From Marinobacter subterrani (GTDB taxonomy: Bacteria > Pseudomonadota > Gammaproteobacteria > Pseudomonadales > Oleiphilaceae): DNA of 64,000 bases. The stretch is from the NCBI RefSeq assembly GCF_001045555.1, contig NZ_LFBU01000002.1, positions 434,001 through 498,000 on the forward strand, in the 5' to 3' direction. Positions 1-64,000 of the stretch are shown here, piece by piece. Every line of letters begins with the position of its first letter. Position 1 is the stretch's first letter. Made by a program: the position numbers and the translations under genes. The notes beneath the pieces were generated by a model that made no database searches, had not been told where the DNA came from, and saw nothing but the letters and a program-made list of their open reading frames with translations.

Positions 1-693
1 GAGCATCCCCGCATGACTCTGAGCGAAGTGGCGGCGCGAACCGACATGGACCGGGCAAAGGCACGGCGTTTCCTGTTGACTCTGCATGCCCTGGGATTTG
101 TTAAGCGCAATGGCCGGCAGTTCGAGCTGACCCCGAGGGTATTGCAACTGGGTTATGCCTATCAGGCGTCGAACCAGTATCGGGCGGTGATTCAGCAATA
201 CCTGGAAGACATCACCGCTGAGCTTGGGGAGTCATCCTCGCTGGCGGTACTGGACGGTGACGACGTGGTCTACGTGGTGCGTTCCTCGGCGAGGCACCGG
301 TTAATGGCGATTACTCTGTCGGTAGGCACTCGCTTGCCAGCCGCTTATACCTCCATGGGGCGGGTGTTGCTGGCGCAGTTGTCGGAAGCGGAACGGGAGG
401 CCTTTCTGGCCAGGGTAACGCTTGAGGCGTATACGGCTTCCTCTGTAACCACTGTGGAGGCTCTGCGAGAAGAGATCCTCAAAGTCCGGACCCAGGGCTA
501 TGCCGTGGTCGATCAGGAACTGGATTCGGGTTTGCGTTCGGTGGCGGTGCCGGTATTTGCCGGTAGCGGTGAGTTGCTGGGCGCAATTAACATCAGCACC
601 AACGCGGCGCGGGTGGATATGGATAGGTTGATGGGGGTGTATTTGCCGCGTTTGCAGCAGGTGGCGGAGGCGGTGCATCGCACGACGCGATGA
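1..693 (+). CDS. IclR-family transcriptional regulator, 5' end cut by window
   Basis: This is a DNA-binding regulator of the IclR family. The reading frame is open to base 1 (Glu-His-Pro-Arg precede the first Met at base 13), so the N-terminus lies outside the window. A winged helix-turn-helix is visible in the first ~60 residues, and an IclR effector-binding domain with a C-terminal LGAINIS segment follows. Members such as PcaR, PobR and CatR often control protocatechuate or catechol genes, and the neighbours here are cat and ben genes, so control of aromatic catabolism is a reasonable inference. The gene converges on the minus-strand LysR gene that ends at 740. The exact target cannot be read from the sequence. 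Confidence 0.85.
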   Translation, partial: EHPRMTLSEVAARTDMDRAKARRFLLTLHALGFVKRNGRQFELTPRVLQLGYAYQASNQYRAVIQQYLEDITAELGESSSLAVLDGDDVVYVVRSSARHRLMAITLSVGTRLPAAYTSMGRVLLAQLSEAEREAFLARVTLEAYTASSVTTVEALREEILKVRTQGYAVVDQELDSGLRSVAVPVFAGSGELLGAINISTNAARVDMDRLMGVYLPRLQQVAEAVHRTTR

Positions 694-739
694 CCCTATC
701 GGATTAGAGTGGTCAGGTTCGTCGCCCAACACACTTCTG

Positions 740-1642
740 TCACGGATACCTTCCGGTCAACCGGTTCTGCACCAACTCATCCAGAATGGTGTTGGCCAGA
801 CGCATCACCGCATTGGGGTTTTCGCCTTTTCGCCGGGACGCAATCACCGGTGTGGTGATGTTGTCGTCTTCCAGTGGCATGTAATCAATCCCTTCCCGGT
901 GCAGCCGTCGAACCTGCTCGGGGACCAGGGTGAACCCCATGTCGGAGGCCACCAGAGACAGCGCGGTCTGCACATCATTCACTTGCTGGATCACATTGAC
1001 CCGTAACCCTCTGCGGTGAAACAGGCCCAGGGTGATGTCGGCAAAGTTCGGCCCCGGCCCGGACGGAAACGTGACCATGGGCCAGCCGGCCAGTTCCGTC
1101 ATGGACGGCGGGTGCCGGGTGAGTAGATGGCCGGCGGGCAAGGCGGCGATCAAGGGCTCGTCGAACAGCAGTTCCTGGTCCACGTCCGGATCGTCAATCC
1201 GCACCCTGCCGAAGCCGATGTCGATTTTGCCATTTTTCAGGGCGTCCACCTGTTCCCGGGTTTTCAGTTCATGGAGGATGATCTCCAGGTTCTTGTTGCG
1301 GCGCAGGCGCCGGACCATCAGCGGCAACTGGCCGTAGAATACAGACGGCACAAAGCCGATGGAGAAAACGGTTTTGCGATGCTGGGCAATCCGTCGGGTG
1401 TCCTCCACCGTGGCCTCGACTTTATGCAGTATCTGGCGCGCCTGCTCCAGGAAGTATTCGCCACCGGACGTCAGCTCCAGGCCCCGGGGTTTGCGAAGAA
1501 ACAGTGCGACGCCTACCTCTTCTTCAAGCTGTTTGATCTGTCGGGTCAGGGGTGGTTGCGCGATGAACAGCTTTTCCGCCGCCCGAGTCAGGTTAAGCTC
1601 TTCGGCCGCCGCCACGAAGTACCGCAGGTGTCTCAGCTCCAT
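740..1642 (-). CDS. LysR-family regulator, CatM/BenM/CatR type
   Basis: This 300-residue LysR-type regulator has an N-terminal winged HTH (about residues 1-60) and a C-terminal two-lobed effector domain (about 90-295). It is transcribed divergently from catB, the classic arrangement for muconate-responsive CatR, CatM and BenM. A GGAGG ribosome-binding site lies just upstream of the ATG at 1642. The same stretch contains ATAC-N7-GTAT (1645-1659), the BenM/CatM operator consensus. Inferred role: muconate-responsive (and possibly benzoate-responsive) activation of catBCA and perhaps benABCD. Family assignment is firm; the exact symbol (catR, catM or benM) is not decidable from sequence alone. 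Confidence 0.88.
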   Translation of the reverse strand: MELRHLRYFVAAAEELNLTRAAEKLFIAQPPLTRQIKQLEEEVGVALFLRKPRGLELTSGGEYFLEQARQILHKVEATVEDTRRIAQHRKTVFSIGFVPSVFYGQLPLMVRRLRRNKNLEIILHELKTREQVDALKNGKIDIGFGRVRIDDPDVDQELLFDEPLIAALPAGHLLTRHPPSMTELAGWPMVTFPSGPGPNFADITLGLFHRRGLRVNVIQQVNDVQTALSLVASDMGFTLVPEQVRRLHREGIDYMPLEDDNITTPVIASRRKGENPNAVMRLANTILDELVQNRLTGRYP

Positions 1643-1644
1643 CC

Positions 1645-1659
1645 ATACCTCCAGGGTAT
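1645..1659. promoter_or_regulatory. Candidate CatM/BenM operator (ATAC-N7-GTAT)
   Basis: The dyad ATAC-N7-GTAT lies in the divergent regulator/catB intergenic region and matches the published BenM/CatM binding consensus exactly. It overlaps the GGAGG ribosome-binding site of the LysR gene, so part of the match could be coincidental. If real, its position over the regulator's own translation-start region would fit autorepression. Confidence 0.4.
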
Positions 1660-1748
1660 CGGTTTGTACTTAATCAATATTGGTTCATGTCCGTGAAACT
1701 TCGTACTGTTCGAATTACAGGCATTTTAACTTGCGATTCGGAGAGCCC

Positions 1749-2870
1749 ATGTCCGCTACCATTCAGTCCATCGAAGCCATTTTGGTCGATATCCCGACCA
1801 TCCGGCCGCACAAACTATCGATGACAACCATGGGGGTTCAGACCATGGTGATTGTGCGGATAAAGGATTCCAGCGGCCTCGAAGGTCTGGGTGAAGCGAC
1901 CACCATCGGTGGCCTGGCCTATGGCCCGGAAAGCCCTGAAAGCGTGAAACTTACCATTGACACCTATTTCAGGCCGCAACTGATCGGGCAGCCTTCGGAT
2001 AACAGAAATACCTTAAGGGTAATGTTAAACCGCTCAACCCGTGGCAACAACCTCGCCAAGTCTGCGATTGAAACCGCGCTGCTGGATCTGCAGGGCAAGC
2101 GACTGAACTGCCCGGTGTCCGATTTGCTTGGCGGTGCCGTGCATTCGCACATACCGGTGCTCTGGACCCTGGCCAGTGGTGACACGGCAAAAGACATCGA
2201 AGAATCCCTCAGCCTGATCGAAACCGGGCGCCACTGTGATTTCAAACTCAAGATCGGCTCTCGCGCACTCATGGACGATGTCCGCAACGTAGCGGCCATC
2301 AAGGCTGCCGTCGGCGAAACCGCCAGTGTTCGTGTGGATGTGAACCAGGCGTGGGATGAGGCCACCGCCGCCAGGGGCATGGCGGAATTGCAGGCCGCCG
2401 GCATTGATCTGGTGGAGCAGCCCACACCGATGAAAGATTACGCCGCGCTGGTGCGCCTGTCGCAGAAGTTTTATCTGCCGATTCTGGCAGACGAGGCGGT
2501 GGCCGACGCCAGTGAACTGTACAGCCTGGCCGCCGCCGGTTTCTCCGGTGCGGTTGCCCTGAAGATTGCCAAGGCTGGAGGCCCTGCCCGGGCCCTGGAG
2601 CAGGCGGCCGTTGCCCAGGCGGCGGGTATAGGCCTGTACGGCGGCACCCTGCTGGAGGGCACGATCGGCACAGTGTCTGCTCTCCACGCCTGGTCCACCC
2701 TGGACACTCTGCGCTGGGGCACCGAGATGTTCGGCCCGCTGTTAATGAAAGACGACATCGTGATCAAGCCGCTGAATTTCCACGATAACGGCGTTGACCT
2801 TCCCGAAGGCCCCGGCCTGGGTATCGATATTGACGAAGACAAACTCGCTTTCTATCGCCGGAAGGCCTGA
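1749..2870 (+). CDS. catB: Muconate cycloisomerase
   Basis: CatB converts cis,cis-muconate to muconolactone in the catechol branch of the beta-ketoadipate pathway, in the cytoplasm. The 373-residue protein belongs to the enolase superfamily. The KxK motif (K166, K168) and the metal ligands D197, E223 and D248 are all visible, each one residue offset from the Pseudomonas putida enzyme numbering. The start at 1749 is chosen because a GGAG Shine-Dalgarno lies just upstream and it gives the normal family N-terminus; the frame is open 23 codons further upstream without family similarity. It is followed closely by catC and catA. Confidence 0.95.
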   Translation: MSATIQSIEAILVDIPTIRPHKLSMTTMGVQTMVIVRIKDSSGLEGLGEATTIGGLAYGPESPESVKLTIDTYFRPQLIGQPSDNRNTLRVMLNRSTRGNNLAKSAIETALLDLQGKRLNCPVSDLLGGAVHSHIPVLWTLASGDTAKDIEESLSLIETGRHCDFKLKIGSRALMDDVRNVAAIKAAVGETASVRVDVNQAWDEATAARGMAELQAAGIDLVEQPTPMKDYAALVRLSQKFYLPILADEAVADASELYSLAAAGFSGAVALKIAKAGGPARALEQAAVAQAAGIGLYGGTLLEGTIGTVSALHAWSTLDTLRWGTEMFGPLLMKDDIVIKPLNFHDNGVDLPEGPGLGIDIDEDKLAFYRRKA

Positions 2871-2905
2871 AGGCGCCGGCAAGATTCATAAACGGAGAGG
2901 CACAC

Positions 2906-3196
2906 ATGCTGTTCAAAGTCGAAATGACCGTGAGGATCCCCCACGACATGCCCGCTGAGGTAGTGGCGGATATCAAGGGCCGGGAGAAAGCCTACGCCCA
3001 GGACCTGCAACAACAGGGAAAATGGCGCCACCTGTGGCGGGTCGCCGGCAGCTACGCCAACGTCAGCATCTTTGACGTGAAGGACAACGCCGAACTGCAG
3101 GATCTGATCAGCAATCTGCCGCTGTTCCCCTACATGGATATCACTGTCGCGCCGCTGTGCCGGCACCCGTCCTCCATTCGTGAGGACGATCGATAA
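2906..3196 (+). CDS. catC: Muconolactone delta-isomerase
   Basis: CatC isomerises muconolactone to beta-ketoadipate enol-lactone. The 96-residue length matches the family exactly, and the start LFKVEMTVRIP is typical of the small ferredoxin-like-fold enzyme, which assembles as a decamer. A GGAGAGG ribosome-binding site precedes the ATG. It lies 35 bases after catB and about 100 bases before catA, giving the gene order catB-catC-catA, so all three are probably cotranscribed. Confidence 0.96.
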   Translation: MLFKVEMTVRIPHDMPAEVVADIKGREKAYAQDLQQQGKWRHLWRVAGSYANVSIFDVKDNAELQDLISNLPLFPYMDITVAPLCRHPSSIREDDR

Positions 3197-3292
3197 CACT
3201 GGGCTCGCCCTCGCAGGCGAATGACAAAAGCACGTTGTTGCCAACTGATGGATGTCTTGAGCAACAAAAACAAAAGACCGAGGAGACCAACA

Positions 3293-4234
3293 ATGACCGT
3301 TAAGACCATGCAAACCAATGATGTGAAAGAGCTGCTGGAAAAAGTGGCTGGCTTCGACCAGGCAGGCGGTAACGAACGCATGAAGAAGGTCGTGCATCGC
3401 GTCATGCACGATATTTTCCAGATTGTGGAAGATTTTGACGTCACGCCTGAAGAGTTCTGGAGCGCCGTTTATTACGTGGGCGAACTGGGCGCAAACGGTG
3501 AAGCTGCGCTGCTGGCCCCGGGTCTGGGGATGGACCGTTACCTGGACATCCGCCAGGATGCCGAAGACGAGCAGGCTGGCCTGACCGGTGGCACCCCGCG
3601 CACCATTGAAGGCCCGCTTTACGTTGCCGGTGCCCCGATGGCGGACGGTTTTGCCCGCATGGATGATGGCTCTGATAAAGACGCCGAAGTCATCCTGATC
3701 AAGGGTCGGATCACTGATGAAAACGGCGAGCCGCTGGCCAATGCCACTGTGGATATCTGGCACGCCGACAGCAAGGGTGCGTATTCCTACTTCGATCAGT
3801 CCCAGAGTGAGTACAACCTGCGCCGTCGCATCAAGACCGATGCCGAGGGCCGTTACGCCGCCCAGAGCATTATGCCCTCCGGTTATGGTTGCCCGGCCGA
3901 AGGTTCCACCCAGCAGTTGCTGAACCAACTGGGCCGCCACGGCCAGCGTCCGGCGCATATCCACTACTTTGTATCCAAGCCGGGTTACAAGCACCTGACC
4001 ACCCAGATAAACATCGCGGGTGACGAGTACACCTACAGTGACTTTGCCTTTGCCACCCGGGAAGAGCTGGTGGTGGAAGCCAGTCGTGTCGAGCACTCCG
4101 AGACTGCTGCACAGCATGGGGTGAACGGGCCGATTACCGAGGTTGAGTTCAACGTCGCCCTGGTCGCCACGGACAAGCCCGAACTCCAGCAACGCCATGC
4201 CCGTCAGCGCGCCCTGGAAACCGACGCGGCGTAA
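3293..4234 (+). CDS. catA: Catechol 1,2-dioxygenase
   Basis: This intradiol non-heme Fe(III) dioxygenase opens catechol to cis,cis-muconate. The 313-residue protein has an N-terminal helical dimerisation domain and a catalytic beta-sandwich. The iron ligands Y164, Y198, H222 and H224 can be placed, the last two in the AHIHYF segment. The start at 3293 has an AGGAG site 8 bases upstream; an in-frame extension to 3221 has no family similarity. Its substrate is supplied by the benABCD products encoded immediately downstream, and benA begins 32 bases after its stop. Confidence 0.96.
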
Positions 4235-4266
4235 GCGCGAGCCAACAACAAGAGGAGTGGGATGAC

Positions 4267-5658
4267 ATGAGCAACAAACTCGAACAACTCGCCGACAAGG
4301 TTCACAATGCGGTTGTCGCGGACCCGGACACCGGCCGCTACCAGTGCGACCGGGGTATTTTTACGGATCGTGAACTGTTTGATCTGGAGATGAAGTACAT
4401 CTTTGAAGGCAACTGGGTGTACCTGGCCCATGAAAGCCAGATCCCGGAGCCGGGTGATTACTTCACGGTGACCGTAGGTCGCCAGCCGGTGATCATCACC
4501 CGCACCAAGGATGGCGAGCTGAAGGCCATACTCAACACCTGTTCGCACCGGGGCGCCACCCTGTGCCGCAAAAAACGCGGCAACAAGACGTCTTTCACCT
4601 GCCCATTCCACGGCTGGACGTTCCGTAACGACGGCCAACTGCTGAAGGCGAAAGATCAGAAGAAGGGCGGCTACCCGGAGCAGTTCAACACCGACGGCTC
4701 CCACGACCTCAAGGAAATGGCGAAATTCGGCAACTACCGTGGCTTCCTGTTCGGCAGCCTCAGTGCCGATGTGGTCTCTCTCGAGGAGCATCTGGGTGAG
4801 ACCACCAAGATCATCGACAACATCGTGGATCAGTCCGAAGACGGTCTGGAAATCCTTCGTGGCAGCTCGACCTACACCTACGAGGGCAACTGGAAGCTGA
4901 CCGCCGAGAACGGCGCGGACGGTTACCATGTTGGCACCGTGCACTGGAACTACCTGTCTACGATGGGCCAGCGGAACTACGACAAGGGCGGTACCGAAGC
5001 GGTTGATGCCAAGAGCTGGTCCGCCGAAGGTGGCTTCTACTCCTTCGAGAATGGCCACATGATGTTGTGGACCCGCCTGCTGAACCCGGAAGTCCGGCCA
5101 ATCTTCAGCCAGTTGGAGCGTCTCAAGGAAACTTACGGCGAGGCCCGTGCCGATTCCATTGTCCGCACCACCAAGAATCTGTGCCTGTACCCGAATGTCT
5201 ATCTGATGGATCAGTTCTCCACCCAGATTCGCGTGACCCGGCCGATCGACGTTAATAAGACGGAAGTGACCATCTATGCCTTTGGTCCGAAGAACGAGCC
5301 TGCGGAGCTGCGTACCAAGCGCATTCGCCAGTACGAGGACTTTTTCAACGTAAGCGGCATGGGCACTCCGGATGACCTGGAAGAGTTCCGCGCCTGCCAG
5401 AGCGGCTATGAAGCCCGTGACATGCGCTGGAACGATATGAGCCGTGGCGCCGCACACTGGATTGACGGCCCGGACGAGCACGCCAACCAGATTGATATGA
5501 AGCCGATCATGAGTGGCGCACGACCAGACGACGAAGGTCTGTACGTGAATCATCACCAGCACTGGCAGGTTGAAATGACCCGCGCCATCGAGGCCGAGCG
5601 TGCCCGGTTCATTCCCCTCGCTTCAAGTTCAACAGCGTCAGAGGAGGCGTCGGCATGA
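4267..5658 (+). CDS. benA: Benzoate 1,2-dioxygenase, large (alpha) subunit
   Basis: BenA is the catalytic oxygenase subunit, hydroxylating benzoate to the cis-diol carboxylate using electrons from BenC. Visible in its 463 residues are the Rieske [2Fe-2S] ligands C92-x-H94 and C112-x2-H115, and the mononuclear iron histidines H221 and H226 in the [11 protein letters not shown] segment. An AGAGGAGTGGG ribosome-binding site precedes the start. The gene overlaps benB by four bases (ATGA), indicating translational coupling. Related toluate dioxygenases (XylX) are an alternative, but the chromosomal cat/ben context favours benzoate. Confidence 0.95.
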
Positions 5659-6146
5659 GCCTGAGCTATCACGACATTGAGCAGTTCATCATTCGCGAAG
5701 CCCGCTTCCTGGACGACCGCGAGTGGGACAAGTGGCTGGAATGCTACCACGAGGACGTCACCTACTGGATGCCGGCGTGGGACGACAATGATGAGCTGAC
5801 CGAGGATCCGCAAAGCGAGATCTCACTCATCTACTACTCGAATAAGGAAGGCCTGGAAGACAGGGTCTACCGGATCAAGACTGAAAGATCCGGGGCCAGC
5901 TCCATGCCGGAGCCACGCACCACGCATTTCACCAGCAACCTGGAGATCCTGTCCCAGAGTGACAGTGAGGTGAAGTTCCGGTTCAACTGGCTGACCAAGG
6001 CTTATCGCTACAAGAAATCGGCCGAATTCTTCGGAACCTCCTTCTACACCCTGGACATCACCGGCGAACAGCCGTTGATCCGGGAGAAGCGAATGGTTCT
6101 GAGCAACGATTGCATCAATCAGGTGCTGGACGTTTACCACCTGTAA
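5655..6146 (+). CDS. benB: Benzoate 1,2-dioxygenase, small (beta) subunit
   Basis: This is the non-catalytic beta subunit of the ring-hydroxylating dioxygenase, forming the alpha3-beta3 hexamer with BenA. The 163-residue length and the SnoaL/NTF2-like sequence, with the [17 protein letters not shown] segment near the N-terminus, are typical. It starts within the benA stop codon and is followed 20 bases later by benC, so the oxygenase and its reductase are made from one transcript. Confidence 0.95.
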
Positions 6147-6166
6147 TTGATGGGGAGAGCATCATC

Positions 6167-7195
6167 ATGAGTTACAAAATCGCGCTTAACTTTGAAGACG
6201 GCGTTACCCGTTTTGTGTCCTGCAACGAAGGCGAAACGGTTCTCGATGCCGCCTACCGTGCGCAGATCAATCTGCCCATGGACTGCTCCGATGGCGTCTG
6301 CGGCACCTGTAAAGGTGCCTGTCATCAGGGCCAGTTCGACATGGGTGAGGAATACATTGACGAAGCGCTGTCTGACGAGGAAGCCGAACAGGGCATGGTC
6401 CTGACCTGCCAGATGGTGCCCTCCAGCGATTGTGTGGTGGAAGTGCCCGTCGCTTCCACCATGTGCAAAACCGGCAACGCCAGAGTCACCGCTACCGTGG
6501 CCGAGGTGAATCTGATTTCGCCCACGTCCATCGAGCTGAAGATCACCGCGGACGACGATATTGCCTTTTTGCCAGGCCAGTATGTGAACATCCAGGTGCC
6601 GGGCACCGAAGAGACCCGCGCTTATTCGTTCAGCTCCAAACCCGGTAGCCGCGACCTGAGTTTCCTGATTCGCAATGTGCCGGGCGGTCTGATGAGTTCC
6701 TGGCTGGTGGGCAAGGCCCGCACCGGTGACAAGGTGACACTGACCGGCCCCATGGGCAGCTTCTATCTGCGCCCGATCGAGCGCCCGGTACTGATGCTGG
6801 CGGGCGGCACCGGGCTGGCACCGTTCCTTGCGAAGCTGGAGCATATGAAAGCCAATGGCTGCGACCTGCCGACGCACCTGGTGTACGGCGTCAGCAATGA
6901 CGACGACCTGGTGTGCCTCGACGTTCTGGATCGCTTTACCGAAGAGCTAGACAACTTCAGCTACGTCACCGTGGTATCGGGAGACGACAGCCGCCATCCG
7001 CGCAAGGGTTACGTCACCCAGCACATGGATGAAGCGCCCCTGAACGAAGGCGATGTGGACGTATACCTGTGTGGCCCCCCACCGATGGTGGATGCGGTAC
7101 TCGGATTTTTCCGCGAGCAGCGCATCAAACCGAACTCGTTCCACTATGAAAAGTTCGCAGCCAGCGCGCCGGCGGCCAGGGAGAAGGTTGCATGA
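6167..7195 (+). CDS. benC: Benzoate 1,2-dioxygenase electron-transfer reductase
   Basis: BenC passes electrons from NADH through FAD and a [2Fe-2S] centre to BenA. The 342-residue protein has a plant-type ferredoxin domain first (C40, C45, C48 and a fourth Cys in the LTCQMV segment near residue 82), then the FAD-binding RAYSFSS segment and the NAD-binding GGTGLAPF segment. The start at 6167 follows a GGGGAGAG site; upstream in-frame codons overlap benB and have no family match. It overlaps benD by four bases. Confidence 0.95.
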   Translation: MSYKIALNFEDGVTRFVSCNEGETVLDAAYRAQINLPMDCSDGVCGTCKGACHQGQFDMGEEYIDEALSDEEAEQGMVLTCQMVPSSDCVVEVPVASTMCKTGNARVTATVAEVNLISPTSIELKITADDDIAFLPGQYVNIQVPGTEETRAYSFSSKPGSRDLSFLIRNVPGGLMSSWLVGKARTGDKVTLTGPMGSFYLRPIERPVLMLAGGTGLAPFLAKLEHMKANGCDLPTHLVYGVSNDDDLVCLDVLDRFTEELDNFSYVTVVSGDDSRHPRKGYVTQHMDEAPLNEGDVDVYLCGPPPMVDAVLGFFREQRIKPNSFHYEKFAASAPAAREKVA

Positions 7196-7971
7196 AAGAC
7201 CGTTTCACCAACAAGGTCATGGTGATCACCGGGGCTGCCCAGGGTATCGGCAAACGCGTTGCCGGGCTGGCGGCCGCCGAAGGCGCCCGGCTGCTGTTGG
7301 TTGATATCGCCGACTATGTGCAGGGGGTCGCGGCCGAACTGCGAGACCAGGGCGCCGATGCGGTCGCGGTCCAGGCCAATCTGGAAACCTGGGCCGGCGC
7401 CGAAACCATTATGGCGGAAGCGCACGGGCAGTTTGGCCGCATCGACATTCTGATCAACAATGTCGGAGGTACCATTTGGGCACAGCCGTTCGAACACTAC
7501 ACGCCGGAGCAGATTGAGAAGGAAATCCAGCGGTCACTGTTCACCACCCTGTGGTGCTGTCGCGCGGTGTTGCCCTACATGCTGGAGCAGAAGGGCGGCG
7601 TGATTGTGAACGTCTCCTCCGTGGCAACGCGGGGCTTGATGCGAGTGCCCTATGGCGCGGCCAAGGGTGGTGTGAATGCCCTGACAGTGAACATGGCCTA
7701 TGAGTATGCGCCCCACAACATTCGGGTAAATGCCGCCGCGCCGGGCGGAACCGAAGCACCACCAAGGCTGACCCCGCGTAATGCCAAAGAGCAGAGCGAG
7801 CGGGAAAAGGCCTGGTACCAGACATTGATTGACCAGACCACTGCAAACAGCTTCATGCACCGTTATGGAACCCTGGACGAGCAGGCTGAACCGATCCTGT
7901 TCCTGGCATCCGATGCCGCCAGTTACATCACCGGTACGGTCATTCCCGTGGCGGGTGGTGATCTGGGGTAG
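7192..7971 (+). CDS. benD: Benzoate cis-diol (1,6-dihydroxycyclohexadiene-1-carboxylate) dehydrogenase
   Basis: This short-chain dehydrogenase oxidises and decarboxylates the BenABC product to catechol, the CatA substrate. In its 259 residues the glycine-rich NAD-binding TGAAQGIGKR motif, the NNVG motif and the catalytic YxxxK (YGAAK) are all visible. It is translationally coupled to benC through an ATGA overlap. Its position as fourth gene of benABCD makes the assignment secure even though SDR enzymes are otherwise hard to assign by sequence. Confidence 0.94.
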   Translation: MKDRFTNKVMVITGAAQGIGKRVAGLAAAEGARLLLVDIADYVQGVAAELRDQGADAVAVQANLETWAGAETIMAEAHGQFGRIDILINNVGGTIWAQPFEHYTPEQIEKEIQRSLFTTLWCCRAVLPYMLEQKGGVIVNVSSVATRGLMRVPYGAAKGGVNALTVNMAYEYAPHNIRVNAAAPGGTEAPPRLTPRNAKEQSEREKAWYQTLIDQTTANSFMHRYGTLDEQAEPILFLASDAASYITGTVIPVAGGDLG

Positions 7972-8014
7972 ATGTTATGGAGCGTTGACGCGACCCAAGG
8001 GTAGACTTCAGTCA

Positions 8015-8058
8015 TACCCCTTTCGGCTCCGGCACACCCGTGCACGGGGCCCTTTTTG
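8015..8058 (+). terminator. Weak candidate terminator between benD and benE
   Basis: A short GC stem (CCCG-TGCA-CGGG, 8037-8048) is followed a few bases later by a T-rich run (8053-8057 and beyond). It could reduce read-through from benABCD into benE, which has its own start 42 bases downstream. The stem is short, so confidence is low. Confidence 0.3.
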
Positions 8059-8099
8059 TTTTTCATTTTCGTAATTAAGACAACAACAAGGAAATCTCC

Positions 8100-9275
8100 A
8101 TGGCGTCGTTTTTGAAAGACCTTTCCCTGCCGGCCATCGTCGCCGGCTTTCTCGCGGTGCTGGTGTCCTATTCGGGGCCCTTGGCGATTTTCTTCCAGGC
8201 CGGTGCCAGCGCCGGAATTTCTCCGGAAATGATGACCTCCTGGGTCTGGGCCATTTCCATGGGTGCGGCGATTTCCGGCATTGTCCTGTCACTCTGGCTG
8301 AAGGCGCCGGTGGTGACCGCGTGGTCTGCACCCGGCACGGCGCTGCTGGTAGCGCTGTTTCCGGAATTGTCCCTGAATGAAGCCATTGGCGCCTACATCA
8401 CCGCTGCGATCATTATTTTTATCATTGGTGTCTCCGGTACCTTCGACACCTTTGTGCGGGCCGTTCCCAAGGGCGTTGCCGCTGGCATGATGGCGGGCAT
8501 CCTGTTCCAGTTTGGCGTGGGTGCGTTTACTGCCATTGAAACCACCCCGGCGCTGGCCATTGGTATGCTGGTGTCCTATGTGGTGTTTCGTCGTCTGTTT
8601 CCCAAATACACCCTGGTATTGTTGCTGATTGCGGGCGTAATGCTGGCGATTTTCCTGGAAGGCGCTTCACTGTCCGGTGTGCGTTGGAGCATCGCGGTTC
8701 CGCAGTTCATCATGCCGGAATGGAACCTCGGGTCCACCCTGAGCCTGGCCATTCCCCTGGTGCTGGTCAGTCTGACCGGGCAGTTCCTCCCTGGCATGGC
8801 AATTCTGCAAGGCGCCGGCTACAAGGTGAAGGCCAAGCCGGTGATTGCGGTGTCGAGCCTGGTATCACTACCCATGGCACTGTTTGGCGGGATAACAACG
8901 GTGGTGGCGGCGATCACGGCGGCGATCTGCACCGGCAAGGATGCCCACGAGGATCCCGCCAGGCGCTACGTGGCCGGGGTGTTCAACGGGGTTTTCTACC
9001 TGGTGGGTGGCCTGTTCGCCGGCACCATTGTGGCGCTGTTCACGTCACTCCCGGCGGCATTTGTGGCAGTTCTGGCGGGGCTTGCCCTGCTCGGGGCGAT
9101 TGCCAGCAACCTGTTTGCGGCGCTGGAAGATGCCAGCCACCGGGAGGCCTCCCTGATAACGTTTATCGTAACTGCCTCGGGGCTGTCACTGTTTGGCTTG
9201 TCGTCGGCGTTCTGGGGCGTGGTTATCGGTTACGGCTGTTATCTGCTTTTGAACAGCAAAAAAGGGGTCAGATGA
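8100..9275 (+). CDS. benE: Benzoate/H+ symporter
   Basis: This 391-residue inner-membrane protein of the BenE family is almost entirely hydrophobic, with roughly eleven to twelve predicted transmembrane segments. BenE proteins import benzoate with protons. Its position downstream of benABCD supports that substrate. The 128-base gap before it suggests partly independent expression. Its stop codon falls inside a 29-base palindrome (9264-9292) that probably also ends transcription of the convergent gene. Confidence 0.9.
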   Translation: MASFLKDLSLPAIVAGFLAVLVSYSGPLAIFFQAGASAGISPEMMTSWVWAISMGAAISGIVLSLWLKAPVVTAWSAPGTALLVALFPELSLNEAIGAYITAAIIIFIIGVSGTFDTFVRAVPKGVAAGMMAGILFQFGVGAFTAIETTPALAIGMLVSYVVFRRLFPKYTLVLLLIAGVMLAIFLEGASLSGVRWSIAVPQFIMPEWNLGSTLSLAIPLVLVSLTGQFLPGMAILQGAGYKVKAKPVIAVSSLVSLPMALFGGITTVVAAITAAICTGKDAHEDPARRYVAGVFNGVFYLVGGLFAGTIVALFTSLPAAFVAVLAGLALLGAIASNLFAALEDASHREASLITFIVTASGLSLFGLSSAFWGVVIGYGCYLLLNSKKGVR

Positions 9276-9292
9276 ACGTTTCATCTGACCCC
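9264..9292 (-). terminator. 29-base palindrome at benE 3' end; terminator for the convergent PfpI gene
   Basis: Two perfect 13-base arms (GGGGTCAGATGAA and its complement) flank a 3-base loop. Read on the minus strand, the hairpin is followed by six T residues, a good intrinsic terminator for the gene ending at 9313. The left arm encodes the last benE codons and includes its TGA stop. The GGGGTCAGA core resembles the heads of REP-like palindromes in proteobacteria, but only this copy was noticed here. Confidence 0.6.
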
Positions 9293-9312
9293 AATTTCAG
9301 CCCACCGCAGGC

Positions 9313-9996
9313 TCAGCCTTCCTGCAGGGCCTGCACCACAGCCTTCGCCGCCCCTTCGGAAGAGGCCGGGTTCTGGCCGGTAATCAGCTTGCCGTCCACC
9401 ACAATGTGCGGCCCCCAGTCTTCGCCGCGGGTGTAGGTGGCGGTGTTTTCCTTCAGCATGTCCTCGACCAGGAAGGGCACCACTTTGCTCAGGCCCACGG
9501 CCTCTTCCTCACTGTTGGTGAAGCCGGTCACTTCGCGGCCACCAACGATGTTCTGGCCGGGCTTCACTTCCACGTTCTTGAACACGGCCGGTGCGTGGCA
9601 GACGGCGCCGATCACCTTGTCCTGCTCGTACGCCGCCTTGATCAGGGCAACCGATTTGTCGTTGTTGACCAGATCCCACAACGGGCCGTGACCACCCGGA
9701 TAGAAGATGGCATCGTAGTCGTTCATGTCCACGTCGCTCAGCTTCCTGGTGCTGGCCAGCGCCTCCTTGGCGCGCGCATCTTCCCGGAAGCGGCGGGTTG
9801 TTTCGGTCAGGGCCTCCTCCGCCTCGCTGTTGGGATCGACCGGTGGTTGGCCGCCTTTCGGAGAGGCAATGGTGATGTCCGCGCCCGCATCTCGGAATAC
9901 GAAATAAGGTGCGGTGAACTCTTCGAGCCAGAAGCCGGTCTTATGGCCGGTGTCGCCCATCTGGTCGTGGGAGGTGAGAACCATCAGAATCTTCAT
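9313..9996 (-). CDS. DJ-1/PfpI family type 1 glutamine amidotransferase-like protein (Hsp31/glyoxalase III-like)
   Basis: This 227-residue protein of the DJ-1/PfpI superfamily is probably a cytoplasmic glyoxalase III or protein/nucleotide deglycase-type stress protein. The nucleophile elbow GAVCHAPA places the catalytic cysteine at C133 followed by H134, and a conserved acidic residue lies in WLEEFTAP (about residue 25). The length and the N-terminal KILMVLTSHD fit the ThiJ/PfpI class with an extended cap rather than the small YajL type. It is monocistronic and convergent with benE. The precise substrate is unknown. Confidence 0.85.
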   Translation of the reverse strand: MKILMVLTSHDQMGDTGHKTGFWLEEFTAPYFVFRDAGADITIASPKGGQPPVDPNSEAEEALTETTRRFREDARAKEALASTRKLSDVDMNDYDAIFYPGGHGPLWDLVNNDKSVALIKAAYEQDKVIGAVCHAPAVFKNVEVKPGQNIVGGREVTGFTNSEEEAVGLSKVVPFLVEDMLKENTATYTRGEDWGPHIVVDGKLITGQNPASSEGAAKAVVQALQEG

Positions 9997-10193
9997 AGTG
10001 TTCGTCCTTATCGTTGACGAATGAATGGCACTTCTTGACTGGTCTGTGGAACAACCTTGTGCCGCCGGTGAACGAATTCAACCATCGTTACGTAAACCCG
10101 GCCCCAGCAGATCTTGCACCGTCTATACTTTAGACAGATCACCAAACCTGAAAGAATGCGAAAAGCACCCAGGCAAGAACAGGACAGGTACGC

Positions 10194-10946
10194 ATGCGAG
10201 TTTTGATAGCCGCCCTCATGATGGCTGTGGCGCTTCCCGCCATAGGTCAGCAGGGTACTGAGACCGTCGAACCCCTGACCGTCACGGTCGGCGCCAACCA
10301 TGCGCCTCCGTACCGGATTATCGACGGTGGTGAGGCCACCGGGCTCTACGTGGAGATATTCGAAGAGATCGCTGATCGCCTGGGCTGGCAGGTGAAATAC
10401 CGGGAGGCGCCCTTCCGCCGGGTGCTGAGGATGGTCGAGGAAGGCAAGGTGGATGTCATGCTCGGCCCTCTTAAGACGGCCGAGCGTGCTGAGGTGATGG
10501 AGTTTGTCGCGCCGGCTTTCCCGCCGGAGCGACGGCTGTTTTTCTATCTGGACAAACAGCACAGAATCGAACGCTACTCAGATCTGCACGGCCGCGCCAT
10601 CGGGGTTCTGGAAGGTGCAAGCTATTTCCAGCGGTTCGATAACGACGACGAACTGTTGAAAGAGCCCGCACCGCGCTATGAAAATCTTATGCTGATGATG
10701 CAGAAAGGGCGGGTGGATGTGGTGATCGCCCCGGAACTTGTCGGGCGTTACGTGATTGATGAGCTGGATATTGATGCCCAGATATCGCCGTTCTTCGTGC
10801 CCGGTGAGCGTTCGTACATCGCGGTGGCAAAAAACTCGCCGGTGCTTGAGTATGCGGATGACATAAGAGCGGCGCTCAAGCTGATCGAAATGGAAGGCAT
10901 ACACGAGGATCTGGTTTTGAAGTACCTTGGCAGAGCCCCCGAATGA
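10194..10946 (+). CDS. Family 3 extracellular solute-binding protein
   Basis: This 250-residue protein starts with a short signal peptide (hydrophobic residues about 3-17, likely cleavage after AIG or nearby). A periplasmic amino-acid-type binding fold follows, with the typical HAPPYR and GLYVEIFEEIADRLG segments. No ABC permease or ATPase lies beside it. Such lone family 3 proteins are common in marine gammaproteobacteria and may act as sensors or as binding proteins for distant transporters. Its last four bases overlap the start of the RNase J-like gene, so the two are translationally coupled. Ligand unknown. Confidence 0.8.
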   Translation: MRVLIAALMMAVALPAIGQQGTETVEPLTVTVGANHAPPYRIIDGGEATGLYVEIFEEIADRLGWQVKYREAPFRRVLRMVEEGKVDVMLGPLKTAERAEVMEFVAPAFPPERRLFFYLDKQHRIERYSDLHGRAIGVLEGASYFQRFDNDDELLKEPAPRYENLMLMMQKGRVDVVIAPELVGRYVIDELDIDAQISPFFVPGERSYIAVAKNSPVLEYADDIRAALKLIEMEGIHEDLVLKYLGRAPE

Positions 10947-12325
10947 TTCCGGAGTCTTCTGACCTCTGGTTCCTGCCCCTTGGCGGCACCGGTGAAATCG
11001 GCATGAACCTCAACCTCTACGGGCACGATGGCGCCTGGCTGATGGTGGATTGTGGCGTCACCTTTCCCAAGCCCGGCCGTGTTGCTGCCGACGGAACTGT
11101 GCATCACCGGGGTGAGCCGCCGGTGCAGATGGCCGACCCGGCCTTTATCGCCGACCGTCGGGACCGACTGGCCGGGCTGATTATTACCCATGCCCACGAA
11201 GATCACGTCGGTGCGGTGCCTTATCTCTGGCCGCTGCTGCAATGTCCCGTTTATGCCAGCCGGTTCACTGCCGAAATACTGCGTCGCAAACTGGCGGAAT
11301 TCGATCTGCTGCATCGGGTGCCGATCATTGAAGTGGAAACCGGTCAGTGCAAACAGATCGGTCCGTTCAGCGTGCAGTGGCTGGCGCTGACGCACTCCAT
11401 TCCCGACCCCAATGCGCTGATGATCCGCACCCCCTTGGGTAATATTTTTCACAGTGGCGACTGGAAACTGGACGACCAGCCTCTGGTGGGTCATGGCTAC
11501 TCCAAGGAAACCTTCACCGGCCTTTCCGAAGAGGGCGTACAGGCCATGGTGTGCGATTCCACCAATGCCACCGTGCCCGGCCATTCGATCTCCGAAGCCG
11601 CGTTGCATGCCGGATTATTGAGCGCGGTGAGTGGCGCGGAAGGGCGGGTGGTGGTCACCTGCTTTGGCAGCAACATTGCCCGTCTGCACACCCTGGCCAC
11701 CATCGCCCGTGAAAGTGGCCGCTACATGGGTTTGCTGGGGCGCTCGTTGATCAACATGAGTGGCGCCGCGAAAAAAGCAGGGCTGTGGGATACGGCGGAC
11801 CAGTTGATCAATCCCGCCCATCTCGGTTATCTGCCCCGCAGAGAAGTGCTGGCGGTGGTCACTGGCAGCCAGGGCGAGCCCAGAACGGCCTTGCGTCGGC
11901 TGGCGGCGGGCAATCACCCGGATTTCGAGCTGGAAGTGGGCGACACGGTTATCTTCAGTGCCCGGGCCATTCCCGGCAATGAGGAAGCCATTGAGGCACT
12001 GATTGCCAACCTGAATGGATTGGGGGTCCGGGTGATCACCGCCGAGGACGCTGATTTGCCCATTCACGCTTCCGGTCATCCTGCCCAGGAGGAACTGGCG
12101 CTGATGTACCAGTGGGTCAGGCCCGCCGTTGCCATTCCGGTTCACGGGGAGGCGGAGCATATGGAAGTCCATGCGGACATTGCCAGGGCGCAGGGCGTGC
12201 CACGGGCCATGGTCGGCCGAAACGGCGATCTGTTCATGATTCGGCCTGTACCGGGCATCCGTCGACAGATTGCGGAAACCGGTCGTCTGGGTTGGGAAAA
12301 AGAGGCGCTTGTCAGAGTTGAGTGA
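10943..12325 (+). CDS. Ribonuclease J-like metallo-beta-lactamase-fold hydrolase
   Basis: This 460-residue protein has an MBL core interrupted by a beta-CASP domain. The zinc motif H83-x-H85-x-D87-H88 (HAHEDH) is intact. Later HxSGH (HASGH) and VHGE motifs are those of the RNA-specificity region of RNase J. It is about 90 residues shorter than Bacillus RNase J and seems to lack the C-terminal dimerisation domain. Gammaproteobacteria normally rely on RNase E, so an RNase J-like protein here is an accessory RNA or DNA hydrolase. It starts inside the stop of the upstream binding-protein gene. Confidence 0.8.
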   Translation: MIPESSDLWFLPLGGTGEIGMNLNLYGHDGAWLMVDCGVTFPKPGRVAADGTVHHRGEPPVQMADPAFIADRRDRLAGLIITHAHEDHVGAVPYLWPLLQCPVYASRFTAEILRRKLAEFDLLHRVPIIEVETGQCKQIGPFSVQWLALTHSIPDPNALMIRTPLGNIFHSGDWKLDDQPLVGHGYSKETFTGLSEEGVQAMVCDSTNATVPGHSISEAALHAGLLSAVSGAEGRVVVTCFGSNIARLHTLATIARESGRYMGLLGRSLINMSGAAKKAGLWDTADQLINPAHLGYLPRREVLAVVTGSQGEPRTALRRLAAGNHPDFELEVGDTVIFSARAIPGNEEAIEALIANLNGLGVRVITAEDADLPIHASGHPAQEELALMYQWVRPAVAIPVHGEAEHMEVHADIARAQGVPRAMVGRNGDLFMIRPVPGIRRQIAETGRLGWEKEALVRVE

Positions 12326-12352
12326 GTGCTGACAAAAATCTGCTCTCCGGGC

Positions 12353-12380
12353 TTGGTCGTTCGCATCCTATCTGTATAAA
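12353..12380 (+). promoter_or_regulatory. Candidate sigma70 promoter for the thioesterase gene
   Basis: TTGGTC (12353-12358) and TATAAA (12375-12380) are separated by 16 bases, about 50 bases upstream of the start at 12434. It is a fair but not perfect match. Confidence 0.35.
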
Positions 12381-12433
12381 CTGGGGTCTTTGCGTCTTTC
12401 CCTGTACCAAACCAACAAGAGAGCGGTATCTGC

Positions 12434-12859
12434 ATGGCAGTCTGGACCCAAACCCCCAACCTGGAAAACCTCGCCAAAGCCAGTAAAAACACGGCGGTCA
12501 GCCACATGGGTATTGAGTACCTTGAGATCGGCGATGACTATGTCAAGGGCCGCATGCCCGTGGACGAGCGCACCGTGCAACCGTTCGGCATCCTGCACGG
12601 CGGGTCCTCGGTATTGCTGGCGGAAACCCTCGGCAGCATGGCGGCCAACTGCTGCCTGAAAGATCCGGAAACCGTCGCGGTAGGGCTCGACATCAACGCC
12701 AACCACATTCGTCCGGTAACCAAAGGCTGGGTCTACGGTACGGCCAGGCCCATTCACATCGGCAATGCGACCCAGGTGTGGGAAATTCTGCTGGAGAACG
12801 AGGAAGGCAAGACGACCTGTATTTCCCGGCTCACCATGGCGGTGACCAAACGGCCGTGA
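12434..12859 (+). CDS. Hotdog-fold acyl-CoA thioesterase (PaaI/MenI/YdiI type)
   Basis: This 141-residue single hotdog domain probably hydrolyses acyl- or aroyl-CoA thioesters in the cytoplasm. The signature HGG (H55-G56-G57) and the catalytic glutamate E64 in LLAETLGS align with YdiI/MenI and 4-hydroxybenzoyl-CoA thioesterases. The start has GAGAGCGG upstream. It stands alone, convergent with the HD-GYP gene. The natural substrate is not predictable from sequence, because this family is promiscuous. Confidence 0.85.
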   Translation: MAVWTQTPNLENLAKASKNTAVSHMGIEYLEIGDDYVKGRMPVDERTVQPFGILHGGSSVLLAETLGSMAANCCLKDPETVAVGLDINANHIRPVTKGWVYGTARPIHIGNATQVWEILLENEEGKTTCISRLTMAVTKRP

Positions 12860-12865
12860 TCCGGC

Positions 12866-14200
12866 CTAACCGGGGTCATCCGGCTGGTCGGTTTTGGTGA
12901 CGATCAGCCCCTCTTCAACAAAATCCTGCAACACAATGCCGTGGGCGCCGTCCGGCACTTCCCGGGCGATCTGATACACATTGCCAGCGCCGTCTTCGGG
13001 CGAGGTCATCAGGTCCAGTGACTTGTAGGGTGTCATCATTGTCTTGTCGGACTCGCGAACCATCAGGACCTTGGGCCTGAGTTTATGCCTGGGGTGGCTC
13101 TCGACAATAATCCCGACCTCGCCGTTGAGCATTTCAACAATGGAGCCGGGCGGGTACACGCCGATCATCTGGATAAACGCATCGGCCAGTTCCTCATCGA
13201 ACTGGGTGCCACGGTGTTTGTGGATGATTTCCAGGGCCTGCATGGAGGCCCGGCCCCTGTCGTACACCCGGGTGCTGGTGATGGCGTCGTAGGTGTCTAC
13301 CAGGCCGATGACCTTGGCAAAGTAGGGGATCTGCTGTGCCTTCAGGGCCCGGGGGTAACCGGAGCCGTCCATCCGCTCGTGGTGGCTGAAAGCCACATCC
13401 ACCGCGGTATTGAGGGAGTTACTGGTACCCATCAGGATGGTTCGGCCGTGGGTGGTGTGGTGGCGCATGACGTCAAACTCTCTCGGAGTCAGTGCTCCCG
13501 GTTTATTGAGAATCTCATCGGGAATCCGGGTTTTACCCACATCGTGCAGCAAGCCGCACAGCGCCAGATTGCGGATTTCGCCTTCCAGTAAACCCAGATG
13601 CTTGCCGAAAGCGGCGGCCAGGATGGCCACGTTGATGCAGTGTTCGGCGGTGTACTCGTCCTGATGCTTGATCTTGGTCAGCAGCAAGAGTGCGTTTTCA
13701 TTGCGCAGCACGCTTTCTACGCAGCTGTTGACCACGGCGCGGGCATTGTTCAGGTCCAGCGTGCGGCCTACCCGCAGGCCGGACATGATCGCTTTGGCGG
13801 TCTGCTGCGCCTCCTCGAAACGGATAATCGCGGTTTCCATTTCCTGCCCGGCGCTCACCTTGTTGATGTAGGTGACCCGTTTGCGCGGCGCAACGGCTTT
13901 GACCGTGTTGCTGGCGGGCTTGGGGGTGGCCTTGCGGCTGAACAGGCGTTTGAGGACGGACGGCTTCGGGGCGCTCCTGGCCGGATCTGGGCGAGGTATG
14001 CCATCGACCCGGCCCTCAATCACAACGAAGTCACACTGCGCCCGTAGCGCTTCAATCTCGGACTGATCACGGATTACAAATCCCTGGAGCAGGAAATTCG
14101 TTTCTTCCCACGGCCGGTCCAGCCGGATCACATGCATGCCAATGGCAAGTTCCGAGACGTCGATCTGGCTCTCAACAACTTCCTGATGTGGTGTGCCCAT
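12866..14200 (-). CDS. HD-GYP domain protein, probable c-di-GMP phosphodiesterase
   Basis: This 444-residue cytoplasmic protein has an N-terminal DUF3391 domain (about 1-70), a linker, and an HD-GYP domain (about 165-380). HD is at 219-220 (LLHDVGKTRIP), HHE at 273-275 and GYP at 281-283, so the phosphodiesterase signature is complete. DUF3391-HD-GYP proteins lower c-di-GMP and promote motility. The open frame extends to 14581, but family similarity begins at the ATG at 14200. A GGDEF cyclase at 41.4 kb and a FliA-promoted chemoreceptor at 19.6 kb are other signalling genes in the window. Confidence 0.88.
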   Translation of the reverse strand: MGTPHQEVVESQIDVSELAIGMHVIRLDRPWEETNFLLQGFVIRDQSEIEALRAQCDFVVIEGRVDGIPRPDPARSAPKPSVLKRLFSRKATPKPASNTVKAVAPRKRVTYINKVSAGQEMETAIIRFEEAQQTAKAIMSGLRVGRTLDLNNARAVVNSCVESVLRNENALLLLTKIKHQDEYTAEHCINVAILAAAFGKHLGLLEGEIRNLALCGLLHDVGKTRIPDEILNKPGALTPREFDVMRHHTTHGRTILMGTSNSLNTAVDVAFSHHERMDGSGYPRALKAQQIPYFAKVIGLVDTYDAITSTRVYDRGRASMQALEIIHKHRGTQFDEELADAFIQMIGVYPPGSIVEMLNGEVGIIVESHPRHKLRPKVLMVRESDKTMMTPYKSLDLMTSPEDGAGNVYQIAREVPDGAHGIVLQDFVEEGLIVTKTDQPDDPG

Positions 14201-14360
14201 AATCCAATCCTGAATCCCTGGAGACCCATTTTGCAGCAAAACAGCAATGACAGGATGGACCGGATTGCAAAATTTGGTCAAATAATGTTCATTCAAGGTG
14301 TTAGCGGCTGACCTTCGCGGCGGGCAAGAGCCCTGCCTGGATACTCGAGGAACCTGTGCC

Positions 14361-14573
14361 ATGGCCGACCATCGCTTCGTCCATCTCTGGTGGCTGGCGC
14401 TTGGCCATGCTGGCGACGGCTTCAGTCTGATGCGCAGGGTTGGTGTGGTGCTGTATTTCTCCCTCACCTTTATCTGTGAGTTGCTGGTCAGTGCCGGGCT
14501 GCGCAGCCATCCGCTCTGGGTGGCGTTTTTGTGGCGCAAAAGCCGGTTCCGGGTGCGCCTGTGGGCGGATTGA
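14361..14573 (+). CDS. Small hypothetical membrane protein
   Basis: A 70-residue ORF starts with ATG about 10 bases after a GAGG site. It has one clear hydrophobic stretch (about residues 28-46, VGVVLYFSLTFICELLVS) and a basic, arginine-rich C-terminus. It lies between the divergent HD-GYP gene and the convergent TauE gene. No family was recognised. The ribosome-binding site and the membrane-type composition favour a real gene over a chance ORF, but only moderately. Confidence 0.45.
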   Translation: MADHRFVHLWWLALGHAGDGFSLMRRVGVVLYFSLTFICELLVSAGLRSHPLWVAFLWRKSRFRVRLWAD

Positions 14574-14577
14574 CTGG

Positions 14578-15309
14578 TCACAGCGATAGCAGCCCGCGAG
14601 TCAGTGCTGCGGTTCCCGCAATGGCGGCAATCGCCAGAATCACCGGGCGAAGCCCTTCAAAGGGCATGCGATGAACCAGTTTGCCGGATAACCAGAAGCC
14701 CACAAAAACCCCCGGAAAGGTGACCGCAAACAGCCATAGCTCCCGGGTGCCCAGATAGCCGGAGGCAAACAGGCCTGACAGGCTGAGGACACTGGCTGCC
14801 AGGAAAAACGCGGACATATTGGCCCTGACCAGCGGTCCCTTTTCATTCTGGTAGATCAACGCGATCGGCGGTCCACCAACCGCGGTAATCGTGCCCATGT
14901 AGGTTGAAGCCGCTCCGGCCATGATGCTGTTCCGGGCATTCAGGGTGGGCTTGAGCCCACCGATGCTGAGTGCCACCCCCGCAAGAATGAGAATGCCAAA
15001 CGTCAGCTCGAAACCCTTGTTGGAGATGACCAGCAGCGTCAGCGCTGCCAGGACTGCCCCGGCAACCCCGCCAATGATCGCGAAGCGCACTTCCCTGACC
15101 TGCAACGCGCCGCGATTGCGGATCAGCATGAAGACCGTCAGCAGGGTGGCGTTCAGGATCAGCGGTCCGGGCACGAACAGCGGGCTGATGAGAAACAGCA
15201 ATGGCGCAGCCAGCGTGCCAATGCCATAGCCGGCCACGCCCTGAAGGCAGGCGCCGGCGAGAATGGCAAGGTTGGCGAGGAGAATCTGTAACAGCGATAC
15301 ATCCGTCAA
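14578..15309 (-). CDS. TauE/SafE family sulfite/anion exporter-like membrane protein
   Basis: This 243-residue inner-membrane protein has about seven to eight hydrophobic segments and the typical TauE/SafE N-terminal GACLQGVAGYGIGTLAAPLL segment, with a repeat-like counterpart in the second half. The family exports sulfite, sulfoacetate or other small organic anions, or imports substrates. No sulfur gene adjoins it, so the substrate is unknown. It is monocistronic and divergent from the YchJ-like gene. Confidence 0.85.
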   Translation of the reverse strand: MTDVSLLQILLANLAILAGACLQGVAGYGIGTLAAPLLFLISPLFVPGPLILNATLLTVFMLIRNRGALQVREVRFAIIGGVAGAVLAALTLLVISNKGFELTFGILILAGVALSIGGLKPTLNARNSIMAGAASTYMGTITAVGGPPIALIYQNEKGPLVRANMSAFFLAASVLSLSGLFASGYLGTRELWLFAVTFPGVFVGFWLSGKLVHRMPFEGLRPVILAIAAIAGTAALTRGLLSL

Positions 15310-15412
15310 AACAAATCACCAGAGTGTAGAGGGTGAGGGGAGGAGTGGGGTCAGGCCGGTTTGATGCTGATAGACTGACGGTTCAATAGCATAGCCGAAA
15401 ATTCTGAATCCG

Positions 15413-15871
15413 ATGACACAACCGCCTGAAAACCGAGCCTGCCCCTGCGGCAGCGGAAAACCCTACGGTGAATGCTGCCTGCCCCTGCATCAGGGCGGGG
15501 CGGCGTCGTCGCCCGAGGCCCTGATGCGCTCCCGGTATGCCGCCTTCGTGCTGAATCTGCCCGACTATCTCCGGGCCACCTGGCACCAGAGTACCCGGCC
15601 AGAGACCCTGACCCTTGACGACTCACCGGACTGGACTTCTCTGCGGGTTCTCGACAGCAGCCAGACTGGAAACAAGGGAGCCGTTCACTTCCAGGCAATC
15701 TACCGTCTTCCCAGCGGCTGGGGATTCCTGGAAGAAAACTCCGACTTTGTCCGGGAAGACGGGCGCTGGTATTACCTGCGCGGCAACACCAGTGAAGGCC
15801 AGCTCAAGCCCGGCCGCAATGAACCCTGCCCCTGTGGCAGCGGCAGGAAGTACAAGGCCTGCTGTCTGTAG
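15413..15871 (+). CDS. ychJ: YchJ-like protein with two SEC-C zinc motifs
   Basis: This 152-residue protein has an SEC-C metal-binding motif at each end: C10-x-C12-x8-C21-C22 at the N-terminus and CPCGSGRKYKACC at the extreme C-terminus. The central part is an NTF2-like fold typical of YchJ. The two motifs probably bind zinc and may dock the protein to ribosomes or SecB, as the SEC-C of SecA does. The function of YchJ is not established. It converges on the rhodanese gene, whose stop lies eight bases beyond its own. Confidence 0.87.
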   Translation: MTQPPENRACPCGSGKPYGECCLPLHQGGAASSPEALMRSRYAAFVLNLPDYLRATWHQSTRPETLTLDDSPDWTSLRVLDSSQTGNKGAVHFQAIYRLPSGWGFLEENSDFVREDGRWYYLRGNTSEGQLKPGRNEPCPCGSGRKYKACCL

Positions 15872-15878
15872 GCGCCGG

Positions 15879-16259
15879 TCAGTCGAAAGATGGCAGCTCC
15901 GGTTGGGCGACGGGTTTGCCGGCTTCCTGCCAGGCATCAAAACCACCGGCAATCGACAGCACGTGCATGTAGCCCATTTCTTTCAGGGCTTTCGCGCTCA
16001 GGGCCGCACGGCCTGAGGTTTTGCAGTAGCACACGATTTTCATGTCCCGGTTTTCCAGAGCTGGATCATTGGTGAACTTGAATTCCAGCATGCCCCGGGA
16101 AATATTGACCGCGCCGGGAATATGACTGATCCGATACTCATCGGGATCCCGGACATCCAGTAACAGGTCGGCATTGGAAATGGCGTCGTCTGCCTGCTCA
16201 ACCGGGATCTCCTGGATGCCTTTTTTGGCGGCTTCAACCAGATCGTGGGCAGTCTTCAT
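15879..16259 (-). CDS. Single-domain rhodanese-like sulfurtransferase
   Basis: This 126-residue cytoplasmic rhodanese has the active-site loop CKTSGR, with catalytic C79, and the structural LLLDVRDPDEY and HIPGA motifs. A six-residue loop is the size used by sulfur rather than phosphate or arsenate substrates. It probably moves persulfide sulfur in general thiol metabolism. An AGGA site precedes the ATG. It is a single gene with no linked sulfur pathway. Confidence 0.87.
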   Translation of the reverse strand: MKTAHDLVEAAKKGIQEIPVEQADDAISNADLLLDVRDPDEYRISHIPGAVNISRGMLEFKFTNDPALENRDMKIVCYCKTSGRAALSAKALKEMGYMHVLSIAGGFDAWQEAGKPVAQPELPSFD

Positions 16260-16375
16260 GGGGCGTCCTCCTGCAGCAGTGGAATAACGTTATGCCTCAG
16301 GATAAGGGTATTGGCGAGGCGGCGTCATCCCGAAGATGGATAATGAACACATTATTTCAGAAACGAGGAGGCTTT

Positions 16376-16585
16376 ATGAAACAACCCATCACCGGCTACC
16401 ACAAAGACGAGGAAGACCACTGGGTGGCCCAGTTGGCGTGCGGACACAATCAGCATGTGCGCCACACGCCGCCCTGGGTGAACCGCCTGTGGGTGACGAC
16501 CGCAGAAGGCCGGGATTCGATGTTGGGGTATGAGCTGGCCTGCCGTAAATGCGACACGGGCGCGCCGCCGGATGACCGGCCCTGA
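16376..16585 (+). CDS. DUF3565 family small protein
   Basis: This 69-residue protein begins MKQPITGYHKDEEDHWVAQL and contains the HNQHVRHTPPW segment and a late CRKC pair that could bind metal. This pattern is typical of DUF3565, sometimes named pressure-regulated protein in marine bacteria; its function is unknown. The start is chosen at 16376 because a GAGGAGG site lies just upstream; the frame is open 28 codons earlier without similarity. A DUF2235 gene begins 50 bases downstream. Confidence 0.82.
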   Translation: MKQPITGYHKDEEDHWVAQLACGHNQHVRHTPPWVNRLWVTTAEGRDSMLGYELACRKCDTGAPPDDRP

Positions 16586-16634
16586 GCTATACTGTGGTTG
16601 AAATCTGATCACATGATTGGCAAGGGAGTCTGCC

Positions 16635-17648
16635 ATGGTGAAGCGCCTCGTTATCTGTGCCGATGGTACATGGAACCGCCCGGAAGAAGATCTTCAGGAA
16701 GATGTACCCACCAACGTTCTGAGAATGGCCAGGGCGATTCGCCCGTTCGCAGCCGATGGCCTGCCCCAGCATGTGTTTTATGACTGGGGCATCGGGTCCT
16801 ACCACAATGCGGTCATTGGTGGGGTGACAGGCGAGGGCATTCACAAGAACATCATGGATGCCTACCGCTATATTGTTCAGAATTTCATGCCCGGCGCCGA
16901 AATCTACCTGTTCGGTTTCAGTCGCGGCGCCTACACCGTGCGCTCCCTGTGCGGGCTGATCAACAACTGCGGCATTCTCAAGCGGCCGGATGCACGGTTG
17001 ATCCAGCAGGCGTTCGACCATTACAAGAAAACCGGCGACCCCTGGAAGCCCTCAGGCGCCAGATCATTGGAATTCCGCAAGGCGCACAGCCATGAATCCC
17101 GGGAGATCCGGTTTGTCGGTGCCTGGGATACGGTGGGTGCCCTGGGGCTGCCCTTCTCACTGATGGGGCTGTTCGACCGCAAGGACGAGTTCTACGACAC
17201 CAAGCTGGGCAGCAATGTGCGCATTGCCCGCCATGCCATGGCCATTGATGAACGCCGGGAGGACTTTGAGCCCACTCTCTGGGAGCCCCGGGACGGGCTG
17301 GATCTTGAGCAGGTGTGGTTTGCCGGCTCCCACAGTGACATCGGTGGAGGTTACCCGGCGGATGATCAGGGCCTGCTGGCGTCGGACAGCGCCCTGGAAT
17401 GGATGGTGGAGCAGGCCCGGAATGCCGGGCTGGACATAGAAGAACACCTGCCTGCCGGTATTAACCCCAGTGCCAGCGCCAGATTGCACAATTCACGGCG
17501 CCATATTTTCCGGTTTTCAACGCCACTGATTCGTAACCTGAAACCGAAAGATGTCGAGACCGCCATTCACCCATCCGTGGCCGAGCGCTGGCGGCTGGAT
17601 CCGGATTACCGGCCGCCCAATCTTGAACAGATCGGATTCAGCGGTTAG
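16635..17648 (+). CDS. DUF2235 alpha/beta-hydrolase (Tle1-like phospholipase fold)
   Basis: This 337-residue protein has the hallmark N-terminal CADGTWN, the nucleophile elbow GFSRGAY with S96, and a GSHSDIGGGY segment carrying the likely catalytic Asp/His. DUF2235 includes the type VI secretion effector Tle1, but also many lone cytoplasmic hydrolases. No VgrG, PAAR, adaptor or immunity gene is nearby and there is no signal peptide, so a secreted toxin role is not supported. The gene ends four bases inside the convergent DCC gene. Confidence 0.82.
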   Translation: MVKRLVICADGTWNRPEEDLQEDVPTNVLRMARAIRPFAADGLPQHVFYDWGIGSYHNAVIGGVTGEGIHKNIMDAYRYIVQNFMPGAEIYLFGFSRGAYTVRSLCGLINNCGILKRPDARLIQQAFDHYKKTGDPWKPSGARSLEFRKAHSHESREIRFVGAWDTVGALGLPFSLMGLFDRKDEFYDTKLGSNVRIARHAMAIDERREDFEPTLWEPRDGLDLEQVWFAGSHSDIGGGYPADDQGLLASDSALEWMVEQARNAGLDIEEHLPAGINPSASARLHNSRRHIFRFSTPLIRNLKPKDVETAIHPSVAERWRLDPDYRPPNLEQIGFSG

Positions 17649-18019
17649 ACGGCTGTGTTATTGCCAATGGCGCAGGCGTATTTGCGCTCATAACGCCTGT
17701 CTGCCCATCTGCCGTAGACCCGTGAGGCAACCAGAAAGATGCCGGGCCACAGCAGGGGCTTGAACAGGAAACCGAAGGGCGTGTGGGACCAGGCGCGCAC
17801 GTTTGCGGGCAGGCCGGTCACCCATTCGCCGGTCCAGGTCATCATGTGCAGCCGCCTGAGCAGGGCTTCGTGGCTCGGCAGGTTGGTACTGCCATCGCGT
17901 TGTTCGTGGATGTCCGCGAAAATCAGGTTGCCCCGCTGGAGTTTGCGCAAGGTGCGGATCTCCCTGGCGCAGAGCGGGCATCGCCCGTCGTAAAACAGGG
18001 TGTCATAACGGGGCTCCAT
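17645..18019 (-). CDS. DCC family (DUF393) thiol-disulfide oxidoreductase-like protein
   Basis: This 124-residue protein has the N-terminal DGRCPLC motif (C14, C17) that names the DCC family, a thioredoxin-fold group of mostly unknown function. The C-terminal half is hydrophobic (TPFGFLFKPLLWPGIFLVA) and may associate with the membrane. The start at 18019 lies 17 bases inside the end of the SixA-CHAD gene, implying coupled translation. A second DCC domain, fused to an ABM domain, is encoded at 30.5 kb. Confidence 0.82.
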   Translation of the reverse strand: MEPRYDTLFYDGRCPLCAREIRTLRKLQRGNLIFADIHEQRDGSTNLPSHEALLRRLHMMTWTGEWVTGLPANVRAWSHTPFGFLFKPLLWPGIFLVASRVYGRWADRRYERKYACAIGNNTAV

Positions 18020-19355
18020 CGAGTCCTCCAAGGGCCAGAATCTGTCTTCGGGCGTCCGCCTTGCGATCCTCCAGGGTTTGCCGGATGCCGGCGAGCGCGG
18101 CCGGCAGCACCTCGGGTGCCGCCTGCTGAAACTGCCCAAGCAATTCGATCTGCACGTGCAAATCCTGGAAGCGGCCATAGAGCTGCTGCCGGGCTTTCAG
18201 GAGCTTCAGCTCGCCTTTCCAGGTTTTCGCGTCCAGCTCCATCAGGTAACGAATGCGTTTGAGCTGCTTGCGCAAACGGTGGATGTCGTCATCCGGGGAG
18301 GTGTGCATCAACTCAGCGGTACGCCTGTTGAACCATTTGATACGACGCTCCACCGCCTTTCGGATGTCTTTGGGGCTGAGCGTTGCGGCCAGTTTGTGAA
18401 ATTTTCGGGAGTCGATCAGGTTGAGCCATTGCTCCATGCTGTCCCGGTAGCGCTTTCCTGTCAGGCGCTTCACCAGTTTCTGGTGTCGGCTGGCGGCTTC
18501 TCTGCCGACCCAGACCTGCAGGGCCGCCTGGATTTCGTGATTGTCGCCGCACAACGCCGGCAGGTCCTGCAGGAAAACATGCAGGTCTCTGAGTGGCCCG
18601 GTGGCGTTGGCATGGCGTTTCAGGGTTTTCACCGCCCTGGCCAGTGCCTTGTCGCCGGTCACTTCCTGAACCGATTCGGCGATGGCCCGGCTGCGACGAA
18701 TGGCGATGCGGTACTCGTGCAGGAATTCGTCATCCAGGCCCACAATGACGCCCTGTTCCAGTTGCCTTACCCGCTGTAGTTGGTGGTGGAGTGCGGCGGG
18801 GATGTCTTTGGCCGGGTTGTCGCCATCGGTCCGGGCTTTCTTTTTCAGCTTCCGGGAAAAGTGGGCGTAGCTGAACTCCGCAGGTGTCAGCAGCATCACG
18901 AGCTTGCCATTGCCCCGATCAAGCTGGTGCCAGTGTGTGACCGGAAGCCGGATATGGATAAAACTGGCGGTAGGCAACTGTTCCGGGGGTTGCTTCAATA
19001 GCCACTGGGCGAGCTCCAGCAAGGCCGGGTTGTGTCCTACCAGCAGGATCCTGGCTTCGTCGCCCCTTTGTTCCAGCCAGTCAAGGAGGCGGCGGTAGTC
19101 AAACGTATAGAGTTCGCTCCGGGAATGGCATCGCGCTGGCTGAATGGTTTCCGGCAGAACGCCTTCAAGCGTGGCGAGGGCGCGGGTAGCATCGCTGCTG
19201 TAGATGTCACCCTCGAAGGCGCCGGCGGACTTCAGGGCTTTGCCCAGTGGCGGCAACTGGCTTTGTCCCCGGGCGTTCAAAGGGCGGTCCCGGTCACTGA
19301 GCTGGTCATCGGCCCAGCTGGATTTGGCGTGGCGTACCAGAAACAGATGCTTCAT
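18003..19355 (-). CDS. Fusion of SixA-type histidine phosphatase and CHAD domain
   Basis: This 450-residue protein joins two domains. Residues 1-160 form a histidine-phosphatase (SixA-like) domain with the VRHAKSSW catalytic start (R8, H9) and a later VGHNPAL histidine motif. Residues about 185-445 form a CHAD domain with its conserved basic HEYRIAIRRSR and HRLRKQLKRIR helices, known to bind polyphosphate. The fusion suggests a phosphatase acting on, or recruited to, polyphosphate-associated targets; this is inference. The downstream DCC gene overlaps it. Confidence 0.88.
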   Translation of the reverse strand: MKHLFLVRHAKSSWADDQLSDRDRPLNARGQSQLPPLGKALKSAGAFEGDIYSSDATRALATLEGVLPETIQPARCHSRSELYTFDYRRLLDWLEQRGDEARILLVGHNPALLELAQWLLKQPPEQLPTASFIHIRLPVTHWHQLDRGNGKLVMLLTPAEFSYAHFSRKLKKKARTDGDNPAKDIPAALHHQLQRVRQLEQGVIVGLDDEFLHEYRIAIRRSRAIAESVQEVTGDKALARAVKTLKRHANATGPLRDLHVFLQDLPALCGDNHEIQAALQVWVGREAASRHQKLVKRLTGKRYRDSMEQWLNLIDSRKFHKLAATLSPKDIRKAVERRIKWFNRRTAELMHTSPDDDIHRLRKQLKRIRYLMELDAKTWKGELKLLKARQQLYGRFQDLHVQIELLGQFQQAAPEVLPAALAGIRQTLEDRKADARRQILALGGLDGAPL

Positions 19356-19394
19356 GGGTCTACCTTCGTAGTGGTCCTTTAGTCTAAAGATTCC

Positions 19395-19421
19395 TCAAGA
19401 CATCCAGCTTACTGCCGATAC
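19395..19421 (+). promoter_or_regulatory. FliA (sigma28) type promoter for the chemoreceptor gene
   Basis: TCAAG (19395-19399), a 14-base interval, and GCCGATAC (19414-19421) match the flagellar sigma28 promoter pattern of pseudomonads and relatives in sequence and spacing. It lies about 160 bases upstream of the chemoreceptor start, which would give a long 5' leader. Confidence 0.65.
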
Positions 19422-19579
19422 CTTACGTATCTTAAAAATGCTTTGCGAATAACAGTTTAGCCCTGGAAGCGCCGACGGCGCCATCAGCCTCTGAAACCTG
19501 GCTTAACAAACTGGAACAGATCTGCCGGAAGGGTCTGTGGATAATTCGCGACAGGAACAATCCCTTGGGAGCGGGCAAG

Positions 19580-21256
19580 ATGACCTTTCTGAACCAACTC
19601 ACGATACGAACGCGCATATTGGTGGCCGTACTGGTGCCTGTACTTATTACGGCAGCTACCCTGGCCTGGATCACCGCCAGGCAGATTCAGGGAAATGGCG
19701 AAGAGGAACTGAAACGCCTGGAGGCGAGCCTGCTGGAGGCCCGGAAAACCGGCCTTGAAAACATGATTGATGCCGCCAGGGCGGTTGTGCTCGAAGCCAA
19801 GAATGACCCGGCCCTGAGTGAGGAAGAGGCCAAGAAAGAGGCCGCAGCGCGCCTGCGCTCAATCCGCTTCGATGAAACCAACTATGTGTTCGCCTACACC
19901 CGGGATGTCTACAATCTGGCGTACGCGCCCGATCCGTCCAAGGAAGGCCCGAGCAATAACCCTATACTTAAAAAGCTGGTGGGTAGTCTGTTTGACGCCG
20001 CCGAGAGCGACGGGTTTTACAGCTATGACTGGATGAATCCGGCTTCGGGCAAGGAAGAGCCGAAGGTCTCCTATTCCACCCTCATTCCGGGCTGGGACTG
20101 GATGATCGGTGCCGGCGTTTACGTTACCGACATCAAGAAAGAAGTGGCGGTCGCCCGGCAGGAAATCGAAGCCGACATGACGGCAACGCTCGGCTTCATC
20201 CTGCTGGTCACGGTCGTGGTGGTGCTGATTTCCCTGGTCATCGGTGTCTTTGTGGGTCGCACCGTGACCCAGCCGTTAAAGCGCGTCAGCGGCATGATGC
20301 AGGAAATTGCCGATGGCGAGGGTGATCTGCGCCAGCGACTGCCGGATGAGGGTAAGGATGAGCTGGCGGAGCTGGGCCGGCGTTTCAACGCATTCGTGAT
20401 CAAGATCCAGAACACCATGCGGGAAGTGGGTGCCACCACCGATCAGGTGGCTTCCGCCGCCGAGGAGCTGAGTAGGGTGGCCAACGAAACCCGGTCATCA
20501 GTGCAGGAGCAGGGCTCGGAAACCGACCAGATCGCGTCGGCCATCAATGAAATGGCGGCCACCATTCAGCAGATCTCCGGTAATGCCAACGAGGTTGAGA
20601 GCGCCGCCTCCGACGCCGACCGCATGGCCCGGGAAGGCGGTGAAACCATTGCCAGTGCCCAGAGTGCGGTGAACCGGCTGTCGGAGGAGATTGAGGGCAC
20701 GGCGAACAGTATCAACGCGCTGGCGGAAAAGTCCGACGACATCCAGCAGGTGCTGGATGTGATCCATGCGGTCACCGAGCAGACCAACCTGCTGGCTTTG
20801 AATGCTGCGATTGAGGCGGCTCGGGCCGGTGAGCATGGCCGCGGCTTTTCGGTGGTGGCCGACGAGGTGCGTCAGCTGGCCAAGCGCAGTGCCGAATCGG
20901 CTGACCAGATCCGGGAAATGATCAACGGTTTTGTGTCTGAATCCCGCGCGGCGGTGGACCGAATGGGTAACTCCCGCAAGAGCTCGGATGAAACGGTCGA
21001 GCGTATCAATCATGCTACGGACGCCCTGCGGACCATCGAATCGTCTGTTGGTCAGATCCACGACCAGGTCACCCAGATTGCCACCGCAGCCGAGCAGCAA
21101 AGCCAGGTGGCGGAAGAGGTCAATCAGAACGTGGTCCGGATAGTCGATGCCGCCCAGCGCAGCGATACCGGTGTGACCCAGACGAACGAGGCCAGCCACG
21201 AACTGGCCCGCCTGGGCGAGAGCCTTCGTGAGCTGGTAGGGCAGTTCAGGGTCTGA
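19580..21256 (+). CDS. Methyl-accepting chemotaxis protein with single Cache domain
   Basis: This 558-residue transmembrane chemoreceptor has a first membrane helix at about residues 10-28 and a periplasmic sCache_2-type domain (about 35-185, containing TNYVFAYTRD and GWDWMIGAGVYV). A second membrane helix (about 195-218), a HAMP domain and the cytoplasmic signalling hairpin (EQTNLLALNAAIEAARAGE) follow. The ATG at 19580 has GGGAG eight bases upstream; an in-frame TTG at 19565 is less likely. sCache_2 receptors often sense small carboxylates. A FliA-type promoter lies upstream, and an orphan TRAP binding protein follows 124 bases downstream. Confidence 0.93.
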   Translation: MTFLNQLTIRTRILVAVLVPVLITAATLAWITARQIQGNGEEELKRLEASLLEARKTGLENMIDAARAVVLEAKNDPALSEEEAKKEAAARLRSIRFDETNYVFAYTRDVYNLAYAPDPSKEGPSNNPILKKLVGSLFDAAESDGFYSYDWMNPASGKEEPKVSYSTLIPGWDWMIGAGVYVTDIKKEVAVARQEIEADMTATLGFILLVTVVVVLISLVIGVFVGRTVTQPLKRVSGMMQEIADGEGDLRQRLPDEGKDELAELGRRFNAFVIKIQNTMREVGATTDQVASAAEELSRVANETRSSVQEQGSETDQIASAINEMAATIQQISGNANEVESAASDADRMAREGGETIASAQSAVNRLSEEIEGTANSINALAEKSDDIQQVLDVIHAVTEQTNLLALNAAIEAARAGEHGRGFSVVADEVRQLAKRSAESADQIREMINGFVSESRAAVDRMGNSRKSSDETVERINHATDALRTIESSVGQIHDQVTQIATAAEQQSQVAEEVNQNVVRIVDAAQRSDTGVTQTNEASHELARLGESLRELVGQFRV

Positions 21257-21380
21257 TGTTTTGCGTACGGTATTTCGCCTAATGGCGTGATCGCTGATTG
21301 GCGGGATACCGTGAGCAAGCTATGATGGACTGGTAGCAGACATACTTGTTTTCAAACCAACAATAACGGAAGCCAACACA

Positions 21381-22448
21381 ATGACAATCCGGAAAACACT
21401 GCTTGCGGCTGTCGCTGCCGCAGCCACTGTCTTCAGCGTGTCCTCGGTTGCCGAGGAAAACTTCACCCTGCGCCTTGCGCAGACCTGGGGCCCGAACTCT
21501 CCGATTTTGGGGGAGACGGTACAGCACATGGCGGACATGGCTGAACTCATGTCGGATGGCCGACTGAAAATTCGCATCGATCCTTCCAACAAGCACAAGG
21601 CGCCCTTCGGTATTTTTGATCTGGTGCGTAACGGCCAGTATGACATGGGGCATACTGCGTCCTACTACTACAAGGGCACCATCCCGAATGCCATGTACTT
21701 CACCACGGTACCGTTTGGCATGATCGCGCCGGAGCAGTATGCCTGGTTCTATCACGGTGGCGGCATGGAGCTGATGCAGAAGGTCTATGAGCCCTACGGC
21801 CTACTGTCGTTTCCCGGTGGTAACACGGGTAACCAGATGGGGGGCTGGTTCCGGAAGGAAATTAACTCGCTGGAGGACCTGGAGGGCCTGAAGATGCGCA
21901 CACCCGGATTCGCGGGCGAGGTGATGGCCGAGCTGGGTGTGGCGGTAACCAACATTCCGCCGGGCGAGCTGTACAGCGCGCTTGAGCGCGGCACTATCGA
22001 TGCGGTTGAATGGGTTGGCCCGGCGCTGGATTTCCAGATGGGCTTCCATCAGATCGCCAAGTACTACTACTCGGGCTGGCAGGAGCCGGGTGCCGAGGTG
22101 CAGTTTCTGGTTAACCAGAAAACCTGGAACAAGCTTCCGAAAGACCTCCAGGAAATCCTGAGGGTCGCCATGCGCACCGCCGCCTATGACATGTATATCC
22201 AGAGCACCCATGAAAGTGGCGTGGCCTGGGATCGCATGAAGGAAGACTACCCGGACGTCACCCACAAGACCTTCCCGCCGGAAGTCATTGACGCATTGCG
22301 CGCGGCCACCGACAAGCTGCTGGCCGAAGCGGCGGCTAAAGACCCGCTGGCCAAGGAGATCATCAGCTCCCAGCGCGATTACCTGCAACAGGTTCGCCAG
22401 TGGACCAATATCTCTGACAAGGCCTATCTCAACACCGTTGCCGAGTAG
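21381..22448 (+). CDS. Orphan TRAP transporter substrate-binding protein (DctP family)
   Basis: This 355-residue periplasmic protein has a cleavable signal peptide (first ~24 residues, VSSVA then EEN). The DctP fold is recognisable from MRTPGFAGEVM, which contains the arginine that binds carboxylate ligands, and from the NIPPGELYSALERGTIDAVE segment. The ligand is probably a 2-oxo acid, hydroxy acid or other carboxylate. Neither membrane subunit (DctQ, DctM) is adjacent; the only complete TRAP set in the window is 10 kb away with its own DctP. The gene before it encodes a Cache chemoreceptor. Confidence 0.88.
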   Translation: MTIRKTLLAAVAAAATVFSVSSVAEENFTLRLAQTWGPNSPILGETVQHMADMAELMSDGRLKIRIDPSNKHKAPFGIFDLVRNGQYDMGHTASYYYKGTIPNAMYFTTVPFGMIAPEQYAWFYHGGGMELMQKVYEPYGLLSFPGGNTGNQMGGWFRKEINSLEDLEGLKMRTPGFAGEVMAELGVAVTNIPPGELYSALERGTIDAVEWVGPALDFQMGFHQIAKYYYSGWQEPGAEVQFLVNQKTWNKLPKDLQEILRVAMRTAAYDMYIQSTHESGVAWDRMKEDYPDVTHKTFPPEVIDALRAATDKLLAEAAAKDPLAKEIISSQRDYLQQVRQWTNISDKAYLNTVAE

Positions 22449-22489
22449 GCTGACGGCACAAATGGCCTGCTGACAGGCCGATGAAACGA

Positions 22490-22530
22490 GGGGCGCGGGG
22501 TTCGGATTACCCCGACGCCCCTTTCTGTTT
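22490..22530 (+). terminator. Rho-independent terminator after the orphan dctP gene
   Basis: A strong stem pairs GGGGCGCGGGGT (22490-22501) with ACCCCGACGCCCC (22509-22521), with one bulged base, and is followed by CTTTCTGTTT. It separates the binding-protein gene from the polyamine operon. Confidence 0.8.
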
Positions 22531-22577
22531 GTGTCGCTTTCTGGAAAAATAGGCCGCTCATTCTTTGGGCAGCGCCG

Positions 22578-23702
22578 ATGAAACAGACACTGCTATCCCT
22601 GAGCAATCTTTCCAAGCAATTCAGTGGTAAAACCGTTCTCGACCGGCTGGACCTCGACATCTACGATGGCGAGTTCATCACGCTCCTCGGACCTTCCGGC
22701 TGTGGCAAGACCACGCTGCTGCGCCTGATGGCGGGTTTCGAACATCCGGATCACGGCTCGATCACGCTGGCAGGGCAGGATCTTACCCACACCGCGCCGG
22801 AGAACCGCCCGCTCAATACCGTATTCCAGCATTACGCCCTGTTTCCCCACATGTCGGTATTCGACAATGTTGCCTACGGCCTGAAGATGGAGAAGCGCCC
22901 GAAGGAGGAAATCCGCCAGCGGGTTGAAGATGTTCTCACCATGGTTCAGTTGCAGGACTTCGCCCGGCGCAAACCGCATCAGCTCTCTGGTGGCCAGCAA
23001 CAGCGGGTTGCCATTGCCCGGGCGGTGGTAAAACGGCCCAGGTTGCTGCTGCTGGACGAGCCGCTCTCGGCGCTGGATTACAAGCTGCGCCGCACCATGC
23101 AGGTAGAGCTGAAACGCCTGCAGCGGGAGTTGGGCATCACCTTTGTCTTTGTCACCCATGATCAGGAAGAAGCGCTGTCCATGTCGGACCGGGTCGTGGT
23201 GCTCAGGGACGGCGCGGTGCAGCAGCTGGGTACCCCCCGGGAAGTCTATGAGCGCCCGGCGAACCTGTTTACCGCGCGGTTTGTAGGTGAAACCAATTTC
23301 TTCCCGGGCACCGTTGAGTCGGTTCACGATGGCTCGATTACTGTGGACGTGTTTGGTCTGAAGCGAACCCTGCGCCAGCCGGATTTCACGGTTCTCGAGG
23401 GGCAGAAACTGCATGTGCTGTTGCGCCCCGAGGATATCCGGGTGCTGGACCCGGCGGACGAACAGGGCGTGGCCGGTAAAATTGTCGAGCGCAATTACAA
23501 GGGCAGTACCCTGGATTCGGTGATTCACCTTGCCGACGGCACCGAGGTTCTGGCCAGTGAGTTCTTTGATGAGGATGATCCGGCGTTCGATTACCGGCTG
23601 GGCGAGCCGGTGAAAGTCAGCTGGGTCGACGGCTGGGAGTGGCTGCTCCCTGAAGAAGCAGGCCCGGCGCGGGCGGAAGAGGAACTGTCGGCCGATGCAT
23701 AG
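22578..23702 (+). CDS. potA: Polyamine ABC transporter ATPase
   Basis: This 374-residue ATPase energises spermidine/putrescine import. It shows Walker A GPSGCGKT (38-45), the LSGGQQQR signature, Walker [13 protein letters not shown] and a C-terminal TOBE domain that gives the PotA length. Its stop overlaps the proposed potB start. Gene order potA-potB-potC-potD matches the E. coli spermidine operon, so the substrate class is reasonably sure, although spermidine versus putrescine is not decided. Confidence 0.93.
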
Positions 23703-24552
23703 TGGCATGCAGCAGCCGTTCAAGACGGCGGTTCTGGTGCTCGTCTGGGGCTGGTTGCTCTTCCTGGTTCTGGTGCCGAACCTGTTGGTGGTGGGTGCCA
23801 GCGTATTGACCCGGGATCCGGCCACCTTCCTGTCGCTGCCCCTGACTCTGGACGCCTATCGGCAGTTGCTCGACCCGCTGTACCTCGAGGTGTTCCTGCA
23901 CTCGCTCTATGTGGCGGGGATGACCACGCTGGTGTGCCTGCTGATTGGCTATCCGTTTGCCTGGGCGCTGTCAAAAGTGGGCAAGCAGCGGCAACTGGTG
24001 CTGATTTTCCTGCTGATCGTGCCGTTCTGGACCAATTCCCTGGTGCGCACCTACGCGCTCAAGCTGATTCTGGCCACCAACGGGCTACTCAACAGCGCCC
24101 TGATCTCGCTCGGAGTGATTGAGGAACCGCTGCAATTACTTTACACCGAGGGTGCGGTGATCGTCGGGCTGGTGTACCTGTTGCTGCCGTTCATGATCCT
24201 GCCGCTGTATTCGGTGTTCGAGGATCTCCGGCAGGAGTTGCTGCTGGCCTCCCATGACCTGGGCGCCGGCCGGCTGTCTACCTTTGTCCACGTGATAGTC
24301 CCGCTCACACTGCCCGGTGTACTGGCCGGCGTGATGCTGGTGCTGCTGCCGGCCATGGGCCTGTTTTTCGTGCCGGATATCCTCGGCGGTTCCCGCAACC
24401 TGCTGGTGGGGAACGTTATCAAGAACCAGTTCCTTGATGCCCGCAACTGGCCCTTCGGCGCCGCCGCCAGCATCGTACTGACGGTAACCATGGCCTTCCT
24501 GATGTTTGCCCACCGGCTCAGTAAACGCCGACTGGGCGAGGAGGGAGCCTGA
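23695..24552 (+). CDS. potB: Polyamine ABC transporter permease, PotB-like
   Basis: This 285-residue inner-membrane permease has about six transmembrane helices and the binding-protein-dependent EAA loop in the second half ([20 protein letters not shown]). It overlaps potA by eight bases and its stop abuts the potC start (shared base). An alternative start is the ATG at 23707; neither has a strong ribosome-binding site, which fits translational coupling. Confidence 0.91.
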
Positions 24553-25322
24553 TGACCCGCTGGTTGTCCCGGGCCTACCTGACACTGATCTACCTTCTGC
24601 TCTACGTGCCCGTCGGGGTGTTGGTGGTGTTTTCGTTCAATGAATCGCGCACCGGTTACAACTGGGGCGGGCTGGGCCTGCGTTGGTATGAGGCACTGTT
24701 CGACAGCCGGGCGATGGTCGGGGCCATGTGGAACTCCCTCTGGTTGGCACTCTCGGCGGCGACGGTGTCCACGGTAATCGGTGCGCTGACGGCCCTGGCC
24801 CTGCACCGGTATCGTTTCCGGGGCAAGAAGCTGCTCAACGGCATGCTGTTCGTGGTGATGATGTCGCCGGAGATTGTGCTGGCGATCTCCCTGCTGGCGC
24901 TGTTTTTGCTGGTGGGATTGCAACTGGGTTACGTGTCCCTGCTGCTGGCCCATGTGACCTTCTGCCTGCCCTTTGTGGTGATTACCGTGATGGCCCGGCT
25001 CAGCGGTTTTGATGAGAGCCTGCCGGAGGCGGCCCGGGATCTCGGCGCCTCCGACTTCACCATGACCCGCACCGTGCTGATTCCGGTGATCATGCCGGCG
25101 TTGCTGGCGGGCTGGCTGCTGGGGTTTACACTGTCTCTGGACGATGTGGTGGTGAGTACCTTCGTGAGCGGCCCGAGTTATGAAATTCTGCCCCTGCGTA
25201 TCTATTCCATGGTACGGGTGGGTCTGAAACCCGAGGTGAATGCCCTGGGCACACTGTTGCTGGTGTTTTCACTGGTTATGCTGATGTTATCCCAATGGAT
25301 CCTGATGAGGAGCAAACGATGA
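24552..25322 (+). CDS. potC: Polyamine ABC transporter permease, PotC-like
   Basis: This 256-residue permease forms the transmembrane channel with PotB. It has six predicted helices and the EAA loop EAARDLGASDFTMTRTVLIPV. The start shares a base with the potB stop, and the stop overlaps the potD start (ATGA). The protein has the early LLLYVPVGVLVVFSFNES segment typical of PotC/PotI permeases. Confidence 0.92.
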   Translation: MTRWLSRAYLTLIYLLLYVPVGVLVVFSFNESRTGYNWGGLGLRWYEALFDSRAMVGAMWNSLWLALSAATVSTVIGALTALALHRYRFRGKKLLNGMLFVVMMSPEIVLAISLLALFLLVGLQLGYVSLLLAHVTFCLPFVVITVMARLSGFDESLPEAARDLGASDFTMTRTVLIPVIMPALLAGWLLGFTLSLDDVVVSTFVSGPSYEILPLRIYSMVRVGLKPEVNALGTLLLVFSLVMLMLSQWILMRSKR

Positions 25323-26359
25323 AGAAACTGGCACTGGCCGGCTTGCTGGCAGTGGTATTAACAGGTTGCAGTTCCGAGGAGCCGCAGGTTCTCAACCTCT
25401 ACAACTGGTCGGAATACATGCCCCAGGAAGTTCTCGACCGCTTTACCGAGGAAACCGGCATTCCGGTGGTATACACCACCTACGACAGCAATGAAGCCAT
25501 GTACGCCAAGCTGAAACTGTTGGACGACAGTGCCGCATACGATTTGGCGGTGCCCTCGACCTACTACGTCAGCAAGATGCGCCAGGAAGGCCTGCTGATG
25601 CCCATCGACCGCAGCAAGATCGAGGGCTTTGATAACCTGGATCCGGAGCTCACCAATCTGCCGATTGATCCCGACAACCAGTACAGTGTTCCCTACCTCT
25701 GGGGCACCACCGGCCTGGCGGTGGATACCGCGGATGTGTCGGGCGAGCCGGTAAACGCCTGGGCAGATCTCTGGGATGAGCGCTTCAAGGGCCGGGTAAT
25801 GCTCACCAACGACATGCGCGAAGTCTTCCACGTGGGGCTGCGGGTGCTGGGCTATTCCGGCAACAGCACCAACCCCGAAGAAATCAAGGCCGCTTACGAG
25901 AAGCTGTCGGAGCTGATGCCGTCGGTGCGCACCTTCAACTCCGATGCGCCCCGCATGCCCTACCTGGAAGGCGAAACCGATGTCGGCATGATCTGGAACG
26001 GCGAGGCCGTAATGGGGCAGGAAGTCATGCCGAGCCTGGAATACGTCTATCCGAAGGAAGGCATTATCGCGTGGCTGGACAGCTTTGTGATTCCCAAGAA
26101 CGCCAAGAACCCGGAGGCAGCGCACAAGTTCATCAGCTTTGTGCTGCAGCCCGAAATATCCGCGCTGATCAGCGAGGAAATCGGCTACGCCACGCCAAAC
26201 CTCGCAGCGCGGGAGCTGTTGCCGGAGGACGTTGCCAATAACCGGGCCAGCTATCCGAACGCGACCGACATGATCAATGCCGAGTTCCAGACCGATATTG
26301 GCGATGAGGCCCTTCAGGTGTACGCCAAATACTGGGAGATGCTCAAGTCCGGCCAGTGA
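25319..26359 (+). CDS. potD: Polyamine-binding lipoprotein, PotD-like
   Basis: This 346-residue binding protein begins with a lipoprotein signal peptide ending in the lipobox LTGC (Cys about residue 17), so it is probably anchored to a membrane rather than free in the periplasm. The following LNLYNWSEYMP segment is the PotD/PotF hallmark. The start at 25319 overlaps the potC stop. An intrinsic terminator follows the gene, ending the first polyamine operon. Confidence 0.92.
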   Translation: MKKLALAGLLAVVLTGCSSEEPQVLNLYNWSEYMPQEVLDRFTEETGIPVVYTTYDSNEAMYAKLKLLDDSAAYDLAVPSTYYVSKMRQEGLLMPIDRSKIEGFDNLDPELTNLPIDPDNQYSVPYLWGTTGLAVDTADVSGEPVNAWADLWDERFKGRVMLTNDMREVFHVGLRVLGYSGNSTNPEEIKAAYEKLSELMPSVRTFNSDAPRMPYLEGETDVGMIWNGEAVMGQEVMPSLEYVYPKEGIIAWLDSFVIPKNAKNPEAAHKFISFVLQPEISALISEEIGYATPNLAARELLPEDVANNRASYPNATDMINAEFQTDIGDEALQVYAKYWEMLKSGQ

Positions 26360-26388
26360 GCGGCACTGGGCGCCATTTGATAACGCTG

Positions 26389-26418
26389 AAACGGAGGCCC
26401 TGGCCTCCGTTTTCTGTT
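26389..26418 (+). terminator. Rho-independent terminator after potD
   Basis: A perfect stem (ACGGAGGCC, 26391-26399, paired with GGCCTCCGT, 26402-26410) is followed by TTTTCTGTT. It separates the two tandem polyamine operons. Confidence 0.85.
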
Positions 26419-26511
26419 CCGGGTTTCACAAAACTGCAATACATGGTCTATAACTTTCTGGTAACAAATGGTTAGCAAACTCCTGAACTTACCACGACAT
26501 AAGGAAACGTT

Positions 26512-27597
26512 ATGGCCAGGTCCCCCTCCTCGACACGGAAGCACGCAGTGCTGTTGTCTGCGGCTCTCGCCACCAGTGTTTTTGCCAGCGCCGCCGCGGC
26601 GGAAGAATTGCGCCTGATCACTTGGGGTGGCTATGCCCCGGATGACGTGGTTGCCCAGTTCGAGAAAGAAACCGGCATCGATGTCCAGGTGACGCTCTCC
26701 AACAACGAAGACATGATTTCCAAGCTGCGGGCCACCGGCGGCGCCGGTTTTGATCTGGCGCAGCCAAGCCAGGACCGGATTGTCGGCGTCCAGCGCCAGT
26801 TCAATATCTACAAGCCGATTGATTTCAGCCGGGTGAATACCGACCAGTTGCAGCCTGCCATGGTCAAGGCAACACAGGAATCCACCGAGCTGGATGGCCA
26901 GTATTATGGTGTGCCCTCGGTGTGGGGCACCAGCGGGCTGATCGTGCACAACTCGGTGGCCGATGTGGTACAGGATTACACCGATCTGTGTGACCCGGCG
27001 GTGGCCGGAGAAGTCAGCTACCGGCTCAAGCGCCCGACCCTGATCGGTTTTGCCTTTGCCATGGGGATGGACCCGTTTGCCGCCTACGACGACAGGGACA
27101 AGTACCAGTCCATCCTGGCGAAGGTGCAAGAGAAGCTGATTGACTGCAAGGACAATGTCAAAACCTACTGGACCGGCGGCGATCAGTTGCTGGCGCTGCT
27201 GCGCACCGGTGAAGTGAAAGCCGCCATGGCCTGGGATGCCGGTGGCTGGAAACTCAATGCCGAGAACCCGGAAATCCGGTTTGTAGCGCCCGAATCCGGC
27301 GCCCTGGGCTGGATTGATACCTTCGCCATTCCCCGGCGCAGTGAAAACGAAGAGGCCGCCTACAAGTGGATCAACTTCGTGATGCAGCCGGAAATCGCCG
27401 CCAGGATCACCAACGAGTCCGGCAATTTCACCGCCTCCAAAGGCGCCGACGAGTACGTGAAGCCGGCACTGCGGGATGCCTATCGTGAAAGCTTCGATGA
27501 GGCGGCGATCAATAACATCAAGTGGTACCCGCCGGTTCCGCCGGGCCTGGAAACCCTGGAAGGTCAGGTACTGGACACGGTTCAGGCCGCGAACTGA
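26512..27597 (+). CDS. Second polyamine-type ABC substrate-binding protein
   Basis: This 361-residue periplasmic protein has a classical signal peptide (about 1-31, ending SAAAA-EE) and a PotD/PotF fold with the LITWGGYAPDDVV start. Unlike PotD upstream it is not a lipoprotein, and the proteins clearly differ in sequence, so the ligands may differ as well. It is the first gene of a second complete operon: binding protein, ATPase, two permeases. Alternative ligands for this clade include other cationic amines or opine-like compounds. Confidence 0.88.
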   Translation: MARSPSSTRKHAVLLSAALATSVFASAAAAEELRLITWGGYAPDDVVAQFEKETGIDVQVTLSNNEDMISKLRATGGAGFDLAQPSQDRIVGVQRQFNIYKPIDFSRVNTDQLQPAMVKATQESTELDGQYYGVPSVWGTSGLIVHNSVADVVQDYTDLCDPAVAGEVSYRLKRPTLIGFAFAMGMDPFAAYDDRDKYQSILAKVQEKLIDCKDNVKTYWTGGDQLLALLRTGEVKAAMAWDAGGWKLNAENPEIRFVAPESGALGWIDTFAIPRRSENEEAAYKWINFVMQPEIAARITNESGNFTASKGADEYVKPALRDAYRESFDEAAINNIKWYPPVPPGLETLEGQVLDTVQAAN

Positions 27598-27602
27598 TCC
27601 CT

Positions 27603-28697
27603 ATGGCAGTCGATTCCGACCTGTTCTGTGAGGGGCTGGTCCGCCGTTTTGGCAGCAATGCCGCAGTGGATCATATCTCCCTGGACGTGCCTGCGGGCAC
27701 GTTTTTCTCCATTCTGGGCCCCTCCGGCTGCGGCAAGACCACCCTGTTGCGCTTGCTGGCCGGCTTCGACAAACCCGATGAGGGCGACATCCACATCCGG
27801 GGCCAGCGCATGAACGATGTGCCGCCCAACCGCCGCCCGGTGAACATGGTGTTCCAGCATCTAGCCCTGTTCCCCACCATGTCGGTGGGTGACAACATCG
27901 GTTACGGCCTGAAGCGCCGGAAAGTGCCGGTGGCCGAGCGACGCAAGCGCATTGCCCGGGTGCTGGAACAGGTGGGGCTGCCGGGGCTTGAATACCGTAA
28001 CCCGCAGGAACTCTCCGGGGGGCAGCGCCAGCGGGTGGCCCTTGCCCGCTGCCTGGTGCTTGAGCCAACGCTCCTGCTGCTGGATGAACCCCTCGGTGCC
28101 CTGGACCTGAAACTGCGGGAGCAGATGAAAATCGAGCTCAAGCACCTCCAGAAACAGTTCGGCACCACCTTTGTGTACATTACCCACGATCAGTCCGAGG
28201 CCATGGTGATGTCGGATCAGGTTGCAGTGATGCGCGCTGGCCGGTTCGATCAGGTGGCCCCGCCGGAGGAGCTCTACCGGGAGCCAGCAACACCGTTCGT
28301 GGCCGGGTTTGTGGGCGATAACAACCGTCTGGCCGGCGAGGTGATGGCGGTCCGGGATACGCTGGCGGACATCCGGCTGGGTGACGGCTCCCTGGTTCAG
28401 GGCAGGGTGGCCTCTGGCAACCTGGAAAGCGGCCAGCGGGCGGATCTGTTCATTCGGCCCGAATCGCTGGTGCTCACCGGTGATGCTCTGAGCCCCGGGT
28501 TTTCGGCCATACAGGCCAAAGTACTGACCACCCTGTTTGATGGTGCCAACAGCCGCGTGGAAGCCGAGAATGGTGGTCAACCGGTCTTTGCCCGGCTGCC
28601 TCAGGATGGCTCGGCACCCAGGTTGGCCGCCAATGCGTCCATCCGGCTGGCCTGGGACCCTGCGCTGGCCAGGGTCTTCGGAGCGGATAAACCGTGA
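27603..28697 (+). CDS. Second polyamine-type ABC transporter ATPase
   Basis: This 364-residue ATPase of the PotA family has Walker A GPSGCGKT (about 39-46), LSGGQRQR, Walker [13 protein letters not shown] and a TOBE domain at the C-terminus. The ATG at 27603 starts five bases after the binding-protein stop; the frame is open further upstream but overlaps that gene. The permease downstream starts with GTG inside its stop codon (GTGA). Confidence 0.9.
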   Translation: MAVDSDLFCEGLVRRFGSNAAVDHISLDVPAGTFFSILGPSGCGKTTLLRLLAGFDKPDEGDIHIRGQRMNDVPPNRRPVNMVFQHLALFPTMSVGDNIGYGLKRRKVPVAERRKRIARVLEQVGLPGLEYRNPQELSGGQRQRVALARCLVLEPTLLLLDEPLGALDLKLREQMKIELKHLQKQFGTTFVYITHDQSEAMVMSDQVAVMRAGRFDQVAPPEELYREPATPFVAGFVGDNNRLAGEVMAVRDTLADIRLGDGSLVQGRVASGNLESGQRADLFIRPESLVLTGDALSPGFSAIQAKVLTTLFDGANSRVEAENGGQPVFARLPQDGSAPRLAANASIRLAWDPALARVFGADKP

Positions 28698-29554
28698 GGT
28701 CCTCTGCCAGCCGCCTGTCACTCTGGTTGTTACTGACGCCGTTTGTGCTGTGGATTGTCCTGCTCGTGTTATTGCCGCACCTGCAAATGCTGCGGGTGTC
28801 CTTCCAGGTGCGTGAAAGCTGGGACACCCTTACCTGGGGCCTGCAGCAATACCAGAACTTCTTTACCGAATCCTATTACTGGCGGACCTTTGTGCGCACC
28901 GGGGTCATGTCGCTGTTTACCACCTTCCTGACCCTGATTATTGCCTTCCCCATTGCCTGGTACATTGCCCGGCTTGCCCGTGGGCGGTCCAAGGGCCTTC
29001 TTTTTATGGCCTGCCTGATTCCCTTCTGGGCCAGTGAGCTGGTCCGTACCTACGGCTGGATGATTCTGCTGCGCGAGAGCGGCCTGTTCAGTTCCTGGCT
29101 ACAGGCTCTGGGCTGGGTCGATGGCCCCGTGGAGATGCTGTACAACGATGTTGCGGTGATCATCGGCCTGGTCTACAACGGCCTGCTGTTCATGGTGGTG
29201 CCCCTGGTGACCACCCTGGATGGCATGGACGAAAACCTGGTGGAAGCGGGCTACGACCTGGGCGGTGGCCACGGCACCGTGCTGCGGGAGATTGTGGTGC
29301 CCTGGGCCATGCCGGGCATTGTCTCCGGCTGCATCGTGGTGTTCATGCTGACCCTGGGGAGCTACCTCACGCCGGTGCTGATGGGGGGCAAGGACAGCGC
29401 CTGGTTCACCCAGCAGATTTTCACTCAGTTCATTACCCGGTTTAACTGGGAGCAGGGCGCGGCCCTGGGCGTTTTGCTGCTGGTGCTGTCGTCGGTGATG
29501 GTCTGGCTGGGCCTGAAAGTGACCGGCCAGTCCCTGCGCAAGGTGATGGGGTGA
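28694..29554 (+). CDS. Second polyamine-type ABC permease, PotB/PotH-like
   Basis: This 286-residue inner-membrane permease has about six transmembrane segments. The EAA loop is visible as EAGYDLGGGHGTVLREIVVPW. A GTG start overlaps the ATPase stop by four bases, so translation is coupled. Only four bases separate it from the next permease gene. It pairs with the PotC/PotI-like protein to form the channel. Confidence 0.89.
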   Translation: MRSSASRLSLWLLLTPFVLWIVLLVLLPHLQMLRVSFQVRESWDTLTWGLQQYQNFFTESYYWRTFVRTGVMSLFTTFLTLIIAFPIAWYIARLARGRSKGLLFMACLIPFWASELVRTYGWMILLRESGLFSSWLQALGWVDGPVEMLYNDVAVIIGLVYNGLLFMVVPLVTTLDGMDENLVEAGYDLGGGHGTVLREIVVPWAMPGIVSGCIVVFMLTLGSYLTPVLMGGKDSAWFTQQIFTQFITRFNWEQGAALGVLLLVLSSVMVWLGLKVTGQSLRKVMG

Positions 29555-29558
29555 GAGC

Positions 29559-30410
29559 ATGATCCGTTCGGTACCCCGTTCAAAGCTGTTTGACGGCCTT
29601 TACCTCGCTTACCTGATTGCGTTTTTTATCTACCTGGCCCTGCCGCTGACGGTGACTGCTGTCTTTGCGTTCAATGATGCGCCCTTCCCGTCACTGCCCT
29701 GGAAGGGGTTTACCCTGGACTGGTATTTTGCCGATGGTACCGGGGGCCGCACGGGTCTGTTCCATGACGATGGATTGCTCAGGGCGCTCTGGGTCAGTGC
29801 CCAGATTGCCTTCTGGGTCACCCTGGTGAGCTTGGCACTGGGGTGTGTGAATGCGGTGCTGTTCGAGCGGCTGAACTTCCGGGGCAAGGAATTCCTGTAT
29901 CTGCTGATGCTGCTGCCGCTGGTCATTCCCGGCGTCATTCTCGGGGTGTCCATCCTGGTGTTCTACAGTGGCATGGCCAACGATGTGTCGGCCGCCTGGG
30001 GCATCGAGCTGGACATATTCCGGCCTGGCATGACACTGGTGGTGATGGGGCAGGTAACCTTCATCACCACCCTGAGTACCCTGGTGATTGCCGCGCGATT
30101 GCGCAAGTTTGATCCGCAGCTGGAAGAAGCCGCCCTGAACCTGGGCGCCACCCCGCTGGTGGCGTGGTTTACCGTAACCCTGCCCTGGCTGCTGCCCTCT
30201 ATCTTCGGGGCCGCTGCCATGGCCTTTCTGATGTCCTTTGAAAACTTCAACACCACCGTTATGCTGACCGGAAGCGATACGCCGTTGACGGTGGCATTGT
30301 TCAACCGTCTTCGGGAAGGCTCGACACCTGTGCTTAATGCGGTTGCCCTGTTGTTGATGGTCGGCTCGGCATTCCTGGCTTTGCTTGCTATGGGCCGTTC
30401 GTCCCGTTGA
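29559..30410 (+). CDS. Second polyamine-type ABC permease, PotC/PotI-like
   Basis: This 283-residue permease has six predicted helices and the EAA loop EAALNLGATPLVAWFTVTLPW. It carries a longer first periplasmic loop than the PotC at 24.6 kb (the FADGTGGRTGLFHDDG segment), a difference typical of permeases in this second clade. It is the last gene of the binding protein-ATPase-permease-permease operon. Confidence 0.89.
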   Translation: MIRSVPRSKLFDGLYLAYLIAFFIYLALPLTVTAVFAFNDAPFPSLPWKGFTLDWYFADGTGGRTGLFHDDGLLRALWVSAQIAFWVTLVSLALGCVNAVLFERLNFRGKEFLYLLMLLPLVIPGVILGVSILVFYSGMANDVSAAWGIELDIFRPGMTLVVMGQVTFITTLSTLVIAARLRKFDPQLEEAALNLGATPLVAWFTVTLPWLLPSIFGAAAMAFLMSFENFNTTVMLTGSDTPLTVALFNRLREGSTPVLNAVALLLMVGSAFLALLAMGRSSR

Positions 30411-30473
30411 GGCCTCCGTTGCTTATAGGCAGGCAGGGTGACTGAACCGGACAGGCAACAACCGGGAGGTGCC

Positions 30474-31154
30474 ATGAAATTTCTATTTGAAGTGCATATC
30501 CAGGACGGCCACACCGCCGAGGAATACGCCGACGCCTGGGTCCGGGCCAGCAAGATCATCCAGCAGGCTCCGGGCGCCCGGGGCACGGAGCTGCACCGGA
30601 AAATCGGCGATCCCGACACCCTGATTGCAATTGCGTCCTGGGAGAGCAAAGCACAGCGGGATGCCATGGAGACGCAGCACAACCCCGACGTCGCCGCCAT
30701 CATTCGCAGCGCAGCACCCTTTGTCGAGATCCGGCCCATCGGTGAGTTCGACGACCCGGAATGGGTCGTGATGCCGCCCGCAAAAGAATCCGCCAGCAAT
30801 ATCCGCGTTTTCTATGATGGCGCCTGCCCCGGTTGCCAGCGTGACCGGCGCCAGTATGAACGCCTGGCAGGTCGTGGTTCGGATCAGGTGGAATGGGTCG
30901 ATATTACCGGGAAGGATGAGGAACTGAAGGCCAAAGGGATCGACCCGAAAGCGGCGCTCCAGGAATTGCATGTGGAGGATCAGGACGGTGTTATCCACAG
31001 TGAGCTGGACGCCTATGCCCTGTTGATGTCCCGGGCGCCATTACTCAAACCGTTGGCCTGGCTGATTACCCTGCCGCTGATTCGACCACTGTTGAGCCGG
31101 CTCTATCACCGAATGGTCACAAAGCGCCTTGAGCGCACCGGCCGGATGCCCTGA
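30474..31154 (+). CDS. Fusion of an ABM-like ferredoxin-fold domain and a DCC (DUF393) domain
   Basis: In this 226-residue two-domain protein, residues 1-95 look like an antibiotic-biosynthesis-monooxygenase/EthD-type dimeric alpha-beta barrel (KFLFEVHIQDGH, LIAIASWESKAQRDAM). Residues about 108-225 are a DCC domain with DGACPGC (C118, C121), followed by a C-terminal amphipathic or membrane-associated helix (LLKPLAWLITLPLIRPLL). A GGGAGG site precedes the ATG. It follows the second polyamine operon by 63 bases and may be cotranscribed. Inferred role: redox or quinone/heme-related chemistry; neither family has a firm function. Confidence 0.72.
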   Translation: MKFLFEVHIQDGHTAEEYADAWVRASKIIQQAPGARGTELHRKIGDPDTLIAIASWESKAQRDAMETQHNPDVAAIIRSAAPFVEIRPIGEFDDPEWVVMPPAKESASNIRVFYDGACPGCQRDRRQYERLAGRGSDQVEWVDITGKDEELKAKGIDPKAALQELHVEDQDGVIHSELDAYALLMSRAPLLKPLAWLITLPLIRPLLSRLYHRMVTKRLERTGRMP

Positions 31155-31188
31155 TCCGGCCGTCGTCCTGCGGAGGCCTCTGCAGGGG

Positions 31189-31629
31189 TTACACCACCAG
31201 GACCGGGCACTCGGCGTGGGAGGCCACCCGGTGGGAGACACTGCCCAGGAACATGCCGTCCTTGTCACTATGGGTGCCCTTGGTGCCCAGAACAATCAGG
31301 TCCACCCCTTTGTCCTCGGCAAATTGGACAATCACCCTGGATGGCTTGCCCGCTTTAACGAAGCCCCGGACGTGCGTGGCGCCCCGCTCCTTTGCCAGCT
31401 CCTTGGCGTGATTGACCACGCCTTTGGCGTATTCCGAAAGCACTTTATCGGGAATATCCATGCCTTCCGGGCGGCCGATCGACAGCGACGCCTCAAACAG
31501 GCTGTGATGTTTGTAAACGCAGAGCAGATAGATTTCCGCGTCGGTCAGTTTCTGCAGCTCTATGGCCTTGGTCAGGGCATCGAACGAGGTCATCGAGCCA
31601 TCAACTGCCACCAGAATCCGTTTGAACAT
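31189..31629 (-). CDS. Universal stress protein (UspA family)
   Basis: This 146-residue single-domain USP has the ATP-binding motif G-x2-G-x9-G-S near the C-terminus (GTKGTHSDKDGMFLGS) and the start KRILVAVDGS. These proteins bind ATP and modulate stress survival. It sits immediately downstream of the TRAP dctM gene on the same strand (38 bases), and small USP proteins are frequent members of TRAP operons, where some bind the transporter. Cotranscription is therefore likely. Confidence 0.9.
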   Translation of the reverse strand: MFKRILVAVDGSMTSFDALTKAIELQKLTDAEIYLLCVYKHHSLFEASLSIGRPEGMDIPDKVLSEYAKGVVNHAKELAKERGATHVRGFVKAGKPSRVIVQFAEDKGVDLIVLGTKGTHSDKDGMFLGSVSHRVASHAECPVLVV

Positions 31630-31667
31630 GTCGCTCTCCTATGGGTTCACCCTTCAGGGTGGTCAAA

Positions 31668-32951
31668 TCACCTGAAGGCCAGGTCGCGCAGGAACAGGGC
31701 AATCTGCGGGAATGCCATGATCAGGCCGGCTGCGGTCAGCAGCATGACGATAAACGGTGGCGTACCGCGAACGACTTCCCAGTAGGGGCGCTTGAAGATC
31801 GCGATGGCCGTGAATATATCGCAGCCAAAGGGTGGTGTTGCCGAGCCGATGGCCACCTGGAGCGTGATCAGTACACCGACCAGCACCGGATCCAGGCCGG
31901 TGGCTTCAATCGCCGGGGCGAAGATGGGTGTCAGCACCAGAATAACCACAATCGGGTCAACAAACATGCAGGCAATAAAGAACGCCACACTGATGGCGAT
32001 CATCACGCCAACCGGACCCATCTCACTGATCCCGATCGAGTCAAGAAGGCTCTGGGGAATCTGGGCGAAGGAAATGATCCAGGAGAAGCTGGTACCCACC
32101 GCCACCAGAATGAATACCACAGCGGTGATCAGGCCAGTGGATTTGGAGATCCGGTAGATATCCGGGAACTTGAGCGATTTGAAGACCACGAACTCAAGCA
32201 GGAAGGCGTAGAGCACGCAGACGGCAGCGGCTTCTGTCGGGCTGAAAATGCCGCCATAGATGCCGCCGACGATAATGACCGGGAAAAACAGCGGCCATAA
32301 GGCTTCACGCACTGCTACAGCCCTTTGTCCCCAGGTGGATTTATCCTCCGTGGGTAGCTTGTTCAGGTGGGCATAGATCAGGCAGTAAATTGAAAACATG
32401 AGCAGGATCAGCAGCCCCGGGCCAATACCTGCAATAAAGAGCTCGGCAATGGATGTCTCTGAGATGACCCCGTAAATAATGAAGCCGATACTGGGCGGTA
32501 TCAGGAAGGCAATGTCGCTGGAATTGATAATCAACGCAAGGGTGAACGAGTCGGAATAACCCGCCTTGAGCAGTTTTGGCCGCAGGGGTGAACCCACAGC
32601 CACAACGGTGGCCTGGGTAGACCCGGACACCGCACCGAACAGGGTACAGGAAGCGGCTGTACTGATGGCCAGGCCGCCCTTCACATGGCCGATAAATGCC
32701 ATGACCATATTGATCAGCCGGTCCGCGGATTGGCCACGGGTCATGATGTCTGCCGCCAGGATAAACATCGGAACGGCAATCAGCGATGCCGGCCGGATGC
32801 CTGCCATCATCTGCTGAATGAAGGTTCCCATCTGCCCGAAGCCATCGAACATCATTACGAAGCCGACAATGGCACCGGCAATCAAAGGCACCATCATCGG
32901 GAAGCCCAGCAACAGCAGCCCGATCATGATCACCATCATTATTGTTGCCAT
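31668..32951 (-). CDS. dctM: TRAP transporter large permease (DctM)
   Basis: This 427-residue inner-membrane protein has about twelve hydrophobic segments and the DctM signatures (GLLLLGFPMMVPL near the start, GSTQATVVAVGSPLRP, CMFVDPIVVILVLTPIFAPA). It is the Na+-coupled channel subunit of a tripartite ATP-independent periplasmic transporter. Downstream lies the USP gene; upstream are dctQ and dctP. The substrate is probably a carboxylate but cannot be read from this subunit. Confidence 0.93.
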   Translation of the reverse strand: MATIMMVIMIGLLLLGFPMMVPLIAGAIVGFVMMFDGFGQMGTFIQQMMAGIRPASLIAVPMFILAADIMTRGQSADRLINMVMAFIGHVKGGLAISTAASCTLFGAVSGSTQATVVAVGSPLRPKLLKAGYSDSFTLALIINSSDIAFLIPPSIGFIIYGVISETSIAELFIAGIGPGLLILLMFSIYCLIYAHLNKLPTEDKSTWGQRAVAVREALWPLFFPVIIVGGIYGGIFSPTEAAAVCVLYAFLLEFVVFKSLKFPDIYRISKSTGLITAVVFILVAVGTSFSWIISFAQIPQSLLDSIGISEMGPVGVMIAISVAFFIACMFVDPIVVILVLTPIFAPAIEATGLDPVLVGVLITLQVAIGSATPPFGCDIFTAIAIFKRPYWEVVRGTPPFIVMLLTAAGLIMAFPQIALFLRDLAFR

Positions 32952-32985
32952 GATTTCCTTCCTTTAGTAATGCAGCTTCAGAGGG

Positions 32986-33579
32986 TCAGACCTCGGACTC
33001 AGTATCCGCATAGCCATCGGTTACACCGGTGGACAGATAGACGTCCTTGCTGGTGAGGTTCTTGATGGCCGTCAGCAAATATTGGATACCGGTGATGGCA
33101 AAACCGACCGGTGCCCAGATGTAAATCCACCAGATTTCTATTCCCAGCGCGGGCAGTATTCTGCCCCGGCTGTAGAGCGTCTCGATCCAGAAATAGGAGT
33201 GGTAGCAGAGGAAAAACATCAGCACCGAAGTGACAAGTGCAATGAAGATCATCAGCACCCTTCGTCCTTTGACCGGAATGGTGTCGTAGACAGCCGACAT
33301 CCGGATGTGCCGGCCGTGGCGGGCTGCGTAGCCTATGCCGGCAAAGGTAATAAGGATAATCAGTATCCGGTTGATCTCACCGGAGAAAAACAGGCCTTCG
33401 CCGAGCACATACCGCGCAATAACGTTGATGCAGGTATTGATCGCCATGAGCATCACGCCTGCGGCCAGCAGGAAGGCTTCCAGCTTACTGATGAAGACGT
33501 CGATGGTGCCCAGGACCCCGGGCAAGCCGGACTCAAAGGTGCCGGTATCGTCGTCTAGATCCGGGGAATTGTCAGACAT
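32986..33579 (-). CDS. dctQ: TRAP transporter small permease (DctQ)
   Basis: This 197-residue membrane protein has four hydrophobic helices and an acidic cytoplasmic N-terminus of about 30 residues. The [26 protein letters not shown] region contains the conserved acidic residue found in DctQ. It lies between dctP and dctM in the usual TRAP order. A strong stem-loop lies in the dctP-dctQ interval and may reduce expression of the membrane subunits relative to the binding protein. Confidence 0.9.
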
Positions 33580-33648
33580 GGGAAGGCTCCACAGCGTTCC
33601 GCTCCCGACCGGTGGAACGGTGCCTGGCGGGGCGGGGTAAATGCAATT

Positions 33649-33675
33649 CCCCCGCCGGCAGAAAGCCGGCGGGGG
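33649..33675 (-). promoter_or_regulatory. Intercistronic stem-loop between dctP and dctQ
   Basis: Two perfect 11-base GC arms (CCCCCGCCGGC and its complement) flank a 5-base loop. No T-run follows on the minus strand, so it is not a standard terminator. Such hairpins commonly protect the 3' end of binding-protein mRNA, or act as partial terminators, as in malE-malF. Confidence 0.6.
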
Positions 33676-33686
33676 TCGTTCTTACA

Positions 33687-34718
33687 TTACTTGTCTTTCT
33701 GCACTTCCTTGAGGTCTTCCTGGAACTGGTTGAGCAGTTTTTCACCTGTCTCGCCAGTCATGGAAAGGAATTTCTCTTTTACCTGCGGAGCACGCGCCTG
33801 GAATGCATCAATCTGCTCCTCGGTCAGGCGGGTAACCGTGCACTCTTTGCAGTCTGCCATGATCTTGTCTAGCGCTTCCTGTGCCAGACCGTCAATGTGC
33901 TTGATGATTTTATTGAAGGCGTAGTCACCCGCTTCCATGATCATCTTCTGCTCTTCTTCTGGCAGCCCCTGATAGAAATCCAGGTTAGCCATGAGCGCGG
34001 TGGTGAACCAGCCGTGCTTGGTGAAGGTCAGGTTAGGAGACACTTCATAAAGGCCGCCGGACTGAATCCAGAAGATCGGGTTTTCCTGGCCCTGGATCAT
34101 GTTGGTCTGCAGCGCACCGTAGACCTCGCCCCACGGAAGCGGTGTCGGCGTAGCGCCGAATGCTTCATAAGTCGCGGACAGGAGCGGGTTGGTCATCACC
34201 CGGATTTTCTTGTCATTGAAATCCGCTGGGCTGGTGATCGGCTCATTCGCTGTTACCACCATTTCACCTTCCGGATACATCTGGATCAGCTTGAGACCGT
34301 GATCCGCGTAGATCTTGGGGAACATCTGGTTGATGGCTTCACTTTCACGGAAGAATTCAACCACTGTATCCATGTCGGTGGGTAGCAGATACGGAATGAA
34401 AAAGATCTGTGCCGACGGAATCAGTGAGCCAGTGAAACCCGGTGACTGGTTTACAAACTGCAGGATGCCCGACAGGGTCTGCCCCATGATGTCGTCAGAC
34501 TCGCCCAGTTCGCCGAAACGGTAAACCTGTACTGTGTGCTCGGAGTTCTCCTCCACGTATTCCTTGAAGTCATAGGCGAAAACGTCCTGGACATCGCCTT
34601 CATATTCTTCGTGGGCGTAACGCCAGGTATCGGCATTAACAGAGTTGGCTGCGGTCATGGCCGCGAACGCGAACGCTGAAATTCCAGCCAGTTTCTTGAA
34701 CTTGCTCATGCTGCTCAT
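33687..34718 (-). CDS. dctP: TRAP transporter substrate-binding protein (DctP)
   Basis: This 343-residue periplasmic protein has a signal peptide (about 1-28, ending NSVNA-DTW) and the DctP fold (KIRVMTNPLLSATYEAFGATPTP carries the ligand-binding arginine; LPWGEVYGALQTNMIQGQENP follows). The start at 34718 has a GGAG site; the open frame extends further without similarity. It is the first gene of the dctP-dctQ-dctM-usp operon. Upstream (34719-34858) is an AT-rich region holding the likely promoter and an AAAAC-N6-GTTTT dyad (34777-34792) that could be an operator. Confidence 0.92.
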   Translation of the reverse strand: MSSMSKFKKLAGISAFAFAAMTAANSVNADTWRYAHEEYEGDVQDVFAYDFKEYVEENSEHTVQVYRFGELGESDDIMGQTLSGILQFVNQSPGFTGSLIPSAQIFFIPYLLPTDMDTVVEFFRESEAINQMFPKIYADHGLKLIQMYPEGEMVVTANEPITSPADFNDKKIRVMTNPLLSATYEAFGATPTPLPWGEVYGALQTNMIQGQENPIFWIQSGGLYEVSPNLTFTKHGWFTTALMANLDFYQGLPEEEQKMIMEAGDYAFNKIIKHIDGLAQEALDKIMADCKECTVTRLTEEQIDAFQARAPQVKEKFLSMTGETGEKLLNQFQEDLKEVQKDK

Positions 34719-34858
34719 CGGGTTTTCTCCGTTCGTTTTTTTACTGAAATTTATTGTTACATTATTAAAGACTGGCAAAACAACGTCGTTTTCGCAAGAA
34801 ATTGGGGAAAACAATAGTCGCGACCACCGTGGTTTTGCCGATTCGCAAGTTCATGAAA

Positions 34859-35395
34859 TCACGGTTTATTCATATCTGAAAGGCAGCTTTTGAGAAATTC
34901 GCGGAACTCACTGACGACCCGGTCGATGCTGTTTTCCAACCGGTGGCCATCGGGCAGAAGCAGAACAGGTAGCTGCTGTTTCCGGGCCAGATCAAGCACC
35001 GGCATAACCGGTACCACGTCGTCATTCCAGCCATGAATGATCTGGTTGAAGCGGGCCCGGATTACCGGGCTGGACTGGGGGTATTTGGCCATCGCCAGCG
35101 CCGGCGCCAGCAAGAAACAGCCCAGCACCGGTGACTCCGCGCTGGTCTGGGCGCACACCCAGCCACCCATGCTGGAACCGGCCAGAATGGTGTTCTCAGG
35201 GGTGGCGCCGCAGCGGTCGATCGCCTCACGCATCTGGTCCAGCCGGGTAGCCGGGTCCATCGTGCCGCGGTGGTCAATGGCGTGGGCCTGAACGCCGGGA
35301 AAGCGTTCGGCTTCGGCTTTCATGGCCTGGATCTTGGTGCTGCCCGGGCCGCTTTCCAGGCCATGGGAGAGAAAGACGTGGGTGGTGGTTGTCAT
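34859..35395 (-). CDS. YqiA-like alpha/beta-hydrolase (putative esterase)
   Basis: This 178-residue small alpha/beta-hydrolase has the nucleophile elbow G73-S74-S75-M76-G77 (S75), a late aspartate in GWNDDVVPV and a histidine in PDGHRL that complete a plausible triad. The short length and the LSHGLESGPGSTK start fit the UPF0227/YqiA esterase group. It lies 20 bases downstream of the LLM flavoprotein gene on the same strand, so the two are probably cotranscribed. Natural substrate unknown. Confidence 0.82.
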   Translation of the reverse strand: MTTTTHVFLSHGLESGPGSTKIQAMKAEAERFPGVQAHAIDHRGTMDPATRLDQMREAIDRCGATPENTILAGSSMGGWVCAQTSAESPVLGCFLLAPALAMAKYPQSSPVIRARFNQIIHGWNDDVVPVMPVLDLARKQQLPVLLLPDGHRLENSIDRVVSEFREFLKSCLSDMNKP

Positions 35396-35415
35396 CGGCT
35401 CAGTTGCTCCGGTTT

Positions 35416-36405
35416 TTATTGTCGGGTTTCGGCGAGGATATCCAGGGCGTGCCGACGTTTTTCAGGGTCGTAAATGTCGACGGTAAACATCAGCTCGTCC
35501 ACCTCAACCGTCGACAGGAGTTGTTCCAGCTGTTGGCCGATGGTCTCGGCATCGCCCAGCAATTGCAGCGCCAGGAAATCCTTCACGCTCGCCTTCTCCC
35601 CGGCATTCCACAGGCCGTCCATGGAGGCCACCGGCGGTTTCATCCACAGGGGCTGGCCCCGGAACAGCGACAGAATGCGCTGGTAGCTGGTGGTTGCGAG
35701 GTGTCTGGCTTCCTCCAGCGAATCGGCGGGCACCGCCGGAACAGCGAGCATGGCATAGGGCTGATCCAGTTGAGCTGAGGGCTGAAAATTGTCGCGGTAG
35801 ACCTTCAGCGCCTCCCGGTAGAGCCGGGGCGCGAAGTGCCCGGCAAACGCGTAGGGCAGGCCGCGCATGGCCGCGAGTTGGGCGCTGTAAAGGCTGGAAC
35901 CCAGGAGCCATATGGGTAGGTTGGTGCCAGCCCCCGGAATGGCCTTGACCGGCTGGCGCGGTTGAAGAGGGCCCAGCAACGATTGCAGGCTGGCCACATC
36001 TTCCGGAAACTGCTCGGCGCCCAGGCCATCGCGCCTGAGGGCGCGTGCGGTAACCGGATCGGTACCCGGCGCACGACCAAGCCCCAGGTCAATGCGCCCC
36101 GGATACAGGCTTTCCAGGGTGCCGAACTGCTCGGCGATGACCAACGGCGGGTGGTTCGGCAGCATGACACCGCCGGAACCGACGCGGATGACGTCGGTTT
36201 TCCCCGCGATGTGCCCGATCAGGACCGAGGTGGCCGAGCTGCTGATGCCTTCCATGTTGTGGTGCTCGGCCAGCCAGAACCGTTTGAATCCGAGCTTCTC
36301 CGCCCGTTGGGCGTAGGCCACACTGTTGGCCAGTGTGGTGCCCACCGAGTCGCCTTCGCGCACGGAGGCCAGTTCCAGCAGTGAGTAATCAGGAAAGTGA
36401 CGCAT
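35416..36405 (-). CDS. LLM-class (luciferase-like) flavin-dependent oxidoreductase
   Basis: This 329-residue TIM-barrel protein of the bacterial luciferase-like family, group close to E. coli YhbW, begins with the usual [14 protein letters not shown] and carries [20 protein letters not shown] and [14 protein letters not shown]420-type flavin binding is expected. The start at 36405 follows a GGGAGA site and is preferred over an in-frame ATG at 36444. Function is known only at family level. Confidence 0.88.
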
Positions 36406-36442
36406 GGGTCTCCCGGGAAGAAAGTGGAATTTACAGCTCTGC

Positions 36443-36469
36443 AAACATGGCGCCCGGGGGCGCCTGTTT
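36443..36469. repeat. GC-rich stem-loop in the LLM/eutB intergenic region
   Basis: AAACA-GGCGCC (one bulged T) pairs with GGCGCC-TGTTT around a CGGG loop. It lies in the 5' region of the divergent LLM gene and upstream of eutB. No T-run follows on either strand. It could be an mRNA leader structure or an operator. Confidence 0.4.
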
Positions 36470-36548
36470 CAAGGTTAGCCGACCTTTGACTTGCAGATCG
36501 ACCACAACCGCCGGATTCAGCGGCTTGAAGTCGTCATTGCGATTTTGC

Positions 36549-36576
36549 TTGAGGGCGTTTGTTCAGGCTCTAATAT
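36549..36576 (+). promoter_or_regulatory. Candidate sigma70 promoter for eutBC
   Basis: TTGAGG (36549-36554) and TAATAT (36571-36576) are 16 bases apart and lie 31 bases upstream of the eutB start, a plausible housekeeping promoter. Confidence 0.35.
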
Positions 36577-36606
36577 AGCAGTAGAGGGTTTTGCAGGGAG
36601 AGGGCA

Positions 36607-38010
36607 ATGTATCGGTACAGTCTGGGTGACCGGCGCTGGCAGTTCGCAACGCTGGCAGAGCTGATGGCCAAAGCCACGCCGGCGCGCTCCGGTGACCGGC
36701 TGGCTGGTATCGCTGCGCACACCGCCGAGGAGCGGGTGGTGGCTCAGATGACGCTGGCGGACTTGCCCCTGAAAACCTTTCTGAACGAGGCGCTGGTGCC
36801 CTACGAGCAGGATGAAGTTACCCGGCTGATTCTGGATGATCACGACCCCGGGGCCTTTGAGCCTGTCTCCCACCTTACCGTGGGGGATTTCCGGAACTGG
36901 CTGTTGAGCGATCTGGCCACGCCCGAGATGCTGGTTCGGATCCGGCCCGGGATTACCCCGGAGATGGCGGCCGCCGTCTGCAAGATCATGCGCAATCAGG
37001 ACCTGATTCTGGTGGCCGCCAAATGCCGGGTGACGACGGCATTTCGCAGCACCCTCGGTTTGCCCGGGCGACTGGCAACCCGGTTGCAGCCCAATCACCC
37101 CACTGACGATATCACCGGCATCGCCGCCAGTATTCTGGACGGCCTGCTGTACGGCAGTGGCGATGCGGTTATCGGGATCAATCCCGCCACCGACAACGTG
37201 GCGCAGAGTGTCCGGCTGCTGCAGCTGATGGATGAGGTTATCCGCAAGTACGAGATTCCGACCCAGTCCTGTGTGCTGACCCACGTGACCAATACACTGG
37301 AAGCCATCGAACAGAATGCGCCCGTGGACCTGGTGTTCCAGTCGATTGGCGGTACCGAGGCCACTAACCGCAGCTTCGGGTTTGATCTGGCAACCCTGGC
37401 CGAAGCCCGGGACGCGGCGCTGTCGCTCAAACGCGGCACCCTGGGCAACAATGTGATGTACTTCGAGACCGGCCAGGGAAGTGCGCTGTCGGCCGATGCC
37501 CATCACGGTGTTGATCAGCAGACCTGTGAAGCCCGGGCCTATGCCGTGGCAAGAAAGTTCGACCCGCTGCTGGTGAACACGGTGGTGGGTTTTATCGGGC
37601 CGGAATACCTGTTTGATGGCAGGGAAATCACCCGCGCCGGGCTGGAGGATCATTTTTGCGGCAAGCTGCTCGGGCTGCCCATGGGCTGTGATATCTGTTA
37701 CACCAACCACGCCGAGGCCGACCAGGACGATATGGATAACCTGCTGACACTGCTGGGCGTGGCCGGTTGCAACTTCATCATGGGCATTCCCGGCTCTGAC
37801 GACATCATGCTGAACTACCAGTCCACCTCGTTTCACGATGCCCTCTACCTGCGCCGGGTTCTGGACAAACGGCCTGCGCCGGAGTTCGAGCAGTGGCTGA
37901 CAAAGATGCAGATATTCCGGGACACCGAAGGCAAGGTGCCGGCCGACGGCTTGCCGGCAGCCTTCCGGGCAAGCCTTGCCCAACTGCCAGGGGAGGCGGC
38001 CGATGAGTAA
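36607..38010 (+). CDS. eutB: Ethanolamine ammonia-lyase, large subunit
   Basis: EutB, with EutC, uses adenosylcobalamin to split ethanolamine into acetaldehyde and ammonia. The 467-residue length is normal, and GLPMGCDICYTNHAEADQDD and NFIMGIPGSDDIMLNYQS are the conserved TIM-barrel substrate-site segments. A GGGAGAGGG site precedes the ATG. It overlaps eutC by eight bases. No microcompartment shell genes or permease are visible nearby, so this is the simple cytosolic pathway; acetaldehyde handling must be encoded elsewhere. Confidence 0.95.
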   Translation: MYRYSLGDRRWQFATLAELMAKATPARSGDRLAGIAAHTAEERVVAQMTLADLPLKTFLNEALVPYEQDEVTRLILDDHDPGAFEPVSHLTVGDFRNWLLSDLATPEMLVRIRPGITPEMAAAVCKIMRNQDLILVAAKCRVTTAFRSTLGLPGRLATRLQPNHPTDDITGIAASILDGLLYGSGDAVIGINPATDNVAQSVRLLQLMDEVIRKYEIPTQSCVLTHVTNTLEAIEQNAPVDLVFQSIGGTEATNRSFGFDLATLAEARDAALSLKRGTLGNNVMYFETGQGSALSADAHHGVDQQTCEARAYAVARKFDPLLVNTVVGFIGPEYLFDGREITRAGLEDHFCGKLLGLPMGCDICYTNHAEADQDDMDNLLTLLGVAGCNFIMGIPGSDDIMLNYQSTSFHDALYLRRVLDKRPAPEFEQWLTKMQIFRDTEGKVPADGLPAAFRASLAQLPGEAADE

Positions 38011-38824
38011 GCGCACTCCGGTTGTCACCGAGAACCCCTGGCGCCGGCTGGCGGCCTGCACCGATGCCCGGATTGGTCTGGGCCGGGCGGGTATCAGTCT
38101 GCCGACCCGGGAGCTGCTGGCATTCCAGCTGGCTCATGCCCGGGCCAGGGATGCTGTACATCTGCCGCTGGATACCGACCGGCTTATGGCTGAGCTTGCG
38201 GAACTGAACAGTCCGCTTCTGCAGCATGCGCCGGTGCATCTGGAAAGCCAGGCCGGGGACCGGATGACCTATCTCCAGCGGCCGGATCTGGGGCGCCGGC
38301 TCAGTCAGCAGGCCTGTGACCGCCTCGACGGGCTTGGGCATACCGGCGACTCACCGACTGATCTGGCCCTGGTGGTTGCCGACGGCTTGTCCTCCCATGG
38401 GGTTCAACTGCATGCCGTGCCCCTGCTGCGGGTGTTTCTGGATGCTCTGGCGGCCGGTGGCGAGAGCTGGGAACTGGCGCCCATCGTGGTTGTCTCCCGG
38501 GGCAGGGTGGCGATTGGTGATGATGTCGGCCAGCGGCTCAATGCCCGCTGCGTGGTGGTGCTGATTGGCGAGCGCCCGGGGCTGAGTTCACCGGACAGTC
38601 TCGGGGTGTATCTGACCTGGGGGCCAAAGCCCGGGCTGACCGATGTCAGCCGGAACTGTATCTCCAACATTCGACCGGCTGGCCTTTCGGCCACGGAAGC
38701 CAGTCAGCGGATGATCTACCTGCTGCGGGAGGCGCGTCGCCTGCAGGTATCCGGCGTGCCGCTGAAGGACCGGTCGCAGGAATCCGTGATCGAGCAGGGA
38801 ATAGAGAACTTTCTGTTACGCTAG
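38003..38824 (+). CDS. eutC: Ethanolamine ammonia-lyase, small subunit
   Basis: This 273-residue small subunit binds the cobalamin cofactor together with EutB. Conserved segments include TDARIGLGRAGISLPTRELLAFQLAHARARDAV near the start and GERPGLSSPDSLGVYLTW later. The start at 38003 overlaps the eutB stop, matching the usual coupled arrangement; an upstream in-frame ATG at 37976 lies inside eutB and lacks similarity. The gene ends 39 bases before a methyltransferase gene on the same strand. Confidence 0.95.
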   Translation: MSKRTPVVTENPWRRLAACTDARIGLGRAGISLPTRELLAFQLAHARARDAVHLPLDTDRLMAELAELNSPLLQHAPVHLESQAGDRMTYLQRPDLGRRLSQQACDRLDGLGHTGDSPTDLALVVADGLSSHGVQLHAVPLLRVFLDALAAGGESWELAPIVVVSRGRVAIGDDVGQRLNARCVVVLIGERPGLSSPDSLGVYLTWGPKPGLTDVSRNCISNIRPAGLSATEASQRMIYLLREARRLQVSGVPLKDRSQESVIEQGIENFLLR

Positions 38825-38863
38825 AGCGTAATGAGCTGATAACCCGCCGAAGGAGAGCCCAAA

Positions 38864-39619
38864 GTGCAGCAAAGCGCGTTTTATGAAGACGACACTACCC
38901 TGGCGCAGTACCTGGAGTTCCATTTCGGCGAGCGGTGGCATGGTGAGGCGAACTTTCCCAAGGCCCTGGCAGACGCCGCCATGGACGCCATGGACGGTCG
39001 GCCCTTGAATCGCGCCCTGGATCTGGGCTGTGCCTGCGGCCGCTCCAGCTTCGAACTTGCCCGCAAGTTCCGGCAGGTGGAGGGAATCGATTTCTCCAAT
39101 GCCTTCGTGGCCAAGTGCCAGGAAATGGCCCGGGAGAAAAAGGTGCGCTATGCCCGCCCGGAAGAAGGTGACCTGGTGAGCTACCAGGAGCGAACGCTGG
39201 CCTCTCTGGGGCTGGCGGAGTTCGCGGATCGGGTGGCGTTCCACCAGGGCGATGCCTGCGACCTGAAGCCGGAATTCACCAGTTACGATCTTGTGCTGGC
39301 CGGCAACCTTATTGACCGGCTCTACCAGCCTTCGCTGTTTCTGACCACCGTGCACGAGCGGATCAACGAGCTGGGGCTGTTGGTGATTGCCTCGCCCTAC
39401 ACCTGGCTGGAAGAGTACACTCCGAAGGACCAGTGGGTTGGCGGATTCAAAAAAAGCGGTGAGGACTTTTCCACCTTCGACGGGCTGAACGAGATGCTTG
39501 CGCCGCATTTCCGGCTGCTCTTTGAGCCCTGGAGCCTGCCGTTTGTTATCCGCGAGACCCGGAACAAGTTCCAGCACAGCTTCTCCGAGCTGACGGTCTG
39601 GGAGAAGGTGAGTCAGTGA
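38864..39619 (+). CDS. SAM-dependent methyltransferase, putative 4-mercaptohistidine N1-methyltransferase (OvoA C-terminal-like)
   Basis: This 251-residue class I methyltransferase has the SAM-binding loop ALDLGCACGRSSFELA (about 47-62). The N-terminal TLAQYLEFHFG and FPKALAD segments and the later PYTWLEEYTPKDQWVGG segment resemble the stand-alone relatives of the OvoA C-terminal domain, which methylate the imidazole of 5-thiohistidine to make ovothiol A. The GTG start has AGGAG nine bases upstream. The sulfoxide synthase part of ovothiol synthesis is not in the window. The family match is from memory of motifs, so the exact reaction is less certain than the fold. Confidence 0.7.
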   Translation: MQQSAFYEDDTTLAQYLEFHFGERWHGEANFPKALADAAMDAMDGRPLNRALDLGCACGRSSFELARKFRQVEGIDFSNAFVAKCQEMAREKKVRYARPEEGDLVSYQERTLASLGLAEFADRVAFHQGDACDLKPEFTSYDLVLAGNLIDRLYQPSLFLTTVHERINELGLLVIASPYTWLEEYTPKDQWVGGFKKSGEDFSTFDGLNEMLAPHFRLLFEPWSLPFVIRETRNKFQHSFSELTVWEKVSQ

Positions 39620-39650
39620 TCAGAACGAGTTTTTGTGGTGGCCTCCGAGG

Positions 39651-39684
39651 CTGTCATCAAACTGTCACCCGGTAAGCGTATTCT
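39651..39684 (+). promoter_or_regulatory. PhoB box with -10 element
   Basis: CTGTCAT-CAAA-CTGTCAC (39651-39668) matches the Pho box consensus at 17 of 18 positions, as two 11-base direct repeats. Ten bases further on is TATTCT (39679-39684), a -10 hexamer at the spacing seen in PhoB-activated promoters, in which the box replaces the -35. Predicted transcription start is near 39691 on the + strand. Confidence 0.65.
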
Positions 39685-39690
39685 GAGAAC

Positions 39691-39760
39691 TCATCAGGAC
39701 GACATGCATTGTGTTGTGCATCGTGTGAATGCTTTAGCCGGGGACTTCCCCGGTTTTTTT
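39691..39760 (+). ncRNA. Candidate PhoB-controlled small RNA or attenuated parA leader
   Basis: A transcript starting at the predicted PhoB promoter would run about 70 nt to an intrinsic terminator. It contains an internal hairpin (ATGCA 39704-39708 with TGCAT 39717-39721) and the terminator hairpin, and no convincing ORF. The layout (regulated promoter, short unstructured segment, hairpin, U-tract) is that of a trans-acting small RNA. Alternatively it is a leader that controls read-through into parA, whose start is 26 bases after the terminator. No experimental support can be seen from sequence. Confidence 0.45.
39738..39760 (+). terminator. Rho-independent terminator upstream of parA
   Basis: CCGGGG (39738-39743) pairs with CCCCGG (39748-39753) across a 4-base loop, followed by seven T residues. 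It could end the methyltransferase/eutBC transcript or the predicted short PhoB-dependent transcript. Confidence 0.85.
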
Positions 39761-39785
39761 ATGCCCGAAAAAAGGATGTCGCAAG

Positions 39786-40526
39786 ATGAGGACCATTGCG
39801 TTTTACAGTCTCAAGGGGGGTGTCGGCAAAACCGCGGCGGCGGTCAATATTGCCTATCTTGCCAGCCAGGCCGGCTACTCCACCCTGCTTTGGGATCTGG
39901 ACCCGCAGGGGGCATCCAGCTGGTATCTGGCGGGTGCCGGCGAGGTCAAGGGCCACAAGCTTTCCCACTTGCTCAAGGGCAAGACCCCCATCGCCGAGTT
40001 CATCCACGAAAGCGGCTACGCCAATCTGGATTTCATTCCCTCCCATACCAGTTTCCGGAATCTTGACGTAAAGCTGGACCAGGAGGACGAAGGCAACCTG
40101 ATCAAGCAATGGCTGGCGCCGCTCTCGGAGGAAACCAGCCTGGTGATTCTCGATTGCCCGCCTTCATTGTCCAGATTGTCCGAACAGGTTATCAAAGCGG
40201 CGGACCAGGTGTTTGTGCCGGTGATCCCCACCTGGTTATCCCTGAACAGCTGGAAACAGTTGCAGGCGTTTGCCAGGGACAAAAAGCTGAAGCCCTCCAA
40301 GCTGCACCCGTTCTATTCCATGGCAGACCGCCGCAAGGGCCTGCATCGGGAGCTGATCAATAACCAGGATGAGATCCTGCCCAAGGGTCTGAAAACCATC
40401 ATTCCCAACGCCAGTGTGGTGGAGAAGATGGGCGAGGAAGGCATCCCGGTGGAGATACTGGCGCCCGGCTCGGTGGCGGCAGACGCCTATCGCCGGTTGT
40501 GGAAGGAGATCCGGCGCCTGCTGTGA
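39786..40526 (+). CDS. ParA-family ATPase (orphan, MinD/ParA/Soj type)
   Basis: This 246-residue deviant-Walker ATPase has the motif K10-G-G-V-G-K15-T16 and switch segments LLWDLDPQGASS and VILDCPPS. No ParB gene, centromere-like repeats or replication gene are nearby, so it is not the chromosome partition ParA. Orphans of this type position large cellular assemblies or act in unrelated regulation. An AAGGA site precedes the ATG. The upstream PhoB box and terminator suggest phosphate-responsive control, but that link is inferred. Confidence 0.85.
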   Translation: MRTIAFYSLKGGVGKTAAAVNIAYLASQAGYSTLLWDLDPQGASSWYLAGAGEVKGHKLSHLLKGKTPIAEFIHESGYANLDFIPSHTSFRNLDVKLDQEDEGNLIKQWLAPLSEETSLVILDCPPSLSRLSEQVIKAADQVFVPVIPTWLSLNSWKQLQAFARDKKLKPSKLHPFYSMADRRKGLHRELINNQDEILPKGLKTIIPNASVVEKMGEEGIPVEILAPGSVAADAYRRLWKEIRRLL

Positions 40527-40539
40527 GCTTTCGCCGTTG

Positions 40540-41277
40540 TTATTTCATCTCGAAACCGCGCTTGTTGAGGAACTCGCGCATGTGCGGCCGCAGTTTGGTG
40601 GTGAACAGCGGCGCCAGCTCTTTTGACCAACTGGATTCCTTGTTGCCACCCGTGCGCTCCAGATAGTACCGGTGCATGGTGTCGTCAAACGCCGCTACCT
40701 GTTCTTCATCCTGCCGATCGTCGTAAAAATCCTCCTTGAGGATGCTTTTCAGTGGCAGCCGGGGTTTTACCTCCGGACTCTGATCGGGGTATCCCAGGCT
40801 CATGCCAAATACCGGGTAGACATGGGGTGGCAGCTTCAGAATCTCCGCCACCTCCGCAGGGTTGTTGCGGATGCCTCCCACGTAACACAGCCCAAGCCCT
40901 TCGGATTCCGCCGCAATGGCCACGTTCTGGGCCATCAGTGCGGCATCGACACTGGCGACAACCAGCTGCTCGGTCATGCCTCGCACCACTTCGGCGCCGG
41001 CTCGCTCGGCGGCTTCGGTGGAGCGCTTCACGTCGGCGCAGAACACCAGAAAATCGGACGCTTCGGCGACATGGGCCTGGCCGCCAGCCAGTTCCGCAAT
41101 TTTCCGACGGTTCTCCGGATTGACCACGTGAATCACCGAGTAGGCCTGCACATGGTTAGACGTGGCCGCGCACTGCCCGGCACTGATCAGCTCTTCCAGC
41201 AGCTCCCGGGGAATTTTCCGGTCGGTGAATTTGCGGATGGAACGGTGGGATTTCAGAAGTTCGATAGTTGGATTCAT
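40540..41277 (-). CDS. NADPH-dependent flavin nitroreductase (NfsA/FRP-like)
   Basis: This 245-residue FMN-binding nitroreductase-family protein starts with the hallmark LLKSHRSIRKFTDRKI and has the AATSNHVQAYS and GLCYVGGIRNNP segments of the NfsA/flavin reductase P group. It is expected to reduce nitro compounds, quinones or flavins with NADPH, two electrons at a time. It converges on parA (13-base gap) and is divergent from the GGDEF gene. Physiological substrate unknown. Confidence 0.88.
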   Translation of the reverse strand: MNPTIELLKSHRSIRKFTDRKIPRELLEELISAGQCAATSNHVQAYSVIHVVNPENRRKIAELAGGQAHVAEASDFLVFCADVKRSTEAAERAGAEVVRGMTEQLVVASVDAALMAQNVAIAAESEGLGLCYVGGIRNNPAEVAEILKLPPHVYPVFGMSLGYPDQSPEVKPRLPLKSILKEDFYDDRQDEEQVAAFDDTMHRYYLERTGGNKESSWSKELAPLFTTKLRPHMREFLNKRGFEMK

Positions 41278-41421
41278 TTGGTCTCACTGTGATTTGGTGG
41301 CTGTGGTGTCTTAATTCGTGACAATTATCATACCAAACGCTACATAGCCGACGCGCGGATTGCAGGGTTATGTTGATATGCTCAAATCAAATTTCTTGCC
41401 GGCCGGATCGCCCTGACACAC

Positions 41422-42609
41422 ATGGACCTGAACATGCACCTGCCAACGTTGCTGGTCACTTCGGTCATGATTAACCTCCTGATCGCGGGCATGCTTTGGG
41501 CGATTTACCATCTGCGGCATCGGGAGCGCTGTTTCAAACTCTGGGCCCTGGCCTGTCTCACATTCGTGCTGGGTACGGGGTTTGCTGTCGCCCGGGAGCT
41601 GTTAGCGGCCCCTGTGCTCACAATCTTTGTTGCGCACCTTATTCTGGGCATCTCGCCCCTGCTGCTCCTTGCCGGCATTCATGCGCTAATGAACCTTCCC
41701 CTGGCCGGTAATCGCCGTTCGGCACAGTTGTTATACACCGCTGGCGTTCTCTACTTGCTGGGGCTGGCCGTGGGTGCAGGCCTGGATCCCGCCTTTGCCC
41801 GATTCCTGACGGCGCTTTTCTCGGCGCTGGTGTTCAGCCTGGCTATCTACCGGCTGGGTTCGATCGAGCGCAAGCCGAGGTTGCCGATTGTCATTCTGCA
41901 AGGGCTGTTCGCGGTTCACGGCACCCTGATGATGGCCCAGGTGCTGGTTGTTATCGCCTCTGCCGCCGGGCAGTTGCAGCCGGATATAGGCCCGTTGCTG
42001 AAGCTGATCCTGATTAATCACCTGTTGTTGGTGAGCGCCACCGCTATGGCATTGCCGTTACTTGCTTTCAGCCGTGCCGAGCGGGCCCTGGTTGCACTGG
42101 CGGAGCGGGATGAACTGACCCAGCTGTTCAATCGCAGGGCATTTTACCGGGAGGGCCGTCAGGCGTTCGTCCAGGCCCGGGAAAACCGTAAACCTATTAC
42201 GGTGCTGATGATCGACCTGGATCATTTCAAACAGATCAATGATCGTTGGGGGCATGCCGTGGGCGATCGGGTACTGCGTGTCGTGGCCGGGCTAATGGCG
42301 TCGGAATTGCGGGAAGACGATATCATTGGCCGGGTTGGGGGAGAGGAGTTTGCCGCGGTGCTGCGCAACGATACCGGAGAAGGAATCGGGCAGGTTACCG
42401 AGCGTCTGCTGAGCCGGATTGTTGAGGCTGGTCGAGTGATCGAAGAGGCGCCGGTGCATCTGTCCGCCAGTATTGGTGGTGTGACCCTGGTGCGGGAGTA
42501 CGCCGGCTTCGAGGATATGATGGCTGCCGCCGATGCTGCGCTATACCGGGCCAAACGCAATGGCCGGAACCGGGCTGAATTTATTCCCGCTTCAGTGACT
42601 GCAGAATAG
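41422..42609 (+). CDS. Membrane-bound diguanylate cyclase (GGDEF)
   Basis: In this 395-residue protein the first ~215 residues carry about six to seven transmembrane helices, with no recognised ligand-binding motif. Residues about 225-390 are a GGDEF domain with active-site GGEEF at 306-310 and an intact inhibitory I-site R297-x-x-D300, so it should be an active c-di-GMP synthase with product inhibition. Two inverted repeats follow the gene. The input signal is unknown. Confidence 0.9.
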   Translation: MDLNMHLPTLLVTSVMINLLIAGMLWAIYHLRHRERCFKLWALACLTFVLGTGFAVARELLAAPVLTIFVAHLILGISPLLLLAGIHALMNLPLAGNRRSAQLLYTAGVLYLLGLAVGAGLDPAFARFLTALFSALVFSLAIYRLGSIERKPRLPIVILQGLFAVHGTLMMAQVLVVIASAAGQLQPDIGPLLKLILINHLLLVSATAMALPLLAFSRAERALVALAERDELTQLFNRRAFYREGRQAFVQARENRKPITVLMIDLDHFKQINDRWGHAVGDRVLRVVAGLMASELREDDIIGRVGGEEFAAVLRNDTGEGIGQVTERLLSRIVEAGRVIEEAPVHLSASIGGVTLVREYAGFEDMMAAADAALYRAKRNGRNRAEFIPASVTAE

Positions 42610-42622
42610 TGCCTGGAGTCTG

Positions 42623-42636
42623 CCGGTTAGAACCGG
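42623..42636. repeat. Short perfect hairpin after the GGDEF gene
   Basis: CCGGTT (42623-42628) and AACCGG (42631-42636) flank two bases. It lies 14 bases after the GGDEF stop and 14 bases before a much longer palindrome. No T-run follows, so it is not a canonical terminator. Confidence 0.5.
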
Positions 42637-42649
42637 GCCCCTTCTTCCA

Positions 42650-42692
42650 CCCGCACATCCAATGGTTATTCAATAACCATTGGATGTGCGGG
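42650..42692. repeat. Perfect 43-bp palindrome (21-bp arms, 1-base centre)
   Basis: The left arm 42650-42670 and right arm 42672-42692 are exact reverse complements around a single C. The outer ends read CCCGCACATCC and GGATGTGCGGG; the centre is the AT-rich GGTTATT-C-AATAACC. It is the most perfect long inverted repeat noticed in the window. It could extrude as a cruciform or form a very stable RNA hairpin if transcribed. The unrecognised ORF that follows begins within the right arm. Confidence 0.9.
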
Positions 42693-43099
42693 CGCTGTTC
42701 TGTTGCTCCACCTGTCCCGCTGAATTGAACATTGCCCCAAAGCTCTTTTTCCTGCAGTACAAACGGAATAACCGGCCCTATCTTCTGATTCACCATGCCC
42801 AGAATGAAAACCCGGATGCGCTGTGCCTGCTGGTGAATATGGGCAAGGAGACGGTGCACGTGCAGTGTTTCCAGGTGGTGCTCTTCACCCGTGCCGGTGA
42901 GGAGAAACTGATGACGGTTACTGAATATCGACAGGTCAGCGCGGACGACACCAACGTGCTTCAAGTGCTTCGGCAGGGGCCCTTGCAGCCCGGTGGGTAC
43001 CTGGTGTTCGGCGGAATTTTCCCTTGCGCCATGAGGGTGGGCCGGGGGGATCCGGCGCCGGTGAGGCCACATAACGTTTCCGTAATTTACCTTTGTTGA
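42680..43099 (+). CDS. Unrecognised ORF, possibly a gene remnant
   Basis: An open frame of 139 codons runs from a TTG inside the palindrome's right arm to TGA at 43097-43099. The middle (residues about 20-115) looks like genuine protein, with alternating hydrophobic strands (PYLLIHHAQNENPDALCLLVNMG, VHVQCFQVVLFTRAGEE, GGYLVFGGIFPC). No ribosome-binding site precedes the TTG and the first ATG is at residue 54, so the 5' end may have been lost or rearranged by the palindrome. No family was recognised. The complementary minus-strand frame is mostly the shadow of the next gene. Confidence 0.4.
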   Translation: MDVRALFCCSTCPAELNIAPKLFFLQYKRNNRPYLLIHHAQNENPDALCLLVNMGKETVHVQCFQVVLFTRAGEEKLMTVTEYRQVSADDTNVLQVLRQGPLQPGGYLVFGGIFPCAMRVGRGDPAPVRPHNVSVIYLC

Positions 43100-43163
43100 T
43101 GCCGGGCGCGGGTTTGTGGAGGATGAACCGTGAAATTCAATGGATTTGAAAGCGAGGTTGATC

Positions 43164-43451
43164 ATGTCACTTAAAGACGAACTGATCCGGAAAGCCGAAG
43201 CCCAGTTGGATGCGTGGGAGAAAGAAGCCGACGCCCTGGAAGCGGAAGCCGATGCCAAGGAGTCTGAAGCCCAGAACCAGAAAGCCAGCGCCGACATCCA
43301 GCAAAGCGCCTCCGACGCCCTCCGCTCGGTGCAGGGCAAAATCTCCGACGGCCGTAAAAAGCTGGATGAGATCAAGCAGAGCGGCGAGGACAATGTGGAG
43401 TCGGTTCGCGAGAAGTTGGCAGGCCTGGTTGGCCCGGAGGACAAACGTTAG
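43164..43451 (+). CDS. Small coiled-coil protein of unknown function
   Basis: This 95-residue, highly charged alanine/glutamate/lysine-rich protein is predicted to be one long coiled coil over about residues 5-85. It has no cysteine, signal peptide or membrane segment. A GAGG site lies seven bases before the ATG. It converges on the TusA-like gene. The sequence gives no functional hint beyond the coiled coil; similar short alpha-helical proteins in marine gammaproteobacteria are uncharacterised. Confidence 0.7.
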   Translation: MSLKDELIRKAEAQLDAWEKEADALEAEADAKESEAQNQKASADIQQSASDALRSVQGKISDGRKKLDEIKQSGEDNVESVREKLAGLVGPEDKR

Positions 43452-43478
43452 AAACCTGGTAGGTAATGGGTTCGTCGC

Positions 43479-43739
43479 CTAGGCCAGGCAAATACGATAC
43501 CGTATGACACCCGCGCCCTCTTCCCGAATCCATTCAATCCGGTGGCCGGTAATCTCGCAAAGCGCCTGAAGATCCCGGCGGCCGGTGGGGTCGTCGGCGA
43601 GGAACTCCACCTGCGTCCCGCTCGGCAACCCCTGAATCCGTTTCTTGAATCGTAAGATGGGAAGAGGGCACACCAGACCGACGGCGTCGATCTGGTGTAC
43701 CTCCTGGGATGCCTCTGACTGATCAGTCAAGGCGTACAC
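43479..43739 (-). CDS. TusA/SirA-family sulfur carrier protein in the FDH operon
   Basis: This ~86-residue TusA-fold protein has the hallmark CPLPIL motif (active-site Cys in GLVCPLPILRFKK) and a C-terminal TGHRIEWIREE segment. It is the last gene of the formate dehydrogenase operon, overlapping the end of the 41-codon gene. The start is uncertain: GTG at 43739 is used here, TTG at 43730 is possible, and the frame remains open further upstream. TusA proteins relay persulfide sulfur. Beside FDH, a role in handing sulfur to the FdhD/molybdenum cofactor pathway is a natural inference. Confidence 0.75.
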   Translation of the reverse strand: MYALTDQSEASQEVHQIDAVGLVCPLPILRFKKRIQGLPSGTQVEFLADDPTGRRDLQALCEITGHRIEWIREEGAGVIRYRICLA

Positions 43740-43848
43740 TCTCGGTGCTGGTCTGCTCGGCCGAGGACCAGCCGAACTGGTTGAGCACAACCGGCGCGAG
43801 AGCGGCAATGACAAGGGCCGCGACAAATGCGGAAATCATGACCTTCAC
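43723..43848 (-). CDS. 41-residue membrane protein of the FDH operon
   Basis: A short gene starts with GTG at 43848, preceded by AGGAGA and overlapping the FDH gamma stop by four bases. The product begins MKVMISAFVAALVIAALAPV and ends SVRLD. It has one transmembrane helix (about residues 4-24) and a polar C-terminus of ~17 residues. It may be a small accessory subunit of the membrane complex, like the single-helix peptides of respiratory enzymes. No family name is recalled with certainty. Confidence 0.7.
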   Translation of the reverse strand: MKVMISAFVAALVIAALAPVVLNQFGWSSAEQTSTESVRLD

Positions 43849-45017
43849 GATGATTCTCCTTTGCCCTGTTTGGCTTCGACTTCAGCCACCCACAGATCGT
43901 GGTGCTGGCGGGCCCACTCCACATCAACGTTGCCATTGCCCATGGCATCGAAAGCGCCTTCCATGCCGACAGTACCGATGTAGATGTGAGCTATGATGGC
44001 CAACATCATTACAAAGGCGACAATCGAATGCCAGATGTTGGCATACTGCATCTCTTCATGGGGTGCCAGGTCGGTTGGCAAGCTCGTTCCCAGTACACTG
44101 TTGACCAGCCCAAAGGTGTCAGAAAACATCGGCAAGTGGAATGGGAACAGCAGCGACAGACCTGACAGGGATACGGAGAAGCCCAGAATCATCACGGTCC
44201 AGAACACGATCTTCTGGCCGGCGTTGAACTTCCTGGCAGAGGGATGGCTCTTGGTAAAGATGCCTCCGCCCGCCTTGAGCCATTGCCAGTCAAGCTTGTT
44301 GGGGATGTTATGGGCCACCCACATGACAAAGGTCATCACCAGCCCCAGCATAAAGGCCCAGGACACGTTGTTGTGCAGCCATTTGGAACCTGCAGCCAGA
44401 GTTGCGAAGGCATCGGGCCCCAGCACCGGGATAAGGAAACTGCGCCCCATCAGGGTTATCAGCCCGGTCAGCCCCAGCGCAATAAACGAGCCGGCCAGCA
44501 GCCAGTGGCCAAAGCGTTCGATGGCCTTGAAGCGCTCAATCGTGGTGCCCGCAGGGCCGCCCTCAATCCTGACTTTGCCACGAACCAGGTAGAACACCGC
44601 CAACAGGGCAATGATCCCCAGAAGCGCAAGACCGCCGTAGGTGATAATCGGCCCCTCGCGGAGCTTGTACCAGGGCATTCCACCGTCCTGGATCAGAACC
44701 TCTGCGGCTGGCCCCCGGACTTGCGTGGCTGGATCAATCTCGTTGTACCGTATGGCGCGCCAGGCTTCGGCATCGGAAACCCCGCCCCGGGTGCCCAGTG
44801 GCGCCGAAATTGGCGGTGCATCGGCTGGATCGCCGATGTTTTCCGACCGGAACTTCTCGTCGACTTCCAGTTGTTGCTGACGGCGCAGGATATCTTCGAG
44901 GGTTTGGGCACCTCCGGTCGCGGTGCGATCAACCGTCGGGACCTCCTGTGCCCAGGCAGGGTGAAACATTAGCGCCACCAGCAAAAAGACGGCGGCACTC
45001 AATAATTTTTTGTTCAT
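43845..45017 (-). CDS. Formate dehydrogenase gamma subunit (cytochrome b556)
   Basis: This 390-residue membrane subunit anchors the FDH complex and passes electrons to quinone. It begins with a signal peptide (LLSAAVFLLVALMFHPAWA), has an N-terminal periplasmic extension of about 100 residues, then a helix near 135-152 and a four-helix diheme cytochrome b core with histidines such as those in RFGHWLL, WLHNNVSW and NIWHSIVAF. It is longer than E. coli FdnI/FdoI because of the N-terminal extension, a pattern common in proteobacterial FDH-O relatives. Symbols fdhC, fdoI and fdhG are used inconsistently, so none is given. Confidence 0.92.
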   Translation of the reverse strand: MNKKLLSAAVFLLVALMFHPAWAQEVPTVDRTATGGAQTLEDILRRQQQLEVDEKFRSENIGDPADAPPISAPLGTRGGVSDAEAWRAIRYNEIDPATQVRGPAAEVLIQDGGMPWYKLREGPIITYGGLALLGIIALLAVFYLVRGKVRIEGGPAGTTIERFKAIERFGHWLLAGSFIALGLTGLITLMGRSFLIPVLGPDAFATLAAGSKWLHNNVSWAFMLGLVMTFVMWVAHNIPNKLDWQWLKAGGGIFTKSHPSARKFNAGQKIVFWTVMILGFSVSLSGLSLLFPFHLPMFSDTFGLVNSVLGTSLPTDLAPHEEMQYANIWHSIVAFVMMLAIIAHIYIGTVGMEGAFDAMGNGNVDVEWARQHHDLWVAEVEAKQGKGESS

Positions 45018-45067
45018 TAGAGCACTCCAACGGAATCACCAGGAATAATTCGTTGCCTCAATGCATG

Positions 45068-45089
45068 CCGGGGCCCCGAAGGGCCCCGG
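45068..45089 (-). promoter_or_regulatory. Intercistronic UUCG stem-loop between FDH beta and gamma
   Basis: Perfect 9-base arms (CCGGGGCCC and GGGCCCCGG) flank a 4-base loop that reads TTCG on the transcribed minus strand, closed by a C-G pair. C(UUCG)G is a hyperstable tetraloop. No T-run follows, so it probably stabilises the upstream mRNA or tunes subunit ratios rather than terminating. Confidence 0.65.
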
Positions 45090-45104
45090 AACACTCAGGC
45101 CAGC

Positions 45105-45713
45105 TTATTCGCCTTTCATCCCGTAGGCTGTGCCCCATCCCCAGGCGCCGGAACCAAAACCGCGGTTCACAATGCGCTGGCGATAGATGTCCGCCACCTC
45201 GTTGCCGTCACCGGCCAACAGGGCTTTGGTCGAGCACATCTCCGCACAGATCGGCAACTTGCCCTCCGCAATACGGTTGCGCCCGTACTTGGAGAACTCG
45301 GCTGAGGAATTGTCTTCTTCAGGGCCACCTGCACAGAAGGTGCATTTGTCCATCTTGCCTCGGGTACCAAAGTTGCCCGCCTGGGGAAACTGGGGTGCGC
45401 CGAAGGGGCAAGCGTAGAAACAATAGCCACAACCAATGCAGAGATCCTTGGAGTGCAACACGATGCCGTCTTCGGTCTGGTAGAAGCAATCCACCGGGCA
45501 AACGGCCATACAGGGCGCGTCTGAACAGTGCATGCAGGCTACCGAGATCGAGCGCTCGCCGGGCTTGCCATCTTCGATGGTTACCACGCGCCGACGGTTG
45601 ATGCCCCAGGGGACTTCGTGTTCATTCTTACAGGCCGTAACGCAGGCATTACATTCGATGCAGCGTTCGGCGTCGCAAAGGAATTTTGCGCGTGCTTGTC
45701 CTTCAAGTGCCAT
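45105..45713 (-). CDS. Formate dehydrogenase beta subunit (4Fe-4S protein)
   Basis: This 202-residue electron-transfer subunit has four cysteine clusters (CIECNACVTACKNEH, CMHCSDAPCMAVCP, CIGCGYCFYACPFG, and CTFC with a late C) that bind [4Fe-4S] centres linking the active site to cytochrome b. It lacks the C-terminal transmembrane helix of E. coli FdnH/FdoH (about 300 residues). A GAGGTG site precedes the ATG. It lies between the alpha and gamma genes in the usual order. Confidence 0.92.
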   Translation of the reverse strand: MALEGQARAKFLCDAERCIECNACVTACKNEHEVPWGINRRRVVTIEDGKPGERSISVACMHCSDAPCMAVCPVDCFYQTEDGIVLHSKDLCIGCGYCFYACPFGAPQFPQAGNFGTRGKMDKCTFCAGGPEEDNSSAEFSKYGRNRIAEGKLPICAEMCSTKALLAGDGNEVADIYRQRIVNRGFGSGAWGWGTAYGMKGE

Positions 45714-45728
45714 GATCTACACCTCTCA

Positions 45729-48614
45729 TCATGCCGGCATAATCGCACACAGGGTGGCTTTGGTCTCTTGCATCTGCGTGACCGAGTCATACCCGTATGT
45801 TTGAATTGTGTTGGTGGATTCGCCCAGAACATAGGGATCGGAGCCCTTGGGATACTTGTCCCTCAAACTCTCTCCCTGCAGGTGCCCACCAAAGTGGAAT
45901 GGCATGAAGGCAACGCCTTCGCCAACGCGCTCGGTGATCATTGCCTTCACCTTGATACGCCCACCTTCGGGACCTGCTACCCAGACATCCTTGCCGTCAC
46001 GAATGTTCAGATTGTGTGCATCACGAGGATTTACCTCGATGAACATTTCCTGCTGGAGCTCCGCGAGCCATGGGTTCGAACGGGTCTCGTCACCACCACC
46101 TTCGTACTCGACCAGGCGGCCGGAAGTCAGAATGATGGGGAAGTCCTTGCTGAAGTCCTTCTTCTGAATGGACTCGTACAGGGTCGGGACACGCCAGAAG
46201 GTCTTGTCTTCATAAGTCGGATAATCCTGGACCAGATCACGACGAGAGGTATACAGCGGCTCGCGGTGGAGCGGTACAGGGTCCGGGAAGTTCCAGACCA
46301 CGGTACGGGCTTTGGCGTTACCAAAGGGCGCGCACTCGTGCTTGATGGCAACGCGCTGGATGCCACCGGACAGGTCTGTCTTCCAGTTGGTGGCGGCGCC
46401 GGCTACGGCATCAATGCTGGCGCGTTCCTCGGCGGTGAGATCCTTATCCCAGCCCAGGTCCATCAGCATCTGCATGGTGAACTCGGGGTAGCCGTCCTTG
46501 ATCTCGGAGTTTTTCGAGTAGACGCCTTCGGCAAGCAGGTTCTCGCCGTCCCGTTCCACGCCGAAGCGGGCCCGGAAAGTAAGGCCACCCTTGGACACCG
46601 GTAGCGACATATCATACAGGACGTGGGTACCCGGATGGTTCATCTCGGGGGTGCCCCAGCATGGCCACGGCAGGCCGTAGGTATCACCATCGCAGGGGCC
46701 GCCGACTGCGCGCAGGGTGGTCCTGTCGAAGTGGTGCTGGTACTGCATGTGCTTCTTGAGGCGCTCGGGGGATTGGCCGGTATAGCCAATGGTCCACATG
46801 CCGCGGTTGAATTCGCGGGTAATGTCCTCAATCGACGGTTCGTCGCCCTCAATGGCAATGTTGCGGAACATGCGATCGGTGAAACCGAACTTGTCCGCAA
46901 ACAGCTTCATGATTTCGTGGTCGACCTTCGAGTCAAACAGCGGCTCGACAACCTTTTCACGCCACTGGAGCGAGCGGTTCGATGCGGTGACTGAACCATA
47001 GGTCTCGAACTGGGTGGTCGCTGGCAGCAGGTAGGCGCCTTCCTTGCGATCATGCAGCACTGCCGATACGGTCGGGTAGGGATCCACGACGACCAGCAGG
47101 TCCAGCTTCTCCATGGCTTCCTTCATTTCCAGCATACGGGTCTGGGAGTTGGGTGCGTGGCCCCACAGAACCATGGCCCGGGTGTTGTCCGGCTGCTCGA
47201 GGTTTTCCTTGGCTTCCAGAACACCGTCGATCCAGCGGGATACGGGAATGCCCTTTTCGTTCATCATGGCTTTGGTCTTGCCATTCTTGTCCCACATGGC
47301 AAACCGGCCCTTCAGCCATTCCAGGTCTTCCTCCCAGACCCGTGCCCAGTGAGCCCAGGAGCCGGCCGCCAGGCCATAATAGCCAGGCAGGGTATCGGCC
47401 AGAACGCCCAGATCGGTGGCGCCCTGCACGTTGTCGTGACCCCGGAAGATGTTGGTACCACCACCGGCAACGCCCATGTTGCCCAACGCCAGTTGCAGTA
47501 TGCAGTAGGCGCGTGTGTTGTTGTTACCGTTGGTGTGCTGGGTACCGCCCATACACCAGATGACGGTACCGGGGCGGCTGTTGACCAGAGTACGGGCGAC
47601 CCGCTCCAGTTGTGCCCCTGGTGCGCCGGTTACACGCTCGACCTCGGCCGGATTCCAGCGCTTCACTTCTTTACGGATATCATCCATGCCCCACACCCGG
47701 GTGCGGATAAATTCCTTGTCTTCCCAGCCGTTCTCGAAGATGTGCCAGAGAATACCCCAGACCAGGGCAACGTCTGAACCCGGACGGAAACGAACGAACT
47801 CATCGGCATGAGCGGCAGTACGCGTGAAGCGCGGGTCGCAGACGATGAGCGGTGCGTTGTTTTCTTCCTTGGCCTTCAGGATGTGCAGCAATGAGACCGG
47901 ATGGGCCTCCGCCGGGTTGCCACCAATCAGGAAGATCGCCTTGGAGTTGTGGATGTCGTTGTACGAGTTGGTCATCGCACCGTAGCCCCAGGTATTGGCT
48001 ACGCCGGCAACGGTAGTCGAATGACAGATCCGGGCCTGGTGATCGACGTTGTTGGTACCCCAGTAGCCCGCGAACTTACGGAACAGGTAGGCCTGTTCAT
48101 TACTGAACTTTGCGCTCCCCAGCCAGTAGACCGAGTCCGGGCCGCTCTCCTCGCGGATCTGCAACATCTTGTCGCCGATTTCGTTAATTGCCTGGTCCCA
48201 CGAAATCTTCTGCCACTGGCCGTTGACCATTTTCATGGGGGACTTGAGGCGACGTTCACCGTGCGCATGCTCACGCACCGAAGCGCCCTTGGCGCAGTGC
48301 GCGCCCAGGTTGAACGGGCTGTCCCAACCCGGCTCCTGACCGATCCAGGTGCCATTCTGAACTTCCGCTTCCACCGTGCAGCCCACCGAACAGTGGGTAC
48401 ATACCGACTTTTTGCGGACGATTTCGCCACCTTCGGTCGAAGGAGTCGCTGCCTCAACCCGGCCAGATGTCAGCGATAAAGCTGCCATACCACCCACTGC
48501 AACCCCGGAGGCCGTTAAAAACTGACGGCGGTCCAGCGTCCTGGCAGCGAGAGATGAAAGTAAAGAGCCTGCACGGGGGCCTTTCGCAACCCCGTTGGTC
48601 TTCTTCCGTAACAT
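45729..48614 (-). CDS. Formate dehydrogenase alpha subunit, cysteine-type, Tat-exported
   Basis: This 961-residue molybdopterin (or tungstopterin) enzyme oxidises formate to CO2 at the periplasmic face. Residues 28-34 (DRRQFLT) form a twin-arginine export signal. The N-terminal [4Fe-4S] ligands are C72, C75, C79 and C107. The metal ligand is C197 in ARICHST, encoded by TGT; E. coli FdnG/FdoG have selenocysteine there, so no selenium machinery is needed. The rest is a normal bis-MGD-binding fold ending at residue 961. Symbols fdhA, fdoG and fdnG are in use for this type. Confidence 0.93.
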   Translation of the reverse strand: MLRKKTNGVAKGPRAGSLLSSLAARTLDRRQFLTASGVAVGGMAALSLTSGRVEAATPSTEGGEIVRKKSVCTHCSVGCTVEAEVQNGTWIGQEPGWDSPFNLGAHCAKGASVREHAHGERRLKSPMKMVNGQWQKISWDQAINEIGDKMLQIREESGPDSVYWLGSAKFSNEQAYLFRKFAGYWGTNNVDHQARICHSTTVAGVANTWGYGAMTNSYNDIHNSKAIFLIGGNPAEAHPVSLLHILKAKEENNAPLIVCDPRFTRTAAHADEFVRFRPGSDVALVWGILWHIFENGWEDKEFIRTRVWGMDDIRKEVKRWNPAEVERVTGAPGAQLERVARTLVNSRPGTVIWCMGGTQHTNGNNNTRAYCILQLALGNMGVAGGGTNIFRGHDNVQGATDLGVLADTLPGYYGLAAGSWAHWARVWEEDLEWLKGRFAMWDKNGKTKAMMNEKGIPVSRWIDGVLEAKENLEQPDNTRAMVLWGHAPNSQTRMLEMKEAMEKLDLLVVVDPYPTVSAVLHDRKEGAYLLPATTQFETYGSVTASNRSLQWREKVVEPLFDSKVDHEIMKLFADKFGFTDRMFRNIAIEGDEPSIEDITREFNRGMWTIGYTGQSPERLKKHMQYQHHFDRTTLRAVGGPCDGDTYGLPWPCWGTPEMNHPGTHVLYDMSLPVSKGGLTFRARFGVERDGENLLAEGVYSKNSEIKDGYPEFTMQMLMDLGWDKDLTAEERASIDAVAGAATNWKTDLSGGIQRVAIKHECAPFGNAKARTVVWNFPDPVPLHREPLYTSRRDLVQDYPTYEDKTFWRVPTLYESIQKKDFSKDFPIILTSGRLVEYEGGGDETRSNPWLAELQQEMFIEVNPRDAHNLNIRDGKDVWVAGPEGGRIKVKAMITERVGEGVAFMPFHFGGHLQGESLRDKYPKGSDPYVLGESTNTIQTYGYDSVTQMQETKATLCAIMPA

Positions 48615-48702
48615 GTCTCATACCTCTCTCATTATTATTCTCGTTTTACTGGAGATGTGATCATTCAAGAGCATCACGCAACCTTGAACGATTCACGCTT
48701 CC

Positions 48703-48894
48703 TCAAAAACGAGCCGATTCGAAATATTTACGTGTGTGTTCAGTGTCACGCAGTCCGCGGCTTTTCGGCACGTCTGATTTGACGACCTTGGCAGCGGCGT
48801 TCGGTGCAACCGCCATTGCAACGGCAGCCGGTGCTGCAGCTGCTGCCATTTGCAGGAAACGGCGACGGCTGTTTTCACGCTTCGGGTTGTCCAT
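48703..48894 (-). CDS. Small Tat-signal protein of FDH operons
   Basis: This 63-residue protein is mostly a twin-arginine signal (SRRRFLQM, then an alanine-rich hydrophobic stretch) followed by about 25 polar residues ending in TRKYFESARF. Proteins of this type occur next to the alpha subunit gene in many proteobacteria and are thought to be small exported subunits or assembly partners of FDH. GGGGAGGTG precedes the ATG. It lies 88 bases upstream of the alpha gene on the same strand; a TTCAAG-N13-CTTGAA dyad occupies that gap. Confidence 0.82.
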   Translation of the reverse strand: MDNPKRENSRRRFLQMAAAAAPAAVAMAVAPNAAAKVVKSDVPKSRGLRDTEHTRKYFESARF

Positions 48895-48935
48895 AGGACA
48901 CCTCCCCCTGGGTTAAGGGATCGTTCAGATCCCGG

Positions 48936-49547
48936 TTACTGAATTGCAAAGGCGTCACCCTCCACAGCCATGAAAGCTCGCCCAAGCGAGCCCACGGGTG
49001 CGTAGAAGACGGCGCTTTGCGCTTCTTCCAAATCGGTAAAAAACAATGCCGCCCACTTTGCCAGGTGCGCGTCAAAAAAGGCTTTTTGCGAAGCCAGGTC
49101 GCTTTCGCAGGGAAATGCGCCAGTAATGATGCCGGCCATGACTTCACACAGCGTGCCGATGTGATCTTCGGGCTCTTTAACATTGCTGCGGGCTTTGATG
49201 CCCCGGGCCCTCAGGTCGGTGCGCAGTTCTGCCAGGGGTTTCTCGTTCAGAAAGCCGGTGAGGTAATAGCTGGCATAGGGTAGGAGCTCACCACGGCCAA
49301 GACCCACAAACAGGTTGTTGTACTCCCGCTCGGCATCGTAGGGGTTGGTGCGTTCAGCAAGCGTTGCCAGGTTCTTCGAGGCTGCGCCCAGAGGGGTTTC
49401 ATCACCCTGAAGGGAAGCCAGCCCGGTTAACAGTTCACTTGAGGGCGGGCCGGCAAGCAGAACCCCCAGCAGTTGATAGATCTGAGCCCTGGCGCGATCT
49501 TCTTCGATGATCGAACGCGGGCACTGGATTTCCGCAGTATTGGTCAA
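48936..49547 (-). CDS. TorD/DmsD-family chaperone for FDH maturation
   Basis: This 203-residue all-helical protein of the TorD/DmsD/NarJ family has the NLFVGLGRGELLPYASYYLTG segment and a late EPEDHIGTLCEVMAG segment typical of these redox-enzyme maturation proteins. They bind the Tat signal of the molybdoenzyme and delay export until the cofactor is inserted. Its target here is almost certainly the FDH alpha subunit. The start is a TTG (49547), preceded by GAAGGAA. Confidence 0.85.
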   Translation of the reverse strand: MTNTAEIQCPRSIIEEDRARAQIYQLLGVLLAGPPSSELLTGLASLQGDETPLGAASKNLATLAERTNPYDAEREYNNLFVGLGRGELLPYASYYLTGFLNEKPLAELRTDLRARGIKARSNVKEPEDHIGTLCEVMAGIITGAFPCESDLASQKAFFDAHLAKWAALFFTDLEEAQSAVFYAPVGSLGRAFMAVEGDAFAIQ

Positions 49548-49656
49548 TTCGTGTTCCTTCTAATTATTATTTGCGGTCTGTCACATTATTCTAATACACC
49601 TAAAAGAATAGTGGAGCAACCGCGTTGTTATTCGCTAATAGCCGAAATGCATTCGG

Positions 49657-50304
49657 TTAATAGTCAAAACGCATCCTTGGCCGGAAGCGTGGCGTCTGGT
49701 CCTCATCCGGTTGATCCGGTTCACTTTCGACGTGGTGAGCCACAACGGGCTCTGCCCCGCCGGAGGCTATGTCTGTCTCAACAAACGCACCTGTTTCTGG
49801 TTTGTCGGCCACCTTCGGGGGAACAACCGACGTGGAGGGCACCTGCACCGGGCTCTCGGCACGCTCTTCGGCCAGACCTTCGGTCTGCCTGCCGAGCTTT
49901 TTGGTTTTATCAATCATGCCTTGCCCCACCTTGTACAGGGACTTTGCACCCTTGACGGTGAGGCCGGCGTCCGTGAAGTCTTCGTCGTAGTCGTTAAGGC
50001 CGTCCAGTACCGCAAGTACGGGATTGGATCTCCACAGTGCCCTCAGGGCCTTGCGGCGCAGAAGTTCAGGAATCTCTTTGCGCATAAACCCGGTGATGTC
50101 GGTGCCCAGCTCTATGCTTTCCGGATCAGGCAGGCCGTATTTTTCCAGCAGCTCCTGTTCAGGTAGCGCCTCGTTGATGGCAAGCTCCTGCTCCTCCGGT
50201 GTCGGTCCGGATTCGGTTGCTGGCAGTGGGGATTGCTCCACCTGTACCTGCTTGCCAGCTTCGGCTTTTTTACGCGCCCAGCGCTGAAGACGTGACTCGG
50301 CCAT
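49657..50304 (-). CDS. DUF3306 protein, FDH-associated
   Basis: This 215-residue hydrophilic protein starts with the typical DUF3306 SRLQRWARKK and carries the conserved LRRKALRALWRSNPVLAVLDGLNDYDEDF core (about residues 83-112). The flanking regions are rich in Pro, Glu and Asp and are probably disordered. Its ATG overlaps the DUF3305 stop (TAATG), so the two are translated together. DUF3305 and DUF3306 are repeatedly found with FDH; the function is unknown and an assembly or cofactor role is inferred from context only. Confidence 0.82.
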   Translation of the reverse strand: MAESRLQRWARKKAEAGKQVQVEQSPLPATESGPTPEEQELAINEALPEQELLEKYGLPDPESIELGTDITGFMRKEIPELLRRKALRALWRSNPVLAVLDGLNDYDEDFTDAGLTVKGAKSLYKVGQGMIDKTKKLGRQTEGLAEERAESPVQVPSTSVVPPKVADKPETGAFVETDIASGGAEPVVAHHVESEPDQPDEDQTPRFRPRMRFDY

Positions 50305-50882
50305 TACTGAATTCTCGGCTTTTTGATATTCCCGGGAGCGCGGAAGACGTCGCTTTCCTGACGAATGCGAGGGTCTCCCTTGGCGTCCTCGACACCGTCG
50401 ACCCGAAGCTCGTCGCGACGACGTTTCTTGAACGGCTCTTCGATGTAATGCATGTCGATAAATTCTTTGATCCAGGCCGCCAGGGACTCGGGAATCGGAA
50501 CCGCTTCGACGATGCTTTCACCACTGTCCAGGGCATCCAGAGCTTCATGGGCACTGGCTGTGACCGTGCTGACGACCCATCCAGAGGGGGACTGGCTCGT
50601 TATGTCTCTGTCCAGCACAATCCAGACAGAGGGTACCGCCATATTCAGGGAGACCAGATAACCCTCAACATCGGCGCGGAATAATTCCATGGTTACGGTG
50701 CCGGCGTGATAATCGACTACCTCACCGTCACGAACCAGCTCTTTCCAGAAGGCTTCCGGCGCTCCCGGAATCACCGCGACTGGCTTCCAGATATACTTCG
50801 CCCAGCGGGTCACGCCCGGCGTTCGGCGAACGACTGCGCCGACCTGTAATTCGCGTTTCCACTGATCTGTTCGACGACTCAT
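50304..50882 (-). CDS. DUF3305 protein, FDH-associated
   Basis: This 192-residue protein has the DUF3305 pattern (VGAVVRRTPGVTRWAKYIWKPVAVIPGAP at the start, then LFRADVEGYLVSLNMAVPSVWIVL). No membrane segment, signal peptide or metal motif is visible. It is the first gene of the minus-strand FDH operon and shares a divergent promoter region with the polyferredoxin operon, suggesting joint control. Function unknown. Confidence 0.82.
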   Translation of the reverse strand: MSRRTDQWKRELQVGAVVRRTPGVTRWAKYIWKPVAVIPGAPEAFWKELVRDGEVVDYHAGTVTMELFRADVEGYLVSLNMAVPSVWIVLDRDITSQSPSGWVVSTVTASAHEALDALDSGESIVEAVPIPESLAAWIKEFIDMHYIEEPFKKRRRDELRVDGVEDAKGDPRIRQESDVFRAPGNIKKPRIQ

Positions 50883-50924
50883 GGCTTTTCTCTTTTGTTA
50901 TAGCTTTAACCTAGCAGGGCCGAA

Positions 50925-50940
50925 ACAATTATCCAATTGT
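50925..50940. promoter_or_regulatory. Inverted repeat in the divergent FDH control region
   Basis: ACAATT-N4-AATTGT lies in the 140-base region between the divergent DUF3305 and polyferredoxin genes. It is a plausible operator shared by both operons. The identity of the binding protein is not clear. Confidence 0.4.
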
Positions 50941-51022
50941 CTAAAAGTAAATGCCTGTGGCATGCTCGAAAAGCAAAACCTATGCGTATACGTATAAAAA
51001 CAACGAACGAGTCAAACTCCTG

Positions 51023-53002
51023 ATGACGGCATACAAGACCCTACTGTTATGTAGCTGTGACAAAACACAGTCTTTCAACCCGGAGGCGCTGCGGAAAGCC
51101 GCCTCAGCCGAGCAGGTTATCGCGGTGGATCAGCTGTGCGGCAAAGAGATGAGCATTGCCGCTGAGCATCTGGGCGCCAACAATGAGGTGCTGATTGCCT
51201 GTGGCCAGCAGGCCGCCCTGTTCGAGCGCCTTGCCGAAGATGTATACGCCGAGGTTCAGCATTCCGCGCCACTCCATACTATCGATATCCGGGATCGCGC
51301 CGGCTGGAGCGCTCCTGACGCCAGGCCCGAACGGCTGCAAGCCAAGCAGGCGGCCCTGATTGCCGCCTCTCAATTGCCAGCGCCCATTGCGCCGGCAAAA
51401 ACCATTCTGTCCAGCGGCGTGTGTTGCATTGTCGGGCCCACGGAGCAGGCTGTCCGCATGGCGGAACTGGTGCAGGACGAGCTCGGCGTCACCTGCATTG
51501 TTACCGATGCCGGACCCATCCAGCTGCCATCCGCTGCTTACGATGTGGCCAAGGGGCAGTTAACGGGAGCCTACGGCGCACTCGGCAATTTCAAACTGGA
51601 ATTTGCCCACTTGCAAACCCTGCATCCGGCCGGGCGTGGTGAGCTGGGTTACGAAGCAGCAAAGCCCACCGCCCGCAGTGAGTGCGATGTGTTTATCGAT
51701 CTTCGTGGCGGCGCCCCGGCATTTCCGAGCCATGAAAAGCGTAACGGCTACTTCTGGGCGGACCCGAAAAAGACCGGTGAGCTGGAGCGGATTGCCCTGA
51801 CGGCCCGGGAGCGGGTGGGGGAATTCGAGAAAACCGTGTATTTCAGGCTGGAAGAGTCGCTCTGCGCGCACTCCCGGGCCAACAAGCCCGGCTGTACCCG
51901 CTGCCTCGATGTCTGTACCACCGAGGCCATTTTTTCCGTCGGCGACCACATCCAGATCGATTCGGATATTTGTGCCGGCTGCGGTTCCTGCGCTGCCGTC
52001 TGCCCCACCTCTGCGGTGACCATGAATGAGACTCCGTTCGAGGCGCTGACCAAGGCGGTGGAAGTGATGGCCAGGGTCTATCGTGAGCACACCCAGGAAT
52101 CTCCGCGCCTGGTTTTCCATACCCTTGGTGCGGGCACTGAAGCCATTGCCAACCTCGCCCGTTATGATAATGGCCTCGCGGATGACCTGATCCCGATGGC
52201 GCTGGAGCATGTCGACCGGATTGGTCACGCTGAAATCATGGCGGCGTTCGGCGCCGGTTACGCCGAGGTTCTGATCCTGGCCGACAATGAGATAGACCGT
52301 CGGGCGGTGACTGCGGAAGTCGAGCTTGCACAGGCCATGCTCAAAGGCACCCACAACTCGCCGAGCCGGGTGCGGGTGATTTCCGCCATCCAGCTATGCG
52401 ATGCCGGTGACAACGCCGGGCGCGTAAGCGACCCGGTGTTGCTGGTCGGCGGGCGCCGGGACATCACGCGGGTGACCGTTGCCGCCATGTCGGACAAGAT
52501 CGAAGAGCCGATTCCGCTGCCGGTGGGCGCGCCTTACGGTGCGATCGAAATTGATTCCGATAAATGTACCCTCTGCCTGGCCTGTGTATCACTGTGCCCG
52601 ACCGGTGCGCTTGGTGACAATCCGGATCGACCCGAGGTCCGGTTTACCGAAAACGCCTGTGTCCAGTGTGGCATCTGCGAGAGCACCTGCCCGGAGACGG
52701 CCATCACCCTGAAGCCCCAGCTGGATGTGTCCAAGGCGGCACTGAGCGCCCGGGCCCTTCACGGAGAAGAGCCCTTCGAATGCATCAAGTGTGGTACGCC
52801 GTTTGGCGTCGCCAGCACCATTAACCGGATCGTCGAGAAACTGGAAAACCAGCACTGGATGTACAAGAACTCTGATAACGTTCAGCTCATCAAAATGTGT
52901 GATGATTGTCGCGTCAAGGCCCAGTTCCATGGCAGTACAGCGCCCATGGCGGGTGGAGATCGACCCCGGGTCCGCACCAGTGACGACTATCTGGACAGCT
53001 AA
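51023..53002 (+). CDS. FDH-associated polyferredoxin (multiple 4Fe-4S protein)
   Basis: This large cytoplasmic protein (659 residues from the chosen ATG) has about four ferredoxin-type cysteine clusters: a C-x7-C-x2-C-x3-C type near residue 285, CAGCGSCAAVCP near 320, CTLCLACVSLCP near 515 and CVQCGICESTCP near 550. A C-terminal CxxC...CxxC pair (FECIKC, MCDDC) may hold zinc or another cluster. The N-terminal ~200 residues have no iron-sulfur motif. A start further upstream (50951) is possible; no strong ribosome-binding site supports either. Homologues sit beside FDH genes, but the electron donor and acceptor are unknown. Confidence 0.85.
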   Translation: MTAYKTLLLCSCDKTQSFNPEALRKAASAEQVIAVDQLCGKEMSIAAEHLGANNEVLIACGQQAALFERLAEDVYAEVQHSAPLHTIDIRDRAGWSAPDARPERLQAKQAALIAASQLPAPIAPAKTILSSGVCCIVGPTEQAVRMAELVQDELGVTCIVTDAGPIQLPSAAYDVAKGQLTGAYGALGNFKLEFAHLQTLHPAGRGELGYEAAKPTARSECDVFIDLRGGAPAFPSHEKRNGYFWADPKKTGELERIALTARERVGEFEKTVYFRLEESLCAHSRANKPGCTRCLDVCTTEAIFSVGDHIQIDSDICAGCGSCAAVCPTSAVTMNETPFEALTKAVEVMARVYREHTQESPRLVFHTLGAGTEAIANLARYDNGLADDLIPMALEHVDRIGHAEIMAAFGAGYAEVLILADNEIDRRAVTAEVELAQAMLKGTHNSPSRVRVISAIQLCDAGDNAGRVSDPVLLVGGRRDITRVTVAAMSDKIEEPIPLPVGAPYGAIEIDSDKCTLCLACVSLCPTGALGDNPDRPEVRFTENACVQCGICESTCPETAITLKPQLDVSKAALSARALHGEEPFECIKCGTPFGVASTINRIVEKLENQHWMYKNSDNVQLIKMCDDCRVKAQFHGSTAPMAGGDRPRVRTSDDYLDS

Positions 53003-53018
53003 AACAACAGGACACACC

Positions 53019-53867
53019 ATGGTTGAGTACACCGAAGTAGGAAAGAAGCCGAACCTGATTGGCACCGATGCCCCCCGGCCTCAGGACAAGAACCCCAGGG
53101 GCGTTGATCGCATCATCGCCATCGCCTCGGGCAAGGGCGGTGTGGGCAAGTCCACCGTGTCGTCCAATCTGGCCGTTGCGATGGCCTCGAAAGGGCTCAA
53201 GGTCGGCCTGCTGGACGCCGATGTGTATGGCCCGAGCCAGCCCCGCATGCTGGGTGTTTCCGGTCGTCCGTCCAGCCCGGACGGAAATACCATCCTGCCT
53301 CTGAGGAATCACGGCGTAACGCTGATGTCCCTGGGCCTGATGGCGCCTGAGGATGAAGCAATCGTGTGGCGTGGGCCCATGCTGATGGGCGCCCTGCAGC
53401 AGATGATGAACCAGGTAGAGTGGGGCCGGCTGGATGTGCTGTTGGTGGATCTGCCACCAGGCACCGGCGATGTCCAGATGACCCTCAGCCAGAAATTCTT
53501 TGTAGCAGGCGCGGTGGTGGTTTCCACGCCCCAGGACATTGCCCTGACGGACGCGCGCAAAGGCATCGACATGTTCAAGCGAATGGACGTGCCGCTGTTC
53601 GGCCTGATTGAAAACATGGCGTCGTTTGTCTGCGACGGCTGTGGCAAGGAACATCATCCGTTCGGACACGGCGGCGCCCGGGCCGAGGCCGAAAAACTCG
53701 GCGCGCCCTTCCTGGGTGAGATCCCGCTGGACCTGGATATCCGGATTGGTTCCGACGGCGGCGTCCCGATTGTGGTGTCAAAGCCGGATAGCCCGCAGTC
53801 AAAGGCGTTCCAGCGCATTGCCGATGAAATCATTGCCTCTGACGTTTACGCCCGGGCTGTCCAATGA
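53019..53867 (+). CDS. Mrp/NBP35-type iron-sulfur carrier ATPase
   Basis: This 282-residue P-loop ATPase has the deviant Walker A GKGGVGKST (38-46), the MLGVSGRPSS and DLPPGTGDVQMTL segments, and a late CxxC (VCDGCGKEHHPFG) that holds a bridging [4Fe-4S] cluster in Mrp/ApbC dimers. It would load iron-sulfur clusters into target proteins; its neighbours, a polyferredoxin and FDH, are obvious clients. It is likely an FDH-dedicated paralogue of Mrp. It starts 16 bases after the polyferredoxin stop and overlaps the next gene by four bases. Confidence 0.87.
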   Translation: MVEYTEVGKKPNLIGTDAPRPQDKNPRGVDRIIAIASGKGGVGKSTVSSNLAVAMASKGLKVGLLDADVYGPSQPRMLGVSGRPSSPDGNTILPLRNHGVTLMSLGLMAPEDEAIVWRGPMLMGALQQMMNQVEWGRLDVLLVDLPPGTGDVQMTLSQKFFVAGAVVVSTPQDIALTDARKGIDMFKRMDVPLFGLIENMASFVCDGCGKEHHPFGHGGARAEAEKLGAPFLGEIPLDLDIRIGSDGGVPIVVSKPDSPQSKAFQRIADEIIASDVYARAVQ

Positions 53868-54568
53868 TCGAGTCACCTCAGTTCCCGCCGCTACTCACGG
53901 GCGAAGTGGTGCCGAGGCACACGGACCCGTTCGATAAAGCGGTCAGCCGGGCCATCGCGGGCGTTGACTCAGGCACGATCTTTTACGCCGAAGCGGATGA
54001 CACCCTGCGCGCGGCTCTGGTGCTGGCGCCGGAAACGCCCCTGGAGGAGGCGATTCAGGCGGTCTACGTCGTTCAGATTGGCCTGGCCGAAAGTCTGGGC
54101 GCATTGGCCCCGCCGGAAGTGCCGATACACTTTGAATGGCCCGATCGCATCAAGGTCAACGGGGCGCTGTGTGGCGCGGTTCGCTTTGCCGCCGATGTGT
54201 CCGACCCCAAGGCGCATCCCAACTGGCTGGTCATTGGTATTGAAGTGCCTTTCATTCCGATGACGGACCAGCCGGGAGAAAATCCCAACGAAACCTGTCT
54301 GTACGAGGAAGGGTGTATCGATATCACGCCCATCGCCCTGCTGGAGAGCTGGTCCAAACATACCTTGCTGTGGCTGACTTACTTCATGGACAGCGGCTTT
54401 GAACGGATCCACAACGAGTGGCGGCCGCGCTGCGACACCCTGGGTAAAGCGATTGACTATCCCCGGCGGGGCCTGTTTGTCGGTTTGGATGAAAAAGGTC
54501 GAATGCTGTTGCGTCAGGACGTGATGACTGAAACGGTGAGTTTGATCGAATTTGCGGAGCACGTATGA
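53864..54568 (+). CDS. Biotin/lipoate protein ligase-fold protein (DUF4444-like), probably not a canonical ligase
   Basis: This 234-residue protein has the shape of a biotin/lipoate ligase: AALVLAPETPLEEA, EWPDRIKVNG-ALCGAVRF and WLVIGIEVPF align with the central strands of BirA, with a C-terminal domain after residue 160. The GRGRRG substrate loop and the catalytic lysine of BirA (in RKLAGI) have no counterpart visible here. It overlaps both neighbours by four bases, so it is translated with Mrp and DUF6505. Inferred role: cofactor or ligand binding in FDH assembly; a chemical activity is not supported. Confidence 0.65.
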   Translation: MIESPQFPPLLTGEVVPRHTDPFDKAVSRAIAGVDSGTIFYAEADDTLRAALVLAPETPLEEAIQAVYVVQIGLAESLGALAPPEVPIHFEWPDRIKVNGALCGAVRFAADVSDPKAHPNWLVIGIEVPFIPMTDQPGENPNETCLYEEGCIDITPIALLESWSKHTLLWLTYFMDSGFERIHNEWRPRCDTLGKAIDYPRRGLFVGLDEKGRMLLRQDVMTETVSLIEFAEHV

Positions 54569-55041
54569 AACTGGCCAGAACCCTGCAGCTGGACATATCC
54601 GATGAGAACGTATTTGAAAAGCCAGCGCCCAGCGGCGAGTGGGCGATCTCCGGTGGCTTCGAGTTTTCCAACTGGACCGAAGCCGACCTGAAGGGAAAAG
54701 CCCGCCAGGCGTTCAGTAACGGCTGGTACAGTATTGAATCTGGCGGGCGTGCCAGTTTCGTGGGTGTGTGTAACATCACGGAACCGGAACTGGAGCAGGT
54801 GCGCAGGACCCTGGCGCAGACGTTTGTTGACCATTACGGCGCGCCGGATATCGATGCGGCCTACCCGGTTGCCTGTGAAGAAATCGATCAGATGCGCAAC
54901 ATGTGCGAGGACTTCGAGGACAACACCCTTCTGATGGTCAGCCGTACGCTGACCGAGCTGGGTGTTGAGGAAACCTACCGGTCCCGGGGGCCTCAGGATG
55001 CCTCACTGGAGGCCTTTGCGGTTCATGGCAGCGTTGACTGA
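54565..55041 (+). CDS. DUF6505 family protein
   Basis: This 158-residue protein starts KLARTLQLDISDENVFEKPA and has the GEWAISGGFEFSNW segment typical of DUF6505. It is soluble, acidic and has a few cysteines (VGVCNITEPE, CEEIDQMRNMCEDF), with no recognised catalytic motif. It is the last gene of the + strand operon polyferredoxin, Mrp, ligase-like, DUF6505, coupled to the gene before by an ATGA overlap. It abuts the convergent moeA stop. Function unknown. Confidence 0.78.
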   Translation: MKLARTLQLDISDENVFEKPAPSGEWAISGGFEFSNWTEADLKGKARQAFSNGWYSIESGGRASFVGVCNITEPELEQVRRTLAQTFVDHYGAPDIDAAYPVACEEIDQMRNMCEDFEDNTLLMVSRTLTELGVEETYRSRGPQDASLEAFAVHGSVD

Positions 55042-56289
55042 TTACAGTCCGAAGCTGCCATAGGGAATGAAACGGACGGCGGTTCCCGGCTCGATTTCCC
55101 GGGCGCTCTCATCCAGTTCCACCAGGCCCTCGGACCAGGCCAGGCCGGTGACCCGGCCGGAACCTTCGGAGCCGAATACCTCAACTTTCCCATCCCGAAC
55201 CCGGGCCCGCAACATTTCGCTGCGTCCCGGCTTCTTGTTTTTCGTAAAGTCAGCCGGCACGAGATAAGCCTGGGGTTCGAACCATTCACCGCCAGCCAAC
55301 AGCGCCATCGCCGGAGCGCCAAACCTCAGCGCGCACACCCAGGCGGCCACCGGGTTGCCCGGCAGGCCCACGACCGGCGTGCCCTGAAACATGGCGAGGG
55401 CAAGAGGCCGGCCCGGTTTGATCGCGATGCGCCAGTTGCTGATTTCCCCGTGAGCCTTCAGGGTCTTCGAGACGTGATCCTCGTCGCCGGCAGAAACCCC
55501 GCCGCTGGTCAGGATCAGGTCGCATTGTTCCGCACCGCGCTCCAGGGCTGCCTTGACGTCGTCCGCCCGGTCCAGCACATGGCCCAGGTCCACCAGCTCA
55601 TAGCCGAGCTGTGTTATCAGGGCACTCAGCATCGGCCGGTTGGCATCGTAAATCTGCCAATCGGTGACCGGTGCGCCGACCGGCTTCACTTCATCACCGG
55701 TCGACAGAACACCGACGCGCAGCCGCTGATAAACATCCACGGCCCCGATTCCGACACTGGCAAGCACCGAAATCTGGGTAGGGGTCAGCCGGGTTGCCGC
55801 CGTGAGGATCCGGTCCTGTGCCTGGATGTCCTCTCCGGCCTTACGCAGATTGGCGCCGGCTTTTAACGTGCCGTTCAGGTGGAGCTGCCCGTCGATGACC
55901 TCGCAGTCCTCTTCCAGCACCACCGTATCAACGCCCGCCGGTATGACCGCCCCGGTCAGTATCCGGATAGCATGGCCCGCGGGCACACGCCCCGTGTAGG
56001 GTTCGCCGGCGGCACTGCGGCCTTCAACCAGGGGCAGGGTGCAGGGCACCTCGGTTAAAGGCCCGGCAAAGGCATAGCCGTCGACCGCTGAATTGTTGCT
56101 GGGAGGGTGGGCGCGAGGCGCATGGACATCGCTCGCCAGTATCCGCCCGTTGAGCTGAGCAAGCGGAATATTGCGATCGATACCGACTACTGGATGCAGG
56201 CGTGAACGCAACCGCTCAAGCGCCTCCTCCACCGGCGTCCAGTTCACTCCGGGGGGCAGGGCAAAACAGTCGTTACGAAGCGGTTTCAT
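55042..56289 (-). CDS. moeA: Molybdopterin molybdenumtransferase
   Basis: MoeA inserts molybdate into adenylated molybdopterin to form Moco. The 415-residue protein has the usual domain order and the conserved NNSAVDGYAF, GDEV (STGDEVKPVG) and TSGGVSAGDEDHV segments. It is the last gene of the operon tupB-tupC-tupA-fdhD-mobA-mobB-moeA and overlaps mobB by four bases. In tungsten-using bacteria MoeA paralogues can discriminate Mo from W; linkage to a tungstate transporter makes that question relevant here. Confidence 0.94.
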   Translation of the reverse strand: MKPLRNDCFALPPGVNWTPVEEALERLRSRLHPVVGIDRNIPLAQLNGRILASDVHAPRAHPPSNNSAVDGYAFAGPLTEVPCTLPLVEGRSAAGEPYTGRVPAGHAIRILTGAVIPAGVDTVVLEEDCEVIDGQLHLNGTLKAGANLRKAGEDIQAQDRILTAATRLTPTQISVLASVGIGAVDVYQRLRVGVLSTGDEVKPVGAPVTDWQIYDANRPMLSALITQLGYELVDLGHVLDRADDVKAALERGAEQCDLILTSGGVSAGDEDHVSKTLKAHGEISNWRIAIKPGRPLALAMFQGTPVVGLPGNPVAAWVCALRFGAPAMALLAGGEWFEPQAYLVPADFTKNKKPGRSEMLRARVRDGKVEVFGSEGSGRVTGLAWSEGLVELDESAREIEPGTAVRFIPYGSFGL

Positions 56290-56792
56290 GGCGCTCGTCT
56301 TCCTGGTTGGTCAGCGTTCAGAATAAAGTCAGCGATTCCGGCTACATCGTTGATATCGAAAACCGGCCCCGAAAATTCCGCTGCATAGTCTGCGGCGACG
56401 GCAATGATGCTGGGGTCTTCCGAATACAGCGGCATGCGCGAGCTTTCCCGCCGGTGCACTTCGATTTTGGGGTGTGAATGGGTCTTGAACCCCTCGACCA
56501 CGACCCAATCGCAGGGGCCTAACCGGCCGAGCAATTCATCCAGCGTCGGCTCTTTCGCACCCCGGAGCTCGTGCATGATGGCAAAACGCTGGCCGCCGGC
56601 GAGGATGACTTCCCGGGCTCCGGCATCCCGATGTTTGTAGCTGTCGGTGCCGGGCTGATCCACATCCACCATGTGGTGGGCGTGCTTGACCGAGTTGACG
56701 GTTAAACCCCGGCTGGTCATCTCACGAATCAGGGCGCTCGCCAGAGTGGTTTTTCCGCAGTTTTTCCAGCCGACAATGCCAATAACGTTCAC
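56286..56792 (-). CDS. mobB: Molybdopterin-guanine dinucleotide biosynthesis protein B
   Basis: MobB is a GTP-binding P-loop protein that assists MobA in making the guanine dinucleotide cofactor used by FDH. The 168-residue length is normal and the Walker A WKNCGKTTL is at the N-terminus. The GTG start at 56792 overlaps the mobA stop (GTGA); a longer in-frame ORF upstream overlaps mobA without similarity. KHAHHMVDVDQPGTDSYKH and the GFKTHSHPKIEVHR segment are typical. Confidence 0.92.
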   Translation of the reverse strand: MNVIGIVGWKNCGKTTLASALIREMTSRGLTVNSVKHAHHMVDVDQPGTDSYKHRDAGAREVILAGGQRFAIMHELRGAKEPTLDELLGRLGPCDWVVVEGFKTHSHPKIEVHRRESSRMPLYSEDPSIIAVAADYAAEFSGPVFDINDVAGIADFILNADQPGRRAP

Positions 56793-57376
56793 TTGAGATT
56801 TTGCTCCGCCCAGGCCAGGTCTTCCGGCGTGTTGATGTTGAAAAAGTCGTCCTCCGCAAAAATCACCAGTGTCTCTCCCTGGGCCTGGGTCCACTGGCGA
56901 ATCTTTCGAACGCCATCGTTCAGCGCGGCTCTCAGCTCGTGCCGCAAGGCAACCTGCCAACGGCCAAACGTGGGCTGTGGTATCCGGCCACGCTCCGGAT
57001 CCGGCGTCGCCGCCAACACCACCGGGGTATTGTATTGCGACAGTCGTTCGACCAGGTTCCGAGGGAACGACGGAGTGTCGGCAGCGACACTGATCAGCCA
57101 CTCATGCCCCTGCTCGGCGGCCCAGTCCATGCCCGCGAGTATACCGGCCAGCGGGCCGGGAAAATCTCCGACAGAATCTGCCACCACGGGCAAACCAAGG
57201 TCATCAAAGCGGCTCGGATCGCCATTGGCGTTCAGCACCACGGCGTCAACTTGCGGCGTGATCCGGGCGATAACCCGTTCAATCAGTGACTGGTCGCCCA
57301 GCATCAATCGCCCTTTATCGCCTCCGCCCATGCGGCTTGCCTGGCCACCCGCCAGAATGACAGCGCACTCAGTCAT
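56789..57376 (-). CDS. mobA: Molybdenum cofactor guanylyltransferase
   Basis: MobA adds GMP from GTP to molybdopterin to make the MGD cofactor of DMSO-reductase-family enzymes such as FDH. The 195-residue protein has the nucleotide-binding LAGGQASRMGGGDKG motif at the N-terminus and the FPGPLAGILAGMDWA segment. The ATG at 57376 lies inside the end of fdhD, and the stop overlaps mobB, so fdhD-mobA-mobB-moeA are read as one coupled unit. Confidence 0.94.
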   Translation of the reverse strand: MTECAVILAGGQASRMGGGDKGRLMLGDQSLIERVIARITPQVDAVVLNANGDPSRFDDLGLPVVADSVGDFPGPLAGILAGMDWAAEQGHEWLISVAADTPSFPRNLVERLSQYNTPVVLAATPDPERGRIPQPTFGRWQVALRHELRAALNDGVRKIRQWTQAQGETLVIFAEDDFFNINTPEDLAWAEQNLK

Positions 57377-58253
57377 GCTCGGCCCCTTTTCGCCGCATTT
57401 TCCTGTCTTCATCGGGCACCTGCGACAGGTCCTGGTCAAACACCAGTCGGTGCTGGCCGCTGAGGCAGGTGAATTTCTTGCCTCGCATCCGCCCGATCAG
57501 TGTTAACCCGACCTGCTGGGCAATATCGACACCCCAGGCGGTAAAGCCCGACCGGCTGATCAGGGTCGGGATCCCCATGAGGGACGTTTTGATCACCATT
57601 TCAGAGGTCAGTCGCCCCGTGGTGTAAAGAACCTTATCGGCCGCCGGGATGGCATTCAAGTGCATCCAGCCTGCAATCTTGTCGACTGCGTTGTGGCGCC
57701 CGACATCTTCCATGTAGGCCAGGATTTCGCGGCCCTGGCACAGGGCAGTACCATGAATGGCGCCGGTTTCCATGTACAGGCTGGGCGTGTGGTTGATCTG
57801 GTAGGACAGGTCGTAAAAGGTGCTGGTGTGGACCGGCGTATCCGGCAGCGACAGACCTTCCAGCCCCGCCATCATGTCACCAAATACGGTGCCCACGGCG
57901 CAGCCGGAGGTCCGGGTTTTCTTCTCCAGCTTGGCCTCGACATCGGTAACACCGGCGGTACGGACCACCGCGACTTCCAGTTCTTCATCGTAATCGATTC
58001 TGGTGACCTCGTCGGTCGGCTTCAGCATGCCCTGGTTCAGGAGAAAGCCGAGTGCCAGATACTCCGGGTGGTCCCCGATGGTCATGGCCGTCACGATCTC
58101 CTGGCTGTTCAGGTAGATGGTCAGGGGGCGCTCTTCAATCACGCTGATCGATTTCGGCTGGCCGGTTTCATCAATGCCCTCGACTGTGCGAGACAGGCGG
58201 GGGTCCTTGGGGTCGGGAAGCAGGGGGTCGATCGCCATTGTTGTTACCGCCAT
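57369..58253 (-). CDS. fdhD: FDH accessory sulfurtransferase FdhD, single-cysteine variant
   Basis: FdhD transfers sulfur from a cysteine desulfurase to the bis-MGD cofactor, an essential step for active FDH. The 294-residue protein has the family core, but the usual CGxCG motif is replaced by TSGCAVGT with a single cysteine at C118. E. coli FdhD has two motif cysteines (C121, C124). The GDHPEYLALGFLLNQG segment and the VEDVGRHNAVDK-like MEDVGRHNAVDKIAGW segment are intact. It is followed by mobA with an eight-base overlap and preceded by tupA. Confidence 0.93.
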   Translation of the reverse strand: MAVTTMAIDPLLPDPKDPRLSRTVEGIDETGQPKSISVIEERPLTIYLNSQEIVTAMTIGDHPEYLALGFLLNQGMLKPTDEVTRIDYDEELEVAVVRTAGVTDVEAKLEKKTRTSGCAVGTVFGDMMAGLEGLSLPDTPVHTSTFYDLSYQINHTPSLYMETGAIHGTALCQGREILAYMEDVGRHNAVDKIAGWMHLNAIPAADKVLYTTGRLTSEMVIKTSLMGIPTLISRSGFTAWGVDIAQQVGLTLIGRMRGKKFTCLSGQHRLVFDQDLSQVPDEDRKMRRKGAEHD

Positions 58254-58303
58254 TTCAGGGACGCCGGAGAATTCAATAGTTACGGAGATCGGAAGAGATT
58301 AGC

Positions 58304-59110
58304 CTATTTACCATTCGGGAAAAACAGCTGTTGTCCATCAACCTTGAAGTCGGCAATTGCCTGTTGGCCATCCTTGGAAATCAGCCAGTTGTGCCATTGC
58401 CTGGCCAGATCATGTTTGAGGTCGGGATGTTTCTCTTCAGAGAGCAACAGGCTGCCGTACTGATTGAACATGGCCTTGTCGCCGGAATAGAGCAGTTCCA
58501 GGTTCTGAGGATTTTTAAAGGCCACCCAGGTGGCGCGATCCGACATTACGTAGGCATCCATGGCCGCCGCGGTGTTGAGCGTAGCGCCCATGCCGCTGCC
58601 CAGTTCCCGGTACCAGTCGCCGCTGGGTTCAATGCCGGCGCTTTTCCAGAGGCGCAGCTCGGCACGATTGGTGCCGCTATCATCGCCCCGCGAGGCGAAT
58701 GGCGCTTCTGCCTTGGCAATCGCCGCGAAAGCTTCTGCGGCGCTGTCTGCCTCACTGATGTTGGCGGGGTCATCGGCAGGGCCAATCAGTACGAAGTCGT
58801 TGTACATCACATCGGCCCGCTCGCTGGCGTAGCCGTTTTCGACAAAGCGCTTTTCGCCGGCGGTGTCGTGCACCAGCAGGCTGTCGGCATCGCCGCGGCG
58901 GGCGATTTCAAAAGCCTGGCCGGTGCCCACGGCCACTACCCGAACGTCAATGCCGGTGTCTGCTTTGAACTTGGGCAGGATAGAATCGAACAGTCCCGAG
59001 TTTTCCGTGGAGGTTGTCGAAGCCAGGGTTATGTAGTCCTCAGCGTGAGCGCTGAAGGCCAGGCCGAGGCTGGTTACGCCCGCAAGTAACAGGTTGAGCG
59101 TCTTATTCAT
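58304..59110 (-). CDS. tupA: Tungstate ABC transporter substrate-binding protein
   Basis: This 268-residue periplasmic protein has a signal peptide (about 1-23, ending SAHA-ED) and the TupA signature TTSTENSGL (about 32-40), which supplies the oxyanion-binding loop. TupA proteins bind tungstate very tightly and molybdate less well, unlike ModA. It is followed by fdhD, linking uptake of the oxyanion directly to FDH maturation. The residues seen do not decide the exact W versus Mo preference. Confidence 0.9.
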   Translation of the reverse strand: MNKTLNLLLAGVTSLGLAFSAHAEDYITLASTTSTENSGLFDSILPKFKADTGIDVRVVAVGTGQAFEIARRGDADSLLVHDTAGEKRFVENGYASERADVMYNDFVLIGPADDPANISEADSAAEAFAAIAKAEAPFASRGDDSGTNRAELRLWKSAGIEPSGDWYRELGSGMGATLNTAAAMDAYVMSDRATWVAFKNPQNLELLYSGDKAMFNQYGSLLLSEEKHPDLKHDLARQWHNWLISKDGQQAIADFKVDGQQLFFPNGK

Positions 59111-59142
59111 ATTGTTTTCTCCTGTTGCAGATGAGAGTCGGA

Positions 59143-59886
59143 CTATTCGACCAGTTCTCCAGTAATAAACGCCTGCGCCTCTGGCGAGACGGGCGCGTCA
59201 AAAAACACGTCAGCAGGGGTATGTTCGCGGACCTTTCCCCCGGATAAAAAAAGCACATCGCCGGCCAGACGCCTGGCCTGATGGATATCGTGGGTGGTCA
59301 TTACGATGCGCGTTCCGCGCTGATGAAACTCCCGCACCGCAGCCTCCACGGCTTTAATGGCCGCCGGGTCGAGCGCGGAGGTCGGTTCATCCAGAAACAG
59401 CACCTGCGGAGACAGCACCCAGGCGCGCGCCAGGGCCAGGCGCTGTTGCTGGCCACCGGACAGTACGCGAGCAGGCGTTTTGGCGCAGGCGGTCAGGCCA
59501 AAGCGCTCGAGCGAATCAAACGCGAGCTTCGCACGTTTCCGGCGCGGGACGTTATTCACCGCCAGTGCGTGGATGAGATTGGCCACGGCCGAGCGGCGCA
59601 AAAGCACCGGCTGCTGGAATACCATCGCCTGGCGGGGTTTCTGGTCGCTTGACCAGGTTACCCGTCCCTCCGTAGGGAAGAGCAAACCATGGGCCAGCCG
59701 GAGCAGCAGGCTTTTGCCTGCCCCGTTAGGCCCCATCACCAGCGTGGGGCCGATGCCATCCAGAGTGAATGAGCAAGGTCCCAGCAGTAACCGCTCCTCG
59801 TGGCTGTAGGCCACGCCATCAAAACCCAGCGCCGGTGGCGAAAGAAGGGCGGACGAGGCGAGTAGCGGCGCATTCATCGAAGTCAT
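59143..59886 (-). CDS. tupC: Tungstate ABC transporter ATPase
   Basis: This 247-residue ATPase has Walker A GPNGAGKS (about 53-60), the LSGGQQQR signature and Walker B VLFLDEPTSALD. It lacks the C-terminal regulatory extension of ModC, which agrees with the Tup type. It overlaps tupB by four bases and is followed by tupA after 32 bases, giving the order tupB-tupC-tupA. Confidence 0.9.
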   Translation of the reverse strand: MTSMNAPLLASSALLSPPALGFDGVAYSHEERLLLGPCSFTLDGIGPTLVMGPNGAGKSLLLRLAHGLLFPTEGRVTWSSDQKPRQAMVFQQPVLLRRSAVANLIHALAVNNVPRRKRAKLAFDSLERFGLTACAKTPARVLSGGQQQRLALARAWVLSPQVLFLDEPTSALDPAAIKAVEAAVREFHQRGTRIVMTTHDIHQARRLAGDVLFLSGGKVREHTPADVFFDAPVSPEAQAFITGELVE

Positions 59887-60581
59887 CCTGTTCGCCTCCT
59901 GCTAAATTCGCCCACCAGGTACGCGCCGGCGTTAATCAGCATTACCAGCGTCAGTAGCACAATGCCAAGCCCCAGAGCCAGGGGCAGGTTGCCCTTGCCG
60001 GTTTCCAGTACGATGGAGGTTGTCATTACCCGTGTGACACCCGCAATATTGCCGCCCACCATCATCACAGCGCCCACTTCGGCACTGGCACGGCCAAAGC
60101 CGGCAAGCAGAACGGTTAACAGGGCAAATCGCGCGTCCCACAACAAGGTGGGCATCATGCGCGCCCGTGACATGCCCAGTGAGACGAACTGATCCCGGTA
60201 TTCATCCAGCATTTCTTCGACTTTCTGACGCGAGAGTGCGGCCAGAATTGGAAGCACCAGTACCACCTGTGCGATGACCATGGCACCCGGCGTGAACAGC
60301 AGCCCCCATTCACCCAGTGGGCCGGCACGAGAGAGCAGTAAATACACCACGAGCCCGGCCACCACCGGGGGCAGACCCATCAGCGCATTAAGTAACACAA
60401 TCACTCCGCCGCGTCCGCGGAAGCGCCAGAGCGCCACGGCAGCGCCAAGTGGAAATCCCAGCACCGCTGCGATCAGGACCGCGAAAAGCGAAACCTGAAG
60501 CGAAAGCGCCACGATCTGATAGAGCGGGGCGTCGAAATTCAAAAGTAGCGACAGCGCAACATAAAACGCATTATTTTCCAC
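59883..60581 (-). CDS. tupB: Tungstate ABC transporter permease
   Basis: This 232-residue inner-membrane permease has about five to six transmembrane helices and the conserved FGRASAEVGAVMMVGGNIAG segment of TupB/WtpB-type permeases. It is the first gene of a seven-gene operon running to moeA and is divergent from the HTH/PBP-domain regulator, with 117 bases between the starts, which must hold both promoters. Confidence 0.9.
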   Translation of the reverse strand: MENNAFYVALSLLLNFDAPLYQIVALSLQVSLFAVLIAAVLGFPLGAAVALWRFRGRGGVIVLLNALMGLPPVVAGLVVYLLLSRAGPLGEWGLLFTPGAMVIAQVVLVLPILAALSRQKVEEMLDEYRDQFVSLGMSRARMMPTLLWDARFALLTVLLAGFGRASAEVGAVMMVGGNIAGVTRVMTTSIVLETGKGNLPLALGLGIVLLTLVMLINAGAYLVGEFSRRRTG

Positions 60582-60698
60582 AGCTGCGTCTCCTTGATAT
60601 TGAGCATCGTGGCGTTTATAGCTACGCTTTGCACCGTCTTCTGAAAAATATGCAGTAAAAAACAGTTCTGTGCTTTACCCCCTCTGCTGGAGAGACTG

Positions 60699-61583
60699 AT
60701 GCCCCTTCCCGCTTACCTCACCACAGCCGAAGCTGCCGAGTATCTGCGCCTGAAAGAGCGCAAGGTGTACGATCTGGTTAGCCAGGGGGTTATTCCCTGC
60801 GTTCGGGTAACGGGAAAGCTGTTGTTTCCGCGCCAGCGTATAGACCTGTGGTTGATGAACCATCTGGAGGGTGACGATGCCGTCAGCGCCCCGATACCGC
60901 CGGTTCTGGCCGGCAGCCAGGATCCGCTGTTGGAGTGGGCGGTGAAGGAGAGCAGTGCCGAGCTGGCTTTGCTGTGTCAGGGAAGCGGCGATGGCGTTCA
61001 GAGGCTGGTGGACGGACGCGCGATGCTCGCCGGCATGCACATCTGGCATGCCGAAATTCAGCGTTACAATGATCCGGCCACCCTGGGATTGAACGGGATG
61101 CGCGATCTGGTGCTGATTCGGTGGGCAAAACGCCAGCAGGGTCTTTTATTGGCAGCCGATAATCCCCGAGGGCTTACCCGACTGGAAGATATCGCAAGAT
61201 CCGGCATACGTGTCGCGCATCGCCAGCCTGATGCCGGAGTCAGCCATTTGTTGCAGAGTCTGCTGGCTCGCCACCGTATTGACGCCACGCAACTCGCCTG
61301 GGCCGCCCACCCGTCACTCAGCGAGGACGATCTCGCGTTGGCCATTCGCCAGGGCGAAGCGGATGTGGGCGTGGGAATTGAAGCCGCAGCGCGGCGTCAG
61401 GGCCTGGCTTTTATTCCTTTGCAGCAGGAATATTTTGATCTGGCCATGCGCCGGCGTCATTACTTTGAGCCGGCCATCCAGCGGCTGCTGGCGTTTGCCG
61501 GCAGCGAGCGATTTGTCCAGCGTGCCCAGGCGCTCGGCGGTTATGACATCAGTGATCTGGGCAAAGTCATCTATAATGCTTGA
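60699..61583 (+). CDS. Regulator with MerR-like HTH and periplasmic-binding-like domain, probable oxyanion sensor
   Basis: In this 294-residue protein, residues about 5-57 form an excisionase/MerR-type HTH (LTTAEAAEYLRLKERKVYDLVSQG), and residues about 85-290 form a PBP-like ligand domain (PF12727 type) that in related proteins binds molybdate or tungstate. It is divergent from the tup operon and immediately upstream of the MOT1 transporter gene, so it probably controls both in response to Mo/W. It has no signal peptide, consistent with a cytoplasmic sensor. Confidence 0.82.
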   Translation: MPLPAYLTTAEAAEYLRLKERKVYDLVSQGVIPCVRVTGKLLFPRQRIDLWLMNHLEGDDAVSAPIPPVLAGSQDPLLEWAVKESSAELALLCQGSGDGVQRLVDGRAMLAGMHIWHAEIQRYNDPATLGLNGMRDLVLIRWAKRQQGLLLAADNPRGLTRLEDIARSGIRVAHRQPDAGVSHLLQSLLARHRIDATQLAWAAHPSLSEDDLALAIRQGEADVGVGIEAAARRQGLAFIPLQQEYFDLAMRRRHYFEPAIQRLLAFAGSERFVQRAQALGGYDISDLGKVIYNA

Positions 61584-61617
61584 ACAGCGCCAATAACAAA
61601 AAACAGGCGGATTAGTC

Positions 61618-62742
61618 ATGTTTTCAGTACAAAGCAACCTGGTGAGGGATGCCAGTGGAGCGCTGGGTGACCTTGGCACCCTGATCCCGCTGGGTCTCGG
61701 TGCTATTGGGCTGGCCGGCCTGGCCCCGATACCGGTACTGGTGGGGTTTGCCGTCTTCTACATAGCAACGGGGCTGTATTACCGCCTGCCGGTTCCGGTC
61801 CAGCCCATGAAAGCGGTTGCTGCGTTGTTGCTGACCACACAGTTGAGCTCCCAGAGTCTGGTCGCCGGTGGCGTGCTGATCGGGGCGATTCTTCTCGTTC
61901 TGGGGCTGACGGGGTGGATTAACGGGGCGGCCCGTCTCATACCTAGATCGGTGTTAAGTGGCCTTCAGTTGGGACTGGGGATGATGCTGGCCTATATGAG
62001 CTTCGGTCTGATGGCCACCTCATTGCCCCTGGGAATTGTCACGTTGGCGATAGTGGGGATTACCCTGAAGCTTTGTCCGAACTGGCCGGTGGCGCTAATC
62101 GGGCTGATCGGCGCTGTTGTACTGGGTACGTTGCTGGGCGCGCCGGGCCTCATGCTTCCCCTGGCCGATCCAGTTGCATTTACATTGCCTGAGTTGCCGG
62201 GCATCGGCGATTGGCAGCAAGCGGTGCCCACGCTGGTTTTACCCCAGCTGGCTCTGACATTAACCAACGCCATCGTGCTGACGACACTGGTGGTTGGTGA
62301 TTACTTCGGCGAGCAATCCCATCGCGTCACGCCCGCCCGGTTGTCGGTATCCACTGGCCTGGCCAATCTCTTTCTGGTTCCCCTCGGCGCCTTGCCCATG
62401 TGTCATGGAGCGGGCGGTGTGGCCGCGCACCACCGGTTCGGTGCGCGCACTGGCCTGGCTCCCGTGTTGCTGGGAACGGGCTTGCTCATGATTGCGATAA
62501 TACCGGGCGGGCTTTCAGTTATTGCGGCCATTCCGATGGCGGGTCTCGGAGCCCTGTTGTTCGTAGCGGCCGCCGAGCTTGGGTTGTCCCGGCGTCTTTG
62601 GGCAGCCAAACCGTCGTGTTGGCCTGTCATCGGGATAACTGCACTGGTGACGGTCTGGGTAGATCCGTTCTTCGGGCTGCTGGCCGGGGTGGCGTCAGAA
62701 ACGTTTCGGGCGGCCTGGCTGCGTGGACAAGAGGTTGCCTAG
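61618..62742 (+). CDS. MOT1-family molybdate (sulfate) transporter
   Basis: This 374-residue membrane protein has about ten hydrophobic segments and the MOT1 signatures DASGALGDLGTLIPL near the N-terminus and LPVPVQPMKAVAA, with the second-half counterpart LFLVPLGALPMCHGAGGVAAHHRFGARTG. MOT1 proteins import molybdate with high affinity. Together with TupBCA this gives the cell two uptake routes for Mo/W oxyanions beside the FDH cluster. It starts 34 bases after the regulator stop. Confidence 0.88.
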   Translation: MFSVQSNLVRDASGALGDLGTLIPLGLGAIGLAGLAPIPVLVGFAVFYIATGLYYRLPVPVQPMKAVAALLLTTQLSSQSLVAGGVLIGAILLVLGLTGWINGAARLIPRSVLSGLQLGLGMMLAYMSFGLMATSLPLGIVTLAIVGITLKLCPNWPVALIGLIGAVVLGTLLGAPGLMLPLADPVAFTLPELPGIGDWQQAVPTLVLPQLALTLTNAIVLTTLVVGDYFGEQSHRVTPARLSVSTGLANLFLVPLGALPMCHGAGGVAAHHRFGARTGLAPVLLGTGLLMIAIIPGGLSVIAAIPMAGLGALLFVAAAELGLSRRLWAAKPSCWPVIGITALVTVWVDPFFGLLAGVASETFRAAWLRGQEVA

Positions 62743-63099
62743 CGCAGACCGTCAAGATCCTGAAAGAGGTTTAAGGTAGTCGGCTGGTCAAGGGGATGTG
62801 TCGGGAGTTCATTGAATTCCAGGCTGGAAAGGCCTGGATGAAGAAATTGAACTGTTACTTTGCCCGCATATCTACTAACTTGGAGATAACGTAATTCAGA
62901 CAAGATTTTCGCAAGTTATGGAATATCTCCATTGCCAGGAAAAGAGCAGGAAGGGAAAAGCTACGGCTACGGTAACTCCAGCGATTCCCAAGCTAATCAT
63001 GGGTAGTCACTTGGCCCGCAGTATACGAGGAGTATCTTGCGCGCCGCCTCCCAGCTATTAAGGCATAGCAAAAATATCTAATATTTTGGAGGTATTACA
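62743..63099. other. 357-base intergenic region upstream of hppD
   Basis: No convincing gene is seen. The region is clearly more AT-rich than its surroundings. A CCAGGC-N6-GCCTGG-type hairpin near 62820-62838 could be a weak terminator for the MOT1 gene (no T-run). Immediately before the hppD ribosome-binding site is a perfect AAAATAT-CTA-ATATTTT dyad (63071-63087), a candidate operator or leader hairpin. Confidence 0.5.
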
Positions 63100-64000
63100 G
63101 TGACTGATCTTTTAAAAAATCCCATGGGTCTTGATGGCTTCGAGTTCGTTGAGTTTGCCTCACCAATCCCGGGTGTGCTTGAGCCGATTTTTGAGTCAAT
63201 GGGCTTCGTTAAAGTCGCCCGGCACCGTTCTAAAGATGTGCTTCTTTATCGCCAGAACGGCATCAACATTATTATCAATCGAGAGACGACTGGGCCGGTG
63301 CCTTATTTTGCCAAAGAACATGGCCCTTGTGCATGTGGCATGGCGTTTCGTGTCCGGGATGCTCACCAAGCCTTTGATCGGGCTCTTGAACTCGGAGCCG
63401 AGCCTATTGAAATTCCAACTGGCCCTATGGAATTGCGTTTACCCGCAATTAAAGGAATTGGGGGAGCGCCGCTTTATCTTATCGATCGCTACGGTGACAA
63501 GGGGTCAATTTACGATATCGACTTCGAATATCTGGTCGACGATCGATACCCTGAAGGTGCCGGGCTGAAGCTTATCGATCACCTGACGCATAATGTGTAT
63601 CGCGGAAGAATGAATCACTGGGCCGAGTTCTACGAACGCCTCTTCAACTTCCGGGAGATGCGGTTTTTCGACATCAAGGGCGAGTATACCGGGCTTACCT
63701 CGAAGGCAATGACAGCCCCCGACGGTATGATTCGTATTCCGTTGAATGAGGAGTCATCCAGAGGGGCGGGGCAGATCGAAGAGTTCCTGTTGGAATTCAA
63801 AGGTGAAGGAATACAGCATGTGGCATTCCTCAGCGACGACCTGATTGCCACCTGGGATAAGTTGAAGTCCCTGGGGGTACCGTTCATGGATCCGCCGCCG
63901 GATACCTATTACGAGATGCTTGATGAGCGTCTGCCGAATCATGGCGAGCCGGTCGAAGAGCTTAAGGCCCGGGGCCTGTTGTTGGACGGTACAACGGATG
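63100..64000 (+). CDS. hppD: 4-hydroxyphenylpyruvate dioxygenase, 3' end beyond window
   Basis: HppD converts 4-hydroxyphenylpyruvate to homogentisate in tyrosine degradation. The frame opens with GTG at 63100 after a GGAGG site and is open to the window end (300 codons seen of about 357 expected). Iron ligands H161 (in DHLTHNV) and H240 (in GIQHVAF) are at the Pseudomonas enzyme positions; the third ligand (Glu near 322) lies outside. The first ~110 codons use A/T in third position more often than the rest of the window, which may hint at a different origin. Confidence 0.95.

Follow-up and report, generated by a model that had tools for sequence, protein, structure and literature searches.

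Well-studied small RNAs (sRNAs) are dedicated to iron stress, to sugar-phosphate stress, and to membrane stress. For phosphate, the few cases found in our searches of the literature are distant (PhoS, PsiR1), contested (EsrL), or associated with predicted or absent PhoB sites (Sinorhizobium meliloti). PhoS is an sRNA of Bacillus that is induced by phosphate starvation (Li et al. 2024, via PMC12101431). As described there, PhoS resembles the unit reported here in that it has its own promoter and is induced when phosphate is limiting, via the phosphate two-component system. It differs in belonging to a Firmicute and in its described role of increasing PhoP translation as part of a feedback loop, and the likeness is one of description (PMC12101431). 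PsiR1 of the cyanobacterium Synechocystis 6803, again likened by description, is reported to be a member of the phosphate regulon whose transcript is induced by phosphate stress, and to be missing in the close relative 6714 (PMC5386190). The Escherichia coli small RNA EsrL has been linked to PhoB and phosphate (Jia et al. 2023, via PMC10294691 and PMC12351708), with accounts that differ: one source found no PhoB bound in K-12 in the region preceding esrL, and another says that PhoB represses it. Unlike EsrL as described there, the Marinobacter unit possesses an activating-type box at the −35 position that is conserved together with the RNA. In S. meliloti, sRNAs responding to phosphate starvation are reported, and a putative PhoB site is listed for the predicted candidates sm14, sm25, sm30, and smrC16 (PMC8829014, PMC2573895), whereas four up-regulated transcripts are given as lacking an evident conserved PhoB site (PMC2573895). 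Finally, PMC8829014 quotes Ruiz and Silhavy (2003) on an E. coli sRNA that PhoB induces and that is said to raise RpoS; by this description, it is similar in being an sRNA under PhoB.

Here we describe a stretch of Marinobacter DNA (39651–39760) that is, in our judgement, quite likely to be a free-standing gene for an sRNA of ~70 nt, activated by PhoB during phosphate starvation and acting in trans by pairing. No Rfam family matched it above the gathering threshold; the opuB motif, anti-hemB, and ncS16 were set aside as sub-threshold matches (14–17 bits versus gathering thresholds of 48–75). A search of the open-licence PMC literature found no paper on the RNA.

The predicted unit and its conservation within the genus

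The window, i.e., the whole 64-kb stretch of DNA that was analysed, forms part of a host genome of 4.45 Mb. Within it, the predicted unit is bordered on its 5′ side by a methyltransferase gene and on its 3′ side by a gene for a ParA-like ATPase (Table 1). In a PhoB-activated promoter, a Pho box stands in for the −35 element, the −10 then following 10–11 nt on; the site here was scored against the consensus CTGTCATAWAWCTGTCAY, two direct 11-bp repeats of CTGTCAT-N4. A sequence-only reading of the region had described a Pho box made of two 11-base repeats, a TATTCT hexamer exactly ten bases past it, a CCGGGG/CCCCGG terminator with seven Ts, and a parA start 26 bases beyond the terminator’s end, and all of these can be read directly at the positions given. 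The box is the only site of at least 15/18 on either strand of the window, and 20 dinucleotide shuffles of the window yielded no site of at least 16/18 and none of at least 15/18 accompanied by a −10.

Table 1. Features of the predicted promoter-RNA-terminator unit and its neighbours, in window coordinates
Feature	Position	Strand	Remarks
Pho box (PhoB site), −35 position	39651–39668	+	CTGTCATCAAACTGTCAC; 17/18 to consensus
Pho box repeats	39651–39661; from 39662	+	first CTGTCATCAAA; second CTGTCAC..
Spacer, ten bases	39669–39678	+	between Pho box and −10
−10 hexamer TATTCT	39679–39684	+	10 nt past Pho box
Predicted small RNA, ~70 nt	39690–39760	+	start ~39690–39692, inferred from −10
Conserved 5′ element, candidate seed	39690–39702	+	CTCATCAGGACGA; CAGGAC invariant in 23 distinct rows of alignment A2
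Internal hairpin, predicted	39699–39724	+	93.1% of cells paired, zero two-sided changes
Conserved stretch preceding terminator	39720–39734	+	ATCGTGTGAATGCTT; ATCGTGT invariant in alignment A2
Intrinsic terminator, seven T	39736–39760	+	stem 39736–39755, 8 pairs (6 G-C), T-run to 39760
Methyltransferase, OvoA C-terminal type (context only)	38864–39619	+	TIGR04345, 309.7 bits, cut-off 170
ParA-like ATPase (context only)	39786–40526	+	PF13614; below NCBIfam cut-offs

In a DNA search, 45 of 124 genomes of the genus gave a match: in 10 it covers the terminator only, and in 35 it covers either the unit or its RNA portion. In 30 aligned loci, TGTCA..AA..GTCA is invariant within the box, [T/C]ANNNT is near-invariant at the −10, and the RNA body stays close to CTCATCAGGACGACATGCATTGTGTTGGTGCATCGTGTGAATGCTTT before running into the terminator. 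A covariance model of the RNA only, with the promoter left out (R1), found matches in 35 of the 124 genomes, 34 at E<1e-10 and one at 1e-6. A second model of promoter plus RNA (R2) reached 41 of the 124 at E≤7.5e-10 and none of 39 other genomes of the family, with one clear new find (G083), although it was built, box included, from 26 sequences of the same set and hence provides no independent proof.

When the 35 R1 loci and five weaker ones were aligned, all 40 displayed a box-like best site followed 10–11 nt later by a hexamer with T or C at position 1, A at position 2, and T at position 6, in a scan that took the best-scoring site, permitted spacings of 9–12, and is biased toward finding something. 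The strict box core,.TGTCAY..AA..GTCAY, is present in 33 of these loci. Among the seven without it, the second half-site is weak in five (GGACAT in L089 and GAAAC in four copies of the diverged group 2, described below), and several of the 40 −10s read CANNNT. Of the 40 copies, 25 had been recruited through matches spanning the box. The other 15, recruited without box coverage, either by DNA-search matches starting past the box (10) or via R1 (5), include nine with the strict core.

Identity by region over 29 distinct rows is 49% in the 5′ flank, 87% in the box, 50% in the spacer, 74% in the −10, 96% and 93% in the RNA, 90% in the terminator, and 65% in the 3′ flank. Flank and spacer have thus drifted while box and RNA have been kept, which we interpret as selection on both. 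A T-run of 6–8 T is found in all 23 distinct rows. Alignment of the intergenic region over relatives, proposed by the sequence-only reading together with a search for a conserved seed, therefore bore out the joint conservation of box, spacing, −10, RNA body, and terminator; it also supplied a candidate seed in CAGGAC, which does not vary among the 23 distinct rows and is altered in diverged copies. About 80 of the 124 genomes are without a copy by R1 and R2, whose strict filters may overlook diverged copies, and the unit is therefore dispensable. Of the genus genomes searched, roughly one in three has the unit, and in these the predicted switch and RNA are inherited together. M. flavimaris is among the named carriers.

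The diverged copies comprise a second group of about 85 nt (G043, G044, G090, and G117, joined via R2 by G083) and three lone copies (G033, G122, and G120; E of 1e-4 to 1e-2) that are probable members. Group 2 and, by reading, the lone copies possess a box-like site, a −10, a partial CGAnnTGCAT-like core, and a terminator. Four group-2 copies (L081, L083, L084, and L085) lie 0.1–1.8 kb downstream of a ParA homologue (54–67%) on the same strand, an order that is the reverse of that in group 1. Outside the genus, searches of 39 other family, 390 order, and 369 class genomes (the order and class sets include the host genome and some nearer ones) gave weak or terminator-only matches, none of them convincing. 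On reading by eye, no Pho box is seen in a class-level match (L320), in a same-family match (L078), or in four weak matches from the genus itself (L080, L082, L090, and L091).

The Pho regulon and Hfq of the host genome

The host genome encodes PhoB (TIGR02154, 354.9 bits, cut-off 296.2) and, above cut-off, Hfq. Exact matches to TGTCAY-N5-TGTCAY number four in the 4.45 Mb, including the unit at 39651, and allowing up to one mismatch raises this to 49 sites genome-wide, versus 25 for the reversed pattern. Of 30 Pho-like loci returned, 16 were examined and six genes were named; several sites lie inside ORFs, and those tied to a phosphate gene are a minority of the 49. The named boxes precede phoB, phnC (TIGR02315, above cut-off), and pstS-like, OlsB-like acyltransferase, glycosyltransferase, and fatty acyl reductase-like genes, the last four being names that derive from sub-cut-off NCBIfam matches or Pfam domains. 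By reading of the hexamers, [T/C]ANNNT occurs exactly ten bases past the box at the pstS-like, phnC, OlsB-like, and glycosyltransferase genes, as it does in the unit; phoB has TGTAAT at ten bases, and the reductase-like gene has CAAAGA at ten and AAAGAT one base on.

Other Pho boxes of the host precede lipid-remodelling-type genes, at C1:1507514 (OlsB-like, L134), C1:1513633 (glycosyltransferase, L136), and C1:1434055 (fatty acyl reductase-like, L120). Judging from these boxes, it is possible that PhoB controls the production of phosphorus-free lipids and perhaps also fatty alcohol or wax metabolism.

Neighbouring genes, RNA structure, and alternative readings

Within the flanks examined, the 35 group-1 loci have a methyltransferase upstream in 30 cases and parA downstream in 18 (14 with both neighbours, 16 with the methyltransferase only, four with ParA only, and one with neither). 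The unit is therefore found where one or the other neighbour is absent, i.e., it is conserved independently of them. In the host genome the methyltransferase is a free-standing protein of the OvoA C-terminal type (TIGR04345, ovothiol pathway) encoded directly after eutBC, and many relatives have an additional, longer open frame of ~720–740 codons bearing an OvoA C-terminal-type methyltransferase domain. The host ParA has eight relatives at 90–94% identity, seven of them labelled Marinobacter and one a metagenome bin labelled Halomonas.

The sequence-only reading had offered two functions, a phosphate-starvation sRNA or a leader that attenuates parA. The latter, in which PhoB would drive transcription toward parA and the terminator would attenuate it, draws on the 26-base distance between terminator and parA and on the 18 loci that share this arrangement. 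It is contradicted by the 17 of 35 group-1 loci that lack parA downstream in the flanks examined, at least 12 of which have a convergent gene facing the terminator. In ten loci scanned with Pfam past the terminator, nine had such a gene (GntR/FCD in seven, a response regulator, and an aminotransferase-GntR protein) and the tenth gave no family, while tblastn placed a convergent nitroreductase past the terminator in three further loci. Conversely, three genomes keep parA after the methyltransferase without the unit: G075 (L270; a 58%-complete genome) and G109 (L271), where parA follows directly, and G036 (L269), where a terminator remnant alone is left before parA and box and RNA body are gone. 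All three are apparent losses of the unit from between the two genes. In G066 (M. similis), a ParA homologue (67% identity) and the unit are more than 1 Mb apart. Moreover, no competing antiterminator structure appeared in the consensus folds. Synteny led us to reject attenuation of parA as a general function, and we regard the leader reading as very improbable, although some read-through into parA may occur in the host genome.

An equally slim chance attaches to the idea that the terminator does no more than close a eutBC-methyltransferase transcript at its 3′ end, with the Pho box a chance match or a relic. The upstream methyltransferase in 30 of 35 copies and the terminator remnant of G036 would suit it; yet box and RNA body are conserved where spacer and flank are not, and five of the 35 copies have box and RNA without a methyltransferase in the flanks examined. 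Further evidence against it comes from 20 methyltransferase loci, chosen out of a longer list, in genomes that lack a group-1 copy (G043, which is among them, carries a group-2 copy at another place). All 20 are devoid of the unit, and the best sites listed for them lack the TGTCA..GTCA core. R1 gave two weak matches there, at E 0.003 to the terminator remnant of G036 and at E 0.07 in L274. Pho scores range from 13 to 17 in the 40 aligned copies versus 9 to 13 in the 20 RNA-less loci, so that the ranges meet at 13. The loss of the box with persistence of the terminator, envisaged by the sequence-only reading as counter-evidence to its own proposal, is seen in part in G036: the box is gone, but so is the RNA body, and the terminator is only partial. 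The terminator may nonetheless also end the eutBC-methyltransferase transcript and serve both.

It was also conceivable that the RNA is translated, since an SD-like AGGA (39696–39699) lies 4 nt before an ATG (39704) in the host genome, in a frame that stays open through the rest of the unit. That ATG, 2–6 nt past CAGGAC, is present in 11 of the 23 distinct relatives, one-base length differences among relatives shift the frame, and no stop codon closes it ahead of the terminator. A leader peptide or small ORF was consequently rejected, and of all the readings weighed here a small protein is the one we find hardest to credit. The earlier statement that no ORF fits inside the unit holds in effect for these same reasons of ATG and frame, even though an open frame (39635–40066) traverses the unit without a stop before the terminator.

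The internal ATGCA/TGCAT hairpin noted in the sequence-only reading does fold, giving −25.7 kcal/mol together with the terminator (z of −2.96), and over 23 distinct relatives 93.1% of its cells pair. As a covarying stem it fared less well: no pair changes on both sides in these relatives, and consensus folding yields a covariation term of only −0.13. The hairpin drawn by RNAalifold itself has a two-sided change at pair 23–30 in three sequences, which are near-identical rows (L024, L029, and L030). For hairpin plus terminator, the covariation score was reached by 5 of 500 shuffles, with two-sided changes confined to one terminator pair. A reading as a structured RNA was set aside on the strength of the −0.13 term and the lack of convincing hairpin covariation. 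Binding of a protein instead of pairing, e.g., by CsrA/RsmA through the conserved AGGA, would fit a CAGGAC that is invariant in alignment A2 and that several predicted folds leave partly unpaired, and the CsrA motif resembles the AGGA element. CsrA-titrating RNAs, however, usually have several AGGA motifs, whereas this RNA has one conserved AGGA alone outside the terminator, and the element is altered in diverged copies. We consider such binding improbable, if a shade less so than the parA leader.

Candidate targets and proposed function

The best seed candidate is the conserved 5′ end CAUCAGGACGA. The reverse complement of the 5′ element, CGTCCTGATG, was sought in 14 carrier genomes, and what follows concerns the sites listed, those of G000, G065, G081, and G084 and one of G062 falling outside the list. 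Sixty listed sites were read (all of those in G003, G005, G015, and G030 and 14 of 15 in G035, with RNA genes set aside), and clustering was performed on these 60 plus 30 further loci. Among the sites listed, the sole cross-genome cluster readable as a translation start is at dctM, a TRAP permease gene, in G003, G005, and G035 and, by coordinates, in G038, G062, and G000. At a search threshold that admits proteins of about 60% identity or more, dctM has homologues in 110 of the 124 genomes. In the 30 best loci, exact CGTCCTGATG occurs at the dctM start in 7/9 carriers versus 15/21 non-carriers, i.e., it is kept just as well where the RNA is missing, and dctM was dropped as a target. Independently of the RNA, the dctM start overlaps the stop of the preceding ORF (TGATG) within a mostly conserved CGTCCTGATGGAGCT (L239–L268, locus position ~1500).

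A search for AGGAN{2,9}CCTGATG in two genomes returned 59 and 27 matches; 15 loci were read in each, and the ppiB start was common to both. Duplex energies between the RNA and ten start regions did not pass the 1% point of 1000 random 90-mers for any region. The duplex value was reached by 15 of 300 mononucleotide shuffles for phoB and by 4 of 300 for the pstS-like gene, neither being significant after ten tests. Nucleotides 16–23 of the phoB ORF (L147, 1574–2266), GTCCTGAT, are a perfect complement of AUCAGGAC at 39693–39700, in the predicted 5′ end of the RNA. It is possible that the RNA pairs with phoB in a feedback arrangement, though a chance match may explain the complementarity, given that some ten regions and more than one octamer were compared. 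A true target among phoB, pstS, and ppiB would be expected to keep complementarity to CAUCAGGAC within its nt 1–40 in carriers only, or to compensate for the change in those genomes in which the RNA reads GGACA.

Of the two functions first offered, the phosphate-starvation sRNA is well supported. It is supported because the Pho box, its distance to the −10, the −10 itself, the RNA body, and the terminator are conserved together, because PhoB and similar boxes at phosphate genes are present in the host genome, and because both the RNA and a best site with the box core are missing from the 20 methyltransferase loci of genomes that lack a group-1 copy. The unit has the traits of a PhoB promoter, with two direct 11-bp repeats at −35, a −10 at 10–11 nt, and PhoB encoded in the genome. 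It likewise has those of an Hfq-type sRNA: its own predicted promoter, an intrinsic terminator, a length within 50–250 nt, no conserved ORF, a U tail (6–8 T), and Hfq in the genome, the binding of Hfq being putative. We infer transcription, PhoB binding, Hfq binding, and pairing in trans from such traits. In the proposed mechanism, phosphorylated PhoB would bind the Pho box under low phosphate in place of a −35 element and bring sigma-70 RNA polymerase to the −10 (39679). From there, transcription would begin near 39691 and end at the terminator (39760), and the resulting RNA, with its conserved 5′ end and U-rich tail, would pair in trans with mRNAs, most likely with Hfq, and so adjust expression in phosphate starvation.

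Phosphate-regulated sRNAs are already known, and what this unit adds is unusually clear sequence evidence for a predicted PhoB promoter that is direct and conserved. It is tempting, if rather doubtful, to see in the RNA a Marinobacter phosphate counterpart of RyhB, i.e., a non-coding arm of the Pho response that would curb phosphate-costly genes or feed back on phoB. In any event, a cassette of ~110 bp that combines a predicted PhoB site, RNA, and terminator in a third of the genus genomes examined offers a directly testable case.
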